This document shows positions 1 to 64,000 of a stretch of DNA of 64,000 nucleotides, piece by piece (the stretch's first letter is position 1; every line of letters begins with the position of its first letter). The stretch lies in NCBI GenBank assembly GCA_021771715.1, contig JAETOO010000007.1, positions 1 through 64,000 on the forward strand. The letters run 5' to 3'. A program made the translations under genes and the position numbers. The notes beneath the pieces were generated by a model, which worked only from the letters and a program-made list of their open reading frames with translations, ran no database searches and had not been told where the DNA came from. The stretch comes from Oscillospiraceae bacterium. Its GTDB lineage: Bacteria; Bacillota; Clostridia; Lachnospirales; Lachnospiraceae.

Positions 1-194
1 AGTTCTTAGGTCTCAGAATGCCGGAGCAACTGTAAAAATCCTGCGTTCAAGCAGGATTTTTAGCTGGCTCTGTCTGAGGAAAATGTGCATCAGGCACATT
101 TTTCGAGTTGCCAGCGACAGTTGCGCAGGTATTTTGAGACCTTAGAACTTGTAGACAAGCGATTCGGAGCTTTCGGACGGCCCTGCTATCTTCT
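1..194. repeat. Nested-hairpin repeat, copy 1 (left end cut by window edge)
   Basis: Positions 1-22 pair with 128-150 to form the main stem. Inside it sit one hairpin with arms reading AAAAATCCTGC/GCAGGATTTTT and a second with arms AAATGTGC/GCACATTT. The right outer arm is at 174-194. Its left partner would lie before position 1. The sequence closely matches the complete copy at 34506-34745. No protein is encoded. It could be a MITE-like element or a structured RNA. Confidence 0.75.
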
Positions 195-200
195 CGTCCG

Positions 201-244
201 GGTTGGCTGAACTGTAACTATACCGTATCACGGTTCGGCCAACC
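201..244. repeat. Hairpin downstream of the glycosidase-like gene
   Basis: A 12-bp arm at 201-212 pairs with 233-244 with one mismatch around a 20-nt loop. It lies just past the stop of the minus-strand gene ending at 282, so it could act as its terminator. There is no T-run after it on either strand, so that role is uncertain. Confidence 0.5.
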
Positions 245-247
245 GCC

Positions 248-284
248 GTCAGAGCAGATTGCAAGGCCGGCCGAGCGGTCACTA
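248..284. repeat. Solo left arm of the nested-hairpin repeat
   Basis: Positions 248-273 match the left outer arm of the complete repeat at 34501-34526 at about 22 of 26 bases, and the shared ACTATA follows at 281-286. The rest of the element is absent. The TAG stop of the neighbouring minus-strand gene (282-284) lies inside this ACTATA. Confidence 0.5.
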
Positions 285-2174
285 TACCGTCTCGATCTCG
301 TACCTTCCTTCCGCCAGCCACACCGTCACGGTCGTCCCGTCCGCGAATACGGTGCGCTGTACCGTCGGATCCCCGCCGACAAATTCGTGCCGTTTCATCT
401 CCTGCAGCGCAACGCGCTCGTGCAGTTCGCTCACGATGCGGCAGCGCGCGCGGTTCTCCTCGGGCGTCACGCCCTCACAGCCGCCAAAGGAGCCGTCCGT
501 ATCGGGGTAAGCTCCGTCGCGCACCAGATAGGGCGCGCCTCCGTTCAGCAGCGCGTACAGCATATTGTCCTCCCCCTCGGACGGGCGCTCCATCATCCAC
601 GGCTCGATCACGCAGTCGTGATAGACCAGATTCTGCAGCGGCACGCCGATCCCCGGGCGCGGGCACTCCGGCCGCATCAGCTGGAACAGATACGGCGCAT
701 AGTGACAGAACACGAGGCTGCGCATACTCCAGTCGGACACCTCCTCGGAGCTTGGCAGGATCCCGTTCGCGGTCAGGAACTCAAAGCACTTTCCCCGGTA
801 CTCATAGCACGCTCTGCGCGTCATGCGGTGGCGCGGGTTCGCGCACTCATCTCCCTCGTTGCACGTAAACACGTCCAGATACGCGCCGTCGAGCGAAATC
901 CCCTGCGCCTGCAGCTCCCGGAAATTCCGCTTTACATAGTAGGGCGCCTGCGTCCCGCACAGGTACGTCTGCGGCCCTCCCGCCCAGCGCGCGTGCCCGG
1001 GCACCGTGCCGTCCGCAAGCCGGCAGGCGTACTCCTCGGAGAACGACGGTGCGTTGCGGTAATAGTCGCGGTACTGGTCATGGATTCCGAACCCAAAGCC
1101 CAGCGCCTGCATCGCATCGGCGAGCTCCCGCATCCCCTGCCAGCCGCCGGCCTCCTCGCAGGCGGGCAGGTAATCCGGATGCTGATTGTCATAGCCCGGC
1201 TGCGCCCAGCCGTCCAGGTGCAGGTAGACCTTCTTCACACCGGACGCGTGAAGCTGTTCCATCTGCTGCCTCCGCACGGCAAACGGGATCAGCCGGTCAT
1301 TTTTCTCCGGATTCTGCGGGTCGAAAAAGCTCGAGAGCGGATGCACGTGCGTCTTGATCCCGAGATGGACGAACTGCGCCCCGATCAGCTTCTCCACCGA
1401 CGGCAGCCGCACCTGCTTCTCCCGCAGCGTGGCCGCCAGACCGTTCTCAAACACGTACTGCCGATAGAGCTTGCACATCTCATTGTAATCGCAGTGCTCC
1501 CGGAAGCTGTACCGCAGCATCCTCCGGTACTCCATCCGGCCAAGGCTCGGCTCCCACGACACGGCCGCCTGCGTGTACGGCCCGCCCGCCGGATGCTCCA
1601 CCTGAAGACACCCGTTCCACGGTGTCAGCGCGATCGCGAGGTAACCTGCTCCCTCCCGGATCTGGGAGAACCACGACATGTAGCAGTCCGCCGTCAAAAA
1701 CATCCCGTTAAAGTGCATGGGCGTAAACGATTCCGGCCAGTCGTTGGGGATCAGCAGTCCCTGTCCGCGCGGGATGAGCGTGTACCAGTCACTCCGGTTC
1801 GCGGCAAACTCCATCGGCCCCGGCCAGAGCACCCGCTCCACCGTGCCGTCCTCCGCAAGCGGAATCCACTCAAAATACACGTCCCCGGTGCACTCCTCGA
1901 TCCACACATATGTCTCAAATGCAAGTGTGCTCGGTCTGCCCTCCACGGAAAATCCACGGTAGCTGCTCCGTATGCCGCTCCCTGTCCCGTTTCGGACCAT
2001 CTCATGGCGGATCTCACCGGCGGACGCAAACGCCACCTGCCTGCCGCCGATCACAACGCAGGGCGTGTACTGTTCCGCCCAGCTCCAGAGCTCGCTGTCC
2101 GCCCGGACCGAGCAGCGCAGCGTCCCCTCATCGAAACTCAGAGCTCTTCTCCCTGAACATCCTTCTATCTGCAT
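282..2174 (-). CDS. Glycoside hydrolase-like protein (GH101/GH129- or DUF5696-like)
   Basis: This is a cytoplasmic protein of 630 residues without a signal peptide. The N-terminal half looks like a beta-sandwich. The second half has the marks of a TIM-barrel glycosidase: VYLHLDGW, GFGIHDQYRDYY, LDGAYLDVFT and SSEEVSDW, with candidate catalytic Asp and Glu residues in the last two. The overall layout recalls alpha-N-acetylgalactosaminidase relatives and DUF5696 proteins. The substrate cannot be read from sequence. I chose ATG 2174 because GAGGG lies 5-6 nt upstream. A GTG at 2186 is in frame but lacks a site. It follows hisS by about 20 nt and may be co-transcribed. Confidence 0.7.
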   Translation of the reverse strand: MQIEGCSGRRALSFDEGTLRCSVRADSELWSWAEQYTPCVVIGGRQVAFASAGEIRHEMVRNGTGSGIRSSYRGFSVEGRPSTLAFETYVWIEECTGDVYFEWIPLAEDGTVERVLWPGPMEFAANRSDWYTLIPRGQGLLIPNDWPESFTPMHFNGMFLTADCYMSWFSQIREGAGYLAIALTPWNGCLQVEHPAGGPYTQAAVSWEPSLGRMEYRRMLRYSFREHCDYNEMCKLYRQYVFENGLAATLREKQVRLPSVEKLIGAQFVHLGIKTHVHPLSSFFDPQNPEKNDRLIPFAVRRQQMEQLHASGVKKVYLHLDGWAQPGYDNQHPDYLPACEEAGGWQGMRELADAMQALGFGFGIHDQYRDYYRNAPSFSEEYACRLADGTVPGHARWAGGPQTYLCGTQAPYYVKRNFRELQAQGISLDGAYLDVFTCNEGDECANPRHRMTRRACYEYRGKCFEFLTANGILPSSEEVSDWSMRSLVFCHYAPYLFQLMRPECPRPGIGVPLQNLVYHDCVIEPWMMERPSEGEDNMLYALLNGGAPYLVRDGAYPDTDGSFGGCEGVTPEENRARCRIVSELHERVALQEMKRHEFVGGDPTVQRTVFADGTTVTVWLAEGRYEIETV

Positions 2175-2195
2175 TTCATCCCTCACTCAGCGCGA

Positions 2196-3566
2196 TCACT
2201 TCACCTCGATACAGCGCCCCTCGCCAAGCGCCGCGATCCCATTCCGGATCAGCGCCGCCGCCTCGTCGAGTGTCACCGTCACCTGCTTGTCCGCGTCGTC
2301 CTCGCCCGCGAACAGCTTCTTCAGCGTCACCTTGTGCTCTCTCAGCTCATCCTCCCCCAGGAATATCGCATACGGGATTCCGAGCTTGTCCGCATAGCCG
2401 ATCTTGTGCTTAAACTTTTTCTTCTCAAAATAAATCTGCGCGCGGATCCCGCTCAAACGCAGCTGCGACGAGATCTCGACTGCCGACGTCATGTCATCCG
2501 TCATCGGGATCACGAGCACATCCGCGGGGGCCGAGAGGCCGCGGTTCAGATACTCAAACTCATTCAGAATATAAAACAGCCTGGTCAGTCCGATCGACAT
2601 GCCGACGCCCGGCAGCTTCTTCTTCGTGTAGAAGCCGGCCAGATTGTCATAACGGCCGCCGCTGCAGATGCTGCCAATCTCCGGGTGGCGCAGGAACGTC
2701 GTCTCGTAGACCGTCCCCGTGTAGTAGTCCAGGCCGCGCGCGATCGTCAGATCCGCACGGAAATACTCCTGCGGGACGCCGAAGCGCTCCAGATAGTACA
2801 GCACCTCCGAGAGCTCCTGCACGCCGAGATCGAACCGCTCATTGCGCCCGGTCAGCGCGCCAAGCTTCTCCAGAATCTGCGCGTTCGTCCCCTGGAAAGC
2901 CAGAAGGTCCAGCAGCGCGTCCGCTGCCTCCGCCGCGACGCCGAGCTCCCCGAGCTCTGCCTTGACATTGTCCGCGCCGATCTTCTCGAGCTTGTCGATA
3001 ATCCGCATGACCTCCGTCGTGCGCTCCCCGAGCCCGTACAGCTCGAACAGGCCGTTCAGGATCTTCCGGTTGTTGAGCCGGATCACAAACTCTGAGAGGC
3101 CAAGCCCGGTAAACACCTGGTACATGATCGCCGGGACCTCCGCGTCATTCACCACACTGAGCTCCCCGTCGCCGACGATATCAATGTCCGCCTGATAGAA
3201 CTCGCGGAACCGCCCCTGCTGCGCCCGCTCCCCGCGGTACACCTTGCCGATCTGATACCGCTTGAACGGGAACGTCAGCTCCGAGTAATTTTTCGCCACA
3301 TACTTCGCGAGCGGCACCGTCAGGTCAAAGCGCATCGCCATATCGGTATCGCCCTTGCTGAAGCGGTAAATCTGCTTCTCCGTATCTCCGCCCGTCTTCG
3401 CGAGCAAAATCTCGCTGCGCTCGAGCACCGGGGTGTCGATCGGGTAGAAGCCGTACATCTGATACGTCTCCTCCAGCTTCCGCTTGATCCGCTCAAACAG
3501 CACCTGATCCTTCGGTGCCAGCTCCATAAAACCAGACAAATTCTTCGGGGTAATCATATTCATCAT
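2196..3566 (-). CDS. hisS: Histidyl-tRNA synthetase
   Basis: HisS charges tRNA-His with histidine in the cytosol. The 456-residue protein has the class II core: motif 2 around YRGERAQQGRFREFYQ, the histidine-specific RGLDYYTG motif and motif 3 with GVGMSIGLTRL. An anticodon-binding domain follows (DVLVIPMTDD onward). The length is slightly above the usual 420-430, with the extra residues at the C-terminus. AAGGATGG precedes tandem ATG codons at 3566 and 3563. No T-box leader was seen in the short upstream gap. Confidence 0.96.
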   Translation of the reverse strand: MMNMITPKNLSGFMELAPKDQVLFERIKRKLEETYQMYGFYPIDTPVLERSEILLAKTGGDTEKQIYRFSKGDTDMAMRFDLTVPLAKYVAKNYSELTFPFKRYQIGKVYRGERAQQGRFREFYQADIDIVGDGELSVVNDAEVPAIMYQVFTGLGLSEFVIRLNNRKILNGLFELYGLGERTTEVMRIIDKLEKIGADNVKAELGELGVAAEAADALLDLLAFQGTNAQILEKLGALTGRNERFDLGVQELSEVLYYLERFGVPQEYFRADLTIARGLDYYTGTVYETTFLRHPEIGSICSGGRYDNLAGFYTKKKLPGVGMSIGLTRLFYILNEFEYLNRGLSAPADVLVIPMTDDMTSAVEISSQLRLSGIRAQIYFEKKKFKHKIGYADKLGIPYAIFLGEDELREHKVTLKKLFAGEDDADKQVTVTLDEAAALIRNGIAALGEGRCIEVK

Positions 3567-3677
3567 CCATCCTTTTTCTGCATATTCTAGCTATTCTACC
3601 ACTCTGCTCCCGGAGGTTCAACCCTTCGCGATTCCTTCCCGCACAGAAAAGCCCTCGAAGCGTTTCGCTCCTGCCTT

Positions 3678-6236
3678 CTACAGTTCCCCGTCAAAGGCCC
3701 TGCCAAGGATGCGGGAGACCTCCTTGATGTCGATCGGCTTCGCCACATGGGCGTTCATCCCGCGCGCCAGACACCTCTGGATATCCTCGGAAAACGCATC
3801 CGCCGTCATCGCGATGATCGGCAGGGAGGCATCCGCACGCTCCATGCCGCGGATCAGGCCGGTCGCCTCATAGCCGTCCTTGACCGGCATCCGGATGTCC
3901 ATCAGGATCGCATCGTAGTAGCCCACCGGGGACTTCGCAAACAGGTCCGCGCAGATCTGGCCATTCTCCGCCCACTCCAGCTCGAGGCCCAGACCCTGCA
4001 AAAGCTCGCTCGCGATCTCCCAGTTCAGCTCATTGTCCTCCGCCACAAGCACCCGCCTGCCCGCAAAGCTGATCTCCTCCTTCTCCGGCACAACCACGCC
4101 CTCAGACGAATCAATGTACGGCTTCAGCCCATAGTACAGCGTGGATCGGAAGAGCGGCTTCGACAGGAAGCCGTTGACGCCCGCCTCACGGGCCTCGTCC
4201 TCAATCTCGCTGCAGTCGTAGGCCGAGATCAGCAGAATCGGCACATCGTTGCCCAGTTCCTTCCGGATCTCCCGCGCGATCTGAATCCCGTCCATCCCCG
4301 GCAGCCTCAGATCCAGCAGAATGATATGGTAATCGTTGTGCACGCTGTGGTGCTGGCTGACCATCCGGATGGCCGTCTTGCCGTCCAGCGCCCAGTCCGC
4401 CCGAATCCCGATGGATTGCAGCGAGGCCGTCGTGCTCTCGCAGAGCTGCTTGTCGTCATCGACCACCAGCATCGTGAAGTCAGGCAGCACCATATCCGCC
4501 TCCTGCTCATCTGTCCGCGCAAAGTCCAGCGTCACATAGAATTCCGTGCCCACGCCCTGGGTGCTGTCCACCCGGATCTCTCCGCCCATCGCATCCACAA
4601 TGTACTTTGTGATCGCCATGCCCAGGCCGGTCCCCTCCGTCTTCTGGACACGCTTGTTGTCCTCGCGGGTAAACGACTCAAAAATCTGCGCCTGAAACTC
4701 CTCCGACATGCCGATTCCGGTGTCCTTCACCCGCAGCAGAATCCGCACGAACTCCTCTCCCTTCGGAGACGGCTGCTCGTGCAGCGACACCTCGATTGCC
4801 CCGCCCTCCGGCGTAAACTTGATGGCATTCGAGAGCAGATTCAGAAGGATCTGGTTCAGCCGCACACTGTCGCACAGCACATTTTCCGACGAGATGTCGT
4901 AGATAAACACGTCAAAGCGCTGCTGCTTCGCCTTGATCTGCGGCTGTACGATGCTGACAATGCTGTCCATAACCTCCCGCAGGGAGACCAGCTCCACATT
5001 TAACGTCATCTTGCCGCTCTCGATCTTGGACATATCCAGCACGTCATTGATCAATCCCAGCAAATGCTTGCTGGACAGGGCAATCTTCTTCAGGCAGTTT
5101 TCTATCCGGTCCCTGTTGCCGATATTCGCCAGAGCGATCGTCGTCATGCCCACAATCGCGTTCATCGGGGTGCGGATATCATGGCTCATGTTCGAGAGGA
5201 ACTCACTCTTCGACCGGTTGGCCTCCTCCGCCGCGCGCCGCGCATCCTCCAGCTCCCTGACCTGCTCCTGATTCATCCGGAAATACTTCGCGAACACAGT
5301 GAGCAGCGCCAGCAGGATCACCGTGCAGCTCAGCAAAAATACCACCAGTGCCCGTCTTCCCTGCGCCTCTACCGCCTCGTTCAAGGTGCCGTAGGGCAGG
5401 ATCGTGACCAGATACCACTCCGATGCAGGCAGGGCGGAGCAGTAGAGCTGCCGCCGCTCTCCATCCATCTTAATCATCGTGGAGTAGTCCGTCCCGTCTT
5501 CCATCGCCGCCTTCAGCTCGGCGACAAACTGTCCGATGTCCTCTTTCCCAGCCGCCTCGTCGTAGAGCGCGATGGCCCGGTCAAAAAACGTCTCTCTGTA
5601 AGCGCCGACACTGCGCACGACAAAACTTCCGTCCTTCCGGATGACAAAGGAGTACAAAAGCGCATCCTCGTCGTCCAGAGACAGCGTCTCGCTGATATAT
5701 TCAATGGGCATCCTTCCCACAATGGCAATGCTCGTTCTGCCATCCTTCACCGTGGTCTCGAAGGGGACACCAATGACCGCGGACCGCTCTCCGTCGGCAT
5801 CCACGCCGACAGAGACCATCCTCTTCCCCTCCTGCATCGCCTCGAGAAACTTCCCCGGATTCACGGAGTCCACCTCTGTGCCGTAGAGCATTTCAAAGCT
5901 CCCGTCCTCGAAATAGTAGGCCAGCGACTCCAGCCCGCGGATTTTGGCATTGTACTCCAGCCAGTCCCGCATCTCCTGGCTGTCCTCCCGGATGTCCGTC
6001 GGAAGTGCCTCCACTAAGGTATCCAGCTGCGTCAGCCGCAGATCCACCATTGTCGAGAAGTGCTTGGAGATCCGCTCATTCATGCTGGCCATGTAGACAC
6101 CGCCCACCTGGTTGATCGTCTGCTCGCTCTGCGCGTTCATATAGATCGCCAGAAACGCAAAAATACTGACGCAGACAATCCCGATCGCGACCATGCTCTC
6201 CTTCAAAAAATGTGTGATTTCATGTTGCTTTTGCAT
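3678..6236 (-). CDS. Hybrid sensor histidine kinase with two receiver domains
   Basis: This is a membrane sensor of 852 residues. One membrane helix near 15-33 and another near 295-316 frame an extracellular region of about 260 residues of dCache type. Then come a coiled coil, a HisKA domain with the phospho-acceptor His352 in SNMSHDIRTPMN, and an HATPase domain with N-box LLSNAIKF and G-box GTGLGMAI. Two receivers end the protein, with phospho-acceptors at Asp642 (LLDLRLPGMDG) and Asp780 (LMDIRMPVKDG). There is no output or HPt domain, so the partner is elsewhere. ATG 6236 was chosen because GGAGGGG lies 7 nt upstream. Confidence 0.93.
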   Translation of the reverse strand: MQKQHEITHFLKESMVAIGIVCVSIFAFLAIYMNAQSEQTINQVGGVYMASMNERISKHFSTMVDLRLTQLDTLVEALPTDIREDSQEMRDWLEYNAKIRGLESLAYYFEDGSFEMLYGTEVDSVNPGKFLEAMQEGKRMVSVGVDADGERSAVIGVPFETTVKDGRTSIAIVGRMPIEYISETLSLDDEDALLYSFVIRKDGSFVVRSVGAYRETFFDRAIALYDEAAGKEDIGQFVAELKAAMEDGTDYSTMIKMDGERRQLYCSALPASEWYLVTILPYGTLNEAVEAQGRRALVVFLLSCTVILLALLTVFAKYFRMNQEQVRELEDARRAAEEANRSKSEFLSNMSHDIRTPMNAIVGMTTIALANIGNRDRIENCLKKIALSSKHLLGLINDVLDMSKIESGKMTLNVELVSLREVMDSIVSIVQPQIKAKQQRFDVFIYDISSENVLCDSVRLNQILLNLLSNAIKFTPEGGAIEVSLHEQPSPKGEEFVRILLRVKDTGIGMSEEFQAQIFESFTREDNKRVQKTEGTGLGMAITKYIVDAMGGEIRVDSTQGVGTEFYVTLDFARTDEQEADMVLPDFTMLVVDDDKQLCESTTASLQSIGIRADWALDGKTAIRMVSQHHSVHNDYHIILLDLRLPGMDGIQIAREIRKELGNDVPILLISAYDCSEIEDEAREAGVNGFLSKPLFRSTLYYGLKPYIDSSEGVVVPEKEEISFAGRRVLVAEDNELNWEIASELLQGLGLELEWAENGQICADLFAKSPVGYYDAILMDIRMPVKDGYEATGLIRGMERADASLPIIAMTADAFSEDIQRCLARGMNAHVAKPIDIKEVSRILGRAFDGEL

Positions 6237-6485
6237 CTCACTGCCCCTCCGCATTTTTTTGCATGTTTGAACATCCTTTGCGACAGGCCGGCCCTCCGGC
6301 CCCGCGCCTCTGCGATCCCTGCCGCCAGAAGCGTTTGCCGCGCCCTATATTATAAGGGAAATCCCGGACAATCTCAAGCCTTCATTCGCATTCTCGACAA
6401 CTTTCTTTGCCTTCGGATCCGCCGCCCGCACCGATGCCGCGGTAAACCTTCAAAAAATGTGGAGGGACGCTTCCTCTAACCTGCT

Positions 6486-7472
6486 TTATTTTCTGCCGGC
6501 CAGCGCGCGCACCATCCCGTACAGCGCGACAAACAGCACGCCCGCCACCGGCCAGACGACCCATGACTGCTCCCAGTTCCCCCGGTAAAAGCTCACCCCC
6601 AGATAGACCGCCGTGACTGCGCACCAGTAGATCCCCGGGAAATATCCGGTCCGCCGGTTCAGCTCCTTCTTCTCCACCGAGTAGTCACCTCTCTGAAGCA
6701 GCTTGTCATAGCTGCCCTGGATGCTCCCCGACCGGACGAACAGCACGGTGGCGCAGGCGACAAAGCACAGCAGCACGGAGACCATGCAGATCCAGACAAA
6801 CTCATTCTCGCTGAGCACTCCGGACAGAATCAGCGGCACCACGCCCACAATGCAGAGCGCCGTCCCGACGGCGATGCAGATCCTGCCGGTCGGCGCATAC
6901 TCCTCCCGGCGCTTTTCCACCAGTCCGCGCACCCCGTACGCCAGCTCAATGTTCTCCTTCTCCAGATACTCATACCTTGCCAGCTGCTGCCCGTCGAGCA
7001 CCAGCACCAGCACACCAACTGCCACGACCACGAGCAGAACGGCCACCCCGATTCCGCTCCACACCTCCTCGCTTATGCCCAGGCCATGAATCATTCCCAG
7101 TCCTGAGCACAGGACCAGGAAAGCCGCGCCCAAAATGATTCCGGCCACTGCCGCCGCCGTCCGCGCCGACGTTCTCCGCGTCAGCTCCATGAACGCGTTC
7201 GCCTCATCCACCGAGACCTGCCTTACGCCCTCTGCGACATCCCCTTCTTCCTTTCCGGTGCGCTCGACCTCCTCCTGCTCATCCTTTAACAGATAGTCCG
7301 TCGTCACGCCGAACAGGTCCCCGAGCCGCAGCACCCGCTCAATGTCCGGGATCGACGCGCCACTCTCCCACTTCGACACAGCCTGCCGTGACACGCCGAG
7401 CTGCTCCGCCAGCTCCTCCTGCGACCAGCCGTTCTGCTTTCTCAATAAGGTAATCTTTTCTGACAGTATCAT
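6486..7472 (-). CDS. XRE-family regulator with membrane anchor
   Basis: The protein has 328 residues. Residues 1-65 form a Cro/C1-type helix-turn-helix ([22 protein letters not shown]) followed by the [22 protein letters not shown] tail common in Clostridia. A charged linker follows. Then come at least six hydrophobic segments, in pairs near 105-155, 195-240 and 280-325. This type of membrane-tethered XRE protein has no firmly known signal. The start at 7472 is preferred: AGAGAGG lies 9 nt before it but directly abuts the alternative ATG at 7481. It is transcribed after, and probably separately from, the MATE gene, since a terminator lies between them. Confidence 0.85.
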
Positions 7473-7532
7473 ACGCTTCATCCTCTCTTCTTTTTTTGGC
7501 AGCTCTGACCTCTGCTCTGCCCCAACTCTATC

Positions 7533-7583
7533 AAAAAAGCCGGTTGACAGCCACCAAATACCCTTGGAAATCTGTCAACCGGC
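7533..7583 (-). terminator. Intrinsic terminator of the first MATE gene
   Basis: A perfect 12-bp inverted repeat (7539-7550 with 7572-7583) is followed on the minus strand by six Ts. It separates the MATE gene from the XRE gene. A partial third copy of the arm (CCGGTTGCAA) lies alongside at 7585-7594 and could serve as an operator for the XRE protein, but this is a guess. Confidence 0.8.
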
Positions 7584-7639
7584 AGTTGCAACCGGCCGTT
7601 TTTTTGCCTGCACCGCGAAAAAACGCGCGATTCACAGCC

Positions 7640-8995
7640 CTACAGATGCCCCAGCCGCTCCTTTTTCCTCCAGTACCACCTGTAGTACACCAGCAGCGTG
7701 ACACTGCAGACGATCCAGCCCGCCGGATAGCCGAACGCGACGACCTTCAGCGTGCCGACAAGCCGCGAGGCGAGAAACAGATACACCTGCCGGAACACGA
7801 CGAAGGCTCCCAACATGATCAGCATCGGCGCCCTCGTGTTGCCCAGGCCGCGCAGGGAACTGCTGTAGATCTGGTTGATCGCACAGACCAGATAGAAGGG
7901 CGACATCAGCCGCAGCAGGTAGGAGCCATACCGGATGACCTCCGACTCGTTGTTGAACAGGGCGACCAGCTCCTCCGCAAAGCCAAGCACCGGCAGCATG
8001 AGAATGACTGTGAGCAGGAATGCCATCCGGATCGCCGTCCACGTCCCCTTTTTGATCCGGTCGACCTGCCTCGCCCCGTAGTTCTGCCCGACAAACGTCG
8101 TGACGGAGAGCGCGACGCTCTGCATCGGCAGGAGGATAAACTGGTCAATCTTCGTGTACGCGCTCCACCCCGCCATCACGCTCGAGCCAAACGCATTGAT
8201 GTAGGACTGGACAAACACATTTGAAATGGAAGTGATCATCATCTGAACCGCGGCCGGGAACCCGATCCGCACAATCTCCCGCAGCATATCCATATGCAAT
8301 CGCAGCGCCCGGAAGCGGACGCGGTAGGCCCCCTCCGAGTGCATGAGCACAATCATCACGAGAACCGCCGACAGCAGCTGCGAGACGACCGTCGCGAGCG
8401 CGGCCCCGGCGATCCCCATCCGCCAGTACGCAACGCAGACGACATCCAGCACCGTATTCGTGCACGCGGAAAAGATCAGGAAATACAGCGGCCGCTTCGA
8501 GTCGCCGACCGCGCGCAGGATCCCGGCGCCCATATTGTAGACCATCAGGCCTGACACGCCTGCGAAATAGATCTTCAGGTACTCGGCGGCCTCCGGGAAC
8601 ACATCCTCGGGCGTCCCCATCATGCGCAGCATCGGAGGCGTCATCGCAATGCCCGCCGCCGTGAAGACAATGCACAGAAGAAAGGTCATCGTGAGCGTCG
8701 TGTGCACGGCACGGCTCACCCGGCTGCTGTTTTTCGCCCCGTACGCCTGCGAGATCACGACGCCTGCGCCGGTCGACAGCCCCATAAAGAACCCGATCAG
8801 AGAATTGATGATCGGCCCGACCGACCCGACCGCCGCCAGTGCCTCCTTTCCCACATAGTTTCCCACCACAATGCTGTCCACCGTGTTGTAAAACTGCTGA
8901 AATACATTTCCCGCCAGCAGCGGCAGGGCAAACAAAAGGAGCTGCTTCCAGATCACGCCGCTCGTCATGTCAATTTCTTTCTGTCTCTTCTGCAT
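7640..8995 (-). CDS. MATE-family multidrug/cation exporter
   Basis: This is a polytopic inner-membrane exporter of 451 residues with the expected 12 hydrophobic segments in two homologous halves. MATE proteins use H+ or Na+ gradients to expel cationic or flat aromatic compounds. The marks are the opening LLLFALPLLAGNVFQQFYNTVD, the repeated VVGNYVG and PIINSLIGFFMGLSTGAG. The longest ORF begins at 9085, but GAAGGAAG upstream of ATG 8995 marks the likely start. It is one of three MATE genes in the window. It resembles the DinF/VmrA side of the family more than NorM. The substrate is unknown. Confidence 0.92.
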   Translation of the reverse strand: MQKRQKEIDMTSGVIWKQLLLFALPLLAGNVFQQFYNTVDSIVVGNYVGKEALAAVGSVGPIINSLIGFFMGLSTGAGVVISQAYGAKNSSRVSRAVHTTLTMTFLLCIVFTAAGIAMTPPMLRMMGTPEDVFPEAAEYLKIYFAGVSGLMVYNMGAGILRAVGDSKRPLYFLIFSACTNTVLDVVCVAYWRMGIAGAALATVVSQLLSAVLVMIVLMHSEGAYRVRFRALRLHMDMLREIVRIGFPAAVQMMITSISNVFVQSYINAFGSSVMAGWSAYTKIDQFILLPMQSVALSVTTFVGQNYGARQVDRIKKGTWTAIRMAFLLTVILMLPVLGFAEELVALFNNESEVIRYGSYLLRLMSPFYLVCAINQIYSSSLRGLGNTRAPMLIMLGAFVVFRQVYLFLASRLVGTLKVVAFGYPAGWIVCSVTLLVYYRWYWRKKERLGHL

Positions 8996-9133
8996 GATAA
9001 TCTTACTTCCTTCTTTTGTTTTGATTGATGGTAACTTGCTCCGGCAGGCGTTATGGGAACGCAGGCAATCGACTGGGGTGCGCATTTGCGATGCGCGAAC
9101 CGGTATACTGACCGTCTGACGCGCATCGCGATC

Positions 9134-10522
9134 TCAGAACAGAAACTCCGCCATGACCAGATTGCTGACGCTGATGCCTTCCTCCGTCAGAAAGACGCGC
9201 CCGTCCTCCCGCGCAAGCAGCCCCTGGCCGGTCAGCTTCCCCAGCACCGAGCCGTACATCGACTCCATGCTCCGCGCAAACCGCCGCAAAAACTCCTCCT
9301 CCGACACGCCAAAGATCAGCCGCAGGCCGAGGAACATGAACTCCTCCATCTCGTCTTGCACGCTCAGGAACTCTGACTCACGTATGCGCAGAGCTTCCGG
9401 CTCACACACACTCGGTGCCTTTGTCTCTCTCTCGCCCAGGACTTCCGCCGTCTGCACTTGCGAAACTTCCGTCCCTCTCTCTCGCAAAATCTCCGCTTCA
9501 CGCGCGCACGGAGCTTCCGTCTTCTGCGCTGACTCCTCTCCGTGCGCGCGCAAGATGTCCTCTTTCACTTGCTCCCTGCTCCCTCCTGTCAGCCTGTACA
9601 TACTCACACTGTCATACACTGGCCTAGTGTATCGCGCGAGATACGCTTCCATACACTCCGTATTCCGGTAGCGCGTATGGTGCAGCAGCGACGATGCCCC
9701 GAGTCCGAAGCCGACATACTCCACCCCGGTCCAGTAGCCGATATTGTGGCGGCACTCATACCCAGGCAGCGCATAGTTGGAGATCTCGTACCGGTGCATT
9801 CCCTGTCCGCCGACCAGTCTCTCCGTCAGGCGGTACATCGCGCGCTCCTCCTCCTCGGAGGGCAGGCTGACCGGCGGGTCTCCCCGCTCGCGCCGCACGT
9901 CGTCGTCATGATACCTCTGATAGAACGGCGTGCCCTCCTCTATGATCAGGCTGTAGGCCGAGATATGCTCCGGCCGCAGCGCCAGCACGCGCTCCAGCGT
10001 CCGCTCCCACGAGGCCACACTCTGACCGGGCAAAGCGGACATCAGGTCGATGTTGATATTCTCAAAGCCAGCCGCTCGTGCCAGACGATACGTCTCCAGA
10101 AAATCCGTCCACGTGTGGATCCGCCCCAGCAGCGCCAGCTCCGCGTCGTCCGCAGACTGCAGCCCGATGCTGATGCGGTTGATCCCGGCCTGCCGGTATT
10201 CCTCCAGCTTCTCCCGGCTCGCCGTGCCCGGATTGCACTCGATCGTGATCTCGCCCGGCGCCTCCCTGTGCGGAAAATTCTCGCGAATCGCCCGCAGGAT
10301 GCGCGCAATCATCCCCTCCGCCAGGATCGAGGGCGTCCCCCCTCCCAGGAATACCGTGCTCACCCGATACTCCTTTTTATAAGGAAACATCTCGATCTCC
10401 CGGATCAAAGCTTCCACATACCGTTCCTGCTCCGCCGATGACGCAGGCGCAGACAGGAAATCACAATAGGCGCATTTCCGCACGCAAAACGGAATGTGGA
10501 CATAAATCTCCAGCTCTCTCAT
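9134..10522 (-). CDS. hemW: HemW-like radical SAM protein with a repeat insertion
   Basis: HemW is a cytosolic radical SAM protein related to oxygen-independent coproporphyrinogen oxidase and is thought to handle heme. The cluster motif CVRKCAYC (residues 13-20) and GGGTPS (61-65) are intact, and the C-terminal HemN domain is present (EEFMFLGLRL). At 462 residues it is about 80 longer than normal. The excess is one linker insertion, about residues 321-388, holding three imperfect 16-residue repeats (335-350, 351-366, 367-382). ATG 10522 has GAGAGG about 8 nt upstream. In related genomes hemW directly follows lepA. Here a DegV gene and a MATE gene separate them. Confidence 0.9.
   Translation of the reverse strand: MRELEIYVHIPFCVRKCAYCDFLSAPASSAEQERYVEALIREIEMFPYKKEYRVSTVFLGGGTPSILAEGMIARILRAIRENFPHREAPGEITIECNPGTASREKLEEYRQAGINRISIGLQSADDAELALLGRIHTWTDFLETYRLARAAGFENINIDLMSALPGQSVASWERTLERVLALRPEHISAYSLIIEEGTPFYQRYHDDDVRRERGDPPVSLPSEEEERAMYRLTERLVGGQGMHRYEISNYALPGYECRHNIGYWTGVEYVGFGLGASSLLHHTRYRNTECMEAYLARYTRPVYDSVSMYRLTGGSREQVKEDILRAHGEESAQKTEAPCAREAEILRERGTEVSQVQTAEVLGERETKAPSVCEPEALRIRESEFLSVQDEMEEFMFLGLRLIFGVSEEEFLRRFARSMESMYGSVLGKLTGQGLLAREDGRVFLTEEGISVSNLVMAEFLF
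9377..9520 (-). repeat. 48-bp (16-residue) tandem repeats inside hemW
   Basis: Three adjoining units translate as TEAPCAREAEILRERG, TEVSQVQTAEVLGERE and TKAPSVCEPEALRIRE, and a fourth partial unit (SEFLSVQ) merges back into the HemW sequence. DNA units share CTCTCTCTCGC and ACTTCCGTC on the plus strand. The unit length is a multiple of three, so the frame is kept. Confidence 0.85.
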
Positions 10523-10694
10523 ACTGCCAACCTCTCACTCCCGAAGGAATTTCTTCAACCCGATGGCTCTCTGCACCACTCCCCGGCAAAGCCAAACAAA
10601 AAAAGCCTATCATAAATTGATCTGCCAGTCAATAGAAGATCCGGCCGCCATTGTAAGCGGTTCTGCCTGCAACGAATATAGTTTTCAAAACTGC

Positions 10695-10723
10695 TTTACA
10701 TAGTATTCATAAAGTGCTATGCT
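10695..10723 (+). promoter_or_regulatory. Promoter of degV
   Basis: TTTACA (10695-10700), a 17-bp spacer and TATGCT (10718-10723) form a sigma-A type promoter. The leader is about 70 nt. A strong AGGAGGAAA ribosome site lies 10 nt before the ATG at 10802. Confidence 0.65.
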
Positions 10724-10801
10724 ATCTCACAAGTAAACTGCCAGCGATACCAGGCAGTACACGGAACAGAATTTACATACCAGTCAGGAGGAAATGGTTT
10801 T

Positions 10802-11689
10802 ATGAAGTATCAGATTATCAGCGACGGCTCCTGCGATCTGCCGCCTGAGATGGCGAAGGAGCGGGGAATTCACGTAGTGCCGTTCTATGTGTCTTTTGAC
10901 GACACGCATTATTATAAGGAAAATGTTGAGATTCACATCCGGGACTTTTACCAGAGTATGGTGGAGCGAAAGGGCGTATACCCGAAGAGCTCTCTGCCGT
11001 CCATCCAGGACTACTGCGACGTGTTTGAGCGGTATGCCAGAGAAAATCTTCCGATGATCTGCATCTGCATCACGGAAAAGTTCAGCGGTTCCTTCGGGGC
11101 GGCCACAAATGCAAGAGAGCTGACACTCGAAAAGTATCCCAATGCCCGGATCACGGTGATCAACTCTCAGATCAACACCGTTCTCCAGGGCATCTATGTG
11201 CTCGAGGCGTGCCGGCTGCGGGATCAGGGCTTCTCCTACGAGGAGAGCATCGAGCGGCTGCTCGCGATCCGCAGCTCCGGGCGCATCTTTTTCACGGTCG
11301 GCGATCTCGAATACCTCCGGCACGGCGGCCGCATCGGCAAACTCGCCGGGCTCACCGGCTCTCTGCTCGGTGTAAAGCCCCTCATCACCCTGAAGGAAGG
11401 CGAAATCTTTCCGTCCGGCATCGCAAGGAGCCGAAAGCGTTCGATGCAGAAGGTCATCGACCTGCTCCAACAGTACCTTTCCGAACGTTTTCCGGACACG
11501 GCAGACTGCCAGCTGTGCATCGGGTACGGCTACTCCCGGGAGGAGGCCGAGGAGTTCCGGGCGCTCACGCTCGAGCATCTGCCCAACCTCACGGAGCAGG
11601 ATCTCCCGCTCTTCCAGATCGGCGCGACGATCGGCGTCCACACCGGACCATATCCAATCGGATTCGGAGTGCTGCAGAAGGCTTGTTGA
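10802..11689 (+). CDS. degV: DegV family fatty-acid-binding protein
   Basis: DegV proteins bind a fatty acid in the cytosol. FakB members of the family present it to the kinase FakA for phosphorylation. The 295-residue protein has the usual length and motifs: ISDGSCDLPPE at the N-terminus, the ligand-site TEKFSGSFGAA (Ser-Gly-Ser), and LRHGGRIGKLAGLTGSLL in the C-terminal domain. It sits alone on the plus strand with its own promoter, inside a run of minus-strand genes between lepA and hemW. No fakA is in the window. Confidence 0.93.
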   Translation: MKYQIISDGSCDLPPEMAKERGIHVVPFYVSFDDTHYYKENVEIHIRDFYQSMVERKGVYPKSSLPSIQDYCDVFERYARENLPMICICITEKFSGSFGAATNARELTLEKYPNARITVINSQINTVLQGIYVLEACRLRDQGFSYEESIERLLAIRSSGRIFFTVGDLEYLRHGGRIGKLAGLTGSLLGVKPLITLKEGEIFPSGIARSRKRSMQKVIDLLQQYLSERFPDTADCQLCIGYGYSREEAEEFRALTLEHLPNLTEQDLPLFQIGATIGVHTGPYPIGFGVLQKAC

Positions 11690-11695
11690 ACATAA

Positions 11696-11736
11696 AGCGC
11701 CCGGCTCTTCCCTGAAGGAGGGAAACGCCGGGCGCT
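11696..11736 (+). terminator. Hairpin after degV
   Basis: A 9-bp GC-rich stem (GCGCCCGGC with GCCGGGCGC) encloses a second stem (TTCCCT with AGGGAA). It starts 7 nt past the degV stop. The expected T-run is missing, so termination may be weak. Confidence 0.6.
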
Positions 11737-11745
11737 CCTGTCATG

Positions 11746-11911
11746 CTAGAGCGTGTTTGAAAAAGGCTTTCCGTGAGATGTGCTTCACAGTTTGTGGGAG
11801 ATTTGTCTCGAATGAGGGAGGCGTAGCGGGCTACGTCGACCGAATGAGGGACAAATATACCGCAAAATGGGGAGTGCAGATCACGGGAATGATTTTTCAA
11901 ACACGCTCTAG
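11746..11911. mobile_element. 166-bp MITE-like palindromic element
   Basis: The ends are a perfect 19-bp inverted repeat, CTAGAGCGTGTTTGAAAAA at 11746-11764 and its complement at 11893-11911. Inside, TTTGTGGGAGATTTGTC pairs imperfectly with a segment at about 11849-11865, CGAATGAGGGA occurs twice, and CGTAGC-GG-GCTACG makes a central hairpin. No transposase is encoded. It lies between the convergent ends of degV and the second MATE gene. A non-autonomous element moved in trans is the likely explanation. Confidence 0.75.
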
Positions 11912-11913
11912 GG

Positions 11914-13272
11914 CTACCTTGCGCCCTTCGCCAGTATTTTTTTGATGTTGAGCACGAACGCCGTGCCGCAGACGGTGGCCGAGATCGCATCCGCGGTGCA
12001 CTCGGCGAAATAGATGCTCATCACGTTTCCGGTGACCAACGGGAAGATCAGCGCAAACGGCACGAGCAGGAACACCTTCCGCAGCAGCGCCATGAACAGC
12101 GAGATCTTCGCCTGCCCCAGTCCCATGAACACGGTCTGGCAGCCGTTCTGGATGCCGAAGATGAGCATGCCCGCCAGGAAGATCGGCGCCACACGACCGA
12201 TCAGCTCGATCAGCTCCTCGTCCTGCGTGAACATCCGCGCGAGCACCTCCGGAAACAGCATCTCCACAACCGTGATCACGAACGAGGCCGCCGCCGTGAT
12301 CAAGATGATTTTCCGGTATGCCTCCTTCACGCGTTCCAGATTGCCGGCGCCGAAATTGTAGCTCAGGATCGGCTGGACACCCTGGGTGAAGCCGCTCGCC
12401 GGCGTGCTGCCCAGCTGCATGATGCTCTGCAGGATCGTCAGCGAGCCGACGTACAGATCGCCACCGTACCGCTGCAGCCCGCTGCTCATCACGATCGCGA
12501 TCAGGCTCTCCGTGCTCTGCATGATGAACGGGGAGACGCCGAGCGCTGCGATCGCGCGGATCTGCCGGAAGTCCGGCCGCAGACACGGCAGCTTCAGCCG
12601 CAGGGAGGTCTGCGGCGACGTCATAAAGCGAAGCACCCAGACGGCCCCGGCAAACTGCGACAGGATCGTCGCGAGCGCCGCGCCCTGCACTCCCATGTGA
12701 AACACAAAGATAAAGATCGGGTCCAGGATAATATTGAGCGCCGCACCGATCAGCACCGAGCCCATCGCGATCTTCGACTGTCCCTGCGCCGTGATGAACG
12801 GGTTCAGCCCGAGCACCAGCTGCACGCCGAACGTGCCGATCAGGTAGATGCGCAGGTACGCGCTCGCGTACGGGTACGTATAATCGCTCGCGCCCACCAT
12901 GTACAGAAACGGCTTTTCGATCAGGTAGAACACGATCATGAGTGTCACGGTGAAAAAGCAGAGCATCGTGAACACATTTCCGAGGATCCGCTCTGCCTTG
13001 GCCTTATTGCCCTGCCCGAGCGCAATCGCGGCGAGCGGCGCACCGCCCGCCCCCGCAAACGCGCTGAACGCGGACACGATCGTGATGACCGGCAGCGCAA
13101 GTCCCAGCCCTGTGAGCGCCTCGCGCCCTACCCCCTGCCCGATATAGATACGGTCCACGATGTTGTAGAGCAGGTTAATCAGCTGGGCGACCAGCGTCGG
13201 GATTCCCATTGAGAGCATCAGCCGTCCGAGCGGTTCCCTGCCCAGTTTCTCTTCTGAATTGCCAGTTTGCAT
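11914..13272 (-). CDS. MATE-family exporter (second copy)
   Basis: This is an inner-membrane exporter of 452 residues with 12 predicted helices and two MATE repeats. Marks include LMLSMGIPTLVAQLINLLYNIVD, YIGQGVG, FSAFAGAGGAPLAAIALGQG and, in the second half, SILQS-type and GFTQGVQPILSYNFGAGN motifs. It is clearly diverged from the copy at 7640-8995, so it is not a recent duplicate. The ribosome site before ATG 13272 is weak (AAGAAAGAAG). Its stop is only 3 nt from the MITE-like element. The substrate is unknown. Confidence 0.92.
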   Translation of the reverse strand: MQTGNSEEKLGREPLGRLMLSMGIPTLVAQLINLLYNIVDRIYIGQGVGREALTGLGLALPVITIVSAFSAFAGAGGAPLAAIALGQGNKAKAERILGNVFTMLCFFTVTLMIVFYLIEKPFLYMVGASDYTYPYASAYLRIYLIGTFGVQLVLGLNPFITAQGQSKIAMGSVLIGAALNIILDPIFIFVFHMGVQGAALATILSQFAGAVWVLRFMTSPQTSLRLKLPCLRPDFRQIRAIAALGVSPFIMQSTESLIAIVMSSGLQRYGGDLYVGSLTILQSIMQLGSTPASGFTQGVQPILSYNFGAGNLERVKEAYRKIILITAAASFVITVVEMLFPEVLARMFTQDEELIELIGRVAPIFLAGMLIFGIQNGCQTVFMGLGQAKISLFMALLRKVFLLVPFALIFPLVTGNVMSIYFAECTADAISATVCGTAFVLNIKKILAKGAR

Positions 13273-13351
13273 GTTCTCGTCTTCTTTCTTGTACTATATT
13301 CCTGTGATGCCCCTCTGCATCCTTGCCCGGCTGCACCGCGCCCACAGAAAC

Positions 13352-15163
13352 TTATTTGTCGTCCAGCTTCAGGACGCTCATGAACGCCTTCTGCGGGATC
13401 TCCACGTTTCCGATCTGCCGCATGCGCTTCTTTCCTTCCTTCTGCTTCTCCAGCAGCTTCTTCTTCCGGGAGATGTCGCCGCCGTAGCACTTTGCGAGCA
13501 CATCCTTGCGCATGGCTTTGACCGTCTCGCGCGCGATGATCTTGCTGCCGACCGCGGCCTGAATCGGGATCTCGAAGAGCTGACGCGGAATCTCCTCCTT
13601 GAGCTTCTCGCACATCTTCCTGCCGCGCTCGTACGCCGTCTCCGCAAACACGATGAAGGAAAGTGCGTCGACCTCCTCGCGGTTCACGAGAATGTCGAGC
13701 TTCACCAGCTCGGAGCGCATATAGCCCTTCAGCTCATAGTCAAACGACGCATAGCCGCGCGACCGTGATTTCAGCGCGTCAAAGAAATCATAGATGATCT
13801 CGTTGAGCGGCAGCGTGTATTTCAGAAGGGCGCGCGTCCCCTCGATGTACTCCATCCCCTCATAGATGCCGCGGCGCTCCTGGCACAGCTCCATGATAGA
13901 CCCGATGTACTCGGTCGTCACCATCACCTCAGCCGCCACGACCGGCTCCTCCATATACTCAATCTCCGAGGCATCCGGCAAATTCGACGGGTTCGTCAGA
14001 TCGATCACCTCCCCGTTCGTCTTGTGCACCTTGTAAATCACGCTCGGGGCAGTCGTCACGAGGTCCAGATTGTACTCCCGCTCGAGCCGCTCCTGAATAA
14101 TCTCCAGGTGCAGCAGGCCCAGAAAGCCGCAGCGGAAGCCAAAGCCCAGCGCGATCGACGTCTCCGGCTCAAACTGCAGAGAGGCATCGTTCAGCTGCAG
14201 TTTTTCCAGCGCGTCGCGCAGATCCGGGTACTTCGCGCCGTCCGCCGGATACATCCCGCAGTACACCATCGGGTTCACCTTCTTGTAGCCCGGCAATGCC
14301 TCCGCGCACGGGCGGTTCACGCAGGTCACGGTGTCGCCGACACGCGTCTCCCGCACGTTTTTGAGGCTCGCGGTCAGATAGCCGACCATCCCGGCCGAGA
14401 GCTCCTCGCAGGGGATAAACTGCCCCGCCCCGAAAAAGCCGACCTCGACGACCTCCGCCTCCGCCCCGGTCGCCATCATGCGGATCCTTGTGCCCTTTCG
14501 CACCGAGCCGTCCCGCACGCGCAGGAATACGATGACGCCCTTGTAGGAATCGTAGACAGAATCAAAGATCAGCGCCTTCAGCGGCGCCTCCGGGTCTCCC
14601 TTTGGCGCCGGTATCTTTTTTACGACCTGCTCGAGCACCTCACGGACGTTCTGTCCCGTCTTTGCCGAGATGCGCGGCGCGTCCTCCGCCTCGATCCCGA
14701 TCACATCCTCGATCTCGCTGACGACACGGTCCGGGTCCGCGCTCGGAAGGTCGATCTTGTTGATCACCGGCATGACGTCGAGATCGTGGTCGAGCGCGAG
14801 GTACACGTTCGCCAGCGTCTGCGCCTCGATCCCCTGCGCGGCGTCCACGACAAGGATCGCCCCGTCGCACGCCGCAAGGCTCCTGGACACCTCGTAGTTG
14901 AAATCGACGTGGCCCGGAGTGTCAATCAGGTTGAACACGTACTCCTCCCCATCGTCCGCCTTATAAATAATCCGGACCGCCTGTGATTTGATCGTGATGC
15001 CGCGCTCGCGCTCCAGCTCCATATTGTCCAGTACCTGCTCCTGCATTTCCCGGCTCGTCAGAAGGCCCGTCATCTCGATGATGCGGTCCGCCAGCGTCGA
15101 TTTGCCGTGATCGATGTGTGCAATGATACAAAAATTTCTGATTTTACTCTGATCTGCTGCCAA
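13352..15163 (-). CDS. lepA: Elongation factor 4 (LepA), TTG start
   Basis: LepA is a ribosome-associated GTPase that acts in translation under stress and in ribosome assembly. Its G-domain motifs are AHIDHGKST (residues 15-23), DTPGHVDF and [13 protein letters not shown]-like domains and the LepA-specific C-terminal domain follow ([20 protein letters not shown]). The reading frame is open to 15214, but TTG 15163 has GGAGAGGAG 8 nt upstream and gives the standard N-terminus and a 603-residue protein of normal length. It lies between spoIIP and the MATE gene. Confidence 0.95.
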
Positions 15164-15343
15164 TGACTGTGCTCCTCTCCATGTAACGCGGAACCGGATC
15201 CCGTACGTCTCCACAGTTCCGCCTGTTTCTTTTCTATATTTCCTTTTTTCACATTTCGATATAGTTTAGCACACTCTTTTGGGAGTTGTCCATATGTACT
15301 TCTCTCTTTTCCGGCAAATCCGGCGCCGCAGCTTTCGGCAGTT

Positions 15344-16735
15344 TCACGACAGGACCTCCGCCAGAAGCGCGGCGAGCGGCGCCATCGCGTTGCGCTCCTC
15401 CTCGACGGTGTTCAACTGGGTGCCTGCCTCGATGAGAAGGGAGCGCGGCCGCAGGTGCAGGTTGAAGCGCTCTGCTTTCAGATAGATATTGCGCGTAAAG
15501 CCCGGGTACTGTTCGCGGGCCAGCAGTTCCAGCTGCAGGGAAAATGCCAGGTTCTCCGCGATGTACGGATTCGCGAGATAGGTCAGCGGCTCATCCTCGC
15601 TGTTGCGCGAGATTCCGTTAAAAAACATGATCATGGAGGTCGGCTTTCCGTCGATCTCCGTCACGAACTTGTGTCCCTCCACGCCGTCCCGGTGCAGGTC
15701 GATAATCACCTCGATCGTGGGATGTTCATCCAGTATCTTCTGCACGGAAGCGCGCGCATAGTCGTACGCCGCGCTGCGGTCAATGACGCCGTCGACCAGG
15801 TCATAGACGCCGGTGTCGTGGATTACCTGGTATCCGTAGCTCCTGAGTTCCTCCGCCAGCACCTCGCCCATCCCCACAATCGTCGTGCCCGCGTCCCCCG
15901 GAACCGAGTCGGCAAACTCCTCCTGGGAGTGCGTGTGGTAGATCAGAATCTGCGGAACCTCGGGATTCCGCTCAATGCCAAGCTCCTTCTCCAGAAGCAC
16001 AGAGGCATCCAGCAGCGCTTCATCCGCCGTCGTCCCCGCATCGACGGTATAGTAATTCTGCAGGAGGTATTCATAGTCTGAAATCTGCGCCAGCACCTCG
16101 TCCGAAATGGTTGTCCCAAGTACCTCCTTTACTGCCTCCGTCTCCGCGGTTTCCTCTGGAAGAATCTGCGTCTCCCCCAGAAGTCCTCCTGTCTCAGGTG
16201 TTCTCGCAGTCTCCTCCGAAAGACGTTCCGTCTCCGATATTCCCACGTTTTCCTCCGAAATGCCCTGCTCTTCCGCCGATTGCTTCGCATCTCCCTGCGT
16301 CTCCTGTTCCTCCACATGGTTCCCGCTATTCTCAGACGGCAGAGCTGCCGTTTCTTGCTGTGCGCCCTGCATTTTTCCCTCGTTTCCGGCGGACGTCTGT
16401 GATTCCGCGCCGGACTGCGAATCCTCCGTATCGGTCCCGGGCTTGTCCTGCTGTCGCCCGGCATTTTCCACCAGATAACTGTACACCGGGACAGCCTGCC
16501 TCATCCAGCCTGCGATCCAGCCGCCCTGATCCTTTTCCCCGATCACCGCCGTATAGCCCGGCATCCAGGTGTCCGCAGCCGCATCCTCCAGCGACCGCTG
16601 TACCGTTCCTGTGTCGAGCGCCTCGCGCACCGCGCTGCTCTTTTGCAGCAGTCCGGCACCCTTATATATAATGTAGCTTCCCAACAACACCATCAAAACA
16701 TAAAGTAATTTTTGCAGCCAGCCATCGCCGCGCAT
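15344..16735 (-). CDS. spoIIP: Stage II sporulation protein P
   Basis: SpoIIP is a membrane-anchored peptidoglycan hydrolase (amidase and endopeptidase) that works with SpoIID and SpoIIM to drive engulfment of the forespore. Residues 8-27 form the membrane anchor. Residues about 95-215 are a low-complexity Glu/Thr-rich linker. The catalytic domain follows, with ILIYHTHSQEEF, GMGEVLAEELRSYGY, IDLHRDGV and the final LLIEAGTQLNT. It shows the organism makes endospores or descends from one that did. GGAGGG lies 6 nt upstream of ATG 16735. It is in the conserved gpr-spoIIP-lepA order. Confidence 0.95.
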   Translation of the reverse strand: MRGDGWLQKLLYVLMVLLGSYIIYKGAGLLQKSSAVREALDTGTVQRSLEDAAADTWMPGYTAVIGEKDQGGWIAGWMRQAVPVYSYLVENAGRQQDKPGTDTEDSQSGAESQTSAGNEGKMQGAQQETAALPSENSGNHVEEQETQGDAKQSAEEQGISEENVGISETERLSEETARTPETGGLLGETQILPEETAETEAVKEVLGTTISDEVLAQISDYEYLLQNYYTVDAGTTADEALLDASVLLEKELGIERNPEVPQILIYHTHSQEEFADSVPGDAGTTIVGMGEVLAEELRSYGYQVIHDTGVYDLVDGVIDRSAAYDYARASVQKILDEHPTIEVIIDLHRDGVEGHKFVTEIDGKPTSMIMFFNGISRNSEDEPLTYLANPYIAENLAFSLQLELLAREQYPGFTRNIYLKAERFNLHLRPRSLLIEAGTQLNTVEEERNAMAPLAALLAEVLS

Positions 16736-16797
16736 ACGATCCCTCCGTCTTCCTGACCAACCGAATCCTGTATCTTCGGCGAATCCTTCTATCCTGT

Positions 16798-16939
16798 CAA
16801 CGCTCTATGCTCAGAGATCTCCTCTCATCCCGGCAACGCTCTATGCTCAGAGATCTCCTCTCATTCCGGCAACGCTCTATGCTCAGAGATCTCCTCTCAT
16901 CCCGGCAACGCTCTATCTTCAGAGATTTTCCCATCCTGG
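16798..16939. repeat. Four tandem copies of a 36-bp repeat
   Basis: Units begin at 16798, 16834, 16870 and 16906. The first three differ by one base, and the fourth is diverged and slightly short. The unit includes CTCAGAGATCTCCTCTCA. There are no spacers, so this is not a CRISPR array. The unit is a multiple of three, which leaves open frames on both strands, but neither looks like a gene. It fills the gap between gpr and spoIIP. Confidence 0.9.
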
Positions 16940-16976
16940 CCTCTCTTTCTTCGCGCATCGATCTATACATACAGAA

Positions 16977-17028
16977 AACAGGCACTCTCCCGGAAGGCAT
17001 TTCTCCGCCCTCCAAAAGCCTGCCTGTT
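16977..17028 (-). terminator. Probable terminator of gpr
   Basis: AACAGGCA (16977-16984) pairs with TGCCTGTT (17021-17028). On the minus strand the stem ends in TGTTTTCT. It lies about 130 nt past the gpr stop. The rest of 16736-17155 holds only this and the 36-bp array. Confidence 0.5.
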
Positions 17029-17155
17029 CTATTCTATGCAACGGCACCTTGAAGTATTCCGCTTTCCTGTTATGCCACAGCGCCGAGCGCCTCTTCCTGC
17101 TCTCCTTTAGTTGTGACATCCCTCTGCTTTTCTCCGTCCTTCTGCGCGCCTGCCT

Positions 17156-18124
17156 CTATCTCTCTTTCCCTGAAAACGCGATGTTCAGCCCTTCCGAGAT
17201 CGTGTAGCTCAGATATTTGACTGTCTCATCAATGTCCTTTGGCGTCACAAACATGGTGTTCAAATGCGGCGAGATCAGTTCCCGGATCATCTGGTGCTTC
17301 TCCGCATGATCCAGTGTGCCGAGCGTGCCGCCGAGCTGCTGCATCCGGTCAGAGCGATCCATCTGGACGATCAGTTCCTCCAGCGTATCATTCACGATCG
17401 TCGCTGCGTCCACTACCGTCGGCACACCGACCGCGATGACCGGGACGCCGAGCTCCTCCTGGTTGATCGCGTTGCGGTGGTTGCCGACACCGGAGCCCGG
17501 ATTGATCCCGGTGTCGGTGATCTGTATCGTGCGGTTCAGCCGCTTTGTGCTGCGCGCCGCGAGGGCGTCAATCACAATCACGACATCCGGCTGCGTCTCC
17601 TCAACCACACCCCGGATGATCTCGACGGTCTCCATTCCGGTCTGCGCCATCACGCCGGGCACAATCGCGCTGACCTCTCCTGAGGTGCGCAGCTCATCCG
17701 AGATCCGCCCGTACACACGGATCATATGCCGCGTGATGTTCAGGTTGTTGACCACATCCGGGCCGAGCGCGTCCGGTGTCACCTCGCGGTTTCCCAAGCC
17801 GACCACCAGTACCGAACCGTCCGGTGGGCAGACACCCTTCATCAGCTCCCGCAGATGATGCGCGAGCTCCTCCGAGATCTCACGGTGATATCCCTCGTCC
17901 GGCGCTGACATGTTCGGCGCCTCCAGCGTGATGTACGTCCCGGCCGGCTTGCCCATCGCACGTGCCCCATTTTCCGTCTCAATCACAACGGTCGTCGTGT
18001 AGATCTCCTTCTCCTCATCCTTCTCTTCCTTCACCCGCACACCCCGGATCCGCACATCATCCGCCTCATAGCTCTCCTTTGCCTCCAGCGCCAGATCCGT
18101 CCGTACCTGAAAATCTCCCATCAT
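17156..18124 (-). CDS. gpr: Germination protease GPR
   Basis: GPR cuts the small acid-soluble spore proteins that coat spore DNA, at the start of germination. The family is an aspartate-type protease made as a zymogen whose N-terminal propeptide is removed. The 322-residue protein carries FQVRTDLALEA at the N-terminus, VVGLGNREVTPDALGP, GVMAQTGMET and VIDALAARST, all typical. ATG 18124 was chosen because AAGGAG lies 7 nt upstream. ATG 18130 would be too close to that site. A candidate substrate lies at 31173-31391. The spoIIP and lepA genes follow. Confidence 0.95.
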   Translation of the reverse strand: MMGDFQVRTDLALEAKESYEADDVRIRGVRVKEEKDEEKEIYTTTVVIETENGARAMGKPAGTYITLEAPNMSAPDEGYHREISEELAHHLRELMKGVCPPDGSVLVVGLGNREVTPDALGPDVVNNLNITRHMIRVYGRISDELRTSGEVSAIVPGVMAQTGMETVEIIRGVVEETQPDVVIVIDALAARSTKRLNRTIQITDTGINPGSGVGNHRNAINQEELGVPVIAVGVPTVVDAATIVNDTLEELIVQMDRSDRMQQLGGTLGTLDHAEKHQMIRELISPHLNTMFVTPKDIDETVKYLSYTISEGLNIAFSGKER

Positions 18125-18376
18125 AGCCATTCTCCTTCGTATTCCCCCGCCGCGCTTCCTTTTCAAAGGGGGGAGTTTTATACCTATTTTTCCGCACTTT
18201 TTGAAATTTATGTATGAAGCTTCTTTATTTATGCCGCATTTAATTCACATAAAATATCAGATATTTTAGAAAAAAATCTGTAAATTCACGTATTGGATGC
18301 TTGTCATTTCGCAAATGCTATGGTATCATGAACATGGATGAGGACTTCATTCACATTTATGCGGAGGTGACTGTCG

Positions 18377-18805
18377 ATGAACGCAGACAGAGTAGTATCT
18401 TTTGTACTCGGCGGCATGACCTTTGAATATGACGAAGAAAAAAATCAAAAAAATATCAGGAAACATGGAATCTCTTTTAAATCAGCAGCGCGTGTATTCT
18501 TCGATTATGACCGCATAGAATACTACGATGAGGAACACAGCGAACAAGAAGATCGGTACAATACGATCGGTGACACCTCAGCCGGCAACCTCAAGAGTTC
18601 CGGCCCTTCCGCCGCCAAAGCAGGGACTACAATTATCGGCAATGTCGAACCGTTCATTGGAAATGTCGGGGATATTTTATATGTCGTATACACCGAGCGA
18701 GTGCGGATAGAAGAAGGCGGATTAAAGACAGATATTACAAGGCTGATTTCCGCGCGGCTTGCCACCAATTTTGAGAGGGGGCTTTACTATGGTAAACTTG
18801 ACTGA
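18377..18805 (+). CDS. brnT: BrnT-like toxin with an internal insertion
   Basis: BrnT toxins are RelE-fold ribonucleases that stop translation and are neutralised by BrnA. Family marks seen are FEYDEEKNQKNIRKHGISF, ARVFFD, EHSEQEDRYNTIG, LYVVYTER and TRLISAR. The usual length is about 90 residues, but this one has 142. It carries a 13-residue N-terminal extension and about 30 extra residues (66-95) placed exactly between TIG and NVGDILYVVYTER. Whether the toxin still folds is unclear. GGAGGTGA lies 6 nt before ATG 18377. The stop overlaps the antitoxin gene by 17 nt. Confidence 0.75.
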   Translation: MNADRVVSFVLGGMTFEYDEEKNQKNIRKHGISFKSAARVFFDYDRIEYYDEEHSEQEDRYNTIGDTSAGNLKSSGPSAAKAGTTIIGNVEPFIGNVGDILYVVYTERVRIEEGGLKTDITRLISARLATNFERGLYYGKLD

Positions 18806-18986
18806 CATGACAATAGAAATGAAAGATGAACTCGCCTTCACGGAGGAAGAAAAGAAAGAGCTGGAAAGAGCCAGAAGCATGCCAATCACCTTCGATGCGG
18901 ACTGCCCCGAGACAACGCCGGAGATGGCAATCCGCTTCAAGAGGGTGAATCCGCCAAGAAGAGCAGCAGAAGTTCATATGGCGTAG
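18789..18986 (+). CDS. Probable antitoxin of the BrnT-like toxin
   Basis: This is a 65-residue acidic protein that overlaps the toxin gene end, a coupling typical of toxin-antitoxin pairs. The start ATG 18789 follows GAGAGGGGG by 7-8 nt. Its middle (MPITFDADCPETTPEMAIRF) resembles the short partners found with BrnT in Clostridia, not the longer classical BrnA with a ribbon-helix-helix. The toxin-first order is as in brnTA. The function is inferred from position and this similarity. Confidence 0.65.
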   Translation: MVNLTDMTIEMKDELAFTEEEKKELERARSMPITFDADCPETTPEMAIRFKRVNPPRRAAEVHMA

Positions 18987-19015
18987 CTTTTTCCGCACTT
19001 TTTGAAATTTATGTA

Positions 19016-19044
19016 TTGACACGCCCAAAAGATTGGACTAATAT
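19016..19044 (+). promoter_or_regulatory. Promoter of rpsT
   Basis: TTGACA (19016-19021), a 17-bp spacer and TAATAT (19039-19044) match a strong sigma-A promoter. Its first base is the last base of the right 29-bp direct repeat. The transcript leader is about 130 nt and contains GCGGTACCGC, which could allow S20 self-regulation. Confidence 0.8.
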
Positions 19045-19178
19045 ATATGAGTATGTTTACATTAAACGTCCGTGTCCGGTTTTAATGAAACAGCTGCAGT
19101 TGTGGCGGTACCGCTATCCGTGATGGGGCCGGCGATTGCATCCTACTTTTAATTTCAGAATGTTTGGAGGTGTACAGA

Positions 19179-19442
19179 TTGGCTAACATCAAATCCGCGA
19201 AGAAGAGAATCCTGGTAGCTAAGACCAGAAACGAGCGCAATAAGTCCGAGAAGTCTGCTGTCAAGACTGCGATCAAGAAGGTAGAGGCTGCGGTTGCTGC
19301 AAACGATAAGGCTGCTGCTGAGGCTGCATTATTGTCCGCTACTTCTATCATTGACAAGGCTGCGAAGAAAGGTGTTTATCACAAGAACAATGCAGCCAGA
19401 AAAGTATCGCGTCTGGCTAAGGCAGTCAACACCCTCGCATAA
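19179..19442 (+). CDS. rpsT: 30S ribosomal protein S20, TTG start
   Basis: S20 is a primary binding protein of the small ribosomal subunit and contacts 16S rRNA through helical bundles. The 87-residue protein is rich in Lys and Ala, with [20 protein letters not shown] and [21 protein letters not shown] start at TTG 19179, since GGAGGTG lies 6 nt upstream and the product then begins with the normal (M)ANIKSAKKR. In related bacteria rpsT sits between holA and gpr. Here a sugar operon intervenes on the holA side and the toxin cassette on the gpr side. Confidence 0.96.
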
Positions 19443-19481
19443 GCATAGATTTCAGCGAAAAATGAGATAGAAATAGAGGAG

Positions 19482-19520
19482 GAACAGTCGATTCCGTCAT
19501 TTCGACTGTTCCTTTTTTAT
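19482..19520 (+). terminator. Terminator of rpsT
   Basis: GGAACAGTCG (19482-19491) pairs perfectly with CGACTGTTCC (19504-19513), and a T-run follows. It stands 40 nt past the rpsT stop. Between it and the next hairpin (19521-19645) nothing else is seen. Confidence 0.9.
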
Positions 19521-19645
19521 TCCCACAAGCAACAAGCCATGCTTGCATGGATATTTGGCGGTGCCATGTATGAGTCGCACACGTTTCGCAGCGTTCGAAC
19601 TGAAACGCAGAACTGCCGCGAGGGTCAAATCCTATCTCCATATTT

Positions 19646-19706
19646 TCCAAAACAAAAACAAGCCCTGCAGACTTCCTGGCTGCAGACAGCGGGAAGTCTG
19701 CAGGGC
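19646..19706 (-). terminator. Terminator of the kinase-propeller-lactonase operon
   Basis: A perfect 15-bp stem (19662-19676 with 19692-19706) is followed on the minus strand by TTGTTTTTGTTTT. It lies about 45 nt beyond the lactonase stop at 19752. Confidence 0.85.
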
Positions 19707-19751
19707 AGCGCGCCTACGCACGCTGCAGATACACCGTGGACCTAATACACC

Positions 19752-20855
19752 TTACAGGCACGACCGGTACGGAATATTCTGCGGCGCCTCGAAGCAGTCC
19801 TCGAAGCCTCTGCGGTGATGGTAATACAGCTTATCCTTGTCCTGCGGGTACACGTACTTGCCGCCGACCTGCCAGAAGAACGGGTGGAACTGATACTCGT
19901 TGCGGTCCTTCTTGAAATCGTACAGCAGCCGGATCTCCTCGCAGTCGGCCTGGAAATTGGTCCACACATCCCAGTGGATCGGAACCACGACCTTGCACCG
20001 GAGGTTCTCAGCCATGCGCAGAATATCGATGGACGTCATCTTGTCCTGCATTCCGATCGGATTCTCGCCGAAGGAGCCGAACGCCACATCAATGTCGTAA
20101 TCCTTGCCGTGCTTTGCAAAGTAGATCGAGAAATGCGAATCTCCCGAATGGTAGATGTTGCCGCCCGGGGTCTTCACCAGGTAGTTGACCGCCTTCTCGT
20201 CCATGTCGGTCGGGCAGACGCCGGTGAGCTCCTCGCGATCCGGGCCGGTGGAATCCGTCGTGACAATGCAGGTGCGGTCAAAGCTGTCCAGGCACACGAT
20301 CTCGATGTCCTTGATCTTGATGACGTCGCCCGGCTTCACGGTCACGCAGCGCTCCTTTGGAACGCCCCACTTCACCCAGGTCTCCACAGATTTCTTGGGC
20401 CCGATAAACGGCACCGGGATCTCCCTGCCGTTTTCGTCCGTCGTCGTCATGCCGCTGTGCAGGACGTGCGCCGCCCACTCTGCGGACATGTGATCCTGAT
20501 GGTAGTGGGTCGCCAGCACCGCATCCACCTGCTTGAACGCGAACGGATCGATCACAAACGGCACGTTGCGCAGGTTCGGCTGCATCGCGCGGCCGCCGCA
20601 CATATTCGCCATCTGATGGCCCACCGCCATCTTGCCGTTGCCGTGTGTGCGCTTTCCGTTGCCGCACCACAGGTCGATCGAGATATTCGCCCCGCCCGGC
20701 GTCTTGAACCAGATGCCTGTGCAGCCCAGCCACCACATAGCGACGTTGCCCGGCTGTACCACTTCATTCTCAATGTCCTCGACCAGCCACGTTCCCCACT
20801 CCGGGAAGGTGTTCATAATCCAGCTCTCTCTTGTCATTTCGCTCACTTTGCTCAT
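19752..20855 (-). CDS. ulaG: UlaG-like metal-dependent lactonase (MBL fold)
   Basis: UlaG opens the lactone ring of L-ascorbate 6-phosphate in the cytosol. The 367-residue protein begins with [22 protein letters not shown], a UlaG signature, and has the metallo-beta-lactamase metal motif [12 protein letters not shown] followed by later ligands such as HSGDSHFS and IHWD. ATG 20855 was chosen because AAGGAGA lies 9-10 nt upstream. It is the last gene of a three-gene unit with a propeller protein and an FGGY kinase. There is no ascorbate PTS here, so a different sugar-acid lactone may be the substrate. Confidence 0.88.
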
Positions 20856-20882
20856 GCTCTTTCTCTCCTTTTCCATTTCTTT

Positions 20883-21920
20883 TCAAAACGTATACATCGC
20901 AATTTCATTGATCTCGCGGTTCGCCGCGATCAGCACGTCTCTTCCCTCAAACGTGTACCCGTACACATTTGCCGGGCCGCAGTCCTCGTCGAGTGTCCGG
21001 AACCGGTAGTCCTGCTTCTTTGCATCCCAGGTAAACGCCATCAGCCGTCTTGCACCCTTGCGGTATCCCAGCACCGCGGTCGGCGTCCCGTTCAGGCTGC
21101 CGCTCCAGATCGCATGGAGGAACTCTGCCCGCTCCGGATAGCGGTAGACCTCCCGGTACGCGCCCTCCACAGCCCGGTAGATCCGGATCTCATCGCCGTG
21201 AAACGGGGAAAATACCACCAGCTCCATGACGCCGTCCTGATCCAGGTCGATCATCGTCGCATCGCTGGCCGGCGTATCCAGCAGCTGTGTGACCGTCCAG
21301 CTCTCGCCCGCATGTCTCGGCGGCCAGCACCGGAACACACCCTCGGCGCTGCACACAAGGGAGGACACCTCGCCGTGCTCCACGACCCTGTAGTAGCCGT
21401 GATTCTTCAGCATACCGCTCCTCAAAACCTCCAGCTCGAGCTGGTGCTCGTCATCGTACGCGGACAGATCCGCCGGGAGCTTTGCCACATAAATCTTTCC
21501 GGGATGGTTCCAGTCCTCCTTGTACTCATGGTCAGACTTTAAGGTGCACGCGATCAGGTAGTTCTCCCCGCCGCTCGTCAGGATGTCGAAGCGGTGCACA
21601 AACGGCAGCTTCACCAGTGTCCGGATCTCCCAGCGCCCCGCGCCGTCCGGCGTCGCGATCACGATTCTGGCCTCCTTCGAGTCGTTCGGCGAGTAGAACT
21701 TCTGCGTCGCCAAAAACTGCCCGTCCGTCCCCGGGACCTGCACCATCGTCATGACTCCTCCCGGTCCGTCCCACACGGTCGCCTTCTCATTTCCTGCCGC
21801 GTCGAACAGGATGCACCGGTCCGTCTTCTCCGCCGCCACCAGGATGTGCGGCGCGCCCTGGTACTGCAGGGGTGCGATCGAATAACATTTCTCCAGATTT
21901 GCGAGTACTCTCTTCTCCAT
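20883..21920 (-). CDS. Putative beta-propeller (FG-GAP-like) protein
   Basis: I do not recognise a named family with certainty. The 345-residue protein has no signal peptide. It shows repeated blade-like stretches ending in short hydrophobic strands (HILVAAEK, YLIACTLK, GVMELVVFSPF, PTAVLGYRKG, DVLIAANRE) with one clear Asp-rich calcium-loop-like motif, DLDQDGVMEL. This pattern suits an FG-GAP or VCBS-type beta-propeller. It lies between a sugar kinase (18 nt) and a lactonase (27 nt), so it probably works on the same compound, as a sugar-binding or lactone-processing partner. Function unknown. Confidence 0.7.
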   Translation of the reverse strand: MEKRVLANLEKCYSIAPLQYQGAPHILVAAEKTDRCILFDAAGNEKATVWDGPGGVMTMVQVPGTDGQFLATQKFYSPNDSKEARIVIATPDGAGRWEIRTLVKLPFVHRFDILTSGGENYLIACTLKSDHEYKEDWNHPGKIYVAKLPADLSAYDDEHQLELEVLRSGMLKNHGYYRVVEHGEVSSLVCSAEGVFRCWPPRHAGESWTVTQLLDTPASDATMIDLDQDGVMELVVFSPFHGDEIRIYRAVEGAYREVYRYPERAEFLHAIWSGSLNGTPTAVLGYRKGARRLMAFTWDAKKQDYRFRTLDEDCGPANVYGYTFEGRDVLIAANREINEIAMYTF

Positions 21921-21938
21921 AGCCTTCTTCCTCCATAC

Positions 21939-23408
21939 CTACGTCGTTTCCCACACGTTTCTGTACAAGCGGTTCATCTGCGCCCTGCACGCTCTGTACT
22001 GCAGGACATCCTGCTCTCGCGGAACATACACCTTACAGTCATCGTTCGCGCCGATGACGTGAAACGCTTCCTCAGCTGATTCATAGACGCCCAGCGCGGT
22101 GGCCGCGATCATGAGTGCCCCGCGCGCGGTCGCATCCGCCTTTCCTCTGCGGATGATCCTGGTCCCGTACACGCTGCTCTGGATCTCATTGAACGGCTCA
22201 CTGTTCGTGAGGCCGCCGTTTACATAGATGTCCGAGATTTCCAGATACTTTCTCATCGTGTCGATCCCGTTTCCGATCTCATAGCAGATCCCCTCGAGCA
22301 GGCTCCGCAGCATATCCGCCTTCGTCGTCGCCAGCGTCACATTTGCGAAAATCCCCTTCGCCATATTGTTCCAGTCCGGCGTCGACCGCCCCTGGAAATA
22401 CGGGACGCAGAGGCAGCCGTTGGAGCCGATCGGCGTGGCCGCCACAGCCTCATTGAGTTCCTGGTAGGAACAATCCCCGTAGAACTCTCTGCGGAACCAG
22501 TCAAACGCCGAGCAGCACGTCAGCACGCTGGATTCAAGTATGTACTGGCCCTTCACAGAAGAGAAATTGCAGATGACATCCTGCTCCAGATTCTTCGGAA
22601 CCTCGTTCGCGGCCGTCACCAGAAATCCTCCTGTCCCGGCGGTGACGGACAGAACGCCCTCCTTCACGACGCCCTGTCCGATCGCCCCGCACTGCTGGTC
22701 CCCGCCGGCCGTGATGACCGGAATCCCCGCCGGACAGCCGGTCAGCCCGGAAAATTCCTCCGTGATCGTGCCGCACACACTCCCGGGCTCCACCAGCTCA
22801 CACAGCTTCTCCTTGTCCACGCGAAAGAGGCCCAGAAGCTCCTCGTCCCACTCATGTGTGTAGAGGTTCATCAGGAGAGAACGGCTCCCGTACGTGTAGT
22901 CGGTGCATACTCTGCCGGTCATCAGATAGTTCAGATAGTCCGGGATCACCATAAATTTGCTCGTCTTACGGTACAGCTCCGGCCGCTGCTCCCGGATCCA
23001 CGTCATCTTGCTCGCGGAAAACACCGGATTCACCCTTGAGCCGCACAGAGAAAAAATCTTCTCATTTTTTGCGTTCAGCGCCTCACAGATGGCGTTCGTC
23101 CGCTTGTCCTGCCACATAATCGCATTGCACAGCGGGCGCATGGAGCGATCCACCGGGATGACCGACGATCTCTGCGCCGTCATCGTCACCGCGTCGATCG
23201 CCCACGCCCGCTCTCTCGCCTCGGCTGACAGCTCCTTCACAATGTCGTACAGTGCGTGTTCCCAGTCAGAAGGATTCTGCTCGACACAGCCATGTTCCAT
23301 GTAGGAAACCTTATAAAAATGCTGTTTTCTGGTCAGCTCCTCCCCCGCATGGGTCAGCAGCACCCCCCGCATACTCGAGGTGCCCACATCCAATACCAGA
23401 ATATTCAT
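21939..23408 (-). CDS. FGGY-family carbohydrate kinase
   Basis: This enzyme phosphorylates a sugar with ATP in the cytosol. The 489-residue protein has the FGGY layout: N-terminal LDVGTSSMRGVLL phosphate loop, TMTAQRSSVIPVD, IMWQDKRT and the second-domain motifs ITAGGDQQCGAIGQG and VTAGTGGFLV, and YVNGGLTNSEPFNEIQ near the end. The exact sugar cannot be told from these. With the UlaG-like lactonase downstream, a sugar acid or ketose derived from one is plausible. It is the first gene of the unit. The upstream gap of 310 bp holds the holA terminator and a small palindrome. Confidence 0.85.
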   Translation of the reverse strand: MNILVLDVGTSSMRGVLLTHAGEELTRKQHFYKVSYMEHGCVEQNPSDWEHALYDIVKELSAEARERAWAIDAVTMTAQRSSVIPVDRSMRPLCNAIMWQDKRTNAICEALNAKNEKIFSLCGSRVNPVFSASKMTWIREQRPELYRKTSKFMVIPDYLNYLMTGRVCTDYTYGSRSLLMNLYTHEWDEELLGLFRVDKEKLCELVEPGSVCGTITEEFSGLTGCPAGIPVITAGGDQQCGAIGQGVVKEGVLSVTAGTGGFLVTAANEVPKNLEQDVICNFSSVKGQYILESSVLTCCSAFDWFRREFYGDCSYQELNEAVAATPIGSNGCLCVPYFQGRSTPDWNNMAKGIFANVTLATTKADMLRSLLEGICYEIGNGIDTMRKYLEISDIYVNGGLTNSEPFNEIQSSVYGTRIIRRGKADATARGALMIAATALGVYESAEEAFHVIGANDDCKVYVPREQDVLQYRACRAQMNRLYRNVWETT

Positions 23409-23523
23409 AGGTCAGATTTCCCCTTTCCTCTCCGCTCAGAGCGGTCGCCGGAGCGCCTTTCTCTGTGATTGTATCCTAACATATTCCAATTTCGCTTTCA
23501 ACATTTTCTCGGGGGCAACGCGC

Positions 23524-23573
23524 AAAAGCAGGGCTTCCTCCTGCGACTCTCTCGTCGCGGGACAAAGCCCTGC
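23524..23573 (-). terminator. Terminator of holA
   Basis: GCAGGGCTT (23528-23536) pairs with AAGCCCTGC (23565-23573), with a further inner stem (CCTGCGAC with GTCGCGGG). TTTT follows on the minus strand. It lies between holA and the FGGY kinase gene. Confidence 0.75.
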
Positions 23574-23648
23574 CGTTTCTTCCTTATATATTGTGTCTGT
23601 TCGCTCAGTCATGGCGAACCTGTCCATATCTCGCGTTTCTCACCCCGT

Positions 23649-23707
23649 TACTGTTCACAGACCTGCCAGCCACGAACAATCACACGCCTCGCAATGCGTG
23701 AACAGTA
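23649..23707. repeat. 59-bp palindromic repeat, copy A
   Basis: The ends TACTGTTCAC and GTGAACAGTA are a perfect 10-bp inverted repeat. The sequence matches a decayed copy at 31061-31118 at about three of four bases. It lies just beyond the holA stop. Confidence 0.6.
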
Positions 23708-23718
23708 CCTCAACCGCT

Positions 23719-24699
23719 CTACGCCGCGCTGTACTTGACGATCAGCAGCTCCACCGCGAGCCGGTCTCCCAGCCTCCCCGTCTTCACGGCGGTCTCCATC
23801 TCGACGCAGTCCTCCACTGCCTCCCGCAGCCGCTCCTTCGAAAACCGCGCGGCCTGCGCGAGGCTCCGCTTTGCGACGAACGGGGCCACCCCCGCCCGCG
23901 ACGCGATCGTCCCGCCGTCGAAGCCCTGCTCCTTCAAATCCTTGATCTGGTACATCTGGTTGAACTGGCGCGCGATCAAAAACAAAATCCGCATCGGCGG
24001 CTCCTTCAACGAGAGCAGGTCATAGTACAGGTCGAGCGCCTGCCTCTGCTTCCGCTCCGCCACCGCCCGGATCATGTCGAAAATCTTGTTCTCCGTCGTC
24101 TCCGTGCAGACCGCCTCGACGTCCGCAGCCCCGATCGCCCCCTGCTCCGCCGTGTAGCAGAGCAGCTTCTCGAGCTCATTCGCGATATTCTCCATATCGT
24201 CGCCGACCTTCTCGAGAAACAGATTCAGCGCGTCCTGCGTGATGTTTTTCCGCTCCTTCTTCAGCGTCCCCAGCACCCAGGCCGTCAGCGTCCGCGCGTC
24301 CTGCCGCCCGAGCTCGACGATGCGCCCCAGCGATTTCACCGCCTTGTAGAGCTTGCCGCGCTTGTCCACCTCGCTCTCGACAAACACCACAAACGTCTCC
24401 TTTGGCATCGTCGGCAGATACTCCGCGAGCTCCGGGCACGCGTTTTTGAAAAATCCGCTGTCCTCGATCAGGATCAGCCTGCGCTCCGCAAAGAACGGCA
24501 TCGTCTCCGCGCGGTCGATCACCTGCCGCACGTCGATCCCCTTCCCGGCGAAGGAGGTGAAATTCATCAGGTCGTCCTCTCCGACCAGCGCGTCCTTCAG
24601 CCGCTTCTTATACCGGTTTTTCAGATAGGCCTCTTCCCCCGTCAGCAGATACACCTGCTTGAACACGCCGGATTTGAGGTCCGCGTTCAGATTCTTCAT
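23719..24699 (-). CDS. holA: DNA polymerase III delta subunit
   Basis: HolA is the clamp-loader subunit that opens the beta clamp during DNA replication. The 326-residue protein has the family pattern: YLLTGEEAYLKNRYKKRL at the N-terminus, the PFFAERRLILIEDSGFF strand, and the C-terminal collar region with MRILFLIARQFNQMYQIKDL. ATG 24699 was chosen because GGGAG and AGGG lie shortly upstream. The longer frame to 24768 has no support. In relatives holA neighbours rpsT. Here they are about 4.3 kb apart. Confidence 0.93.
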   Translation of the reverse strand: MKNLNADLKSGVFKQVYLLTGEEAYLKNRYKKRLKDALVGEDDLMNFTSFAGKGIDVRQVIDRAETMPFFAERRLILIEDSGFFKNACPELAEYLPTMPKETFVVFVESEVDKRGKLYKAVKSLGRIVELGRQDARTLTAWVLGTLKKERKNITQDALNLFLEKVGDDMENIANELEKLLCYTAEQGAIGAADVEAVCTETTENKIFDMIRAVAERKQRQALDLYYDLLSLKEPPMRILFLIARQFNQMYQIKDLKEQGFDGGTIASRAGVAPFVAKRSLAQAARFSKERLREAVEDCVEMETAVKTGRLGDRLAVELLIVKYSAA

Positions 24700-24782
24700 C
24701 GCACCCTGCTCCCATTCCAAACGATTACGTTCTACGCTATCATACCATCCGCTCCCCTTTGAATGCAAGCTCTATTTTCCGG

Positions 24783-26402
24783 TCATACTCCGCACTGCGC
24801 GAGCACACTTTCTGCCCTCCCGCACCGTGCATTCGCTGTGCGCCGGTCATACTCCGCGATTGCCTCCCGCATCAGCTGGGCGTCCATCGGCGCGGCGATC
24901 GCCCGGCCGCCGATCTGCTGGTACTTCTCACTGCCGCGGCCGAGCAGCAGGATCAGCGTCCGCTCCTCCCCCGCAGCCGCCAACGAGATGGCTGTGTCGA
25001 CCGCCGCCCTGCGGTCTGTGACCGAGCGGCACGTGCAGCCCGTCATCTCCACGTAGCTCCGGATCTCCTGCTGAATCTTCTCCGGGCACTCCGTTCCCGG
25101 GTCGTCCGAGGTGATCACCACCCCGTCGGAAAACAGCCCGGCGATGATTCCCAGCTCCCTGCGCCGGTTCAGCGCCTTGCCGCCCGGACAGCCGAACACG
25201 GTCAGGATCCTGCGGTACGGCGCGTACTCCTGAAACGCCGCATCGAACAGTTTCTCAAAGCTCAGCCTGTTGTGCGCGAAATCCACAATCCCGCAGAGCT
25301 TGCCGTCCGCGCTGCAGAAGGTCTCCATCCTGCCCGGCACCCTCGTCTCGCGCAGCGCCCGCTGCATATACTCCACCGGAACGCCGTACACATACCCCGC
25401 GGCGATGGCAGCCGCCGCATTCTCGATGTTGAAGCTCCCCTGCATCCCCAGCGTAAATTGCTCGGAGAACCGGTCGCAGGTCACGCAGAAGGAGACCTGT
25501 CCCCCTTCGATCCGCACTCTGCTCACGCGCAGGTCCGCCTCCGGATGCCGCCCGAAGGTCACGATCCGCTCCGCCTTGCGCGCGGCCTTCACGATGCGCC
25601 CTGCATAGTCGGAGTCGAGGTTGACGCACGCCGTCCGCACCTGGCGGAACATCGAGAGCTTCGCGCTGAAATAATCCTCAAAATCCACATGCTCCTTCGG
25701 GCTGATGTGATCCTCCGATATATTCAGGAAAACGCCGACCTCGAACTGCAGCTCCCGCACCCGCTTGTACTTGAGCGCCTGGCTCGAGACCTCCATCGTC
25801 ATGTAGCGCACTCCACAGCGGTCCGCGTTCGCGATCAGCTCGTGCAGCGTCGGGGCCTCCGGCGTCGTCATCACCGCCTCGTACCGCGACGTCCCGTCAT
25901 AATTTTCGACCGTGGACACCAGCCCGGTCTCCGGCTGCCCCAGCGATTGCTCCCAGCCGTCGAGCATCGCCTTCAGATACCACGCCGTCGTCGTCTTCCC
26001 CTTCGTACCCGTGATGCCGGTCAGAATCGGGGCTCCCGGCCGATACCCGAAAAAGAACGCGGATGACGCCGCCATCGCCCTGCGGATGTCCGTCACAATA
26101 AGCGCCGTCACCGGTGCTCCTTCGCTCCCGGCCGCAGCGTCCGCGAACCGGTTTTCGCTGATATAGCAGATGGCCCCGCGCCTGACTGCCTCCTGCAGAT
26201 ACTCCGCTCGAAATGCCTGACCCTTGCAGATAAACACGGTTCCCGCCACCACAGACCTCGAATCACACGTCAGCCAGCGAAGCGCTCCCGAAAGCGGCGC
26301 CTTGCCGTCCTCCCCGGCCTCCAGCCGTTTTCCGCCGATCCATACCTCTCCAAGCAGCCCCTTTTGCCGCAATACTTCCACCAAAGCTCCTATCGTTTTC
26401 AT
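24783..26402 (-). CDS. MurE-like Mur ligase with an atypical specificity motif
   Basis: MurE enzymes add the third amino acid to UDP-MurNAc-Ala-Glu in the cytosol, building cell-wall precursors. The 539-residue protein has the ATP loop GITGTKGKTTTAWY (about 129-142), MEVSSQAL, NISEDHIS and the C-terminal domain with GCPGGKALNRRRELG. The motif that reads the incoming amino acid is DDPG (433-436), where diaminopimelate enzymes have DNPR. The usual DYAHTPDSLE is DFAHNRLSFE. It may be a MurE paralogue using another amino acid or substrate. The VanY-like gene just upstream fits a wall role. Confidence 0.85.
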   Translation of the reverse strand: MKTIGALVEVLRQKGLLGEVWIGGKRLEAGEDGKAPLSGALRWLTCDSRSVVAGTVFICKGQAFRAEYLQEAVRRGAICYISENRFADAAAGSEGAPVTALIVTDIRRAMAASSAFFFGYRPGAPILTGITGTKGKTTTAWYLKAMLDGWEQSLGQPETGLVSTVENYDGTSRYEAVMTTPEAPTLHELIANADRCGVRYMTMEVSSQALKYKRVRELQFEVGVFLNISEDHISPKEHVDFEDYFSAKLSMFRQVRTACVNLDSDYAGRIVKAARKAERIVTFGRHPEADLRVSRVRIEGGQVSFCVTCDRFSEQFTLGMQGSFNIENAAAAIAAGYVYGVPVEYMQRALRETRVPGRMETFCSADGKLCGIVDFAHNRLSFEKLFDAAFQEYAPYRRILTVFGCPGGKALNRRRELGIIAGLFSDGVVITSDDPGTECPEKIQQEIRSYVEMTGCTCRSVTDRRAAVDTAISLAAAGEERTLILLLGRGSEKYQQIGGRAIAAPMDAQLMREAIAEYDRRTANARCGRAESVLAQCGV

Positions 26403-26450
26403 ACCCTTCTCCTGCCTGTTTTCTGTCTCTTCTCCTGTCCCGCCAACCGG

Positions 26451-27443
26451 TCACTGCTCGCCCAGATATTCCTCCAGCGTGATCCCGCGCTCTGTGATCT
26501 CCTGCGCCGCCTCCTCCCCGACATACCGGAAATGCCAGGACTCATAGTCGACTCCCGTGATCTCCTCCTTGCCGCGCGGGTAGCGCAGAATAAAACCGTA
26601 CTTGCTGCAGTTCTCCCGCAGCCACTGATTCTCCCTCGTCTGTTCCTGCGCCTCGTCCAGCACCTGATAGTCCAGCGACACGAGATCGACCGCCAGCCCT
26701 GTCTCGTGCTCACTGTGTCCGGGCGGCATCGTCTCGCGCGTCTCCTTGTCGTACGCCTCCTGCCACGTCATGCCCTCCTGCTCCATATCCGCCGCGATGT
26801 CCTCGTCGAGCAGCCTCTGCTGCTTCTCGGTATCCCGGTAGCCGGAGGCCACCACAAACTGCCTGCCGTCGGTGCTCCCGTCCGTCAGCATCCTGTGCAG
26901 TGACTCGTACATCAGCTCCGACACGGCGTTTCTCCCGTTCTTCAGCCAGTGCAGCTCGACCTTGTAGTCTTCCGGCAGCGCATGTTCCTTATTCACGAGG
27001 ATCAGCGGGTCCTGTCTCGCCAGCTTCAGATCCCCGACCAGAAGCAGTTCTCCCAGAGGAGAAGCCTGTCCGCTTGTGGCCGCGACGTTCCTCGCCAGAA
27101 ATGCCCGAAGCGCAAGCGCTCCAACCAGCACCAGCGCCAGGACGGCGAGCACCATGCACTGCCGTTTCTGCCGCCGCTCGTGCCGCTCCTCCTGCTCCCG
27201 CCGCTGCCTGCGCGCCTCGCCGTCTCCCACCGCTGTCCGCCCGGCATAACTGCCGCGCGCCTCGCCGTCTCCCGCCGCTGTCCGCCCGGCATAACTGCCG
27301 CGCGCCCGCTCCGGCTGGATGCTCCGGCAGATCCGCTCCGCCCGCATCTGCACCTGCTCGTCCCGGCTGTACCGGATTCCGGAGCTCTCCCCTCGCTCCT
27401 TGGCGCACGTGTTTCCAGGATACCCTTTGTCACTGTATTCCAT
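26451..27443 (-). CDS. VanY-type D-alanyl-D-alanine carboxypeptidase (M15B)
   Basis: This is a membrane-anchored zinc peptidase that trims the terminal D-Ala of peptidoglycan stems. It has 330 residues. The cytosolic N-terminus contains two 15-residue repeats (ARGSYAGRTA type), then a membrane helix near 97-117. The catalytic part has SGYRDTEKQQRLL, the zinc motif GHSEHETGLAVDLV and ESWHFRYVG, so both metal-binding His/Asp/His elements are present. ATG 27443 is preferred because GGGGAGGA lies about 6 nt upstream. The frame itself is open further. It precedes the MurE-like gene by about 48 nt. Confidence 0.9.
   Translation of the reverse strand: MEYSDKGYPGNTCAKERGESSGIRYSRDEQVQMRAERICRSIQPERARGSYAGRTAAGDGEARGSYAGRTAVGDGEARRQRREQEERHERRQKRQCMVLAVLALVLVGALALRAFLARNVAATSGQASPLGELLLVGDLKLARQDPLILVNKEHALPEDYKVELHWLKNGRNAVSELMYESLHRMLTDGSTDGRQFVVASGYRDTEKQQRLLDEDIAADMEQEGMTWQEAYDKETRETMPPGHSEHETGLAVDLVSLDYQVLDEAQEQTRENQWLRENCSKYGFILRYPRGKEEITGVDYESWHFRYVGEEAAQEITERGITLEEYLGEQ
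27220..27310 (-). repeat. Two 45-bp in-frame repeats in the VanY-like gene
   Basis: Two nearly identical 45-bp units encode ARGSYAGRTAAGDGE and ARGSYAGRTAVGDGE in the cytosolic N-terminus. They differ by one base in the part compared. Confidence 0.8.
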
Positions 27444-27639
27444 ATAAAATCCTCCCCGCAGTTCCGTCCTAAGCTGTCCCTTGTTACCAGAATCTCGTGT
27501 AAAATCGAAAACTCCTCCCCGCAGGCCGCTTCGGAATGATGCATACCATCCCTTTTGCATCCTACGAGAAGGATTATAGAAAGTGCGTGTATCGAAATCT
27601 CCTCAAAATTGTATCATTTTTGTATCATTTTCAAAAATT

Positions 27640-28761
27640 TTATTTCTTTTCGTACTGTTCCTCCAGCGCCTCCGTCTCGGTCTCCACAGCCGCGTTCTTC
27701 GGCACGGAATCGACCGCAATCCCGGTGTACCAGTCGTCAAACGGATCCACAACCCAACCCTCCACGCTCCCGGGCCGGATCACCGACTGATACTCCATTC
27801 CCTCATTGAAATAATTGAAAACCTCAAGGATGAAATCGTTCCAGCACAGCGTCCCCAGGGTATACGTCACCCCGTATCCGATATCGTCAAAGAACGCCAG
27901 CTGCTCCCGCGCGAAACCGTCGAATTTCTCATAGCTCAGCGTGTAATCCGTGTACAACCCGCCGCCCGTAGCTTCCTCCTTTGGCTCGAGCCGCTTGACG
28001 TCCAGCGCGCCGCACACGGCTGCCAGATCTCCGCTCCCGTCCAGACGCAGCTTCGGCAGCCCATTATGATCGTAGTACAGCTCACGCAGCATCTCGAAGG
28101 AGCCATATGCACCCGGCCACTCCTCCGTCACCAGCTGCTGCGCCATCCAGTCCCAGACACTGTGTCCGAACACACCCACATAGTAGAACAGATCACGGTC
28201 CATATCCATCACGATAACGACCACATCCAGCTGATCTGCCGTGTAGCCATACTGCTCCTCGTAGATATCCGCTCCGCCCTCCACATCAACGCACGCACAG
28301 CACAGCATCATCACATTCAGCGCGTTCTGACCTACCAGTATGGAATAACTGTTGCCCATAAACTCCCGCTTTCCCTTATCCGTCTCCAGCTGCCCGACAC
28401 TGTCCGGAAGGATCTCCAGAATCTCCCCGGGCAGCACCTCACTGTCCACCCACTGCTTTGCGAGCCGGTTGGCTCTCTTCAGAATCGCCTCCACATACAT
28501 GTTACCGACACTGTTCTCGATCCAATCCAGCCGCTCGGCGTCCTTCAGAAGCGACATCCGCCCCGCGATGTCGAGGGAATCCACATCCAGAAAGCGAATC
28601 GTCTCCCGCTCTGAGACCGTGATCTGTCCCTCCATGTGCTCGTCCTGCCACGAGGCATACAGATCCGGGCCGAACAGGGCGAGCAAAATCGACACCACCA
28701 GCACCAGAATCCCGATCTCATATTCCAGCAGGACCTTCCACCGCCTGTTTCCACTCTTCAT
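27640..28761 (-). CDS. Membrane-anchored protein of unknown function, linked to a two-component system
   Basis: I do not recognise this 373-residue protein. Residues 12-30 form a single membrane helix (EIGILVLVVSILLALFGPDLY), so most of it should lie outside the cell. The outer part is acidic, with no repeats or catalytic motif that I can name. It starts 4 nt after the stop of the histidine kinase gene, so the two are almost certainly co-transcribed. It may sense a ligand for, or be an output of, that system. The C-terminus is rich in Glu and Lys. Confidence 0.75.
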   Translation of the reverse strand: MKSGNRRWKVLLEYEIGILVLVVSILLALFGPDLYASWQDEHMEGQITVSERETIRFLDVDSLDIAGRMSLLKDAERLDWIENSVGNMYVEAILKRANRLAKQWVDSEVLPGEILEILPDSVGQLETDKGKREFMGNSYSILVGQNALNVMMLCCACVDVEGGADIYEEQYGYTADQLDVVVIVMDMDRDLFYYVGVFGHSVWDWMAQQLVTEEWPGAYGSFEMLRELYYDHNGLPKLRLDGSGDLAAVCGALDVKRLEPKEEATGGGLYTDYTLSYEKFDGFAREQLAFFDDIGYGVTYTLGTLCWNDFILEVFNYFNEGMEYQSVIRPGSVEGWVVDPFDDWYTGIAVDSVPKNAAVETETEALEEQYEKK

Positions 28762-28765
28762 ACGC

Positions 28766-30247
28766 TCACCTCCGTCGGCGGTCCGCCTGGCTTCTCCTGC
28801 GGCGGCGCACCGGCTTCTCCGGGTTCCAGAACATGATCGACACCGTCAGCCCCTCCCCCGGCTTGCTCTCAAATCTCCAGCCTGCCTTGTGCACCTCAAC
28901 AATCTTCTGGCAGAGCGCCAGCCCCAGCCCGGCGCCGCCCTCCTTGCGCGCACGCGATTTGTCGACCATGTAAAACGCATCCGTGATGTGCGCCAGCACC
29001 TCCTCCGGGATGCCTCTTCCCTCGTCCCGCACCGTGACCAGGTAGCCGCCCGGCTCCTGCAGTCCCGTGATATGGATCGAGGTGTCCGGCTCCGAATTTT
29101 TCCTCGCATTGTCGATCAGGTTCAAAAAGAGGGACAGCAGCAGGTCGCGGTCCCCGTAGAGCACGCCCTCCTCCGCCTCCGTCACCAGCGCGATCCGCTT
29201 CTCCTTGAGCGACGCAAACGAAGTCCGCCGGATCTCCTGCAAAAAGTCCGGCATCCGAATCTCCTCCGGCGTGATCTCCTGGCGCCCCGTCATCGTCAGC
29301 TCCAGCAGTTTGTACGCGAGCGTCTGCAGCCGCTTGCCCTGACGGAAGATGTAGTCGGCACACATGTCCGTCTCCTCCTTCGACAGCTCCATCTGACGGA
29401 TCGTGTCCGCATAGCCGATGATCGAGGTCAGCGGCGTCTTCAGCTCATGCGCGAAAGCCGCCGTGAACTCCTCCTGCCTGCGCACCTCGCCCGCAAGCTG
29501 CTGCATCTGCTTGCTCATCGCGTCCGCCATCCAGTTAAAATCGTCCGCCAGGCGTCCGATCTCATCCTCACTTTTGATGTGCACGCGCGCATCATACGCG
29601 CCCCGCGCGAACTGCCTTGTCGCGTGCGAGAGCTTCTGCATGTTGCGCATGACAAAGAACAGGACCACCAGCGTCACGCCGCCGACCGCCACGGTCAGCA
29701 GAAGGACGCCGATCTGATACCGCGCGTACATCGCGTCACGCCTCGCGTAGACCGGTGAGATATTCCGCATCGTCTCAATATAGTCGCCAAAGCTGCTCCG
29801 CCCGACGACCACCACGTACCGCTCCTGGCCGAGCACGGCGATCTCGTACCCGACGTTATGTACCTCGTCCAGCCTGGACAGAATCGCTTGGCCGATCGAC
29901 GTCTCCTCGCTCCTGTCTGAGAGCGACTCGAAGCTGACCGCGTTGTCCTGATACATCACCGCTCCGTCGGCGTCGTAGATTCTCGCCCCGCCATCGCCCG
30001 CCGAGCCCTTGTGGTAAAAGCTCTCCACGACCTTCTGGACCGTCGTCTGGCTCCACTGCTCGTTGGAGAGCGAATTGCGCGTCAGCTCATAGGAATTCTG
30101 AAAGGTCTGGTTCTCCGCCATGCACCGCTCGATCTCCTGCTCCAGGCTGTTCCAGAAGCTGTCCTGTATGATCCATGTGCCGAATACCGTCAGGAACAGC
30201 ACAAACACCGGCGTCGTGATAAAAAATAATTTCCACGAAAGTCTCAT
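28766..30247 (-). CDS. Sensor histidine kinase
   Basis: This is a membrane sensor of 493 residues. A helix near 8-28 and another near 178-200 frame an extracellular domain of about 150 residues. HAMP, HisKA (phospho-acceptor His in FAHELKTPLTSIIGYADT) and HATPase domains follow, with LFLNLIDNARKN, VRDEGRGIPEE and GGAGLGLALCQKI. It pairs with the OmpR-type regulator encoded 37 nt upstream. The Arg-rich C-terminus is unusual but short. The signal is unknown. Confidence 0.93.
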   Translation of the reverse strand: MRLSWKLFFITTPVFVLFLTVFGTWIIQDSFWNSLEQEIERCMAENQTFQNSYELTRNSLSNEQWSQTTVQKVVESFYHKGSAGDGGARIYDADGAVMYQDNAVSFESLSDRSEETSIGQAILSRLDEVHNVGYEIAVLGQERYVVVVGRSSFGDYIETMRNISPVYARRDAMYARYQIGVLLLTVAVGGVTLVVLFFVMRNMQKLSHATRQFARGAYDARVHIKSEDEIGRLADDFNWMADAMSKQMQQLAGEVRRQEEFTAAFAHELKTPLTSIIGYADTIRQMELSKEETDMCADYIFRQGKRLQTLAYKLLELTMTGRQEITPEEIRMPDFLQEIRRTSFASLKEKRIALVTEAEEGVLYGDRDLLLSLFLNLIDNARKNSEPDTSIHITGLQEPGGYLVTVRDEGRGIPEEVLAHITDAFYMVDKSRARKEGGAGLGLALCQKIVEVHKAGWRFESKPGEGLTVSIMFWNPEKPVRRRRRSQADRRRR

Positions 30248-30284
30248 ATCGCCCTCCTGCCCCGGCGCACCCGAAGCTTTCCCG

Positions 30285-30938
30285 TCAGCATTCCAGCCGG
30301 TAGCCTACCTTGTAGATCGCCACGATATGCTCCTCGAGCCCCAGCTTTTTCTTCAGCCGCTGCACATGCAGGTCGACCGTCCGTCCGGTCCCGCTGTACT
30401 CGCCGCCCCAGACATTCTCGTAGATCGTCTCGCGGTACAGCGCGCGGTTCTTGTTGCGCAAAAACAGGAGCAGCAGCTCGTACTCCTTTGTCGTCAGGTC
30501 GACCGGATGCCCGCTCTGCGTCACGGTCCTTGAATCCGTGTCGATCTCGATGTCAAGCAGCCGGAGCTTCCGCTCTGTCTTGTGGTAGCGCCGCAGCACC
30601 GTCTCGACGCGCGCGAGCAGCTCGGCGATCTCAAACGGCTTTGCGATGTAGTCCTCCGCACCCAGCTTCAGCCCCTTCACCTTCTGCTGCGTCTCGCCCA
30701 TCGCGGTCAGGAAAATGACCGGGACATCGACCGTCTTCGCATACTCCAGCACCTCATAGCCGTTCAGCTTCGGCAGCATGATATCCAGCAGGATCAGGTC
30801 AAAAGGCCGCTCCGCGATCGCATCCGCCGCGGCTTCGCCGTCCGCGGCGATCTCACACTGGTAGCCCGCCTTCACCAGATTCATCCGGATCAGATTCGCG
30901 ATCGGCTCCTCATCCTCTACAATCAGTATCTTTATCAT
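30285..30938 (-). CDS. OmpR/PhoB-family response regulator
   Basis: This is a cytosolic DNA-binding regulator of 217 residues. The receiver domain shows the acidic pocket ILIVEDEEP, the phospho-acceptor Asp in LILLDIMLPKLNGYE and the Lys in EDYIAKPFE. The winged helix covers about 125-217 (DLTTKEYELLLLFLRN, VDLHVQRLKKKLG). It is first in an operon with the sensor kinase and the membrane protein at 27640. The preceding 234 bp holds a decayed palindromic repeat and no gene. Confidence 0.95.
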   Translation of the reverse strand: MIKILIVEDEEPIANLIRMNLVKAGYQCEIAADGEAAADAIAERPFDLILLDIMLPKLNGYEVLEYAKTVDVPVIFLTAMGETQQKVKGLKLGAEDYIAKPFEIAELLARVETVLRRYHKTERKLRLLDIEIDTDSRTVTQSGHPVDLTTKEYELLLLFLRNKNRALYRETIYENVWGGEYSGTGRTVDLHVQRLKKKLGLEEHIVAIYKVGYRLEC

Positions 30939-31060
30939 CGTCTCTCAAACCTCTCCCCGTCTCTTTGCAGTCTTTCGCATCTGTCTCTTTCGTACCGGGC
31001 GGCGCCCGCTCTCTCCTTGAACCGTAGCCTTCCAGCCAAGGACGGCAGTTCCCGGACACT

Positions 31061-31118
31061 TACTGCTCACAGCCCCGTCGGCTGCGAACAGTCACATCCC
31101 TGCCATGCGAGAGCGATA
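31061..31118. repeat. 59-bp palindromic repeat, copy B (decayed)
   Basis: This stretch aligns with 23649-23707 along its whole length (shared TTACTG, CTCACAG-like, GCGAACA, TCACA, ATGCG). Its right end no longer matches the left, so the terminal inverted repeat is lost. Confidence 0.5.
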
Positions 31119-31172
31119 CCCCCGAACTCTCTCCATCATACCTTGCGCGCGCAAAAAAAGCAACCATTGCTT

Positions 31173-31391
31173 TTACGCTTCCGCCGCGCGCTCCGCCTGG
31201 CCGGCCTTTTCTTTGCGTTTTCTCTTGGTCATCAGGCCGCCGATCCGGCCGGTCTCCTTTGCGGAGAGCGATTTCCAGCCCTGCTCCTTCACCTTCTCCA
31301 GCAGCCCCAGCTCCTCCGCGATCTCATATTTCATGCGGTCATCCGGGCTGAGTTCTTCCCAGATCAGATTTTTCTGTTCTTCCTTCTTCAT
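31173..31391 (-). CDS. Small acid-soluble spore protein, alpha/beta (SspF-like)
   Basis: This is a 72-residue protein with the SASP marks: MKYEIAEELGL, which contains the EIA site cut by GPR, and GRIGGLMTKR, the conserved Gly-rich DNA-binding half. The middle (KVKEQGWKSLSAKE) recalls SspF. Such proteins coat spore DNA and protect it from damage, then are degraded in germination by the gpr product encoded at 17156. The Lys/Glu/Ala-rich tail is longer than usual. The start ATG 31391 has its AAGGAG site about 14 nt upstream, inside a hairpin arm. Confidence 0.8.
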   Translation of the reverse strand: MKKEEQKNLIWEELSPDDRMKYEIAEELGLLEKVKEQGWKSLSAKETGRIGGLMTKRKRKEKAGQAERAAEA

Positions 31392-31393
31392 AA

Positions 31394-31447
31394 AAACAGG
31401 TCACACTCCTTTCCTTAGGAGTATGACCTGTTTTTTCCATCCTATAC
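31394..31447 (-). promoter_or_regulatory. Terminator-like hairpin overlapping a candidate sigma-G promoter
   Basis: AAACAGGTCA and TGACCTGTTT (31394-31403 with 31424-31433) plus an inner stem form a strong hairpin ending in TTTTT just before the spore gene ATG. GTATA (31443-31447), 17 nt, then CATACTC (31419-31425) fit the forespore pattern GHATR and CATNHTA with one miss. A transcript from there would start near 31412 and lack one hairpin arm. Confidence 0.55.
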
Positions 31448-31482
31448 ACCGCCGGCGGTATCCCTTGTTGCTGCCCTCCGGC

Positions 31483-31668
31483 TTAAAATGCGTCCTCCGG
31501 CGGGATCAGGATCGCTGCCAGAATGTAGAACACCACTCCGACCGACGCCAGCCCCAGGAACACAAAGATCAAACGGATCACCGTCGGGTCAATCCCCAGA
31601 TACGCTCCGATTCCTCCGCACACGCCGCAGAGCTTGCGGTCACTCTCTGATCTGCACAATCGTTTCAT
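31483..31668 (-). CDS. PspC-domain membrane protein
   Basis: This is a 61-residue protein made almost wholly of one PspC domain: a short basic head with RKLCGVCGGIGAYLGIDPTVIR, then a membrane helix (LIFVFLGLASVGVVFYILAAILIP). PspC-type proteins work in envelope stress signalling. ATG 31668 follows GAAGGAG. It is the last gene of the padR operon and starts 32 nt after the DUF4097 gene. Confidence 0.9.
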   Translation of the reverse strand: MKRLCRSESDRKLCGVCGGIGAYLGIDPTVIRLIFVFLGLASVGVVFYILAAILIPPEDAF

Positions 31669-31700
31669 ATAAATACACTCCTTCCAGAAATTCTTTTCAT

Positions 31701-32510
31701 CTACTCCCATTCATCCCTGAGAAAATAAAGCTTCGCCGAACCGATGCCGCACTCGAGGTCGAGTGACTTATCCGCACCGCGATCCACCCGCTCGCTGCTT
31801 CCAAGGCCGCCGTGCGTTTTTCCGTCTGCCACGACCTCCCCGATCCCTGTCTCCACGCTGTAATTGAACTCCGACGCATCTCCCAGCACATTCAGCGTCA
31901 CATCGCCGACACCGCACTCGATGGCGGCCGACTTCTGAATATCGAGCCAGAGGTCGCTGTCCCCTGCGCCGCACTCGAGGTCCAGCAGTTGGCATTTCAG
32001 CCAGCCCTCCTCCATCGTCACCTCCCCGGCGCCGCACTCGATCGCCAGCTCCCGGATCAGCTCCTTCTCTGGAATATAGATCTCCAGGGTCGCTGACTTG
32101 TCTCCGATCAGCCCCCAGAACCGCCAGCCGTGTCCCGGACAGTCGATCTCGAGCGTGCTCCCGTTCATTTTCGCCTGGAAGCCGGACGGCAGATGGTGGC
32201 CCTTTACCCGCCAATTCTCCTCGTCGCTCGGGATCAGCACACAGTTTCCTGCCCCGATCTCCAGATCCAGGCTGTGGACGTCCTCGTAGCTCTCATCGAA
32301 GTCTCTGTCCCGCGAAATCGTGTTGTCCACAGCGCTCTCCAGCTTTTCCCGCCATCCCGACGGCCCTACGAACTCCAGCTCGCCGGACGCGGCCTTCGCG
32401 CTCAGTTCCTCCGGGCGAAAGCCCAGGCAGAGGCTCACGATACAAAACGCAGCGCCTACGATACCGCACAGCAGCGCCGTCACCAGGAATCCTTTTGTTG
32501 ATTTTCTCAT
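31701..32510 (-). CDS. DUF4097 (adhesin-like beta-solenoid) membrane protein
   Basis: The protein has 269 residues with an N-terminal membrane helix near 8-28 and an outer domain. The outer part has regular short strands with repeated IECGAGE, LECGAGDSDLWL, IECGVGDVTL and LECGIGSAKLYF motifs, a right-handed beta-solenoid of DUF4097/LiaG type. Such proteins accompany PspC and DUF1700 proteins and padR regulators in Gram-positive envelope stress operons. It overlaps no neighbour and begins 6 nt after the DUF1700 gene. Confidence 0.85.
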   Translation of the reverse strand: MRKSTKGFLVTALLCGIVGAAFCIVSLCLGFRPEELSAKAASGELEFVGPSGWREKLESAVDNTISRDRDFDESYEDVHSLDLEIGAGNCVLIPSDEENWRVKGHHLPSGFQAKMNGSTLEIDCPGHGWRFWGLIGDKSATLEIYIPEKELIRELAIECGAGEVTMEEGWLKCQLLDLECGAGDSDLWLDIQKSAAIECGVGDVTLNVLGDASEFNYSVETGIGEVVADGKTHGGLGSSERVDRGADKSLDLECGIGSAKLYFLRDEWE

Positions 32511-32516
32511 TTTCTG

Positions 32517-33893
32517 TCACCTCCTGCCAAATATGGCGCGAAAAAACCCACCGATCCAGCCGCAGACCGTCCGGATGAGCCAGCCCATCAGCCGGAACAC
32601 GCCCGGCACCGCGATCGTACAGCCCCACCGGATAAAAAGAATGCAGAGCACCCCCAGCGCAAACGCGAAGAACCCCAGCCCGATCAGCATCAGGCCTATC
32701 GCCGGTGAGAGCATGCTGCCGATCCCGGTCAGAATCAGGCTGACTCCTGCCGCAAACGCGCCGAACGCAGCCGCTCCCGCCCCGCAGATCAGGCCGAACA
32801 GCCCGCCGATAATCCCGAACAGTGCGCCGATAATCGCTGCGATCACGGAAAAGCCCGCACCGATCAGCGTCCCGGCGAGCGGCACTCCGAAGATGACAAA
32901 CAGAAGCAGCACGAGCAGGCAGCTCCCGCCTCTCCTCTCCCGTCTCTCCGGCCATCGCTCATCCCCGGCACCGCGGCCGTACTCTGAACGGCGGCTCTCA
33001 CGGTCCTCCCGGTCGTACTCCGAGCCGCGGTCTCTCTCATAGTCATCGCCGTATTCTGCGCGGCGCTCATCTCGATCCGACCAATCGTACTCCGAGCAGC
33101 GGTCTCTCTCATAGTCATCGCCATATTCTGCGCGCCGCTTATCTCGATCCGACCGACCGTACTCGGAACGCCGTTCATCGTGATCCTCACGACCGTACCC
33201 GGAACGCCGCTCATCACGATCCGCTCGGTCGTAACCGGAACGCCGCCCATCACGATCCGCCCGGTCGTAACCGGAACGCCGCTCATCACGATCCGCCCGA
33301 TCGTACCCGGATCCGCGGCTCTCTCTGCGGTCGCGCGCTGAGTTCCATGCGTCCTGCGCGCGCTGTCCCCACTCGCTGTCCCTGGCATCGTTCCACGCGC
33401 GCTCCGCCTTCCGCCCGAACTCGCTGGCACGCGCCCGATCCCAGGCTTCCCGCAGGCGCACCCGCCAGTCGTTGGGGTCCCCATTCCTGTCCCACTGGAC
33501 GCGTCCGCTCCATGCTTTGGACTCTCCGTCCATCCCACGATCGGAGCCATCCTCCTGCGCTCCGGCATCCGCCGCATTTTCCTGTTTCTCTTTTCTCCTG
33601 TCTGACCACACCAGCTGCGTGTACTGATCCGGCGCCTGGGCCGCCTCGTCAAAGCGCTGGTCCCGGTATCCATTCTCCGTAAATTCGCCCGCGTGCTCAC
33701 TGCCGCCGACACCGAGCCGTATCTCGGCCGCGACCTTCTCCGGACTGCCAAGCCGTGCAAGGATTTCCGCCTCCTGCTCCGGCCCCGCTTCCTCCAGGTA
33801 ATCCCTGTAATACTCCAGCGCTTCCTCCCGCTCATCCTCCGTGAGATCCGAGAGGAGGTAGCCAAGCTGTTCCAAAAATGCTTCCTTCTTCAT
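32517..33893 (-). CDS. DUF1700 membrane protein with charged repeat region
   Basis: The protein has 458 residues. The N-terminal 60 form the DUF1700 helical unit (FLEQLGYLLSDLTEDEREEALEYYRDYLEE). Residues about 80-194 are a polar linker. Residues 195-314 are a highly charged repeat of a 12-residue unit (SGYDRADRDERR and variants). The last 130 residues hold about four membrane helices rich in Gly and Ala. DUF1700 proteins are usually about 200 residues and are often co-encoded with PadR. ATG 33893 begins the conserved MKKEAFLEQL. The insertion is unusual. Confidence 0.85.
   Translation of the reverse strand: MKKEAFLEQLGYLLSDLTEDEREEALEYYRDYLEEAGPEQEAEILARLGSPEKVAAEIRLGVGGSEHAGEFTENGYRDQRFDEAAQAPDQYTQLVWSDRRKEKQENAADAGAQEDGSDRGMDGESKAWSGRVQWDRNGDPNDWRVRLREAWDRARASEFGRKAERAWNDARDSEWGQRAQDAWNSARDRRESRGSGYDRADRDERRSGYDRADRDGRRSGYDRADRDERRSGYGREDHDERRSEYGRSDRDKRRAEYGDDYERDRCSEYDWSDRDERRAEYGDDYERDRGSEYDREDRESRRSEYGRGAGDERWPERRERRGGSCLLVLLLFVIFGVPLAGTLIGAGFSVIAAIIGALFGIIGGLFGLICGAGAAAFGAFAAGVSLILTGIGSMLSPAIGLMLIGLGFFAFALGVLCILFIRWGCTIAVPGVFRLMGWLIRTVCGWIGGFFRAIFGRR
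32952..33311 (-). repeat. 36-bp coding repeats in the DUF1700 gene
   Basis: About eight to ten 12-residue units follow each other. The first three are nearly identical (SGYDRADRDERR). The later ones form two larger 24-residue repeats containing AEYGDDYERDR. The translation is rich in Arg, Asp and Tyr and probably disordered. Confidence 0.85.
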
Positions 33894-33968
33894 ACCCGTT
33901 CCATTTTCCCTTCTTGCTCCATACATCCAGCCTGACAGCTCATGTCACATTTCTTTGAGATCCCTTCC

Positions 33969-34286
33969 CTATTCATCTGTATGAAGGATCCCGGAAATCT
34001 TTGCCGAATAGCTCTTCCATTCTTCCCGATACATGTTCAGCATGGCCCATCCCTGCTCCGTGATCCGGTAATAGCGGCGGTTCCTCCCGCCGTACTCCCG
34101 GTCATAGACACTCAGGCAGTCATCCTTCTGCAGCCTGCGCAGCACCGGGTACAGAGTAGACTCTGACACCTCCAGCACACTGCGCACCTCCTGCGTGATC
34201 CGGTACCCATACGTCCCCTCCGGCTCCGCAGAGACCACAGACAGCACAATCGCATCGAGAAGCGCGGCACCAGTATTAAAAACCAT
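33969..34286 (-). CDS. PadR-family transcriptional regulator
   Basis: This is a winged-helix regulator of 105 residues. Its marks are AIVLSVVSAEPEGTYGYRITQEV, the recognition helix SESTLYPVLRRLQKDDCL and the wing GGRNRRYYRITEQG. PadR proteins repress their own operon and neighbouring envelope or drug-resistance genes. It is first in the padR-DUF1700-DUF4097-pspC operon. AAAGGAAG lies 8 nt before ATG 34286. A promoter and two perfect hairpins lie upstream. Confidence 0.92.
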   Translation of the reverse strand: MVFNTGAALLDAIVLSVVSAEPEGTYGYRITQEVRSVLEVSESTLYPVLRRLQKDDCLSVYDREYGGRNRRYYRITEQGWAMLNMYREEWKSYSAKISGILHTDE

Positions 34287-34337
34287 AGCGTTGCTTCCTT
34301 TCTATTTTTTTCCGTTTTTCCTCGTTGTGCAGACTCC

Positions 34338-34395
34338 AAAAAACGCTTCGCGTTTTTTCTCGTTAACACAGAAAATGCATAGCATTTTCTGTGTT
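34338..34395 (-). promoter_or_regulatory. Twin perfect hairpins in the padR leader
   Basis: AACACAGAAAATGC and its complement (34365-34378 with 34382-34395) are followed on the transcript by AAAAAACGC-TTC-GCGTTTTTT (in the opposite sense, about 34338-34358). The first may be a PadR operator. The second resembles a terminator, so the leader could attenuate. Confidence 0.6.
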
Positions 34396-34409
34396 ATATT
34401 ATATGCTAT

Positions 34410-34438
34410 ATAATATTATTCTATGCGCACATTGTCAA
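34410..34438 (-). promoter_or_regulatory. Promoter of the padR operon
   Basis: On the minus strand TTGACA (34433-34438), a 17-bp spacer and TATTAT (34410-34415) form a near-consensus sigma-A promoter. The transcript would start just before the two hairpins. Confidence 0.75.
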
Positions 34439-34505
34439 CCCCCATTTTTCAAAATTTTTCTAAAAATTACCCGAGCGTTGTTATCGTTTAGCTGGCCACT
34501 GTCAG

Positions 34506-34745
34506 AGAAGATTGCAGGGTCGTCCGTAAGTGACTATAGCGAGTCTTTACAAACACTTAGGTCTCAGAATGTCGGAGCAACTGTAAAAATCCTGCTCTCT
34601 GGCAGGATTTTTAGCTGGCACTGTCTGAGGGAAATGTGCATCAGGCACATTTCCCGAGTTGCCAGCGGCAGATGCGCAGACATTCTGAGACCTTAGTGTT
34701 TGTAGACGAGCGGTTCGGAGCTTGCGGACGACCCTGTAATCTTCT
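34506..34745. repeat. Nested-hairpin repeat, copy 2 (complete, about 240 bp)
   Basis: Outer arms of 21 bp (34506-34526 with 34725-34745) match at 20 positions. A second stem of 25 bp (34549-34573 with 34679-34703) has one mismatch. Inside are a hairpin at 34585-34612, one at 34629-34655, and a GCTGGCA/TGCCAGC stem (34614-34620 with 34660-34666) enclosing the latter. It has no coding capacity. Copy 1 lies at 1-194. Confidence 0.85.
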
Positions 34746-34756
34746 CGTCCGGACCG

Positions 34757-34766
34757 CCCCCCCCCC
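34757..34766. repeat. Run of ten C residues
   Basis: Ten consecutive Cs lie 20 bp upstream of the -35 box of the small gene at 34835. Such runs slip readily in replication and could alter promoter spacing or activity. Confidence 0.8.
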
Positions 34767-34786
34767 ACAATCCCCAAACTTTCTTA

Positions 34787-34819
34787 TTGACCATCAGAAC
34801 ACTTTGTGCTTATTATAAT
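34787..34819 (+). promoter_or_regulatory. Promoter of the 52-residue gene
   Basis: TTGACC (34787-34792), an 18-bp spacer and TATTAT (34811-34816, overlapping TATAAT) form a promoter. GGAGGA (34823-34828) lies 6 nt before ATG 34835, so the leader is very short. Confidence 0.65.
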
Positions 34820-34834
34820 ATTGGAGGAATAAAA

Positions 34835-34993
34835 ATGAACACAACTGAAAGTATAAAGAAAGAACTGCCATTTGATTATACCCACTGGCAGCAAGAACAT
34901 TTTGATGCCCTAACCCCAGAGCAGATCAATTCTGAGGCTAAGCAGTATGTAAGTGACCATCCATTTAAAGGCAAAGCAACCATTGTCTTATAA
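34835..34993 (+). CDS. Small hypothetical protein (52 residues)
   Basis: I do not recognise this protein. It has its own promoter and a strong GGAGGA site, and its base composition is AT-rich against its neighbours. The product is soluble and mildly acidic (ELPFDYTHWQQEHFDALTPE) without a signal or membrane helix. Its TAA stop directly abuts the stop of the SdpI gene on the other strand. It sits just beside the nested-hairpin repeat and may have arrived from outside. Confidence 0.6.
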   Translation: MNTTESIKKELPFDYTHWQQEHFDALTPEQINSEAKQYVSDHPFKGKATIVL

Positions 34994-35365
34994 TCAATCC
35001 TCATCAAAATCAAAGTGATTCTTCAGAGCCCGTTCCACCGGAATCATCGACAATACGAGCGCTAGAGTCTCCAGCGTGATCAGAACGGTCGCGGCGATCC
35101 CGACGGCGCCCTCCCCTTTTCCGAACAAACAGATCATGACAAGCAGCGCGGCGGCCAGCATGGCCGCCCCCATTTTTTTCCACAGTCTTCCGCAACAGGC
35201 GTGGGCGAACTCCCAGGTATCCTTATTTTTCATCGACCGCTTCGTCCGGTACCCGATAAACCCGTTGATCGTCCTCGGCGGGTGCTTTTCCATACAATAA
35301 CCGGAAATGAGCATAATCAGCGGAACCAGCAGATTGCACACCGTCATCCCAATCCAAAATCCCAT
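34994..35365 (-). CDS. SdpI-family membrane protein
   Basis: This is a 123-residue protein with three or four membrane helices and the family signature GFIGYRTKRSMKNKDTWEFAH after the first helix. SdpI in Bacillus is an immunity protein and signal receptor for the killing peptide SdpC. Many family members in Clostridia have no known peptide partner, and none is seen here. ATG 35365 follows GGGAGG by about 8 nt. It starts 13 nt past the third MATE gene and is probably co-transcribed with it. Confidence 0.85.
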   Translation of the reverse strand: MGFWIGMTVCNLLVPLIMLISGYCMEKHPPRTINGFIGYRTKRSMKNKDTWEFAHACCGRLWKKMGAAMLAAALLVMICLFGKGEGAVGIAATVLITLETLALVLSMIPVERALKNHFDFDED

Positions 35366-35378
35366 AAACAGCCTCCCT

Positions 35379-36761
35379 CTACAGCCTGATCTTCGTCCAC
35401 TTTCCTCCTCGGAAGCGCAGCGAATTGAAGGTGAGGCGGCAGAACTGGTCGGCGACGATTCCCATCCAGATGCCGTAGATGCCCCAGCCAAAGAAATAGC
35501 AGCACACGTAGGACACCGCGGTACGCACAAAGGTTACACTGATCATGGAGCTGATCATCGTGTAGAACACATCGCCTGCGCCGCGCAGACATCCGGTGAA
35601 GATCACCTGCACGATCTGGAACAGCACGATAATCATGATGATCCGCGTGATGCCCACGCCGATCTCGACGATATCCGCCTCCCGGAAGAACAGGCCGTAC
35701 AGCGCCTTTCCGAAGACAAAATAGAACGCGGACATAAACAGCGCCATCACAAGCCCCACCTTCTGGCAGATCATCCCGTAGCGCTTCGCCAACTCCGGGC
35801 GGCGCTCGCCGAGGCTCTGCCCGATCAGGGCGACCGCGGCCGCCTGCATGCCGTCGCCCAGCGAAAACGAAATGCTCAGCGCGTTCATTCCGACCTGATG
35901 CGCGGCGAGCGCGGACGTCCCCATGTCCGCCGCCATCACCGCGGTCGACATGAAGCCAATCCGCATCAGCACCTGCTCCACGAAGGTCGAGCTCGCGAGC
36001 CGCAGGATCGTCCCGATCACCCCAAAGTGCTCCCAGAGCTTCTCCTTCACGATCAGCGGCAAACTCAGGAACGAATCTCTCCGGAACAGCGACACGATGC
36101 TGATCACGCAGGCCACCACCGTGCCGAACACGGTGGCGATCGCCGCGCCCTGAATCCCGAGCTTCGGGAAGCCCAGATGCCCGCCGATCAGACAGTAATT
36201 CCCGATCATGTTGATCACGTTGGAGATCGTGTTCGTGTACATCGCGATCTTCGTGTTCCCGGCTCCCCGCTGCGCCGCGTTGATCACCATCGAAAGAATG
36301 TTGAACATGGTCCCGCCCATGATGATCCGGAAATACACCACCGCCTTGTCGTGCGTATCCTCCGCCGAGCCGCAGAACCGGATGATCGGATCCGCCAGCG
36401 CGACGCACGCGATGCTCACGACCACGCCCAGCACAGCCGTCAGCAGGAGCGCCACGGCCAGCGTCTCATTCGCCTGCCTCTGCTCCTTGGCGCCCTTCCT
36501 GCGCGCGACCAGCGCGGCGACCGCCACATTGATCGCGATGAACGCCGCCAGCCCCAAAAACTTCGGCTGCGTCGTCAGCCCGACCGCCGCGACCGCCTCC
36601 GACCCGATCCCGCTCACCATCAGCGTATCAATCATGCCGGCCAGCGAGATAAAGAAGGACTCCAGCACTGCCGGCCACGCCATTTTCAGCACGCGCTGGA
36701 GCTGCCCTCTACTCTCTGGTTCCGCCATCGTTCTGTCCGTCTCTGCTCCTCGTTCCCCCAT
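35379..36761 (-). CDS. MATE-family exporter (third copy)
   Basis: This is an inner-membrane exporter of 460 residues with 12 helices. Marks are LKMAWPAVLESFFISLAGMIDTLMVS, a typical NorM-like first helix, AINVAVAALVARRKGA, and GDGMQAAAVALIGQSLGE in the second half. The frame is open to 37025 but ATG 36761 has GGAGAGGAG and AAAGGG upstream and gives a normal N-terminus. ATG 36728 is an alternative. It shares a transcript with sdpI. The substrate is unknown. Confidence 0.92.
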   Translation of the reverse strand: MGERGAETDRTMAEPESRGQLQRVLKMAWPAVLESFFISLAGMIDTLMVSGIGSEAVAAVGLTTQPKFLGLAAFIAINVAVAALVARRKGAKEQRQANETLAVALLLTAVLGVVVSIACVALADPIIRFCGSAEDTHDKAVVYFRIIMGGTMFNILSMVINAAQRGAGNTKIAMYTNTISNVINMIGNYCLIGGHLGFPKLGIQGAAIATVFGTVVACVISIVSLFRRDSFLSLPLIVKEKLWEHFGVIGTILRLASSTFVEQVLMRIGFMSTAVMAADMGTSALAAHQVGMNALSISFSLGDGMQAAAVALIGQSLGERRPELAKRYGMICQKVGLVMALFMSAFYFVFGKALYGLFFREADIVEIGVGITRIIMIIVLFQIVQVIFTGCLRGAGDVFYTMISSMISVTFVRTAVSYVCCYFFGWGIYGIWMGIVADQFCRLTFNSLRFRGGKWTKIRL

Positions 36762-37040
36762 GTCCCTTTCTCTCTCCTCTCCGTAAACCCGTCTCCCGCG
36801 CCTCATGCAACACTCATGCACTGTGACCGGGAACCAACGCTTTATCCGTCCCTCTATTATACCGAAGGTTCGCGGGACGGACAAGTCCATTTTGGCAAAA
36901 TCGCCTGACTTTTGAGGTCGTTCCCGCGCCGGTGCGAAACGGAGCGTAGATGTGGTCGCTTGCGACATATTACATCTTCGCACGAGTACGCATCCACGCG
37001 GACCATTTTGTGTCATAGGAGACAAAACTTTCTATGACAC
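36762..37040. other. Intergenic gap with one palindrome
   Basis: No gene is seen here. The only structure is a broken hairpin at 36933-36982 with arms TGCGAA/TTCGCA, GATGT/ACATC and GTCGC/GCGAC. The stretch after it (GCACGAGTACGCATCCACG) resembles 55090-55108. Confidence 0.5.
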
Positions 37041-37068
37041 GAAAGAGGGCGCCGCAGCACCCTCTTTC
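37041..37068 (-). terminator. Terminator of the Mrp/Mbh-type operon
   Basis: GAAAGAGGG (37041-37049) pairs with CCCTCTTTC (37060-37068), with further GC pairing inside. It lies 25 nt past the last antiporter gene. The T-run is weak. Confidence 0.6.
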
Positions 37069-37093
37069 AGCAAATTCTTTTACTTTCCTCTTC

Positions 37094-39418
37094 CTACCAC
37101 CAGATCAGGTAGAACAGCGTCAGCATAAACCCGATGCACAAAAGCAGCAGCGCAAACGACAGGCTCCGCCCGATCACAATGTTGCTCTCCTTGATGCTCT
37201 CGCGCTTCACGGCAAGCACATGCTCATAGTCGACCTCAACCGGGTGCTTCCTGCGTACCGTCGCATTGAGCAGGCGGCGGAACAGGTTCATCACACAGCC
37301 CGCGCAGTGCGTCAGCACATTTCCCTCCGCGAGCTCATGCGGCAGCGGGCTGTCACGGTAGATGCTCTTGCGCAGCGCCACCACCAGCAGATCGACGAGG
37401 CTGTCAAAGCTGCGACAGACGATGCCCGCCAGCGGCAGCACCGCGTGGAACACCCGCTCCGGCAGCTCGTCGAGCACCTTGCAGATTGTCCCGAACAGCC
37501 CCGGCAGCACCACCATCAGCAGCGGCCGGTAGACCAGGTTCTCCAGATCCAGCCAGGTCGGCCAGGCATTGATGTAGGCAGACGTCTTTTTGTCTCTGCG
37601 CATCAGCAGCCTCCGGATCACCAGCGCGTAGACGAGCGCCCCGATCGTGATCGAGATCAGCGCACCCGAGAGATTCTTCAGGCTGAAATAGTCCACCACA
37701 TGGCCGAACTCCTCCAGCTGCATAAACTTCTGTCCCATAGCCGCCGCGCGGTCCATCAGCTGATGCGGGAACAATCCCCAGATCAGAAGCACAGCCGCAC
37801 TCCCCGTGAGCGCGAACGTGCTCTCTGCATTCATATAGCTCGTTTCCTTGTCGTACCGTCTCTGCAGCTCGGCACTCTCGTTTTTCTCGATGAAGATGGC
37901 TGTGAACAGCTTCGTCATATACGCCACGGTCAGTCCGCCCGAGAACAGGAAGATCCACTCTGCCGCCTTCATCACCGCGCCGCCGCCGAACTCCACGATA
38001 CTCTCGTGCAGCAGCGTCTTGCTGACATAGCCGCCGAAGAGCGGAATGCCGCCGATCGCCAGCGCGCCCACCAGGAAGATCGCCTTCAGGAGCGGCTTTT
38101 TCCTGCCGTAGCCGCGGATTTCATTCAGATCCAGCGAATGCGTGTTCATGTAGATCACGCCGGCCGCCATGAAGAGCACCAACTTGATCATCGAGTGGTT
38201 CACCATGTGCAGCAGCGTGCCGTGCACCGCCAGCGCATTTTCCTCCCCGAGCAATCCCTGCATCCCGACGCCGACGAGAATAAAGCCGATCTGCGACATC
38301 GAGGAGCACGCGAGCGTGCGCTTCAGGTCGATCGAGAAGACCGCCAGCAGCGCCCCGCCGAACATAGTGAGCACGCCGATCGCGAGGATCAGCCGCCCCC
38401 AGAGGGCGTCATGGTAAAACAGCCCGGTGCTGATCACGAGGATCCCAAAGATACCGGTCTTCGTCAGGATGCCGGAGAGCAGCGCAGAGGCCGGGGCCGG
38501 AGCCACCGGGTGCGCCTTTGGCAGCCAGATGTGCAGCGGAAACGCACCCGCCTTCGCCCCGAAGCCGAACAGCATGCAGATCCCGGCCGCGTACAGCAGA
38601 TTCCGCCGCTGCGCCAGATCGCCCACCGAGACAAGCTCCTGCAGCGACGCGCCATCCGCAGCGAGGTATGCGCGCGCGGCGGGCCAGAGCTCCGACATCG
38701 TCACCGTCCCGAGCTCATGGTAGACGAGGAAAATCCCCATCAACATCACAAGGCCGCCGATCACCGCCACCGCCAGATACGTCAGCGCAGCGCGCAGCGA
38801 GGGCTCATTCTCCTCCTGCGCCACCCAGACGTAGGAGGTAAACGACATGATCTCAAAGAACACAAACGTCGTGTACAGATCCGCCGACAAAAACACGCCC
38901 ATCGTCGCACCAAAAGTCAGCAGCAAAAACACGTAGAACCGCGTCCGGTTGCCGTGGTGGCGGAAATACTCTCTCGACAGAATCGTCGTCATCATCCACA
39001 TCAGGCAGGCGACCAGCCCGTAGATCAGCCGGAAGCCGTCCATCGTAAAGTGCAGCCCGAAGCCGCACACACCCGGCAGCGTCCCCGCGAGCACCGCGTC
39101 GCCGCCGCGCCCGGCATAAACTGTAAACACTACTGCCATGAGAACAAACTCACTGACCACAAGGAAGTCAGCCAGCACATCCCGAAACACCTCATTTGCA
39201 CCGCTATTGCCGCCGAAATGGCCCGCTTGCGGCTGTCCGCTCCTTTTACCCGCCATGCGGTGCGAGCCCGACGACGCCGGAACGTCCTTTCCGCCCGGCG
39301 CATGATGCACCCCCAGCGCCGCCAGGATCCGCTCACCACGGCAGCCCGCAAGCCACACGAGCAGCGCCCCGAGGAACGGATACAGCACCAGCGCTCCCAG
39401 TATCAGATTTCCTTTCAT
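37094..39418 (-). CDS. Antiporter-like subunit (NuoL/MrpA type), last of four
   Basis: This is a proton-conducting membrane protein of 774 residues with a core of about 14 helices. Conserved charges of the family are kept: Glu in TFVFFEIMSF (TM5), Lys in GFGAKAGAFPLHIWLP (TM7), Lys in ILTKTGIF (TM8) and Lys in GGYVSKTLL (TM12). A further 220 residues follow, with at least three more helices and a C-terminal one, recalling the lateral arm of NuoL. A polar insert of about 45 residues (35-80) after TM1 is unusual. It ends the ten-gene operon, 17 nt after the previous gene. Confidence 0.88.
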   Translation of the reverse strand: MKGNLILGALVLYPFLGALLVWLAGCRGERILAALGVHHAPGGKDVPASSGSHRMAGKRSGQPQAGHFGGNSGANEVFRDVLADFLVVSEFVLMAVVFTVYAGRGGDAVLAGTLPGVCGFGLHFTMDGFRLIYGLVACLMWMMTTILSREYFRHHGNRTRFYVFLLLTFGATMGVFLSADLYTTFVFFEIMSFTSYVWVAQEENEPSLRAALTYLAVAVIGGLVMLMGIFLVYHELGTVTMSELWPAARAYLAADGASLQELVSVGDLAQRRNLLYAAGICMLFGFGAKAGAFPLHIWLPKAHPVAPAPASALLSGILTKTGIFGILVISTGLFYHDALWGRLILAIGVLTMFGGALLAVFSIDLKRTLACSSMSQIGFILVGVGMQGLLGEENALAVHGTLLHMVNHSMIKLVLFMAAGVIYMNTHSLDLNEIRGYGRKKPLLKAIFLVGALAIGGIPLFGGYVSKTLLHESIVEFGGGAVMKAAEWIFLFSGGLTVAYMTKLFTAIFIEKNESAELQRRYDKETSYMNAESTFALTGSAAVLLIWGLFPHQLMDRAAAMGQKFMQLEEFGHVVDYFSLKNLSGALISITIGALVYALVIRRLLMRRDKKTSAYINAWPTWLDLENLVYRPLLMVVLPGLFGTICKVLDELPERVFHAVLPLAGIVCRSFDSLVDLLVVALRKSIYRDSPLPHELAEGNVLTHCAGCVMNLFRRLLNATVRRKHPVEVDYEHVLAVKRESIKESNIVIGRSLSFALLLLCIGFMLTLFYLIWW

Positions 39419-39435
39419 CTCTCCGCTCCTCCTTT

Positions 39436-40911
39436 CTAGCCAACCAGCGCCGCAACCGCCTGCAGCCGCACGAGAATCGGCTCCGGGTGCAGGCCAAACA
39501 GAAACATCGCCGCGACAAAGACTGCCAGCGGCAGAAGCATCTTCCAGCCCGGATCCCGGACATCCGCGATCGACGCGTCGTCAAAGCCCTTCGCCGGGAA
39601 GAATGCCCGGACCGAGATCGTCAGCATGTAGATCGCCGTCAGCAGCGCGGAGATCATCAGGGACGCGATTCCCAGATACGCGAGCGTGCTCCCGTCCGCG
39701 ACCGCCGCCTTCACCAGATTCCATTTACTCACAAAGCCGCACAGCCCCGGCACGCCCATCAGCGCCAGGCCGGACACCGTGAAGGCCGCAAAGACCTTCG
39801 GCATCCTCCGCCCGAAGCCGTCGAGCTGATGAATATACTCCCGCCCGGTCTTGCAGATCACAGCGCCCGCGCAGAAGAACGAACAGATCTTCATCGTCGC
39901 GTGGAAGATCATGTGGCAGAGCGCGCCGACCAGCCCCAGCGGCGACATCAGCACGACGCCGAACAGGATGTACGACAGGTTGCTGACCGTCGACCACGCG
40001 AGACGCCGCTTCAGATGCGTCTCCTTGAGGGCCCGGCTGCAGCCGTACACGATCGTAAAGATAACCGGGATCATCACAACCGCCTGCGCCCAGGTCCCGC
40101 GCAGGAACTCCGCGCCGAAGCTGTAGTACGTGATCCGCATCGTCGTGAACGCCCCCGCCTTCACGACCGCGACCGCGTGCAGCAGCGCCGTCACAGGCGT
40201 CGGCGCGACACCGGCCTTGGGCAGCCAGCCGGAAAACGGCCACATCGCCGCTTTCACGGAAAATCCCATAAAGCACAGCACATAGATCAGCAGCAGCAGG
40301 TTCGTGCGGTCCCCGATCTTCGCGAGGTCCAGCACCCCGCCCGGCACGAAGTTCGACGTCGTCCCGTAGGACAGGATGAAGATCATCCCGACAAACGCAA
40401 ACGCAGCGCCGCCCAGAGAATAGTACAGGTACGTCCGGCTCGCGAGTACCGCCTCGCGCGTCAGTGTGTGCAGGATCAGCGGCAGCGTCACCAGCGTCAG
40501 CAGCTCGTAGAAGCAGTACATCGTCACGACATCCTCCGCGAGCGCGATCCCCAGCGTCACCCCGTACGTGACCGTGTAAAACGCAAAAAATATTTTTTCA
40601 TGCCCCTCGTGCTCCATATATTCAAACGCATACAGCGTCGCCAGCGGCCACAGCACCGAGACAATCCCGGCGAACACCGTCCCCAGCCCGTCCAGCCGGA
40701 AGCTGATGGACAGATTGCTCGCGAAGCGGAACAGCTCAAACGCATCCTGCGGCTGGGCGATCAGCAGCGAGATCGTGAGCGCCGAGTCAAGCAGCACAAC
40801 GCCCTCGATGTAGACCATCATCTGCCGTCTGCTGCCAAAGGGCAGCACCGGGATCAGCACCCCCGCCAGGATCGGAAGCAGCACGACAAGCACTAACATA
40901 GCAGCATTCAT
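39436..40911 (-). CDS. Antiporter-like subunit (NuoN/MrpD type), third of four
   Basis: This is a polytopic protein of 491 residues with about 14 helices. The charged residues needed for proton or cation transfer are present: Glu in YCFYELLTL, Lys in GFSVKAAMWPF, Lys in AVVKAGAF and Lys in GFVSKWNL. The otherwise common His in the TM7 loop (PLHxWLP) is replaced by Ser (PFSGWLP). It begins 17 nt before the last subunit and 15 nt after the second. It could exchange Na+ or move protons as part of a complex. Confidence 0.88.
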   Translation of the reverse strand: MNAAMLVLVVLLPILAGVLIPVLPFGSRRQMMVYIEGVVLLDSALTISLLIAQPQDAFELFRFASNLSISFRLDGLGTVFAGIVSVLWPLATLYAFEYMEHEGHEKIFFAFYTVTYGVTLGIALAEDVVTMYCFYELLTLVTLPLILHTLTREAVLASRTYLYYSLGGAAFAFVGMIFILSYGTTSNFVPGGVLDLAKIGDRTNLLLLIYVLCFMGFSVKAAMWPFSGWLPKAGVAPTPVTALLHAVAVVKAGAFTTMRITYYSFGAEFLRGTWAQAVVMIPVIFTIVYGCSRALKETHLKRRLAWSTVSNLSYILFGVVLMSPLGLVGALCHMIFHATMKICSFFCAGAVICKTGREYIHQLDGFGRRMPKVFAAFTVSGLALMGVPGLCGFVSKWNLVKAAVADGSTLAYLGIASLMISALLTAIYMLTISVRAFFPAKGFDDASIADVRDPGWKMLLPLAVFVAAMFLFGLHPEPILVRLQAVAALVG

Positions 40912-40926
40912 TTTCTCTACTCCTTC

Positions 40927-42438
40927 CTACAGTACGGCGGAAGCGATCTTTCCTGCAAACTGAATCAGCGGATTCGGGAACAGGCCGAACAGCACTGCCA
41001 ATCCGGCAAGGATAGCCAGCGGAATCAGCATTCCTCCGGGCGCCTCCTGCTTTTTCAGCGATGCAGCGTCCACCTTGTTGCCCGGGAAAAATCCGTTCGT
41101 CGTGACCGGCAGCAGATACCCTGCCGTCAGCAGCGCGGAGATCAGCAGCACCGCCGGCCCCAGCCAGCCGAACACCCCGACCTTCGCCTCGAGCGCGCCC
41201 TGCGCCAGATACCACTTGCTGACAAAGCCGCTTGTCGGCGGGATACCGATCAGCGCCAGCGCCGCGAACGTGTAGCACCACAGCGTCTTTGGCATCTGCT
41301 TTCCGATCCCGTAGAGCTCCTCCACCCGCGTCTTCCCGAACCGGTAGATAAAGATGCCGGCCGTCGAGAACAGCGCACACTTGATGACCGCGTGGAAGAC
41401 GACGTGCAGCAGCGCTCCGGTCATGCCGGTCTGCGAGAGCACCGAGAGCCCGAACAGGACGTACGACACCTGGCTGACCGTCGAGTAGGCCAGCCTTTTT
41501 TTGAAGACCTTCTCCCGGAACGCCATCATCGAGCCCATGAAGACCGTCAGAAGCGCCAGCGACATCCAGGCCGTCTGCACCCAGGTCCCGCGGATAAAAT
41601 CAGGCCCGACCACGAAGAATACGACGCGGATGATCGCCAGCACGCCGGCCTTCGCGATGATGCCGGAGAGCACTGCGGACGCCGGGGACGGAGCCACCGG
41701 GTGCGCCGCAGGCAGCCACGCGTGCAGCGGGAACATACCGGCCTTCGCCCCGAAGCCGATCAGCATCCCGAAAATTGCAACGTACAGGATTCCGGTGTGC
41801 CCGGATGCAAGCGCCAGATTTAAAGACCCGCCCGGGGTAAAGGTCAGCGTGTCGCAGTACTGATACAGGAAAAAGATGCCGAACAGTCCCAGGTACGCGC
41901 CGCACATCGAGTAGAACAGATATTTCAGCGCCGCCATGATCGCCTCGCGCGAGCCGTTGTGCAGCACCATCGGCATCGAGGTCAGCGTCATGATCTCATA
42001 GCACATATACAAGGTCACCAGATTGCCGGAAAAGCACAGCGCGACGAGCACGCCGTACACGATCAGATAAAACCCGAAGAACCGCGTTTCCTTCCCCTCG
42101 TGCTCCATATAGACGAAGGAGTAGAACCCGATCACCACCCACACGACGCTGATCAGCGTCACGAACAGCCGGCTGACATCGTCGATCCGGAAAAACACCG
42201 GGATTCCCTTCATCAGTTCAAATAAGGTGAGGCTCCGCTCTCCGCTCCACGCCGCCAGCAGCGCGGCCGCCGCCGAGAGAACCAGCGCCGCGGCCACCGC
42301 AAGGTGCAGGCTGCGAAGCTCCTCCCTGCCGGGCTTTTCGCACGCTCTCCCGCTGCGCTTCTTTGCCGTCAGCGAAAGCAGCAGAAGCGTGCCCGAGAGC
42401 ACCGGCAGAAACACCGCCAAAATCATGATAGCATCCAT
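40927..42438 (-). CDS. Antiporter-like subunit (NuoM/MrpD type), second of four
   Basis: This is a polytopic protein of 503 residues with about 14 helices. It retains Glu in YMCYEIMTL, Lys in GFGAKAGMFPLHAWLP, Lys in GIIAKAGV and Lys in GFVSKWYL. The PLHAWLPAAHPVAPSPASA stretch is close to that of the fourth subunit, which suggests those two arose by duplication. It is 12 nt after the first subunit gene. Confidence 0.88.
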   Translation of the reverse strand: MDAIMILAVFLPVLSGTLLLLSLTAKKRSGRACEKPGREELRSLHLAVAAALVLSAAAALLAAWSGERSLTLFELMKGIPVFFRIDDVSRLFVTLISVVWVVIGFYSFVYMEHEGKETRFFGFYLIVYGVLVALCFSGNLVTLYMCYEIMTLTSMPMVLHNGSREAIMAALKYLFYSMCGAYLGLFGIFFLYQYCDTLTFTPGGSLNLALASGHTGILYVAIFGMLIGFGAKAGMFPLHAWLPAAHPVAPSPASAVLSGIIAKAGVLAIIRVVFFVVGPDFIRGTWVQTAWMSLALLTVFMGSMMAFREKVFKKRLAYSTVSQVSYVLFGLSVLSQTGMTGALLHVVFHAVIKCALFSTAGIFIYRFGKTRVEELYGIGKQMPKTLWCYTFAALALIGIPPTSGFVSKWYLAQGALEAKVGVFGWLGPAVLLISALLTAGYLLPVTTNGFFPGNKVDAASLKKQEAPGGMLIPLAILAGLAVLFGLFPNPLIQFAGKIASAVL

Positions 42439-42450
42439 TTTCTTCTCCTC

Positions 42451-43962
42451 CTATGCGAACATTTGCAGGCCGCTCTGCAGCAGCTCCACGATCGGCTCCG
42501 ACTTCAGGCCCAGAAGCAGGTTCAGCGCGATAAAGCAGATCATCGCCACGGACTTCGCCTTCTGGTCGCTCATATGGGCCGGGGTGAACTGCTTTGCCGC
42601 GAGCACTTCCTTCTTCTCCGGCGTGTAGATCCGGATCACCGTCTTCATGAAATAGACTGCGTTCAGGACCGTGCTGACCGCGAGCGCGATCAGAGCCGGC
42701 AGCAGCTTGTGCACAGCCTCCACCGACGCCTGCGCAAACAGAAGCTTCGAGATAAAACCGGCACACGCCGGGATACCCACCATCGACAGCGAGCCCACGG
42801 TAAACGCGACGCCCGCCAGCTTGTTGCGGTAGCCCGCCCCGGTCAGATCGAAGAAATCCGTGCTGTCGTTCGATGCGTCCGTCAGCCCGGAAGCGGCGAC
42901 GAACAGCAGCGACTTCGTCGCGGCATGTGAGATGATGTGAAACAGGCTCGCAATCACTCCCGCCGTCGTCCCCAGGCCGAGTCCCATGTAAATGTAACCG
43001 ATCTGAGCGACGGACGAGTACGCGATCATGCGCCGCACATTGCTCTCGCGGATCGCGTCGACCGAGCCCATGATCATGCCCACAATGCCGAAGACGAACA
43101 GCACGTTGACCACGCGGCTGTCCCGCACGATGTCAAAGCCGATGACGCGGCTGAAAATTTTGATCAGCAGGAAAATGTACCCTTTCGACACCAGGGAGGA
43201 AAGGATCGCCGCCGAGGATACGGTCGAGTAGCCGTACGCATCCGGCAGCCAGCCGTGGAACGGATAGAGCGCGCTCTTGATCGCAAGTCCGACGGACATC
43301 AGGCCGAGCGCCACCAGAAGCGGCATGCGGTACTGTCCGACGCTGTAGATTTTCCGCACGATCTCCTGAATGTTGCTCATCAGCAGATGCCCGGTGATCC
43401 CGTACAGGAAACAGATGCCCAGCAGCAGCATACCGGAGCCCAGCAGGCTCATGATCATGTAGCGCGTCGCGCCCACGATCGTCCGGCCGTTCTGCTTGAT
43501 CATGATCAGGCCGCACGCGGAGATCGTGTTGATCTCGACGAACACGTACGCCGTGAACAGGTCGTTCGTGTAGATCAGCGCCAGCAGCGAGGACAGCAGC
43601 AGATTGACCATGATGTAGTAGAGATTCTCCTTCGATGGCTCCAGCTCCCGCTCCCGCTCGAGCGAGCCGCCGATCATCGAGAGCAGCATGATCACGCAGA
43701 AAAATACGGCCATCACCGCCTCGAGCACCCCGACCCGGATCTCATTGCCCCAGGGCGCGGAGAAATGTCCCATCCGGTAGACGTAGGCCTCCCCGGTGCG
43801 GATCACAAATTGCAGCACGGCCACGTTCATCGCGCCGATCGCCGTGATCACTGTGATGTTGACCCACTTCGCCTTCTTCCGGTCCAGGATCGAGGAGAGC
43901 GGCCCGGAAAACAGCGAGAGGATGATGCAGATAAACGGAAAATTCTGAACAAACTCCATCAC
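42451..43962 (-). CDS. mrpD: Antiporter-like subunit (MrpD/MbhH type), first of four
   Basis: This is a polytopic protein of 503 residues with about 14 helices. The key charges are intact: Glu in YVFVEINTI, Lys in GLAIKSALYPFHGWLPDAY, Lys in SLVSKGYIF and Lys in GFISKLL. Its place directly after mrpC, overlapping it by 4 nt, matches mrpD or mbhH in known operons. In those, it forms an ion-translocating channel half next to MrpC. The other three large subunits follow. Confidence 0.88.
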   Translation of the reverse strand: MMEFVQNFPFICIILSLFSGPLSSILDRKKAKWVNITVITAIGAMNVAVLQFVIRTGEAYVYRMGHFSAPWGNEIRVGVLEAVMAVFFCVIMLLSMIGGSLERERELEPSKENLYYIMVNLLLSSLLALIYTNDLFTAYVFVEINTISACGLIMIKQNGRTIVGATRYMIMSLLGSGMLLLGICFLYGITGHLLMSNIQEIVRKIYSVGQYRMPLLVALGLMSVGLAIKSALYPFHGWLPDAYGYSTVSSAAILSSLVSKGYIFLLIKIFSRVIGFDIVRDSRVVNVLFVFGIVGMIMGSVDAIRESNVRRMIAYSSVAQIGYIYMGLGLGTTAGVIASLFHIISHAATKSLLFVAASGLTDASNDSTDFFDLTGAGYRNKLAGVAFTVGSLSMVGIPACAGFISKLLFAQASVEAVHKLLPALIALAVSTVLNAVYFMKTVIRIYTPEKKEVLAAKQFTPAHMSDQKAKSVAMICFIALNLLLGLKSEPIVELLQSGLQMFA

Positions 43963-44336
43963 AAGCCCTCCTTCTCAAGCCGGGTCGTGATCTCATCCAG
44001 ATTCAGCGTGTGGTACCGGCGGTACAGCCGGATCGTCAGGGAAAGCATCAGCGCCGAGACAGACACCGACACGACGATGCCGGTCAGCACGAGGCCGGCC
44101 GGGATCGGATTGATGTACGCCTCCACACTCTGCACCCCGTCCACGACGATCGGCGCCTTGCGCCCCTCGATGTAGCCCTTCAGGGCAAGGAACAGGTACA
44201 TCGCCGTGTCCATGATATTCAGGCCGATGATCTTCTTGATCAGGTTCTGCTGCAGGAGCAGGTTGGAGAAGCCGATTCCGAAGAGGATCATCGCGATTGC
44301 TTCCTCGTAGTTCGTAATCAGGTTCGGGAAATTCAT
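43959..44336 (-). CDS. mrpC: MrpC/NuoK-like subunit
   Basis: This is a 125-residue protein with three membrane helices (GIGFSNLLLQQNLIKKIIGLNIM, then VLTGIVVSVSVSALMLSLTI near the end). The NuoK-like Glu near EEAIAMILFG is present. MrpC/MbhG links the D subunit to the small subunits. It overlaps mrpD by 4 nt and starts 1 nt after the MrpB-type gene. Confidence 0.88.
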   Translation of the reverse strand: MNFPNLITNYEEAIAMILFGIGFSNLLLQQNLIKKIIGLNIMDTAMYLFLALKGYIEGRKAPIVVDGVQSVEAYINPIPAGLVLTGIVVSVSVSALMLSLTIRLYRRYHTLNLDEITTRLEKEGL

Positions 44337-44337
44337 A

Positions 44338-45309
44338 TCAGTATCCTCCTTTCCGGAACATCACATAGAACGTGTACATCGTGCCCGCGACGACGATTCC
44401 GACACAGATATTCAAAAGCAGGATCAGGCCGCTCGAGAGAATCGCCCCCGGAGTGCCCAGTGGGATCACGCTGTGGATCTCGTTCGCCCCTGTGTAGAAG
44501 GAGTAGCTCTTCGCGAGCGCATAGCACGCCAGCGCGCCGAAGCTCATCCACTTGTACGTCTTCGCGGTGAAGAACCGCTCTGTCCTTGCAAAGCCGAACG
44601 CGTTCAGGTACAGGATCAGCCCCGCGCCGATCACCGCGCCGCCCGAGAAGCCGCCGCCCGGCCCCAGGTGTCCGCAGAGGATCACGTAGATCCCGAAGAT
44701 CACGATCAGCGGCACGAGAAATCTGGCCGAGGTCTGCAGGATCACGTCGTTCTTCGGCTCATGGCTGCGGTCGTCTGCCTGCAGCGATTCCATGCTGTTT
44801 CTTCCCTTCTTCTTGTCGATGCGCAGCAAAATCAGCACCGTGCAGGTCGCGATAAACAGCACATGCGACTCTCCCAGGGTATCGAACGCACGGTAGTCCA
44901 GAATCATACCGGTCACGATGTTGACCGCGCCGGTCTCCTGCAGTCCGCTCTCTATGTAGCGCTCGGGCACTTCATTGTTCACCGGATTGCTCGCCTGTCC
45001 GAACGGCGGCAGCCCGGAGACACCGGTCAGCAGTACCAGCACCAGGCTGATGCAGAAGATCACGGAAAATACCCGATAGATTTTCTTGAAAATGCGCAGC
45101 TCCGCGTTGTGCTCCTCGTCGAAGACCGTCTCGATCACGCGCTCCTTCTCCGCCTTGCGCTGCAGCGCGGATTCATGGGTCTCCTGGTACGGGCGCTGCG
45201 GCTTCATCTCCACCGTGTCGAGGAACGGATCCTTCGTCCCGTCGAGCCACTGCCTCAGGCGGAAGGAAAGCGTCTGCTCATACTCCTGTTCCGATTTTTT
45301 TCTGCTCAT
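44338..45309 (-). CDS. mrpB: Fused MbhE-MrpB (MnhB) subunit
   Basis: The protein has 323 residues in three parts. Residues 1-75 are a charged cytosolic head. Residues about 75-165 match the end of MrpA or MbhE: a helix, then TGMILDYRAFDTLGESHVLF and a second helix. Residues about 185-323 are a full MnhB domain (YVILCGHLGPGGGFSGGAVIGAGLIL and two further helices). MrpA normally carries the MbhE part, and MbhE and MbhF are separate in archaea, so this is a fusion. It overlaps the MbhD gene by 32 nt. GGAGGAG lies 7 nt upstream. Confidence 0.85.
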   Translation of the reverse strand: MSRKKSEQEYEQTLSFRLRQWLDGTKDPFLDTVEMKPQRPYQETHESALQRKAEKERVIETVFDEEHNAELRIFKKIYRVFSVIFCISLVLVLLTGVSGLPPFGQASNPVNNEVPERYIESGLQETGAVNIVTGMILDYRAFDTLGESHVLFIATCTVLILLRIDKKKGRNSMESLQADDRSHEPKNDVILQTSARFLVPLIVIFGIYVILCGHLGPGGGFSGGAVIGAGLILYLNAFGFARTERFFTAKTYKWMSFGALACYALAKSYSFYTGANEIHSVIPLGTPGAILSSGLILLLNICVGIVVAGTMYTFYVMFRKGGY

Positions 45310-45580
45310 CGGTACGCTCCTCCTCTCCCTCTGATTCGTCCTTCTTCATGATCGCGTGAATCTTTTTCAGCGTGATGAAGAACAGCACGCTCGTGATCCC
45401 GGCCCCGACCGCGGCCTCCGTGATCGCCAGGTCCGGCGACTCCAGCAGAATCCAGATCACCGACGCGACCAGGCTGTACGACATATAGATCAAAATCGAA
45501 TTTAACAGGTCCTTCGAGAGGCTGACCGACACGGCACAGACCACAAGAAACGCCAGCAAAATAAAACGAAACGCTTCCAT
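45278..45580 (-). CDS. MbhD-like (DUF4040) subunit
   Basis: This is a 100-residue protein with three helices and the motif SPDLAITEAAVGAGITSVLF, shared with MbhD and the C-terminal part of MrpA. A Lys/Glu-rich tail follows. In group 1 Mrp operons this part is joined to MrpA. In Mbh operons it is a separate gene as here. It starts 1 nt after mrpG and overlaps the next gene. Confidence 0.85.
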   Translation of the reverse strand: MEAFRFILLAFLVVCAVSVSLSKDLLNSILIYMSYSLVASVIWILLESPDLAITEAAVGAGITSVLFFITLKKIHAIMKKDESEGEEERTDEQKKIGTGV

Positions 45581-45581
45581 A

Positions 45582-45986
45582 TTATAATGCCTCCTGTTCT
45601 GCAGTTACATCCTGCGCCTCTACTTCTTTACTCTGCGCCAACTCCGCCTCGAGCTCCCGCAGATCGACGACGCGGTAGTGCTCCTCCTCGTCCTCGTTTG
45701 TCGTCACCTCCAGACGCGCGATCAGGTGCGACGACACCGGGGATGCGAACCAGAGGAAGACGATCACGAGCAGGAGCTTCGCCGAGATAAAGTTCACTCC
45801 GCTCATCACGATCAATCCGATCAGCGCAAACCCGATCCCAAGGGTGTCTCCCATCGCCGCCGCATGCATCCGGTTCAGCACATACTTGAAGCGGAACACG
45901 CCGATCATCTCCACGAGAAAGATCGCAAGCCCGGCGAGCAGCAGGCCGGCCCCGATCAGAAACTGCAGCCATTCAAACACCGCCAT
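45582..45986 (-). CDS. mrpG: MrpG/MnhG subunit
   Basis: This is a 134-residue protein with three helices (FLIGAGLLLAGLAIFLVEMIGVFRF onward) and the family stretch LNRMHAAAMGDTLGIGFALIGL. A soluble acidic tail of about 45 residues extends beyond the usual end. ATG 45986 follows GAGGAGGAG and overlaps the end of mrpF by 14 nt. MrpG is a small scaffold subunit of the complex. Confidence 0.9.
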   Translation of the reverse strand: MAVFEWLQFLIGAGLLLAGLAIFLVEMIGVFRFKYVLNRMHAAAMGDTLGIGFALIGLIVMSGVNFISAKLLLVIVFLWFASPVSSHLIARLEVTTNEDEEEHYRVVDLRELEAELAQSKEVEAQDVTAEQEAL

Positions 45987-46305
45987 GCTTTCTCTCCTCC
46001 TCTTCCTTCTTCTCGAGGTACACACCCATGTACACCTTCGTCAGCACGATGACCGCAAGGAAACTGATCATCGCGTAGATAATGCAGATATCCACGAGGT
46101 AGCCCTCTCCTATCATCACTGCGAGGATCGCGATGATCACCATAATCATCGTGCCCATCATATTGACCGCGACGATCCGGTCCGCAATTTTCGGCCCGAT
46201 GATCGCACGGATCAGGCAGAGCATCACCATCACCGCCAGAAAAATCAATGCGGCTACAAACAGTCCGTGATACGCCTGCGCAAGCCCCGGCACTCCACTT
46301 CCCAT
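45973..46305 (-). CDS. mrpF: MrpF/MnhF subunit
   Basis: This is a 110-residue protein with three helices and the marks IRAIIGPKIADRIVAVNMMGTM and DICIIYAMISFLAVIVL. MrpF in studied Mrp complexes is close to the sodium path. GGGAGGG lies 7 nt upstream of ATG 46305. It is 59 nt after mrpE, the widest gap in the operon. Confidence 0.9.
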   Translation of the reverse strand: MGSGVPGLAQAYHGLFVAALIFLAVMVMLCLIRAIIGPKIADRIVAVNMMGTMIMVIIAILAVMIGEGYLVDICIIYAMISFLAVIVLTKVYMGVYLEKKEEEERKHGGV

Positions 46306-46364
46306 GTCAGCACCCTCCCTCTCTACTTTTTACACGTTCCATTTTCATGACAACATCCTCTCTC

Positions 46365-46823
46365 CTACAGCTCCATGCCCCTTAGCAGCTCGACAAAGAC
46401 CGACTGGTCGATCCCCTCCGCGAGACTCTCATCGAGGCAGTGCACCGTGTACTCCGGCCCCTCCAGCGTCACCGTGATCGTCCCGGGGGTCAGCGTGATC
46501 GCATCCGCCAGAAACGCCTGGCCCGCAGGAGAGTTCATATCCGCCCGGAACCGCACAATCGTCGGCCGGAGCTCCTCGCGCTCAGAAAGGATCATATGGA
46601 TCACGGCGAAGTTCGCCTTGACAATCTCGCTCACGAGTGTGTATGCATAATGGCCGATCTGAAGCACGCGCCGAAACAGCCGCTTCTCCTGTTCGATGCT
46701 GTAATCCAGAAACTTACAGGTGAACCAGAACATCACTGCGGCGATTACGACTCCGAACGCGCAGATTTCCAGGGTGAACGCCCCGTTGAAGATGACCCAC
46801 AGAGCAAAATACAGCAGATACAT
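46365..46823 (-). CDS. mrpE: MrpE/MnhE subunit, first gene of the operon
   Basis: This is a 152-residue protein with two N-terminal helices (YLLYFALWVIFNGAFTLEICAFGVVIAAVMFW broken at the turn) and a cytosolic end with TLTPGTITVTLEG and VHCLDESLAEGID, both typical of MnhE. ATG 46823 follows GGAGGG by about 6 nt. It starts a ten-gene run that reads mrpE-F-G-mbhD-mbhE/mrpB-mrpC-mrpD and three more D-like genes. The gap of about 185 bp to the divergent protease gene must hold the operon promoter. Confidence 0.9.
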   Translation of the reverse strand: MYLLYFALWVIFNGAFTLEICAFGVVIAAVMFWFTCKFLDYSIEQEKRLFRRVLQIGHYAYTLVSEIVKANFAVIHMILSEREELRPTIVRFRADMNSPAGQAFLADAITLTPGTITVTLEGPEYTVHCLDESLAEGIDQSVFVELLRGMEL

Positions 46824-47008
46824 GGACTTCCCTCCCCATTTCTGATAGAATAGACTGCGGGATGGCCGCAAAAAGACGCGTCCATCTCGCTTTATCCGAC
46901 CTATTTTAACTCATTCTTTTCAAATAGTCCAGCATGGATTTTTCCGGTTCCGCTGACCCGGATTCGACGCCTGGCTGAATGGGAACTGTGCAAAAAGGAG
47001 AGCAAGAT

Positions 47009-47680
47009 ATGAGAAATGGAATCACGATCATCGCCGGTCTTTTCTGGGTTTTGACCTGGTTTGGCTTTATGCTTTTGTATACCTTTCTCGATGTCGCGGT
47101 GTGGAGAAAGCTCACGCCTGCGAGTGCAAAGTATCTGAATCTGGTTTCGATTGTTGTGTGTATGGCGGCTTTCCTGCATTTGCTGCGGGCTAAGACCGGT
47201 TTTGAGCCCCATTTCTCTCAGGGAATTTCATTTCAGAACTTATTGTTGGCCGCCGGCTGTGCGCTCGCCCTCTATCTTCTCCTGGATCGGGGCATAGACC
47301 CTCTGTTTGAGAAAATTTTTCCGGCGAGTGAGGACACCTATCAGGAGACGCTTCAAACGCTTAGCAAGGCCCCCATTGTCAGCCTGCTCCATGTCTGCCT
47401 CCTTGCACCAGTGATAGAAGAGCTTTTGATGAGAGGTTTTTTGCTTGGCGGATTGTCCGCAACATACGGGACAGGAATCGCACTGGCGCTGTCCTCATTC
47501 CTGTTTGCATTGCTCCATTTTAATATGGTACAGACTCTTTCCGCGCTGATCTGCAGTGCTGTGCTTGGCATGCTCTACCTGCACACCGGATCCATCGTCT
47601 GCTGCATCGCCGCCCATATGGGCTATAATCTGATCTCTTATCTCACGACAATTCTGCCCTTGTTTCACGCAGGATCGTGA
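47009..47680 (+). CDS. CPBP-family intramembrane protease (CAAX type)
   Basis: This is a 223-residue membrane protein with about seven helices. The conserved motifs of the ABI/CPBP family are present: EELLMRGFLLGG (EExxxR), FALLHFN and CIAAHMGYN. Bacterial members process or guard against secreted peptides, but few have known substrates. AAAGGAG lies 8 nt before ATG 47009. It is divergent from the Mrp operon and stands alone on the plus strand. Confidence 0.88.
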   Translation: MRNGITIIAGLFWVLTWFGFMLLYTFLDVAVWRKLTPASAKYLNLVSIVVCMAAFLHLLRAKTGFEPHFSQGISFQNLLLAAGCALALYLLLDRGIDPLFEKIFPASEDTYQETLQTLSKAPIVSLLHVCLLAPVIEELLMRGFLLGGLSATYGTGIALALSSFLFALLHFNMVQTLSALICSAVLGMLYLHTGSIVCCIAAHMGYNLISYLTTILPLFHAGS

Positions 47681-47811
47681 TCGAATCAACGGTGCTTCTC
47701 TCCTATTACCGCCCGATTTATCCGCCCAGGGGCGATGCGCAGGCAAGTGGCCCCGTATAGGTTCTTTGCGATAACAATACCAGGCATACCGCCTGTCTAG
47801 TCTATGAAGTG

Positions 47812-49092
47812 TCAGAACGCGCCTTCGAGGTACGATCCTCCCTGGTAAATCATCCAGGAGAAGGACAGGCCGCACGACAAGTGCCACAGAAACAGCACAG
47901 ACGCCAGAAGCAGGTACAGCGCCCTGCCCCGCTCCCGCCAGGTGGCGGTCCGAAGGAAACGCAGCCAAGAGCCCGGGACGGTAATACCGGCGGCCTTGCA
48001 GCGGCCGATGTAAGCGCGCAGCTCGCGGTAGAGGCGGCAGGCGCAGACGGCGAAGACCAGGAACACGCAGTAGCTGTAGCCCCAGGAGAGATTGCCGTGG
48101 GTGCGGCGCGGGCCGTCCTCGGAGAGCATGAGATACTCCAGAAGGCCGGTCAGCCAGATCAGCCAGGTGGCGCGGTAGATCCGGTCCCTCCCGAGCTCCC
48201 GCCAGGTGCCCGCGAGGATCACGAGCGGAAAGGCCACAGACTGAATCAGCGCTGCGACCGGGTGACGGTTCCAGTGCAGGAGGCCGTAGGGCAGCGCAAC
48301 AATGATCGAGGCGCCGCTGTTCTCCCCGTCAAAGAGCACCTTCGCCTCGAAGACTACCACAACCAGGGAGATCAGCACCGGAATCCCGAAGAGCACCTGT
48401 CTGCCGAAGGTCCTCCCCCTGTCCGCGATGCAATCCGCCAGGAGCAGGATCGCCATCGCCGGGGCAAAGCAGAGAATAAAATTCGGCTTCATCAGATTGA
48501 CGAGGATCAGTGCCGCCGTGAACAGCACCCACTCGCAGACGCGCAGTCCGCCGCGATACCGCTCCTGATAGCGGTAATACAGCAGCAGCACAATCGTCCC
48601 CGCAAGCTTCATGCCCAGGTACGTCGAATTGTGCCAGACTGTGCCGGACTGCATCCCCATGTAGTGAAACGGATTGAGGGAGGGCAGATAGATCGGCATG
48701 GTGAACGTGCACGCGAATGCAATCAGATGCAGAACTGCCGCATTCCCCTCCGGCATCAGCCGGACGAGCAATCGCCAGGTGACGAAAATCACCCCGAGCG
48801 TCACCAGCGCCAGGACGACGGCGATCGGCTTCTGATTCAGCCTCAGCGTGCCGCGCAGCAAGCCGAACGTCCGCTCCATCAGGCTGTAAGCCGTGTGGTT
48901 CACGCCCTCCGAGATATGCGCCGGCAGATCCGAGTCATAAAAGCCAAGGCGTCCCGGGTAGTGAATCGCCTGCCGCAAATACACCCGGTAAAACAGCGCG
49001 CCCAGCACCGCATAGGCCGCCGCAAAACATCCGTCCATCACATACGTTCTTCTGATTCTCCTGTCTGTTCCGTTTCCCTGTTCCACTTTCAT
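47812..49092 (-). CDS. Polytopic membrane protein, GT-C glycosyltransferase-like
   Basis: This is a 426-residue protein with about 10 hydrophobic helices. After the first helix comes an outer loop with an acidic FYDSDLPAHISEGV. Membrane glycosyltransferases of the GT-C type often have such an Asp pair in this loop, so a transfer of sugar from a lipid carrier is possible. I cannot name a family. The start is uncertain: ATG 49092 is chosen over GTG 49101, and neither has a good ribosome site. It is flanked by short gaps and looks like a single-gene unit. Confidence 0.7.
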   Translation of the reverse strand: MKVEQGNGTDRRIRRTYVMDGCFAAAYAVLGALFYRVYLRQAIHYPGRLGFYDSDLPAHISEGVNHTAYSLMERTFGLLRGTLRLNQKPIAVVLALVTLGVIFVTWRLLVRLMPEGNAAVLHLIAFACTFTMPIYLPSLNPFHYMGMQSGTVWHNSTYLGMKLAGTIVLLLYYRYQERYRGGLRVCEWVLFTAALILVNLMKPNFILCFAPAMAILLLADCIADRGRTFGRQVLFGIPVLISLVVVVFEAKVLFDGENSGASIIVALPYGLLHWNRHPVAALIQSVAFPLVILAGTWRELGRDRIYRATWLIWLTGLLEYLMLSEDGPRRTHGNLSWGYSYCVFLVFAVCACRLYRELRAYIGRCKAAGITVPGSWLRFLRTATWRERGRALYLLLASVLFLWHLSCGLSFSWMIYQGGSYLEGAF

Positions 49093-49286
49093 CCCACACA
49101 CTTTCTGTATCCTGCCCCTGCCTGCTCACTTCTGCTCTGCCGTCAGTTTTCTCTTATCCCTGCATATTCCCCGTCAATCTGTCTCCCGACAAACCTCTGC
49201 AGCGATCCCTGGCAGCCTCTATCCGGAAAATTCCCGGAGTTTCTCCCTTGTCCGATCCTGCCCTATCCTATCCTGCCCGGCGCTTC

Positions 49287-50612
49287 CTACCGCCCGACCA
49301 GCGCGCCGTACAGCGCCCGGATGGCCCGCTCGAAGTCCTCATTTTTCACGCCGATCGTGCAGTTTACCTCATTCGACCCCATGTCGATCATCTTGATGTT
49401 CACGTTCGCCACGCCAAGGCAGGTAAAGAAGGTCGCCGCGATACCGCTGACCGAGCGCATGCCCTTTCCGACGACCGTGACGAGCGCCAGATCGCGGTCC
49501 ACCTCGATCTTGTCGGGGGCCAGATGGCGGCGCAGCGACTCCGTGATCGCGTCCTCCTTCTCCTCGTACTCCTCCTTAGGGAGGATCACGCTGACCGTGT
49601 CGATTCCGGACGGGATGTGCTCAAACGAGATCGCATTTTCCTCAAACGCTTCCAGCAGCTTTTTGACGAAGCCCGGCTGCGAATTCATGCAGTTCTTCGC
49701 GATGCTGACCGCCGCAAAATGCTTCCGCCCCGCGATGCCGGTGATCGGCACCTCGTCCTCCTCGCGCAGCTTCCGGCAGATCAGCGTGCCGGAGGCCTCC
49801 GGGTGGTTCGTGTCGCGGATATGGATCGAGATTCCCTCCCGGCGCACCGGGTACACGGCCTCCTCGTGCAGGACTGTCGCCCCGCGGTAGGCCAGCTCCC
49901 GCAGCTCGCCGAACGTCATCGCGTCGATCTTCCTCGGGTGGTCGATGATCGCCGGATCGGCCAGCAGAAAGCCGGAGACATCCGTCCAGTTCTCGTAGAG
50001 ATCCGCATGCACGGCACGCGCCACCAGCGCGCCGCTCACATCCGAGCCGCCGCGCGAAAACGTGTGAATGTTCCCCGCGTCGTCCGCCCCGTAAAAGCCG
50101 GGAATCACAGCGCGCTCCACCGTCTCCAGCTTCTTTTTCAAAAAGAAATTCGTCCGCTCCTCCTCGAAAATCCCGTCCTTGTCGAACCGTATGACCTCCG
50201 CCGCGTCGACAAACGCGTACCCCAGAAAGTCCGCGAGCAGAATCCCGTTCAGATACTCCCCGCGCGAGGCCGCGTAGGCCTCCCCCGCCTGTCCGAGAAA
50301 CGCCTGCTCCATCTTCGCAAACTCCGCATCCAGCGTCACCGAGAGCCCCAGCTCGTCGATAATCTCCTGGTATCTCCTGCGGATCGCCGCAAAGGTCGGC
50401 CGGTACTCCCCGCCCGACGATGCTTCGCGGTAGCAGCGGTACAGAAGATCCGTCACCTTCTCATCGTCCCCGCCGCGCTTTCCCGGCGCCGACGGCACCA
50501 CATACCTGCGCGCCGGGTCCGATTCTATGATTGATTTCACCTTCCGAAACTGCTCTGCGTCCGCCAGCGAACTCCCGCCGAACTTTGCCACCTTTATCTG
50601 CCTGTCTTCCAT
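49287..50612 (-). CDS. lysC: Aspartate kinase
   Basis: The enzyme phosphorylates aspartate, the first step to lysine, threonine and methionine. The 441-residue protein has the N-terminal kinase motif KVAKFGGSSLADAEQFRKV, the SGGSDVSGAL-like active site (RGGSDVSGALVA), and two ACT domains at the end (HIPSGIDTVSVILP and LALVTVVGKGMRS). ATG 50612 follows AGGAG and AAGGA. The frame is open to 50735 but upstream codons have no support. Binding of lysine or threonine to the ACT domains is expected. No lysine riboswitch was recognised upstream. Confidence 0.95.
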   Translation of the reverse strand: MEDRQIKVAKFGGSSLADAEQFRKVKSIIESDPARRYVVPSAPGKRGGDDEKVTDLLYRCYREASSGGEYRPTFAAIRRRYQEIIDELGLSVTLDAEFAKMEQAFLGQAGEAYAASRGEYLNGILLADFLGYAFVDAAEVIRFDKDGIFEEERTNFFLKKKLETVERAVIPGFYGADDAGNIHTFSRGGSDVSGALVARAVHADLYENWTDVSGFLLADPAIIDHPRKIDAMTFGELRELAYRGATVLHEEAVYPVRREGISIHIRDTNHPEASGTLICRKLREEDEVPITGIAGRKHFAAVSIAKNCMNSQPGFVKKLLEAFEENAISFEHIPSGIDTVSVILPKEEYEEKEDAITESLRRHLAPDKIEVDRDLALVTVVGKGMRSVSGIAATFFTCLGVANVNIKMIDMGSNEVNCTIGVKNEDFERAIRALYGALVGR

Positions 50613-50774
50613 TCCTTTTCTCCTGTTAATCTGCAGCCGGTTCTCTCCGGCCCCAGTATCCTCCACTTCTCCAATTACTGCGATGCCCCCGCGCATTCCC
50701 TTCCCTCTGACCCTCGTCCGACAATACGCGTCCATACCAGCACTGCCTTCCCACTGCGGCCCCCATTATGGCTG

Positions 50775-51350
50775 TTATTCCTGTGTCGTCTCTGTCATCC
50801 CCGCCTTGCGCCGCGAGTCTTCGCGCACCGTCTCCCTGAGGTGGTCCATGTACGCGCAGAACGCGCACTCCTTGGTCCCGTACGTCATCTGCAGGTCATA
50901 CTCGAGCGGCAGCCACGTCGCCAGATCCGCCTCGTTGTGCTGGATCAGCGCCTCGAGCTTGTCGAGTGCCTTGTACAGCTTCGCCTCCGGCGTCTTCCGC
51001 TCCTCCATCTCCGCCCACAGCGCCCGGATCTCCCCGCAGTACGGCTCCGGCAGGCTCGCGAACAATCCCTGCACCGCGTCGTTCTCCGTCTCCTCGTCCT
51101 GCCGCGTCTTCTCGAACGCCGGGATATCGCCCGTCACAGCCTCCCCGAGGTCGTGGATCAGACACATCCGGATCACCTTGTCGATATCAGTATCCGGAAA
51201 CGCATCCTTCATCAAATACGCCATCAGCGCCAACCTCCAGCTGTGCTCCGCGACACTCTCATGCCGCCCCGAGGAGGTCCAGGAATGGCGGGTATTGCAT
51301 TTGAGCTTTTCCGCCTTGCCAAGGAACTCAAGTAACGCTCTGTCTTCCAT
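50775..51350 (-). CDS. HD-domain phosphohydrolase (YfbR-like)
   Basis: This is a cytosolic metal-dependent phosphohydrolase of 191 residues. HD-fold marks are RHSWTSSGRHESVAEHSWRLALMAYL and MCLIHDLGEAVTGDIPAF, with the His...His-Asp...Asp set intact. Members act as 5'-nucleotidases on deoxynucleotides. GGAG lies 6 nt upstream of ATG 51350. It precedes lysC by 162 nt on the same strand. Confidence 0.88.
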   Translation of the reverse strand: MEDRALLEFLGKAEKLKCNTRHSWTSSGRHESVAEHSWRLALMAYLMKDAFPDTDIDKVIRMCLIHDLGEAVTGDIPAFEKTRQDEETENDAVQGLFASLPEPYCGEIRALWAEMEERKTPEAKLYKALDKLEALIQHNEADLATWLPLEYDLQMTYGTKECAFCAYMDHLRETVREDSRRKAGMTETTQE

Positions 51351-51458
51351 CGTCGTCTCCTTTTCCGATTCACAGTATTCTCACATTTCAACATCTCATT
51401 CTATCATCACAGCGTGCAGAAAGCAATTCCTAAGTCGAAATTGGGCACAACCTGACGC

Positions 51459-51500
51459 AAAAAAATCCCCGCCCAGGCGACAGCCTGCCGCCGGGCGGGA
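51459..51500 (-). terminator. Terminator of the alcohol dehydrogenase gene
   Basis: TCCCCGCCCAGGCG and CGCCGGGCGGGA form a GC-rich stem (51466-51500), and seven or more Ts follow on the minus strand (51459-51465). It lies about 50 nt past the stop at 51552. Confidence 0.9.
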
Positions 51501-51551
51501 ACCGATTCTGCTCATGACATTTTTACAGCCGACCGTCCGCCGGCTGTGCGG

Positions 51552-52733
51552 CTACTCTCCGTAGCACATTTCGAGGATCCGTATCACACTCTCATATGTG
51601 ACCTGTCTCGGATTCACGATCACGGCACCGTCGTTCAGCGCGACTCCCGCGACCTCCGGGAACTTCGCCGGATCCACCCCGGCCTCCTTCAGCGTGAGCG
51701 GCAGCCCGGTCAGCTGGTGCAGCCGCCGCCTCAGCCGCAGCACCTCCGTGATCGCTCGGTCCGCGCGCTTCTCCTTCGGCGTCTGTACATAGACCTCCGG
51801 GCCTGCCAGATACAGCAGAAGTCCGGCGTATTCCTCCCTGCAGACCTTCCGGTTGAAGATCATCCCCGCAGGCAGCAGAATGTTCATCGCGTCCCCGTGC
51901 GCGATATGGCAGACACCGCCGAGTGCGTGTCCGACCGCGTGCACCACGCCGACCATGCTGTTCGAGAACGCCGCTCCCGCAAGGAAGCTCGCATTCGCCA
52001 TCGCAAGGCGCGCTTTTCGCGAGCGCCCGCAGCAGACCGCTTTCATCAGGTTCCCGCGCACCAGCTCAATCGCAGCCACCGCGTAAGCATCGCTCAGCGG
52101 ATTCTTCTGCATGCAGCTGTAGGCCTCAATCGCATGGCACAGCGTGTCCATCCCGGTCGACGCCGTGATGCGCGGCGGCAGCGTCTGGGTCATGCGCGCA
52201 TCCAGGATCGCGACATCCGGCATCAGCTGCTGGGAAATGTACTCCATCTTGATGTTCCGCTCCGTGTTCCGGATCACGGCGACCGCCGTCGCCTCGCTGC
52301 CCGTCCCGGCCGTCGTCGGAATCGCGAGAAACGGTATGTGCTCCCCCTGCGGCAAACATTCACAGCCCATCAGATCCAGGAGATTATCACTTCCCTGCCC
52401 GATCAGCAGCCGGACACCCTTCGCCGTGTCGAGCACACTGCCCCCGCCCAGCGCGACGATCCCATCGCAGCCGTAGTCCCGGTACTCCTGCGCGATCCGG
52501 TTCACCACCTCAACGCTGCTGTCGCGCGGGATATCCGTAAAAATCCGCCCGATCTTCCGGTCTCCGAGCGCCTGCAGCACGACGCGCAGCGTGCCGATCT
52601 TCTCCAGCACCGCGTCGCTCAGGATCATCGGGTGCTGCACTCCCAAAATCTGCAGCTCATACGCCAGGTTGTCCACCGCACCCTTTCCGGAGCACAGCTT
52701 TGTCGGATTCGTAAATTCAAAATATGGTGTCAT
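51552..52733 (-). CDS. Iron-containing alcohol dehydrogenase
   Basis: This is an NAD(P)-dependent group III alcohol dehydrogenase of 393 residues. The nucleotide site is IVALGGGSVLDTAKGV. Metal ligands lie in the GMDTLCHAIEAY and SNSMVGVVHAVGHALGG/IAHGDAMNILLP stretches, all intact. The start ATG 52733 begins MTPYFEFTNPTKLCSGKG, the usual N-terminus. The frame is open to 52832, but that region carries a repeated TTGCCGTCTCTGTCCGG and no site. The substrate cannot be told. It lies downstream of a MarR regulator and a small protein on the same strand. Confidence 0.92.
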   Translation of the reverse strand: MTPYFEFTNPTKLCSGKGAVDNLAYELQILGVQHPMILSDAVLEKIGTLRVVLQALGDRKIGRIFTDIPRDSSVEVVNRIAQEYRDYGCDGIVALGGGSVLDTAKGVRLLIGQGSDNLLDLMGCECLPQGEHIPFLAIPTTAGTGSEATAVAVIRNTERNIKMEYISQQLMPDVAILDARMTQTLPPRITASTGMDTLCHAIEAYSCMQKNPLSDAYAVAAIELVRGNLMKAVCCGRSRKARLAMANASFLAGAAFSNSMVGVVHAVGHALGGVCHIAHGDAMNILLPAGMIFNRKVCREEYAGLLLYLAGPEVYVQTPKEKRADRAITEVLRLRRRLHQLTGLPLTLKEAGVDPAKFPEVAGVALNDGAVIVNPRQVTYESVIRILEMCYGE

Positions 52734-52893
52734 CTGTCTTCCATCTCCATTTCCCGCGGCCCTGCCGCAGCCGCTTTCTTTGCCGTCTCTGTCCGGCTGC
52801 AGCCACTTTTCTTGCCGTCTCTGTCCGGCCACGCCTGCGCTATCCTTCTCACCGCTTTTTCCTTGTCTTTTCTCACTGCTTCTGTATGGTCCG

Positions 52894-53379
52894 TCACCGC
52901 ACCCGCTCCACCGCCGCCAGCGCGTAGACGCGCAGCGAGCTCAGCTTCTTCTCCGGCACTTCCCGCAAAATCCGCCTCGCCATAAAGCCTGGGAACAGAT
53001 ACGCCTCGATGTACTCCACGCAGCGCACAAAGCTCATCGTCTGATAAATGTCCCCCTCCAGCGCAAACAGATGCCGCGCATACGCGTCGGAAATCCCAAC
53101 CTGGCCGCTCAGCACCTGGAATGCTCCGGAGACCGATTTGAACCGCATCGTGATATCTGTGCGCTGCGCCCGCCGCACCTGCACCACGCCGCACGCGTCG
53201 TCCTGCCGCACCGCAAGCGCCGCCCCGCCCGGGCCGCAGACCAGCTTCAGCGTCAGTCCCTTCCTCCAGGAATCCATCTCCGCCCTCACACGGTCATCCG
53301 AGCGGTAAAGTACCCGCAGCCCGCGCAGCAGCACGGCGAGCACCAACCGGTTCATCTGATTCATCATCTCATTTTTCAT
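52894..53379 (-). CDS. Unknown protein, possibly SCP2-like
   Basis: The 161-residue protein is coupled to the MarR gene (11-nt overlap). It alternates short strands and helices with ITMRFKSVSGAFQVLSGQVGISDAYA and YIEAYLFPGFMARRILREVPEK. The pattern recalls SCP2 lipid-binding proteins seen next to iron alcohol dehydrogenases in Clostridia, but the match is by eye. It has no signal peptide or clear membrane helix. Confidence 0.65.
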   Translation of the reverse strand: MKNEMMNQMNRLVLAVLLRGLRVLYRSDDRVRAEMDSWRKGLTLKLVCGPGGAALAVRQDDACGVVQVRRAQRTDITMRFKSVSGAFQVLSGQVGISDAYARHLFALEGDIYQTMSFVRCVEYIEAYLFPGFMARRILREVPEKKLSSLRVYALAAVERVR

Positions 53380-53872
53380 ACTGTTCCCCGCTCCTTTTTT
53401 CCGCAGTCAGCTTCCCGGCATCGCTCTTGGCCGTCATATCCTCAAAACAGCGGGCAACCTCCTGCATCATCGCCGCAAAGCGTCTCATCTTCTCCTCCCC
53501 GAGCCGGTCGACCAGCCCCTGCGGGAGCGCGAGGAGCTTCCGGTGCGCCTCCTCGTAAAAGGGGACGCCCTGCTCTGTCAGCAGAATATGCATCTGCCTG
53601 CGGTCTTTCTGAGAACGAACCCGCCGGATCAGCCCGCGCTGCTCCAAGCTGTTCAAAATCACATTCATCTGCGGCTTCAAGATCCGCAGGCTGGCGCACA
53701 GATCCGTCGCCGTGAGCGGCTGCCCGCCCAGCTGCTGCTGCCGGTACAGCGCGCCGCAGACCATCGACTCATTGTACGTCATCGCCGAGACCAGCCGGTC
53801 ATTGCTGATTGCCGTCGACAGCCCCAGCCACCCGTCCAGAATCTCCTCGCAAAGTGCCTCATTGATCTCCAT
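53369..53872 (-). CDS. MarR-family transcriptional regulator
   Basis: This is a winged-helix regulator of 167 residues with LTATDLCASLRILKPQMNVILNSLEQRGLI as the helix-turn-helix and RSQKDRRQMHILLTEQG as the wing, both typical of MarR. It heads a run with the unknown protein (overlapping) and the alcohol dehydrogenase, and it may control them. The 230 bp upstream contain no other gene. Confidence 0.92.
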   Translation of the reverse strand: MEINEALCEEILDGWLGLSTAISNDRLVSAMTYNESMVCGALYRQQQLGGQPLTATDLCASLRILKPQMNVILNSLEQRGLIRRVRSQKDRRQMHILLTEQGVPFYEEAHRKLLALPQGLVDRLGEEKMRRFAAMMQEVARCFEDMTAKSDAGKLTAEKRSGEQYEK

Positions 53873-54050
53873 CCTGTTCTCCTCACCTCGATTGCCCGAA
53901 AAGGCTTCGCCGCACCGTGCGGTTCCACCTTTTCCCCTTGCAATAAGTTCACTTTATTAACTATTTTCCTTGAACTAGAATACACAGGATTCGCCGCAAT
54001 GTCAAGCTCTGATTTTTTTCGTTCAACTATCCGTTAGCTAAGCGGAATAA

Positions 54051-54079
54051 GCGGTGGAGAAATAATCATATACCACCGC
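54051..54079 (-). terminator. Hairpin after the MerR gene
   Basis: GCGGTGG (54051-54057) pairs with CCACCGC (54073-54079) around a 15-nt loop. TTATTC follows on the minus strand. A weak terminator is likely. Confidence 0.55.
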
Positions 54080-54105
54080 CTATCCCGACTGGCTATTGCT
54101 TGTAG

Positions 54106-54945
54106 TTATACTCCGTAATAATGCTGAATGGCATGTGCAACATATTCAGAACAGCCCTTTCCGAATTGGCGATCGGTCGCTTCTGCAAGTTTCCCACTTT
54201 GCAAATATTCCTTTGCCAGATCCAGTAAAATATTTCTTGCATTATCAAGTACAAACATTGCTTTGTAATTCTCTGCAAGCATTTCAACTGCAGAATGAGC
54301 CATATCCATATCGTTTGCTTCTTTCGCAGTCATAAATTGTTTATAAATTTTGAAATTTTCATCTTGTTCCTGCTTTATTTCTTCCGCATTCCCAGTTGAC
54401 TGCATGACAGCTTCCATTGCTTTTTCTTTGCTTCCATACCATCTCAATAAATCCGCAACAGTCTGCTCATTCGTAAAGCCGGACGCTAAAAACTCTTTGT
54501 ATCTTTCCATGCTCCCATATTTCTGCACTTGTTCATCGAGGCTTTCTTTTGACATACATTCTAACGTGTGGCTTACGATTTTCTGCACATCTTCATTGCT
54601 AAATGCTTCAAAACTCATAGTATTGACTCCTTCCATTACATCTGTTATTAACTCAATAATCCCATTTAACCTATTTCGTTTCTGCTCCAATAAAGATTTT
54701 TGAGCGAATAAAGCCTGTTCTTTATCATAATCAGGGTCATCCATGATTTTTTTTATATCAATCAATGGGATTTCCAACTCTCTAAAGAACATAATTTCCT
54801 GTAGCTTTTCCAGTGCTTTGTTATCGTAGAGTCGATAACCTGCTTCTGTTAATTGAGTTGGCTTCAATAGACCGATTTCGTCATAATATCTTAGTGTCCT
54901 TATGCTTACTCCGGTAATCTCCGACACATCTTTTACGGTTTTCAT
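54106..54945 (-). CDS. MerR-family regulator with TipAS-like ligand domain
   Basis: The protein has 279 residues. The MerR head (TVKDVSEITGVSIRTLRYYDEIGLLKP) is followed by a dimer coiled coil near 75-110. The C-terminal TipAS domain (about 155-279) has SMERYKEFLASGF and FGKGCSEYVAHAIQHYYGV, which in TipA bind thiopeptides and other drugs. The gene is distinctly AT-rich against its surroundings and was probably acquired. Its promoter has the stretched spacer of MerR targets. No exporter or target gene is next to it. Confidence 0.9.
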   Translation of the reverse strand: MKTVKDVSEITGVSIRTLRYYDEIGLLKPTQLTEAGYRLYDNKALEKLQEIMFFRELEIPLIDIKKIMDDPDYDKEQALFAQKSLLEQKRNRLNGIIELITDVMEGVNTMSFEAFSNEDVQKIVSHTLECMSKESLDEQVQKYGSMERYKEFLASGFTNEQTVADLLRWYGSKEKAMEAVMQSTGNAEEIKQEQDENFKIYKQFMTAKEANDMDMAHSAVEMLAENYKAMFVLDNARNILLDLAKEYLQSGKLAEATDRQFGKGCSEYVAHAIQHYYGV

Positions 54946-54965
54946 TTTTCCCTCCTTTCGGTTTA

Positions 54966-54996
54966 ATCGTAAACCGTTACGCTACGAGAGAGTCAA
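54966..54996 (-). promoter_or_regulatory. MerR-type promoter with 19-bp spacer
   Basis: On the minus strand TTGACT (54991-54996), 19 bp, then TACGAT (54966-54971). The spacer contains the imperfect dyad CGTAACG-GTTTACG. A 19-bp spacer with a central dyad is the classic MerR activator site, so the gene probably controls itself. Confidence 0.75.
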
Positions 54997-55027
54997 CACC
55001 AAAAATAAAAATTTTTCCTTTCCATCT

Positions 55028-55091
55028 GCAGCTCGCAACATATCACATCCATGAAATATTACCGTTCATTCGCCCCGGATGTGATAGCTGC
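55028..55091. repeat. Palindrome after the TetR gene
   Basis: TATCACATCC (55041-55050) pairs with GGATGTGATA (55077-55086), and flanking GCAGC/GCTGC also pair. Parts resemble 36933-36990. It could be a terminator or a small dispersed element. Confidence 0.5.
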
Positions 55092-55103
55092 ACGAGCACG
55101 AAT

Positions 55104-55664
55104 CTACGGAACAGACACCGGCCGGATAAAGGTCAGCAGTGCCTCGCTCGTCCTTCTGGCATACGACTGCGGCAGTTCCTCCATTCCGTCCGCAATCCAG
55201 CGGTGGAGCAGCATCAGGAATCCGCCTGCGGAATAGGCGGCGAAGCAGGCGATCTCCTCGCCCTTCGCCTCCGTCCTGCCGCCGATCCGGCCTCTCACCA
55301 CTGTGTCAGAGGCCCTCCGGATCTCACTGTAGAGCAGCTCCTCGAGCCCGCAGTTGTACAGAAGGAGCAGAAACCTCCTGTGCGCATACCAGAACCCGAA
55401 AAATTCCTCTGCAATCTGCCTCAGATCATACTGCTCAAGCACCGGAACCGTCCGCCGGTACTCCTCACACAGCCGCCCAAAATAGCGGTGCAGCACCTCC
55501 TCCTTCCCCGCATACAGCCTGTAAAACGTCCGCCGCGCCACGTCTGCGCGCTTTACCAGCTCGGAGACCGTGATCTCCTCATACCGCTTCTCCCCCATCA
55601 GGCAAAACAGTGCCTCCTCTATCATCCTCGCAGACTGCTCTCTCTGTCTCTGATGTCCATCCAC
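55104..55664 (-). CDS. TetR-family transcriptional regulator, GTG start
   Basis: This is a regulator of 186 residues. The helix-turn-helix lies near 25-55 (YEEITVSELVKRADVARRTFYRLYAGKEEVLHRYF). The rest is the helical ligand domain. The frame is open to 55778, but GTG 55664 has GGAGGG 7 nt upstream and gives a normal TetR N-terminus. It is divergent from the flavodoxin gene and probably represses it through a site between them. Confidence 0.88.
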   Translation of the reverse strand: MDGHQRQREQSARMIEEALFCLMGEKRYEEITVSELVKRADVARRTFYRLYAGKEEVLHRYFGRLCEEYRRTVPVLEQYDLRQIAEEFFGFWYAHRRFLLLLYNCGLEELLYSEIRRASDTVVRGRIGGRTEAKGEEIACFAAYSAGGFLMLLHRWIADGMEELPQSYARRTSEALLTFIRPVSVP

Positions 55665-55732
55665 GCTTCTTCCCTCCGTCTCATCCAAACATGTCACAGA
55701 TTTGCGCCTCTGTAGCACTTTCGCGCCACAGC

Positions 55733-55787
55733 TTGACTTCTCCTCCTCCCCAGTATAATATAAATCCAGAAAAGGCACAAGTGTGCC
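55733..55787 (+). promoter_or_regulatory. Promoter and candidate TetR operator of the flavodoxin gene
   Basis: TTGACT (55733-55738), 17 bp, TAATAT (55756-55761). GGCACA-AG-TGTGCC at 55774-55787 is a perfect palindrome just after the predicted transcript start, well placed for a repressor. Confidence 0.6.
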
Positions 55788-55822
55788 ATTTCATATCCAA
55801 GACAACAGCAGGAGGATTTTTT

Positions 55823-56389
55823 ATGAATCAAACCGTCGTCATCTACGAATCCAAATACGGCTCTACCAGGCGCTACGCGCAATGGCTCGCTGAAGCGCTC
55901 GCCTGTCCGCTCTTTGAGCGGAAACAGTTCTCGCCGAAGTACTTTGCACAGTATCAGATGATCCTCTACGGCGGCGGCCTGTACGCAGGCGGGCTGAGCG
56001 GAGTCCGGCTGATCACGCAGAACTGGAGCCTCCTCTCTGACAAACACGTGATCCTGTTTACCTGCGGCCTCGCCAACCCGGACGACCCGGACAATATCGC
56101 CCATATCCGCGAGGGTCTGTCGAAAACACTCTCCGCCGAAATGATGTCCTCCATTCCGTTCTTCCACCTGCGCGGCGGCATCTGCTATCCGGGCCTGAGC
56201 CTCGTCCACAGAACCATGATGGCGATGCTCCGCCGCATGCTGCTGAAAAAAGCGCCGTCCGAACGGAGCGCTGAAGACCAACTGCTCCTCGCCACGTACG
56301 GAAAGACGCTCGACTTCACAGACCGCGCCGCGCTCGAGCCGATGCTCGCGCACATCCGGGCACTGCAGGAGGCTGGTTCAATAGGATAG
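55823..56389 (+). CDS. Flavodoxin-domain protein
   Basis: This is a cytosolic FMN-binding protein of 188 residues. The N-terminal phosphate loop YESKYGSTRRYAQWLAE is the flavodoxin signature, followed by YGGGLYAGGLSG and LFTCGLANPDDPD at the flavin site. It resembles HemG-type flavodoxins (protoporphyrinogen oxidase), but that role is not shown. GGAGGA lies 6 nt before ATG 55823. Divergent TetR control is likely. Confidence 0.88.
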   Translation: MNQTVVIYESKYGSTRRYAQWLAEALACPLFERKQFSPKYFAQYQMILYGGGLYAGGLSGVRLITQNWSLLSDKHVILFTCGLANPDDPDNIAHIREGLSKTLSAEMMSSIPFFHLRGGICYPGLSLVHRTMMAMLRRMLLKKAPSERSAEDQLLLATYGKTLDFTDRAALEPMLAHIRALQEAGSIG

Positions 56390-56428
56390 AAAAACGGCGG
56401 CCTGAAATTTTGATTTTCAAGCCGCCGT
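56390..56428 (-). terminator. Terminator of the substrate-binding protein gene
   Basis: ACGGCGGC (56394-56401) pairs with GCCGCCGT (56421-56428), with TTTTT following on the minus strand. It also sits 4 nt after the flavodoxin stop and may end both transcripts. Confidence 0.8.
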
Positions 56429-56555
56429 AACACATGCAAAATTTACTTATTTTCCCTGACCACAAGCATATCGGCCGGTTTTCCACTTCTTCAGGAGCCT
56501 GCCCTTCAACCGATCCCAGCTTATAGTCCTTTACTGATCTAAGCGTTCGATCGCC

Positions 56556-58163
56556 TTACTGATTCAGACTCGCGAAGCGATACATCGGCTCGCCCTTGTC
56601 GTTCGTGGTCACGCCCTCAAGCGCCGGGTCCTTCAGACAGATGTACACCTGCGTGACTGCCGGGATCACGTAAAAGTTCTCGCTGACAAGGATGTTCTGC
56701 GCCTCGTGCAGATACCCGTTCCGCTCCTGGGGATCCGTCGCCGCGTCGGAATTTGCGATCGCCGCGTCAAACGCCTCGTCCGCCACACCGCTGTAGTTCG
56801 ACGTGGAGTTTGTGGTGTACAGGTTCAGGAAGTTGATCGGGTCATTGTAGTCCGCCGTCCAGCTGTGGCGGATCAGCTCATAGTTGCCGTCCTTCTTGTC
56901 CTGCGCATAGACACCATCCTCCTCGCCGACCAGCTCGATGTCGATGTTCAGCACCGCCTTCAGCTGCGCCTGGATCGCCTGCGCCATCAAGGACTCCTTC
57001 TCCGCGTTCGGATACTTGTAGGTCAGCTTCGGGAAGCCCTCGCCGTTCGGGTAGCCTGCCTCCGCGAGCAGTTCCTGCGCGCGCGCCGGATCCTCAGTGA
57101 ACAGCGGATCCTGCTCATCCTTGAAATACTGGTCGCTACAGTTCGAGAGCATGTATTCCGCGACATAGTTCAGCGACGGGATGTAGTCGGAACCGATGAC
57201 CGCGCAGATCGCCTCGCGGTTCAGCGCCAGCGCAATCGCCTCGCGCACCCGCACATCGTTCAACGGCTCCACGCTGAGGTTCGGCAGCATAAACTTCGAG
57301 GTCAGCATCGTCCAGATAAAGAGCCCCGTCTCCTCGGTGTACTCGTCGCGCACGTAGTCCGGCAGACCCGTCACGACGTTCGCCTCGCCGGTCTGGTATG
57401 CGGAGAGCATCGAGGATGCATCGCCGATAATCACCACATTGATCTTGTCAAGGTTCACACGGTCCGCCTGATAATACTCCGGATTCTTCACAACCGTGTA
57501 GCCGACGCCCTCGGTGTAGGACTCCATGCAGAACGCGCCGTTTCCGAGCGACGTCGCCGGGTCCTTGTACCAGCCTTCGTTCTCATTCGTCGCCACACCC
57601 GCTTTGGACGGGTAGAAGACCGGCATCGCAAGCATTCTCAGGAAATAGCCGCACGGTGCGTTTAAGGTAATTTCCAACGTGTAGTCGTCGACTGCCACCG
57701 CCTTCACATCCTCCAGCGCGCCCTCGCCTTTGTTGTAGGCCTCCGCGCCGGCAATGTTGTACAACATGTTCGCGTAGATCGCGTTCCCGTTATCCGGGTC
57801 GAGCGCGCGGTAAATCGTGTTCGTAAAATCTGCGGCCGTCACAGCGGACCCGTCGCTCCACTTTGCCTCCTCGCGCAGGTGGAACGTCCACACCAGGCCA
57901 TCCTCGCTCGTCTCATAGCTCTCCGCCGACTCGCAGATCACATTTCCCTCCGCGTCAAAGCTCACCAGACCGTCGACGCACAGCTTCGCGTACTCCGTCC
58001 AGACATCCAGCGCAAAGCCCGCCGGATCCAGTCCGCCCGCCCCTGAGCTCGTCGCAATCGTAATCTCGCCGCCCTTGGTCACGCTCTCCTGCGCGCCCGC
58101 GCTCATCGGCAGCGAAGCGAGCATGGCCGCCGCCAGCAGCACACTGATCCCTTTCTTTTTCAT
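56556..58163 (-). CDS. oppA: Oligopeptide ABC transporter substrate-binding protein
   Basis: This is an extracellular solute-binding protein of family 5, with 535 residues. Residues 1-24 are a signal peptide (MKKKGISVLLAAAMLASLPM). No Cys follows, so the expected lipoprotein anchor is absent and the protein would be cut at the SAGA-Q region. The mature part shows GGLDPAG, KWSDGSAVTAADF and the C-terminal NGYLHEAQNILVSENFYVIP. ATG 58163 follows GGAGGAGG. It is last of the opp genes, with 362 bp separating it from oppF. Confidence 0.9.
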   Translation of the reverse strand: MKKKGISVLLAAAMLASLPMSAGAQESVTKGGEITIATSSGAGGLDPAGFALDVWTEYAKLCVDGLVSFDAEGNVICESAESYETSEDGLVWTFHLREEAKWSDGSAVTAADFTNTIYRALDPDNGNAIYANMLYNIAGAEAYNKGEGALEDVKAVAVDDYTLEITLNAPCGYFLRMLAMPVFYPSKAGVATNENEGWYKDPATSLGNGAFCMESYTEGVGYTVVKNPEYYQADRVNLDKINVVIIGDASSMLSAYQTGEANVVTGLPDYVRDEYTEETGLFIWTMLTSKFMLPNLSVEPLNDVRVREAIALALNREAICAVIGSDYIPSLNYVAEYMLSNCSDQYFKDEQDPLFTEDPARAQELLAEAGYPNGEGFPKLTYKYPNAEKESLMAQAIQAQLKAVLNIDIELVGEEDGVYAQDKKDGNYELIRHSWTADYNDPINFLNLYTTNSTSNYSGVADEAFDAAIANSDAATDPQERNGYLHEAQNILVSENFYVIPAVTQVYICLKDPALEGVTTNDKGEPMYRFASLNQ

Positions 58164-58525
58164 CCTTTTCCTCCTCCTGGCATATTCGCCTCTCTCGTTT
58201 TTCCCGCGCACTACATCCTCCGCGCGGATCTATAGCAGGACCGCCCTCCGCCTGTGCACGCCATACAAGCACTCTGCTTATACGCGCATGACATGCGCGC
58301 TCTATGCGCAAGAGCCATCCAAACTATCTCACAAAGGTATTTCTTTCCTAACCCACCGTTTCCTCACAACTCCTGACAAATGCCTGCCGCAACGCGTTCT
58401 ACACTCCACCGCATCCTGCATCTCATACCTGCCTGATGCCTGCCGCCACAGCCTGCACGCCCGGCAGTCCGGCTGTCACAATCTCTTTCACATACTTCCT
58501 CCTCACAGCACAGCCATGCCGCGCC
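58164..58525. other. Gap between oppF and oppA
   Basis: No gene is seen. It holds a 17-bp perfect palindrome with central A, CGCGCATG-A-CATGCGCG (58283-58299), which could be an operator of oppA. GCGC-rich flanks and no clear terminator were found. Confidence 0.5.
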
Positions 58526-59491
58526 TCAGTACCGCACGCACGCCACCTTCCGCCCTCCGACGTCCTTCAGCTCGGGCATCCGCTCGCGGCACTTGTCCGT
58601 GCAGTACTTGCACCTCGTGCAGAACGGGCAGCCGGACGGCACGTCGATCGGGCTTGGGACCTCGCCGGTCAGGATGATCCGGTTCATCATCCCCGCCGCA
58701 TCCGGGTCCGCAGCCGGGATCGCGGAGATCAGAGCCTGCGTGTACGGGTGCAGCGGCTCGCCGTACACCAGCGGCGCCGGGCCGATCTCGACCAGGTGTC
58801 CCAGGTACATGACCCCGATGTTGTGGCTGATATGGCGCACCGCATTCAGATCGTGCGCCACGACAATATAGGAAATCTTCTTCTCATCCTGGATCTTCTC
58901 CAGCAGATTGATAATCTGCGCCTGAATCGACACATCCAGCGCGGAAAACGGCTCGTCGCAGACGATAAAATCCGGATCCAGCGCCAGCGTCCGCGCGATT
59001 CCGATCCTCTGCCTCTGACCGCCGGAAAACTCATGCGGATATCTCCGAATGTGATCCGGCTTCAGCCCGACCGTCTGCATGAGCTGCTGTACGCGCTCCG
59101 CGCGCTCCTGCTTCTCGTACAGATGATAGACCTCCATCGGCTCCTCGATCATCTCCCCCACCGTGAACCGGGGATTGAGGCTCGCGTACGGGTCCTGAAA
59201 GATCATCTGCATCCTCCGGCGAAGAGGGTGCATCTGCCTGTAGCTGTACGCCGTGATGTCCTCCCCCTCAAAATAAATCTTCCCGCCATCCGGCTCATGG
59301 ATTTTCAGAATCGTCCTGCCGAGCGTGCTCTTCCCGCAGCCGGACTCTCCGACAATCCCCAGGGTCTCCCCTTTTCCGATCGAAAAGCTGACATCGCTGA
59401 CTGCATTTACATATTTTTTCTGCTCAAACGGCTTTCCCTTCACCCGGAACCGCTTGTTCAGGTGCTCCACACGGATTACAGGCTCCATCAT
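58526..59491 (-). CDS. oppF: ABC transporter ATP-binding protein (OppF/DppF)
   Basis: This is a cytosolic ATPase of 321 residues. Walker A is GESGCGKST, the signature FSGGQRQRIGIARTLALDPDF and Walker B DFIVCDEPFSALD. The C-terminal oligopeptide-transporter domain with the Cys motif FCTRCKYCTDKCRE is present. It overlaps oppD by 4 nt. It powers import together with OppD. Confidence 0.95.
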   Translation of the reverse strand: MMEPVIRVEHLNKRFRVKGKPFEQKKYVNAVSDVSFSIGKGETLGIVGESGCGKSTLGRTILKIHEPDGGKIYFEGEDITAYSYRQMHPLRRRMQMIFQDPYASLNPRFTVGEMIEEPMEVYHLYEKQERAERVQQLMQTVGLKPDHIRRYPHEFSGGQRQRIGIARTLALDPDFIVCDEPFSALDVSIQAQIINLLEKIQDEKKISYIVVAHDLNAVRHISHNIGVMYLGHLVEIGPAPLVYGEPLHPYTQALISAIPAADPDAAGMMNRIILTGEVPSPIDVPSGCPFCTRCKYCTDKCRERMPELKDVGGRKVACVRY

Positions 59492-60549
59492 AGCCGTCCC
59501 TGCCTTTCTCTCTCCTGCGCCTCTACCAGCTCCTGCGCCCGATCCTTACAGTAGAGCCAGCAGCTGCAGCTGTGCTCCTCGGAGAACACCGTCTCCGCCG
59601 GCCGGTACTCCTTACAGATTTTCATTGCCCTGTCACACCGGCTGCAGAACGTACAGCCTCCGCTCACATGCAGCAGATTCGGCGGCGTGCCCGGGATAAA
59701 GCCGAGCGGCTTGCGCTCCTCCTCGATCTTCCCGATGCTGTTCAGCAGCCCCATCGTATACGGGTGCTTCGTCTCATTGAAGATCTCCCTGACGGTCCCG
59801 CGCTCCACGATCTCCCCGCCGTACATGATCACGATCTTGTCGCACAGCTCGGCCACCACGCCGAGATCGTGCGTGATCAGCAGCGCGCTCGAGCTCATCC
59901 CCTTCACCAGGCGCTCAATCAGGCTGAGAATCTGCGCCTGGATCGTCACGTCGAGCGCCGTCGTCGGCTCGTCCGCGATCAGCAGCCGCGGGTCGCAGGC
60001 CAGCGCAGCCGCGATGATGATCCTCTGGCGCATTCCGCCGGAAAACTCATACGGGTACTGGTTCAGCCGCTTCTCCGGGTTCGAGATGCCGACCTCGCCG
60101 AGCAGCCGGATGGCCCGCTCGCGCGCCTCCGCCTTTGAACAGCTCCGGTGCTTCCGGATCCCCTCTGTCAGCTGCAGGCCGATCTTCAGCACCGGGTTCA
60201 GGTACGTCATCGGGTCCTGGAATACCATCCCGATGTCCCGCCCCCGGATGTCCATCATCATCTTCTCGTGCGCCCGCCTCTCTGATCTCGTGGAAAGTCC
60301 CGCGGTGCTCAGCTCTTTCCCGTCAAACCGAATGCTGCCCCCCGTGACCGACGCATTGTCCGCGAGCAGATTCATCACCGCGAGCATGCTCACGGACTTG
60401 CCGGAACCGGACTCTCCGACAATCCCGATGATCTCCCTCGTGTTGATCTGAAAGCTGATATTCCGCACTGCATGCACGGTGCCCTGCTTCGTCGCAAAAT
60501 CAACCGATAAATTTTCTACTTTTAATAATTCTCTGTGTAACGCATCCAT
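59488..60549 (-). CDS. oppD: ABC transporter ATP-binding protein (OppD/DppD)
   Basis: This is a cytosolic ATPase of 353 residues with Walker A GESGSGKSVS, signature FSGGMRQRI and Walker B LIADEPTTALDV. The C-terminal domain has CTFCSRCDRAMKIC, a Cys set that in relatives binds an iron-sulphur cluster. The last bases overlap oppF and its ATG overlaps the end of oppC. Confidence 0.95.
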   Translation of the reverse strand: MDALHRELLKVENLSVDFATKQGTVHAVRNISFQINTREIIGIVGESGSGKSVSMLAVMNLLADNASVTGGSIRFDGKELSTAGLSTRSERRAHEKMMMDIRGRDIGMVFQDPMTYLNPVLKIGLQLTEGIRKHRSCSKAEARERAIRLLGEVGISNPEKRLNQYPYEFSGGMRQRIIIAAALACDPRLLIADEPTTALDVTIQAQILSLIERLVKGMSSSALLITHDLGVVAELCDKIVIMYGGEIVERGTVREIFNETKHPYTMGLLNSIGKIEEERKPLGFIPGTPPNLLHVSGGCTFCSRCDRAMKICKEYRPAETVFSEEHSCSCWLYCKDRAQELVEAQERERQGRL

Positions 60550-61463
60550 CAGCTTCTCCCCTTCGGGTTCAGAGCCTCCTCCAGCCCCTCCCCTATAAAG
60601 TTCAGCGCAAAGATCACCAGACAGATCACAAGCACCGGATAGACCATCTGCATCGGATATTTTGCAAGCAGCATCTTCGCATCCTGCGCCAGCGTGCCAA
60701 GGCTTGCCTGCGGCGCCGAGATCCCGATCCCGATAAAGCTCAGAAACGCCTCGTTAAAAATCGCCTGCGGCACCATCAGCGTTGCCGTCACGATGATCGG
60801 CCCCATCGTGTTGATCATCAGATGCTTGAACAGGATCCGCTTCCGCGACACGCCGAGCACAAAGGCCGCCACAGCGAACTCCCGCTCCCGCAGGGTGACG
60901 ATCTGTCCGCGCACGACCCGCGCCATATTGACCCAGCCGTTCACGCAGATGCCGATCATGACGCTGTACACATTGGAGCCGAGCAGCAGCATGATCAGGA
61001 TCATGTAGATCATCGCCGGCACGGACTGTATGACATCCATGACGCGCATCATCACATTGTCCACCCTGCCGCCGACGTACCCGGCGATGCCGCCGTACAC
61101 AATCCCGATCACGACGTTGACCGCCGTCGCGACAAAGCCGATCATCAGGCTGATGCGCGCGCCGTACAGCACCCGCGTCAGCTCATCTCTTCCCATCTGA
61201 TCCGTCCCGAACCAGTGCGCCGCCGACGGCCCCTTGCTCAAGGACAGCGGATCCATGCCGTCGTAGGGATACGGCGAGACCAGCGGACCGATCACGGCCG
61301 CGAGCACGATCACCCCGAGCAGAATCAGACCAAACAGCGCGCGCCTGTTGCCGCAGAAGCGCTCCCACGCGTCGCGCCCGAACGTCCTGCTCTCCATCGC
61401 GACATACTCGTCGCCCTTGTCGGCGGGATCCAGAGGCTCAAAATATTCACTCGGATTCAGCAT
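60549..61463 (-). CDS. oppC: ABC transporter permease (OppC/DppC)
   Basis: This is an inner-membrane permease of 304 residues, with six helices. A charged N-terminal stretch of about 35 residues precedes the first helix. The EAA loop is near EREFAVAAFVLGVSRKRILFKHLM. It pairs with OppB as the channel and overlaps oppD by 1 nt. Confidence 0.94.
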   Translation of the reverse strand: MLNPSEYFEPLDPADKGDEYVAMESRTFGRDAWERFCGNRRALFGLILLGVIVLAAVIGPLVSPYPYDGMDPLSLSKGPSAAHWFGTDQMGRDELTRVLYGARISLMIGFVATAVNVVIGIVYGGIAGYVGGRVDNVMMRVMDVIQSVPAMIYMILIMLLLGSNVYSVMIGICVNGWVNMARVVRGQIVTLREREFAVAAFVLGVSRKRILFKHLMINTMGPIIVTATLMVPQAIFNEAFLSFIGIGISAPQASLGTLAQDAKMLLAKYPMQMVYPVLVICLVIFALNFIGEGLEEALNPKGRS

Positions 61464-61473
61464 ACCACTTTCC

Positions 61474-62391
61474 TCACTTTTCCAGCTTGATTCTCGGATC
61501 CACCAGCGCGCACAGAATGTCAGAGATCAGGTTGCACACCAGCAGGATCGCCCCCAGGAAGATCGTCAGCCCCATGATCACCGTGTAATCGCGGTTGCTC
61601 ACGGAATTGACGAACTCCTTCCCGATGCCGGGGATCGTAAAAATATTTTCCACCACGAAGCTTCCCGTCAGCAGGAACGCGATCATCGGCCCGGAGATCG
61701 TCACGACCGGGATCATCGCATTTTTCATGACATGCACGAGGATAATCCGCGCTCTGCCAATCCCCTTCGCCCGCGCCATGATCACATAGTCCTGGTGCAG
61801 CGCCTCCGTCATGCTGCTCTTGACCAGCTTCGCGATCTGCGCAAACGGGTACACCGCCAGGGTGATCACCGGAAGCACGTAGTGCTGCCACGTCCCGAGC
61901 CCCACGACCGGGAACCACTGCAGCTTCACGCCGCAGACCAGCATCAGCAGCAGCGCCAGCACGTAGTTCGGTATGCTGATGCCCAGAATCGTCATCACCA
62001 TCAGCCCACCGCGGACAGATTCTTTTTTCGTCAGCGCCATGCAGATCCCCGTCACCGTCCCCAGGATCAGCGAGATCGCGTAGGCCAGAAGCCCAAGCCG
62101 CATCGTGCACGGCGCCGCCGCCGCGATCAGCTCATTCACGGTCGTCCCCACCTTTTTGTAGGAGACGCCCAGATCTCCGTGCGCCAGATTCTTCAGGTAC
62201 ATCGCAAACTGCGTCATCACCGGCTGATCCAGCCCGTAGTAGCTCATGATCTTGTCCTGCACGGACTGATTCACATTTTCGATCTGAAACGGATTGCCCG
62301 GCATCAGCCTCGTCAGAAAAAACGTGACGAAGATCAGCGCAAACAGGCTGATCAGGCCCATCAGGATCCGCTTTCCGATATATTTCGTCAT
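61474..62391 (-). CDS. oppB: ABC transporter permease (OppB/DppB)
   Basis: This is an inner-membrane permease of 305 residues, with six helices, beginning MTKYIGKRILMGLISLFALIF. The EAA loop is DYVIMARAKGIGRARIILVHVM. ATG 62391 follows AAAGGAAG by about 8 nt. The frame is open to 62442 without a site. It is 67 nt after the ferredoxin gene and 10 nt before oppC. Confidence 0.94.
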   Translation of the reverse strand: MTKYIGKRILMGLISLFALIFVTFFLTRLMPGNPFQIENVNQSVQDKIMSYYGLDQPVMTQFAMYLKNLAHGDLGVSYKKVGTTVNELIAAAAPCTMRLGLLAYAISLILGTVTGICMALTKKESVRGGLMVMTILGISIPNYVLALLLMLVCGVKLQWFPVVGLGTWQHYVLPVITLAVYPFAQIAKLVKSSMTEALHQDYVIMARAKGIGRARIILVHVMKNAMIPVVTISGPMIAFLLTGSFVVENIFTIPGIGKEFVNSVSNRDYTVIMGLTIFLGAILLVCNLISDILCALVDPRIKLEK

Positions 62392-62458
62392 TCTGCTGCT
62401 TCCTTTCCCGCGGCAGAGCACACGCCCTTTGGCGCTCTGCACACTCAGATATCCTTTC

Positions 62459-62746
62459 TCACGCCTCCGCGGACGGCCGCTTCACCGGGACGAACCGCGC
62501 CTGGTTCATCAGCGGATGCTGCAGCCGGATCGCGCCCTCCTGCCGGCAGACCATGACACAGCTCCCGCAGTAGTAGCACTCTCCCGGATAGGCGACGATC
62601 GGCGTCTTCCCCTTCTCCGGGTTCGGCAGCAGAATGTCGACCTGACAGATATTGACACAGCGATTGCAGCCCACGCACTTCTCGCTGTCAAATACCAGCG
62701 GGCGCGCGCTGCACGGAATCACGGATGCATATAACTCTTTTTCCAT
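62459..62746 (-). CDS. Ferredoxin with two 4Fe-4S clusters
   Basis: This is a 95-residue electron carrier with two CxxCxxCxxxC motifs: CVGCNRCVNIC and CYYCGSCVMVC. The N- and C-terminal extensions recall the beta subunit of adenylylsulfate-reductase-like enzymes. It lies between a flavoprotein gene (181 nt upstream) and the opp genes (67 nt downstream) and probably serves the flavoprotein. Confidence 0.9.
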   Translation of the reverse strand: MEKELYASVIPCSARPLVFDSEKCVGCNRCVNICQVDILLPNPEKGKTPIVAYPGECYYCGSCVMVCRQEGAIRLQHPLMNQARFVPVKRPSAEA

Positions 62747-62927
62747 TTTCTTTTTCCCTCACGTAATTAACGAATCTATTCCACGAACAGGACACAGGAA
62801 CTATCCTTTTCGTCAAACCAAACGAGCATCTGCGACCTGCCCCCTCGAGATGAACGCAGGTCCGCTCTTCTCGTCAAACCTCACATCTGTACCTCGCTCC
62901 GCAGCCATCTCTTCATCGCTCCCCAGA

Positions 62928-64000
62928 TTATCCCCTACGGTAGCGCGCGTCCCCGTCGACATAGTCCGCGTTCCGCTTCTCGTACTCTTCCTTCAGATCT
63001 CCGAAGTACCCCTTCGGCACCGTCCCGCGCACCACCTGGCCGGACGCGTCGAGCCGGATCGTGATGAAGCAGTCGTCCTTCGGCGGGTCCATCTCCGGGA
63101 AATCGCTCCGCGAAAAGCACAGCGGCTCCGAGCTCGACTCGCGCAGCAGACACGCCTGCAGGATCAGCTTTGCCACCGTCAGGATGTCAAACACCTCGTG
63201 CGCGCGCATTAGCTCGTGCGGGTTCGACGCGCCGACCTGCGGCACTGCCTCCCGCTCATACTGCTCCAGAAGCTCCAGCCCCTGGTTCAGCAGATCCCTG
63301 CACTTGACGCCGCCGCAGTAGTTCTGCATCGCTTTGGAGATCGCCATGTTCAGCTCTCTCCAGTCCATCCCGTTCTCCACCTCCATCGGGTGATACAGCC
63401 GCGCCTTCTCCGCGTCGCAGAATGCCCGGTCAATCTCGCCGTACTCGACATCCTCGGCCGCCTTCGCCGCCTTGCGCCCCGCGTAGTAGCCGGTCGCGCA
63501 CGCGTACCCGCAGCAGTCCGACGCGTAGAGCTGATCGCCCGCCGCGTAGATGCCGTCAATATTCGTCTTCAGATCCCAGTCGGTGATGATGCCGCCCGGC
63601 GCTCCGAACAGCTGCCGCTCCTGCGGCAGAAAGTCCGCGGACTGCCAGCCGTTCCCGTAGCTCTGCAACATGTGCTGCGTGGGATCAAAGCCTCGCTCCG
63701 TATAATTCTTGAGGATCGGGATCTTCGTCTTCCCCTCCTCCCCTACCATCACGCCCCAGATGACCTTGCGCTCCATCTCCGGCATCCGGCTCAGGTCCGC
63801 GTAAAACGGAAGCTGGTAGCCTCTTCGCATCAGCTCGGCAAAATCCAGCGTCTCCGGCCCGCGGTACTCGTACTTCGGATTGTCGATGACGCCGCCCTTC
63901 AGGAAGAACTTCTGTCCCGGAGCCGGATAGTACCGCTCCGAGACCGTCTTGAGCTCCACGCCGTCGCGGTTCACATACGGGATCTCCACGCCTCTGGCAT
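62928..64000 (-). CDS. FAD-dependent fumarate reductase/succinate dehydrogenase-like flavoprotein, C-terminal part
   Basis: The gene is cut by the right window edge, so at least 357 C-terminal residues are seen. They belong to the FRD/SDH/AprA flavoprotein group: the FAD-binding end IDGIYAAGDQLYASDCCGYACATGYYAGRKAA and the helical C-terminal domain with MRAHEVFDILTVAKLILQACLLRES. The closest kind may be AprA-like enzymes with a ferredoxin partner, which fits the adjacent gene. The substrate is not known. The frame stays open to 64000. Confidence 0.85.
   Translation of the reverse strand, partial: ARGVEIPYVNRDGVELKTVSERYYPAPGQKFFLKGGVIDNPKYEYRGPETLDFAELMRRGYQLPFYADLSRMPEMERKVIWGVMVGEEGKTKIPILKNYTERGFDPTQHMLQSYGNGWQSADFLPQERQLFGAPGGIITDWDLKTNIDGIYAAGDQLYASDCCGYACATGYYAGRKAAKAAEDVEYGEIDRAFCDAEKARLYHPMEVENGMDWRELNMAISKAMQNYCGGVKCRDLLNQGLELLEQYEREAVPQVGASNPHELMRAHEVFDILTVAKLILQACLLRESSSEPLCFSRSDFPEMDPPKDDCFITIRLDASGQVVRGTVPKGYFGDLKEEYEKRNADYVDGDARYRRG

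Follow-up and report, generated by a model that had tools for sequence, protein, structure and literature searches.

The pumping arm of complex I is presumed to be related to, or descended from, Mrp antiporters; the locus described here is a membrane operon of this kind that encodes four pump-like subunits and no redox module. The window, i.e. the whole stretch of 64,000 nucleotides that we analyzed, belongs to a genome of 4.18 Mb (54 contigs, 97.7% complete). Ten intact genes occupy positions 37094-46823 of its minus strand with operon-like packing, the intergenic spacing ranging from overlaps of at most 32 bases to a gap of 59. The gene order is MrpE, F, G, MbhD, a fused MbhE+MrpB (EB), MrpC, and then four NuoL/M/N-like large subunits, which we call L1 to L4:

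46365..46823, minus strand: MrpE-like subunit E (152 aa; Pfam MNHE, 7.6e-28)
45973..46305, minus strand: MrpF-like subunit F (110 aa; Pfam MrpF_PhaF, 7.4e-14; alignment to solved chains)
45582..45986, minus strand: MrpG-like subunit G (134 aa; Pfam PhaG_MnhG_YufB, 1.2e-22)
45278..45580, minus strand: MbhD-like subunit (100 aa; Pfam MbhD, 4.9e-19)
44338..45309, minus strand: fused MbhE and MrpB subunit, EB (323 aa; Pfam MbhE, 2.3e-10, and MnhB, 4.8e-24)
43959..44336, minus strand: MrpC/NuoK-like subunit (125 aa; Pfam Oxidored_q2, 6e-20)
42451..43962, minus strand: L1, MbhH/MbsH/NuoN-like (503 aa; Pfam Proton_antipo_M; solved relatives; tree)
40927..42438, minus strand: L2, first duplicated middle subunit (503 aa; Pfam Proton_antipo_M; sister clade of L3)
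39436..40911, minus strand: L3, second duplicated middle subunit (491 aa; Pfam Proton_antipo_M; sister clade of L2)
37094..39418, minus strand: L4, MrpA/NuoL-like (774 aa; Pfam Proton_antipo_M; AlphaFold model; PDB matches)

The genes for the Mrp subunits B, C, D, E, F, and G form one cluster, and the Pfam matches were above the cut-off for all of them; the queries for mrpE and mrpG started one codon too far upstream. The NCBIfam antiporter-subunit models, including that of subunit C, agreed with the Pfam naming but scored below their curated cut-offs. The start codon of mrpE is the ATG at 46823-46821, and mrpG overlaps the end of mrpF. The MBS subunit MbsE matched the EB family profile across the MbhE/MrpB junction. 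The operon is flanked by a MATE transporter gene on the same strand (35379-37025) and, on the other side, by a divergent gene for a CAAX-protease-like protein (46979-47680). Scans for promoters (3 vs. 2.8 expected) and terminators (10 vs. 8.2 expected) stayed at chance level. No Proton_antipo_M protein beyond L1-L4 was found in the source genome. The content, Mbh-like order, and coordinates of the ten genes were thereby confirmed as originally predicted.

The distribution of this arrangement was surveyed at the level of the family and of the class. Proton_antipo_M proteins were present in 26 of 80 family genomes (one per genus, the source genome included), and 12 of the 80 had four in a row. 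Nine of the 11 other four-in-row loci of the family that we fetched carried all ten genes in order. In L041, the operon was cut by a contig end, and in L037, E, F, G, and D were absent from the 2.2 kb upstream of its EB gene, which is either a true exception or an assembly fault. We also scanned named genomes with an L3 alignment and worked with the best 80 of 567 confirmed places. All ten genes were complete in 64 of these best 80 and 16 were cut by contig ends, in a set that was picked by L3 similarity and therefore cannot show the absence of the order in remoter relatives. The titles of the best 80 of 567 were mostly Lachnospiraceae, Blautia, Acetatifactor, and similar gut bacteria, and also included Parablautia muri, Hominisplanchenecus murintestinalis, Butyricicoccus, and two Erysipelotrichaceae bins. 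For the class, 393 genomes were searched with an EB alignment and 36 matched at 1e-20; the Proton_antipo_M proteins were looked at in 33 of these 36 (G000, G016, and G049, plus 30 more), and 20 loci were fetched. Five of the 20 (own family, f3, f32, f14, and f71) had the same ten-gene, four-subunit operon with a fused EB. Two loci, both from family f23, had four large subunits with E and B separate, and the remaining 13 had three large subunits, E and B being encoded separately in all but one. Frames for a fused EB were also seen outside four-subunit operons, as in G321:C36, where the frame adjoins a NuoH gene; in G089, the operon was split over contigs. The search of Lachnospiraceae for the ten-gene order, which had been proposed as a check, thus found it across genera, and a recent local duplication limited to the source genome is ruled out by this recurrence.

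The gene order and the subunits resemble the membrane half of MBH/MBS, and the original prediction had considered a membrane arm whose redox partner would be encoded at another locus. We sought NuoH (PF00146), NuoB (PF01058), and NuoD (PF00346) in 22 four-subunit genomes, namely the source genome, 11 from the family draw, eight from the class draw, and the two of f23 (drafts, 92-100% complete). None of the three families was found in 20 of the 22, the source genome included. The two others, G008 and G434, did contain them, but on another contig and together with a fifth Proton_antipo_M protein, in an Ech-like setting. Searches of the source genome gave neither the NuoH-like anchor with NuoB/NuoD-like redox subunits that marks MBH, MBS, and Ech nor the NuoH and NuoB/NuoD electron-input module of complex I. 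The absence of a redox module, as claimed before, is borne out by these family searches. Furthermore, we clustered the genes flanking 96 loci; a flank gene of at least 90 aa was available upstream in 77 of them and downstream in 84. The commonest clusters, each named from one representative, were a methyltransferase (13/96), a thioredoxin (10/96), and a D-Ala-D-Ala carboxypeptidase (10/96). No general neighbor was found among the 96 loci, the commonest reaching only 13, and no oxidoreductase always adjoined the operon, the thioredoxin being there in 10. On the genome-wide family searches and the neighbor clustering, a complex-I-type redox partner is rejected, and a membrane arm that docks a partner encoded elsewhere now seems most improbable. 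Since the redox families were not found in 20 of the 22 genomes and no general neighbor was found among the loci, we favor a stand-alone, group-3-like Mrp. From its gene content, the operon probably encodes an Mrp-type (CPA3) cation/proton antiporter that stands alone, without a redox part, and that most resembles the archaeal MBH/MBS 'group 3' Mrp module.

The term group 3 is used in more than one sense. The accessible text of PMC8415708 defines these clusters by the lack of an mrpA gene, only mrpD being present, sometimes in several copies; that of PMC5703873 defines them by an irregular gene order instead. The present operon has no MrpA gene, as its MbhD and MbhE parts are separate from the four large subunits, although the fold of L4 is still MrpA-like. 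The buried Glu and Lys residues are in place in the large subunits, with an exception at TM8 of L3 that is described below. MrpF Asp38, which is conserved but not stated as defining group 3, is replaced by Asn48. Because of this Asn48, we use the label 'group-3-like' and keep function and membership apart.

Several known systems can be compared with the operon. In P. furiosus, a stand-alone group 3 Mrp (mrpEFGBB'CD) has, in the accessible text of PMC8415708, the same kind of small-subunit set and order without a redox half and without MrpA, but it has one large subunit vs. four here and two separate B-type genes; that text mentions no lateral-helix subunit, unlike L4 here. An operon on the Peptoclostridium acidaminophilum plasmid EAL2_808p and in other Clostridia runs E-F-G-MbhD-MbhE-MnhB-C and then large subunits, as here, with no redox genes directly beside it and with MrpF Asn48. 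It differs in having three large subunits, separate MbhE and MnhB, and a single middle subunit that is related to both L2 and L3. A plasmid-borne Mrp cluster of Haloterrigena salifodinae (E-F-G-DUF4040-MnhB-C and then three large subunits) also has the MrpF Asn48; however, it is archaeal, has three large subunits rather than four, and its third one lacks the TM7 Lys. MBH and MBS of Pyrococcus furiosus contain the same antiporter module, MbsE also being a fusion of the MbhE+MrpB type, and MbsH' of MBS carries a lateral helix according to PMC7684303, as L4 is predicted to do. Unlike the operon, MBH has one large subunit and MBS has two, and both include a redox module on a NuoH-like anchor, of which none was found here. 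In the group 1/2 Mrp antiporters (MrpA-G), the N-terminal domain of MrpA matches L4, MrpD belongs to the L1-L3 family, and C, E, F, G, and B are common to both. These antiporters have two large subunits, their MbhD- and MbhE-like parts are fused into MrpA but separate here, and their MrpF has Asp in the two bacterial chains shown vs. Asn here. Group 3 clusters with several mrpD genes appear in PMC8415708 and repeated mrpD in cyanobacterial and Microbacterium clusters in PMC5703873, in both cases in the text accessible to us, and three-subunit clusters are present in annotated records. We found no account of a redox-free four-subunit cluster among the openly licensed papers that were searched. 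What is new here is the combination of four pump-like subunits with no redox part; the Mrp-type antiporter itself is already known.

The original prediction described the H/D position as occurring four times. Four NuoL/M/N-like subunits are indeed encoded, but they fall into three types: an MbhH/NuoN-like one, a duplicated middle one, and an MrpA/NuoL-like one with a lateral helix. The best solved relatives of L1 were MbsH and MbhH, and the best PDB matches of L4 were MrpA and NuoL. We built trees of 139 large subunits (quick search, simple model) and of 58 (careful mixture model). L2 and L3 formed sister clades of 17 rows each, with a support of 100/99 for each clade in the latter tree (bootstrap/SH-aLRT) and of 89/99 for their union. 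The single middle subunit of the three-subunit operons fell outside the L2/L3 pair in the trees, so one duplication of a middle subunit explains the fourth subunit. By this topology, the fourth subunit would have arisen from the middle subunit of a three-subunit ancestor. The extra large subunit of f23 sat on a different, deep branch, which suggests that f23 reached four by another route, either by gaining a subunit or by keeping an older paralogue; in the f23 genome G128, the gene for it was read as two pieces. The remaining branches were weak and long branches were flagged, and deeper inferences were avoided.

As duplicates, L2 and L3 might conceivably replace each other at one position. A common small-subunit module would then be combined with different large subunits into alternative antiporters, much as the cyanobacterial NDH-1 forms differ by their NdhD/NdhF subunits, and L3, which has lost its TM8 Lys in 11 of 96 proteins, may have drifted in some relatives. 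We consider this unlikely, given that the four subunits are kept in one operon and in fixed order in 64 of 64 complete named loci (among the best 80 of 567), that the operon has a single MrpC, MbhD, and EB gene, and that L1, L2/L3, and L4 resemble types that are direct neighbors within complex I and MBS. In the stand-alone antiporter favored here, L1, L2, L3, and L4 would lie side by side in one complex, L1 being closest to MrpC and L4 farthest from it, and the lateral helix of L4 would tie the four together.

The AlphaFold model of L4 contains a predicted lateral helix at residues 625-685 and a C-terminal helix. The part of L4 past the TM12 Lys had a median of 298 residues (range 249-384) in 89 four-subunit L4s, compared with 274.5 in the eight nearest three-subunit loci and 268.5 (range 202-316) in all 14. 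This comparison excludes L4s that were shorter than 600 aa or truncated at the end of a contig. The difference between the four-subunit L4s and the eight nearest three-subunit ones, which were hand-picked, gave p = 0.004 with relatedness ignored, and the ranges overlap. In f23, this part measured 350 and 371 residues with four subunits vs. 301. Part of the length difference sits before the lateral helix, and the length of the helix as a marker of subunit number is a hint only. Chadwick et al. in 2018 reportedly described a complex I with an extra antiporter-like subunit, a predicted higher pumping capacity, and a lateral-helix insertion. Such an insertion would parallel the longer tail of L4, whereas that enzyme is redox-driven and the antiporter here is redox-free.

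We determined the register of the proton-path charges by aligning the large subunits with E. coli NuoL/M/N, HyfB/D/F, MrpA, MrpD, MbhH, MbsH, and MbsH'. Each of L1-L4 of the window has the TM5 Glu, the TM7 Lys, the TM8 Lys, the TM11 His/Lys pair, and the TM12 Lys. The predicted TM5 Glu and TM7, TM8, and TM12 Lys of all four subunits thus survive a proper alignment, and four charged, pump-like subunits stand against the two of a standard Mrp. Across relatives (90, 96, 96, and 92 proteins for L1, L2, L3, and L4), the TM5, TM7, and TM12 charges were kept wherever the residue was present, with one gap each in L1 and L2. The TM8 Lys was kept in L1, L2, and L4 and was Asn in the 11 L3 proteins mentioned above. 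The TM11 pair was kept in all four large subunits of 11 family loci.

The extra subunits could be structural or regulatory, the exchange ratio being that of an ordinary Mrp, a tentative possibility that is compatible with the stand-alone antiporter. For Mrp itself, 2 H+ per Na+ is given as a model in PMC9568556 (2022), which calls the stoichiometry unknown, as PMC7684303 (2020) does for Mrp, MBH, and MBS alike. However, drift should erode the charges of a purely structural subunit, and they are kept in all four subunits apart from the TM8 exception in L3. It is our guess that more protons are moved per cation because of the fourth subunit, or of the two extra ones. In its full form, this idea is doubtful: four proton-translocating subunits would work in series on one cation site, so that each cation is exchanged for several protons, perhaps as many as about four. 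Two lineages would have come to this state by different routes, each adding a middle subunit and extending the tie-bar helix. If it holds, a weak proton-motive force could maintain a steep cation gradient, or one cation could expel several protons. The operon thus offers a natural way to test if the exchange ratio changes with additional pump subunits. Stand-alone systems now range from one large subunit (P. furiosus) through two (Mrp) and three (other Clostridia) to four, and in this graded series free of redox parts, the question of one proton per antiporter-like subunit can be measured without electron transfer.

Asn48 of the window's MrpF aligns with Asp38 of B. pseudofirmus MrpF, a conserved and functionally important residue on the proposed sodium path in the accessible text of PMC9568556. 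Among the loci in which F was found, all 82 F sequences from four-subunit operons, that of the window among them, had Asn48, as did 12 of 12 from three-subunit loci and those of both four-subunit loci of f23; its equivalent was also present in Peptoclostridium and Haloterrigena. The position is Asp in a Vibrio plasmid and in four solved MrpF-type chains (MBH, MBS, Anoxybacillus, and B. pseudofirmus). As the Asp38 equivalent is Asn in every clostridial F examined, the cation or its route may differ; the substitution is a genuine difference and argues that the known Na+ route is not simply copied here. The high-ratio Na+/H+ exchanger of the original prediction is therefore a possible reading in which even the Na+ route is uncertain. 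According to PMC5703873, K+ or Ca2+ is transported by some Mrp systems. An antiporter for such another cation, or one with a different cation route, is nonetheless improbable, because the remaining acids of the module are invariant: D42 and D72 of F (82/82), D50 and E55 of the MbhD-like subunit (84/84), the latter aligning with a Glu of MbsD/MbhD, and D143 and E147 of EB (88/88). In addition, Na+ energetics are suggested by an Rnf/Nqr-type protein and by the c subunit of the ATP synthase, whose motif we take to be of the Na+ type.

In the proposed stand-alone antiporter, protons would cross via the antiporter-like subunits, and their movement would be coupled through the buried charges to a cation moving via the E/F/G/D/EB module. 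Given the Rnf/Nqr-type protein and the presumed Na+-type c subunit, its likely role would be to swap Na+ and H+ gradients, in either direction as set by the two gradients. An acid-loaded fermenting cell could expel H+ at the expense of Na+, and in reverse, Na+ could be refilled from the proton gradient. Among studied systems, the nearest precedent is the P. furiosus group 3 Mrp that stands alone: it is coupled to Na+ and takes part in the pH response, and its authors proposed that its direction is reversible (PMC8415708). PF03116 (Nqr2/RnfD/RnfE) was present in 73 of the 80 family genomes, including 12 of the 12 four-subunit ones; being nearly universal in this sample, it marks the family and does not tie the operon to Na+. 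In the source genome, one ATP synthase c subunit was found, and it carries the motif GPGVGQG ... VAETTGLYG, which is presumably of the Na+-binding type.

Three large subunits (NuoL/M/N-like proteins) can be reached without the middle type. By locus reading and tree placement, the three-subunit operons of two loci in the clostridial family f64, L142 and L144, consist of an L1-type (MbhH/NuoN-like) subunit followed by two L4-type (MrpA/NuoL-like) subunits, and no middle type is found among them. This make-up is a separate route to three large subunits.

The key charges of the large subunits (TM5 Glu, TM7 Lys, TM8 Lys, TM11 His and Lys, and TM12 Lys) are replaced at single positions in several other loci. 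In family f23, the alignment places Glu at the TM11 Lys position of the last, L4-type subunit in all three loci (L137, L138 and L140), and the remaining five checked residues are retained. TM7 Lys is aligned with Asn in a Haloterrigena large subunit (L151:8794-10647) and in one from Sinorhizobium meliloti (L148:11534).

The latter locus, in an unannotated record of S. meliloti RMO17 pSymA, contains a row of four consecutive large-subunit genes. In the tree, two of the four group with Escherichia coli NuoM and NuoN, and the first (L148:9827-11290), whose key charges are all present in the alignment, shares a clade with the middle subunit of the Mrp operons studied here. The row, read here for its large-subunit genes, may perhaps represent a complex I with an acquired Mrp-type subunit.

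NuoH-bearing clusters were also observed in clostridial genomes. Since a fused MbhE+MrpB frame adjoins a single large subunit and a NuoH gene (G321:C36:21023-25064), genome G321 seems to encode an MBS/MBH-like complex alongside its three-subunit stand-alone operon. A family relative, G040, carries two distinct clusters with NuoH/NuoB, on contigs C30 and C40, one of them with two large subunits; our guess is a formate-hydrogenlyase-like type plus an Ech type.

Clustering of flank genes revealed a thioredoxin-type gene upstream of mrpE, the first gene of the operon, on the same strand (for example, L099:3152-3472). The median distance to mrpE is 52 bases, and the two are possibly co-transcribed where they adjoin. 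Thioredoxin as a general partner of the operon is ruled out by its rarity (10 of 96 loci).

Elsewhere in the window, a further frame was read in translation:

32517-33926, minus strand, repetitive reading frame of 469 aa

Its highly repetitive charged region, with units like SGYDRADRDERR, is followed by a hydrophobic C-terminal part.
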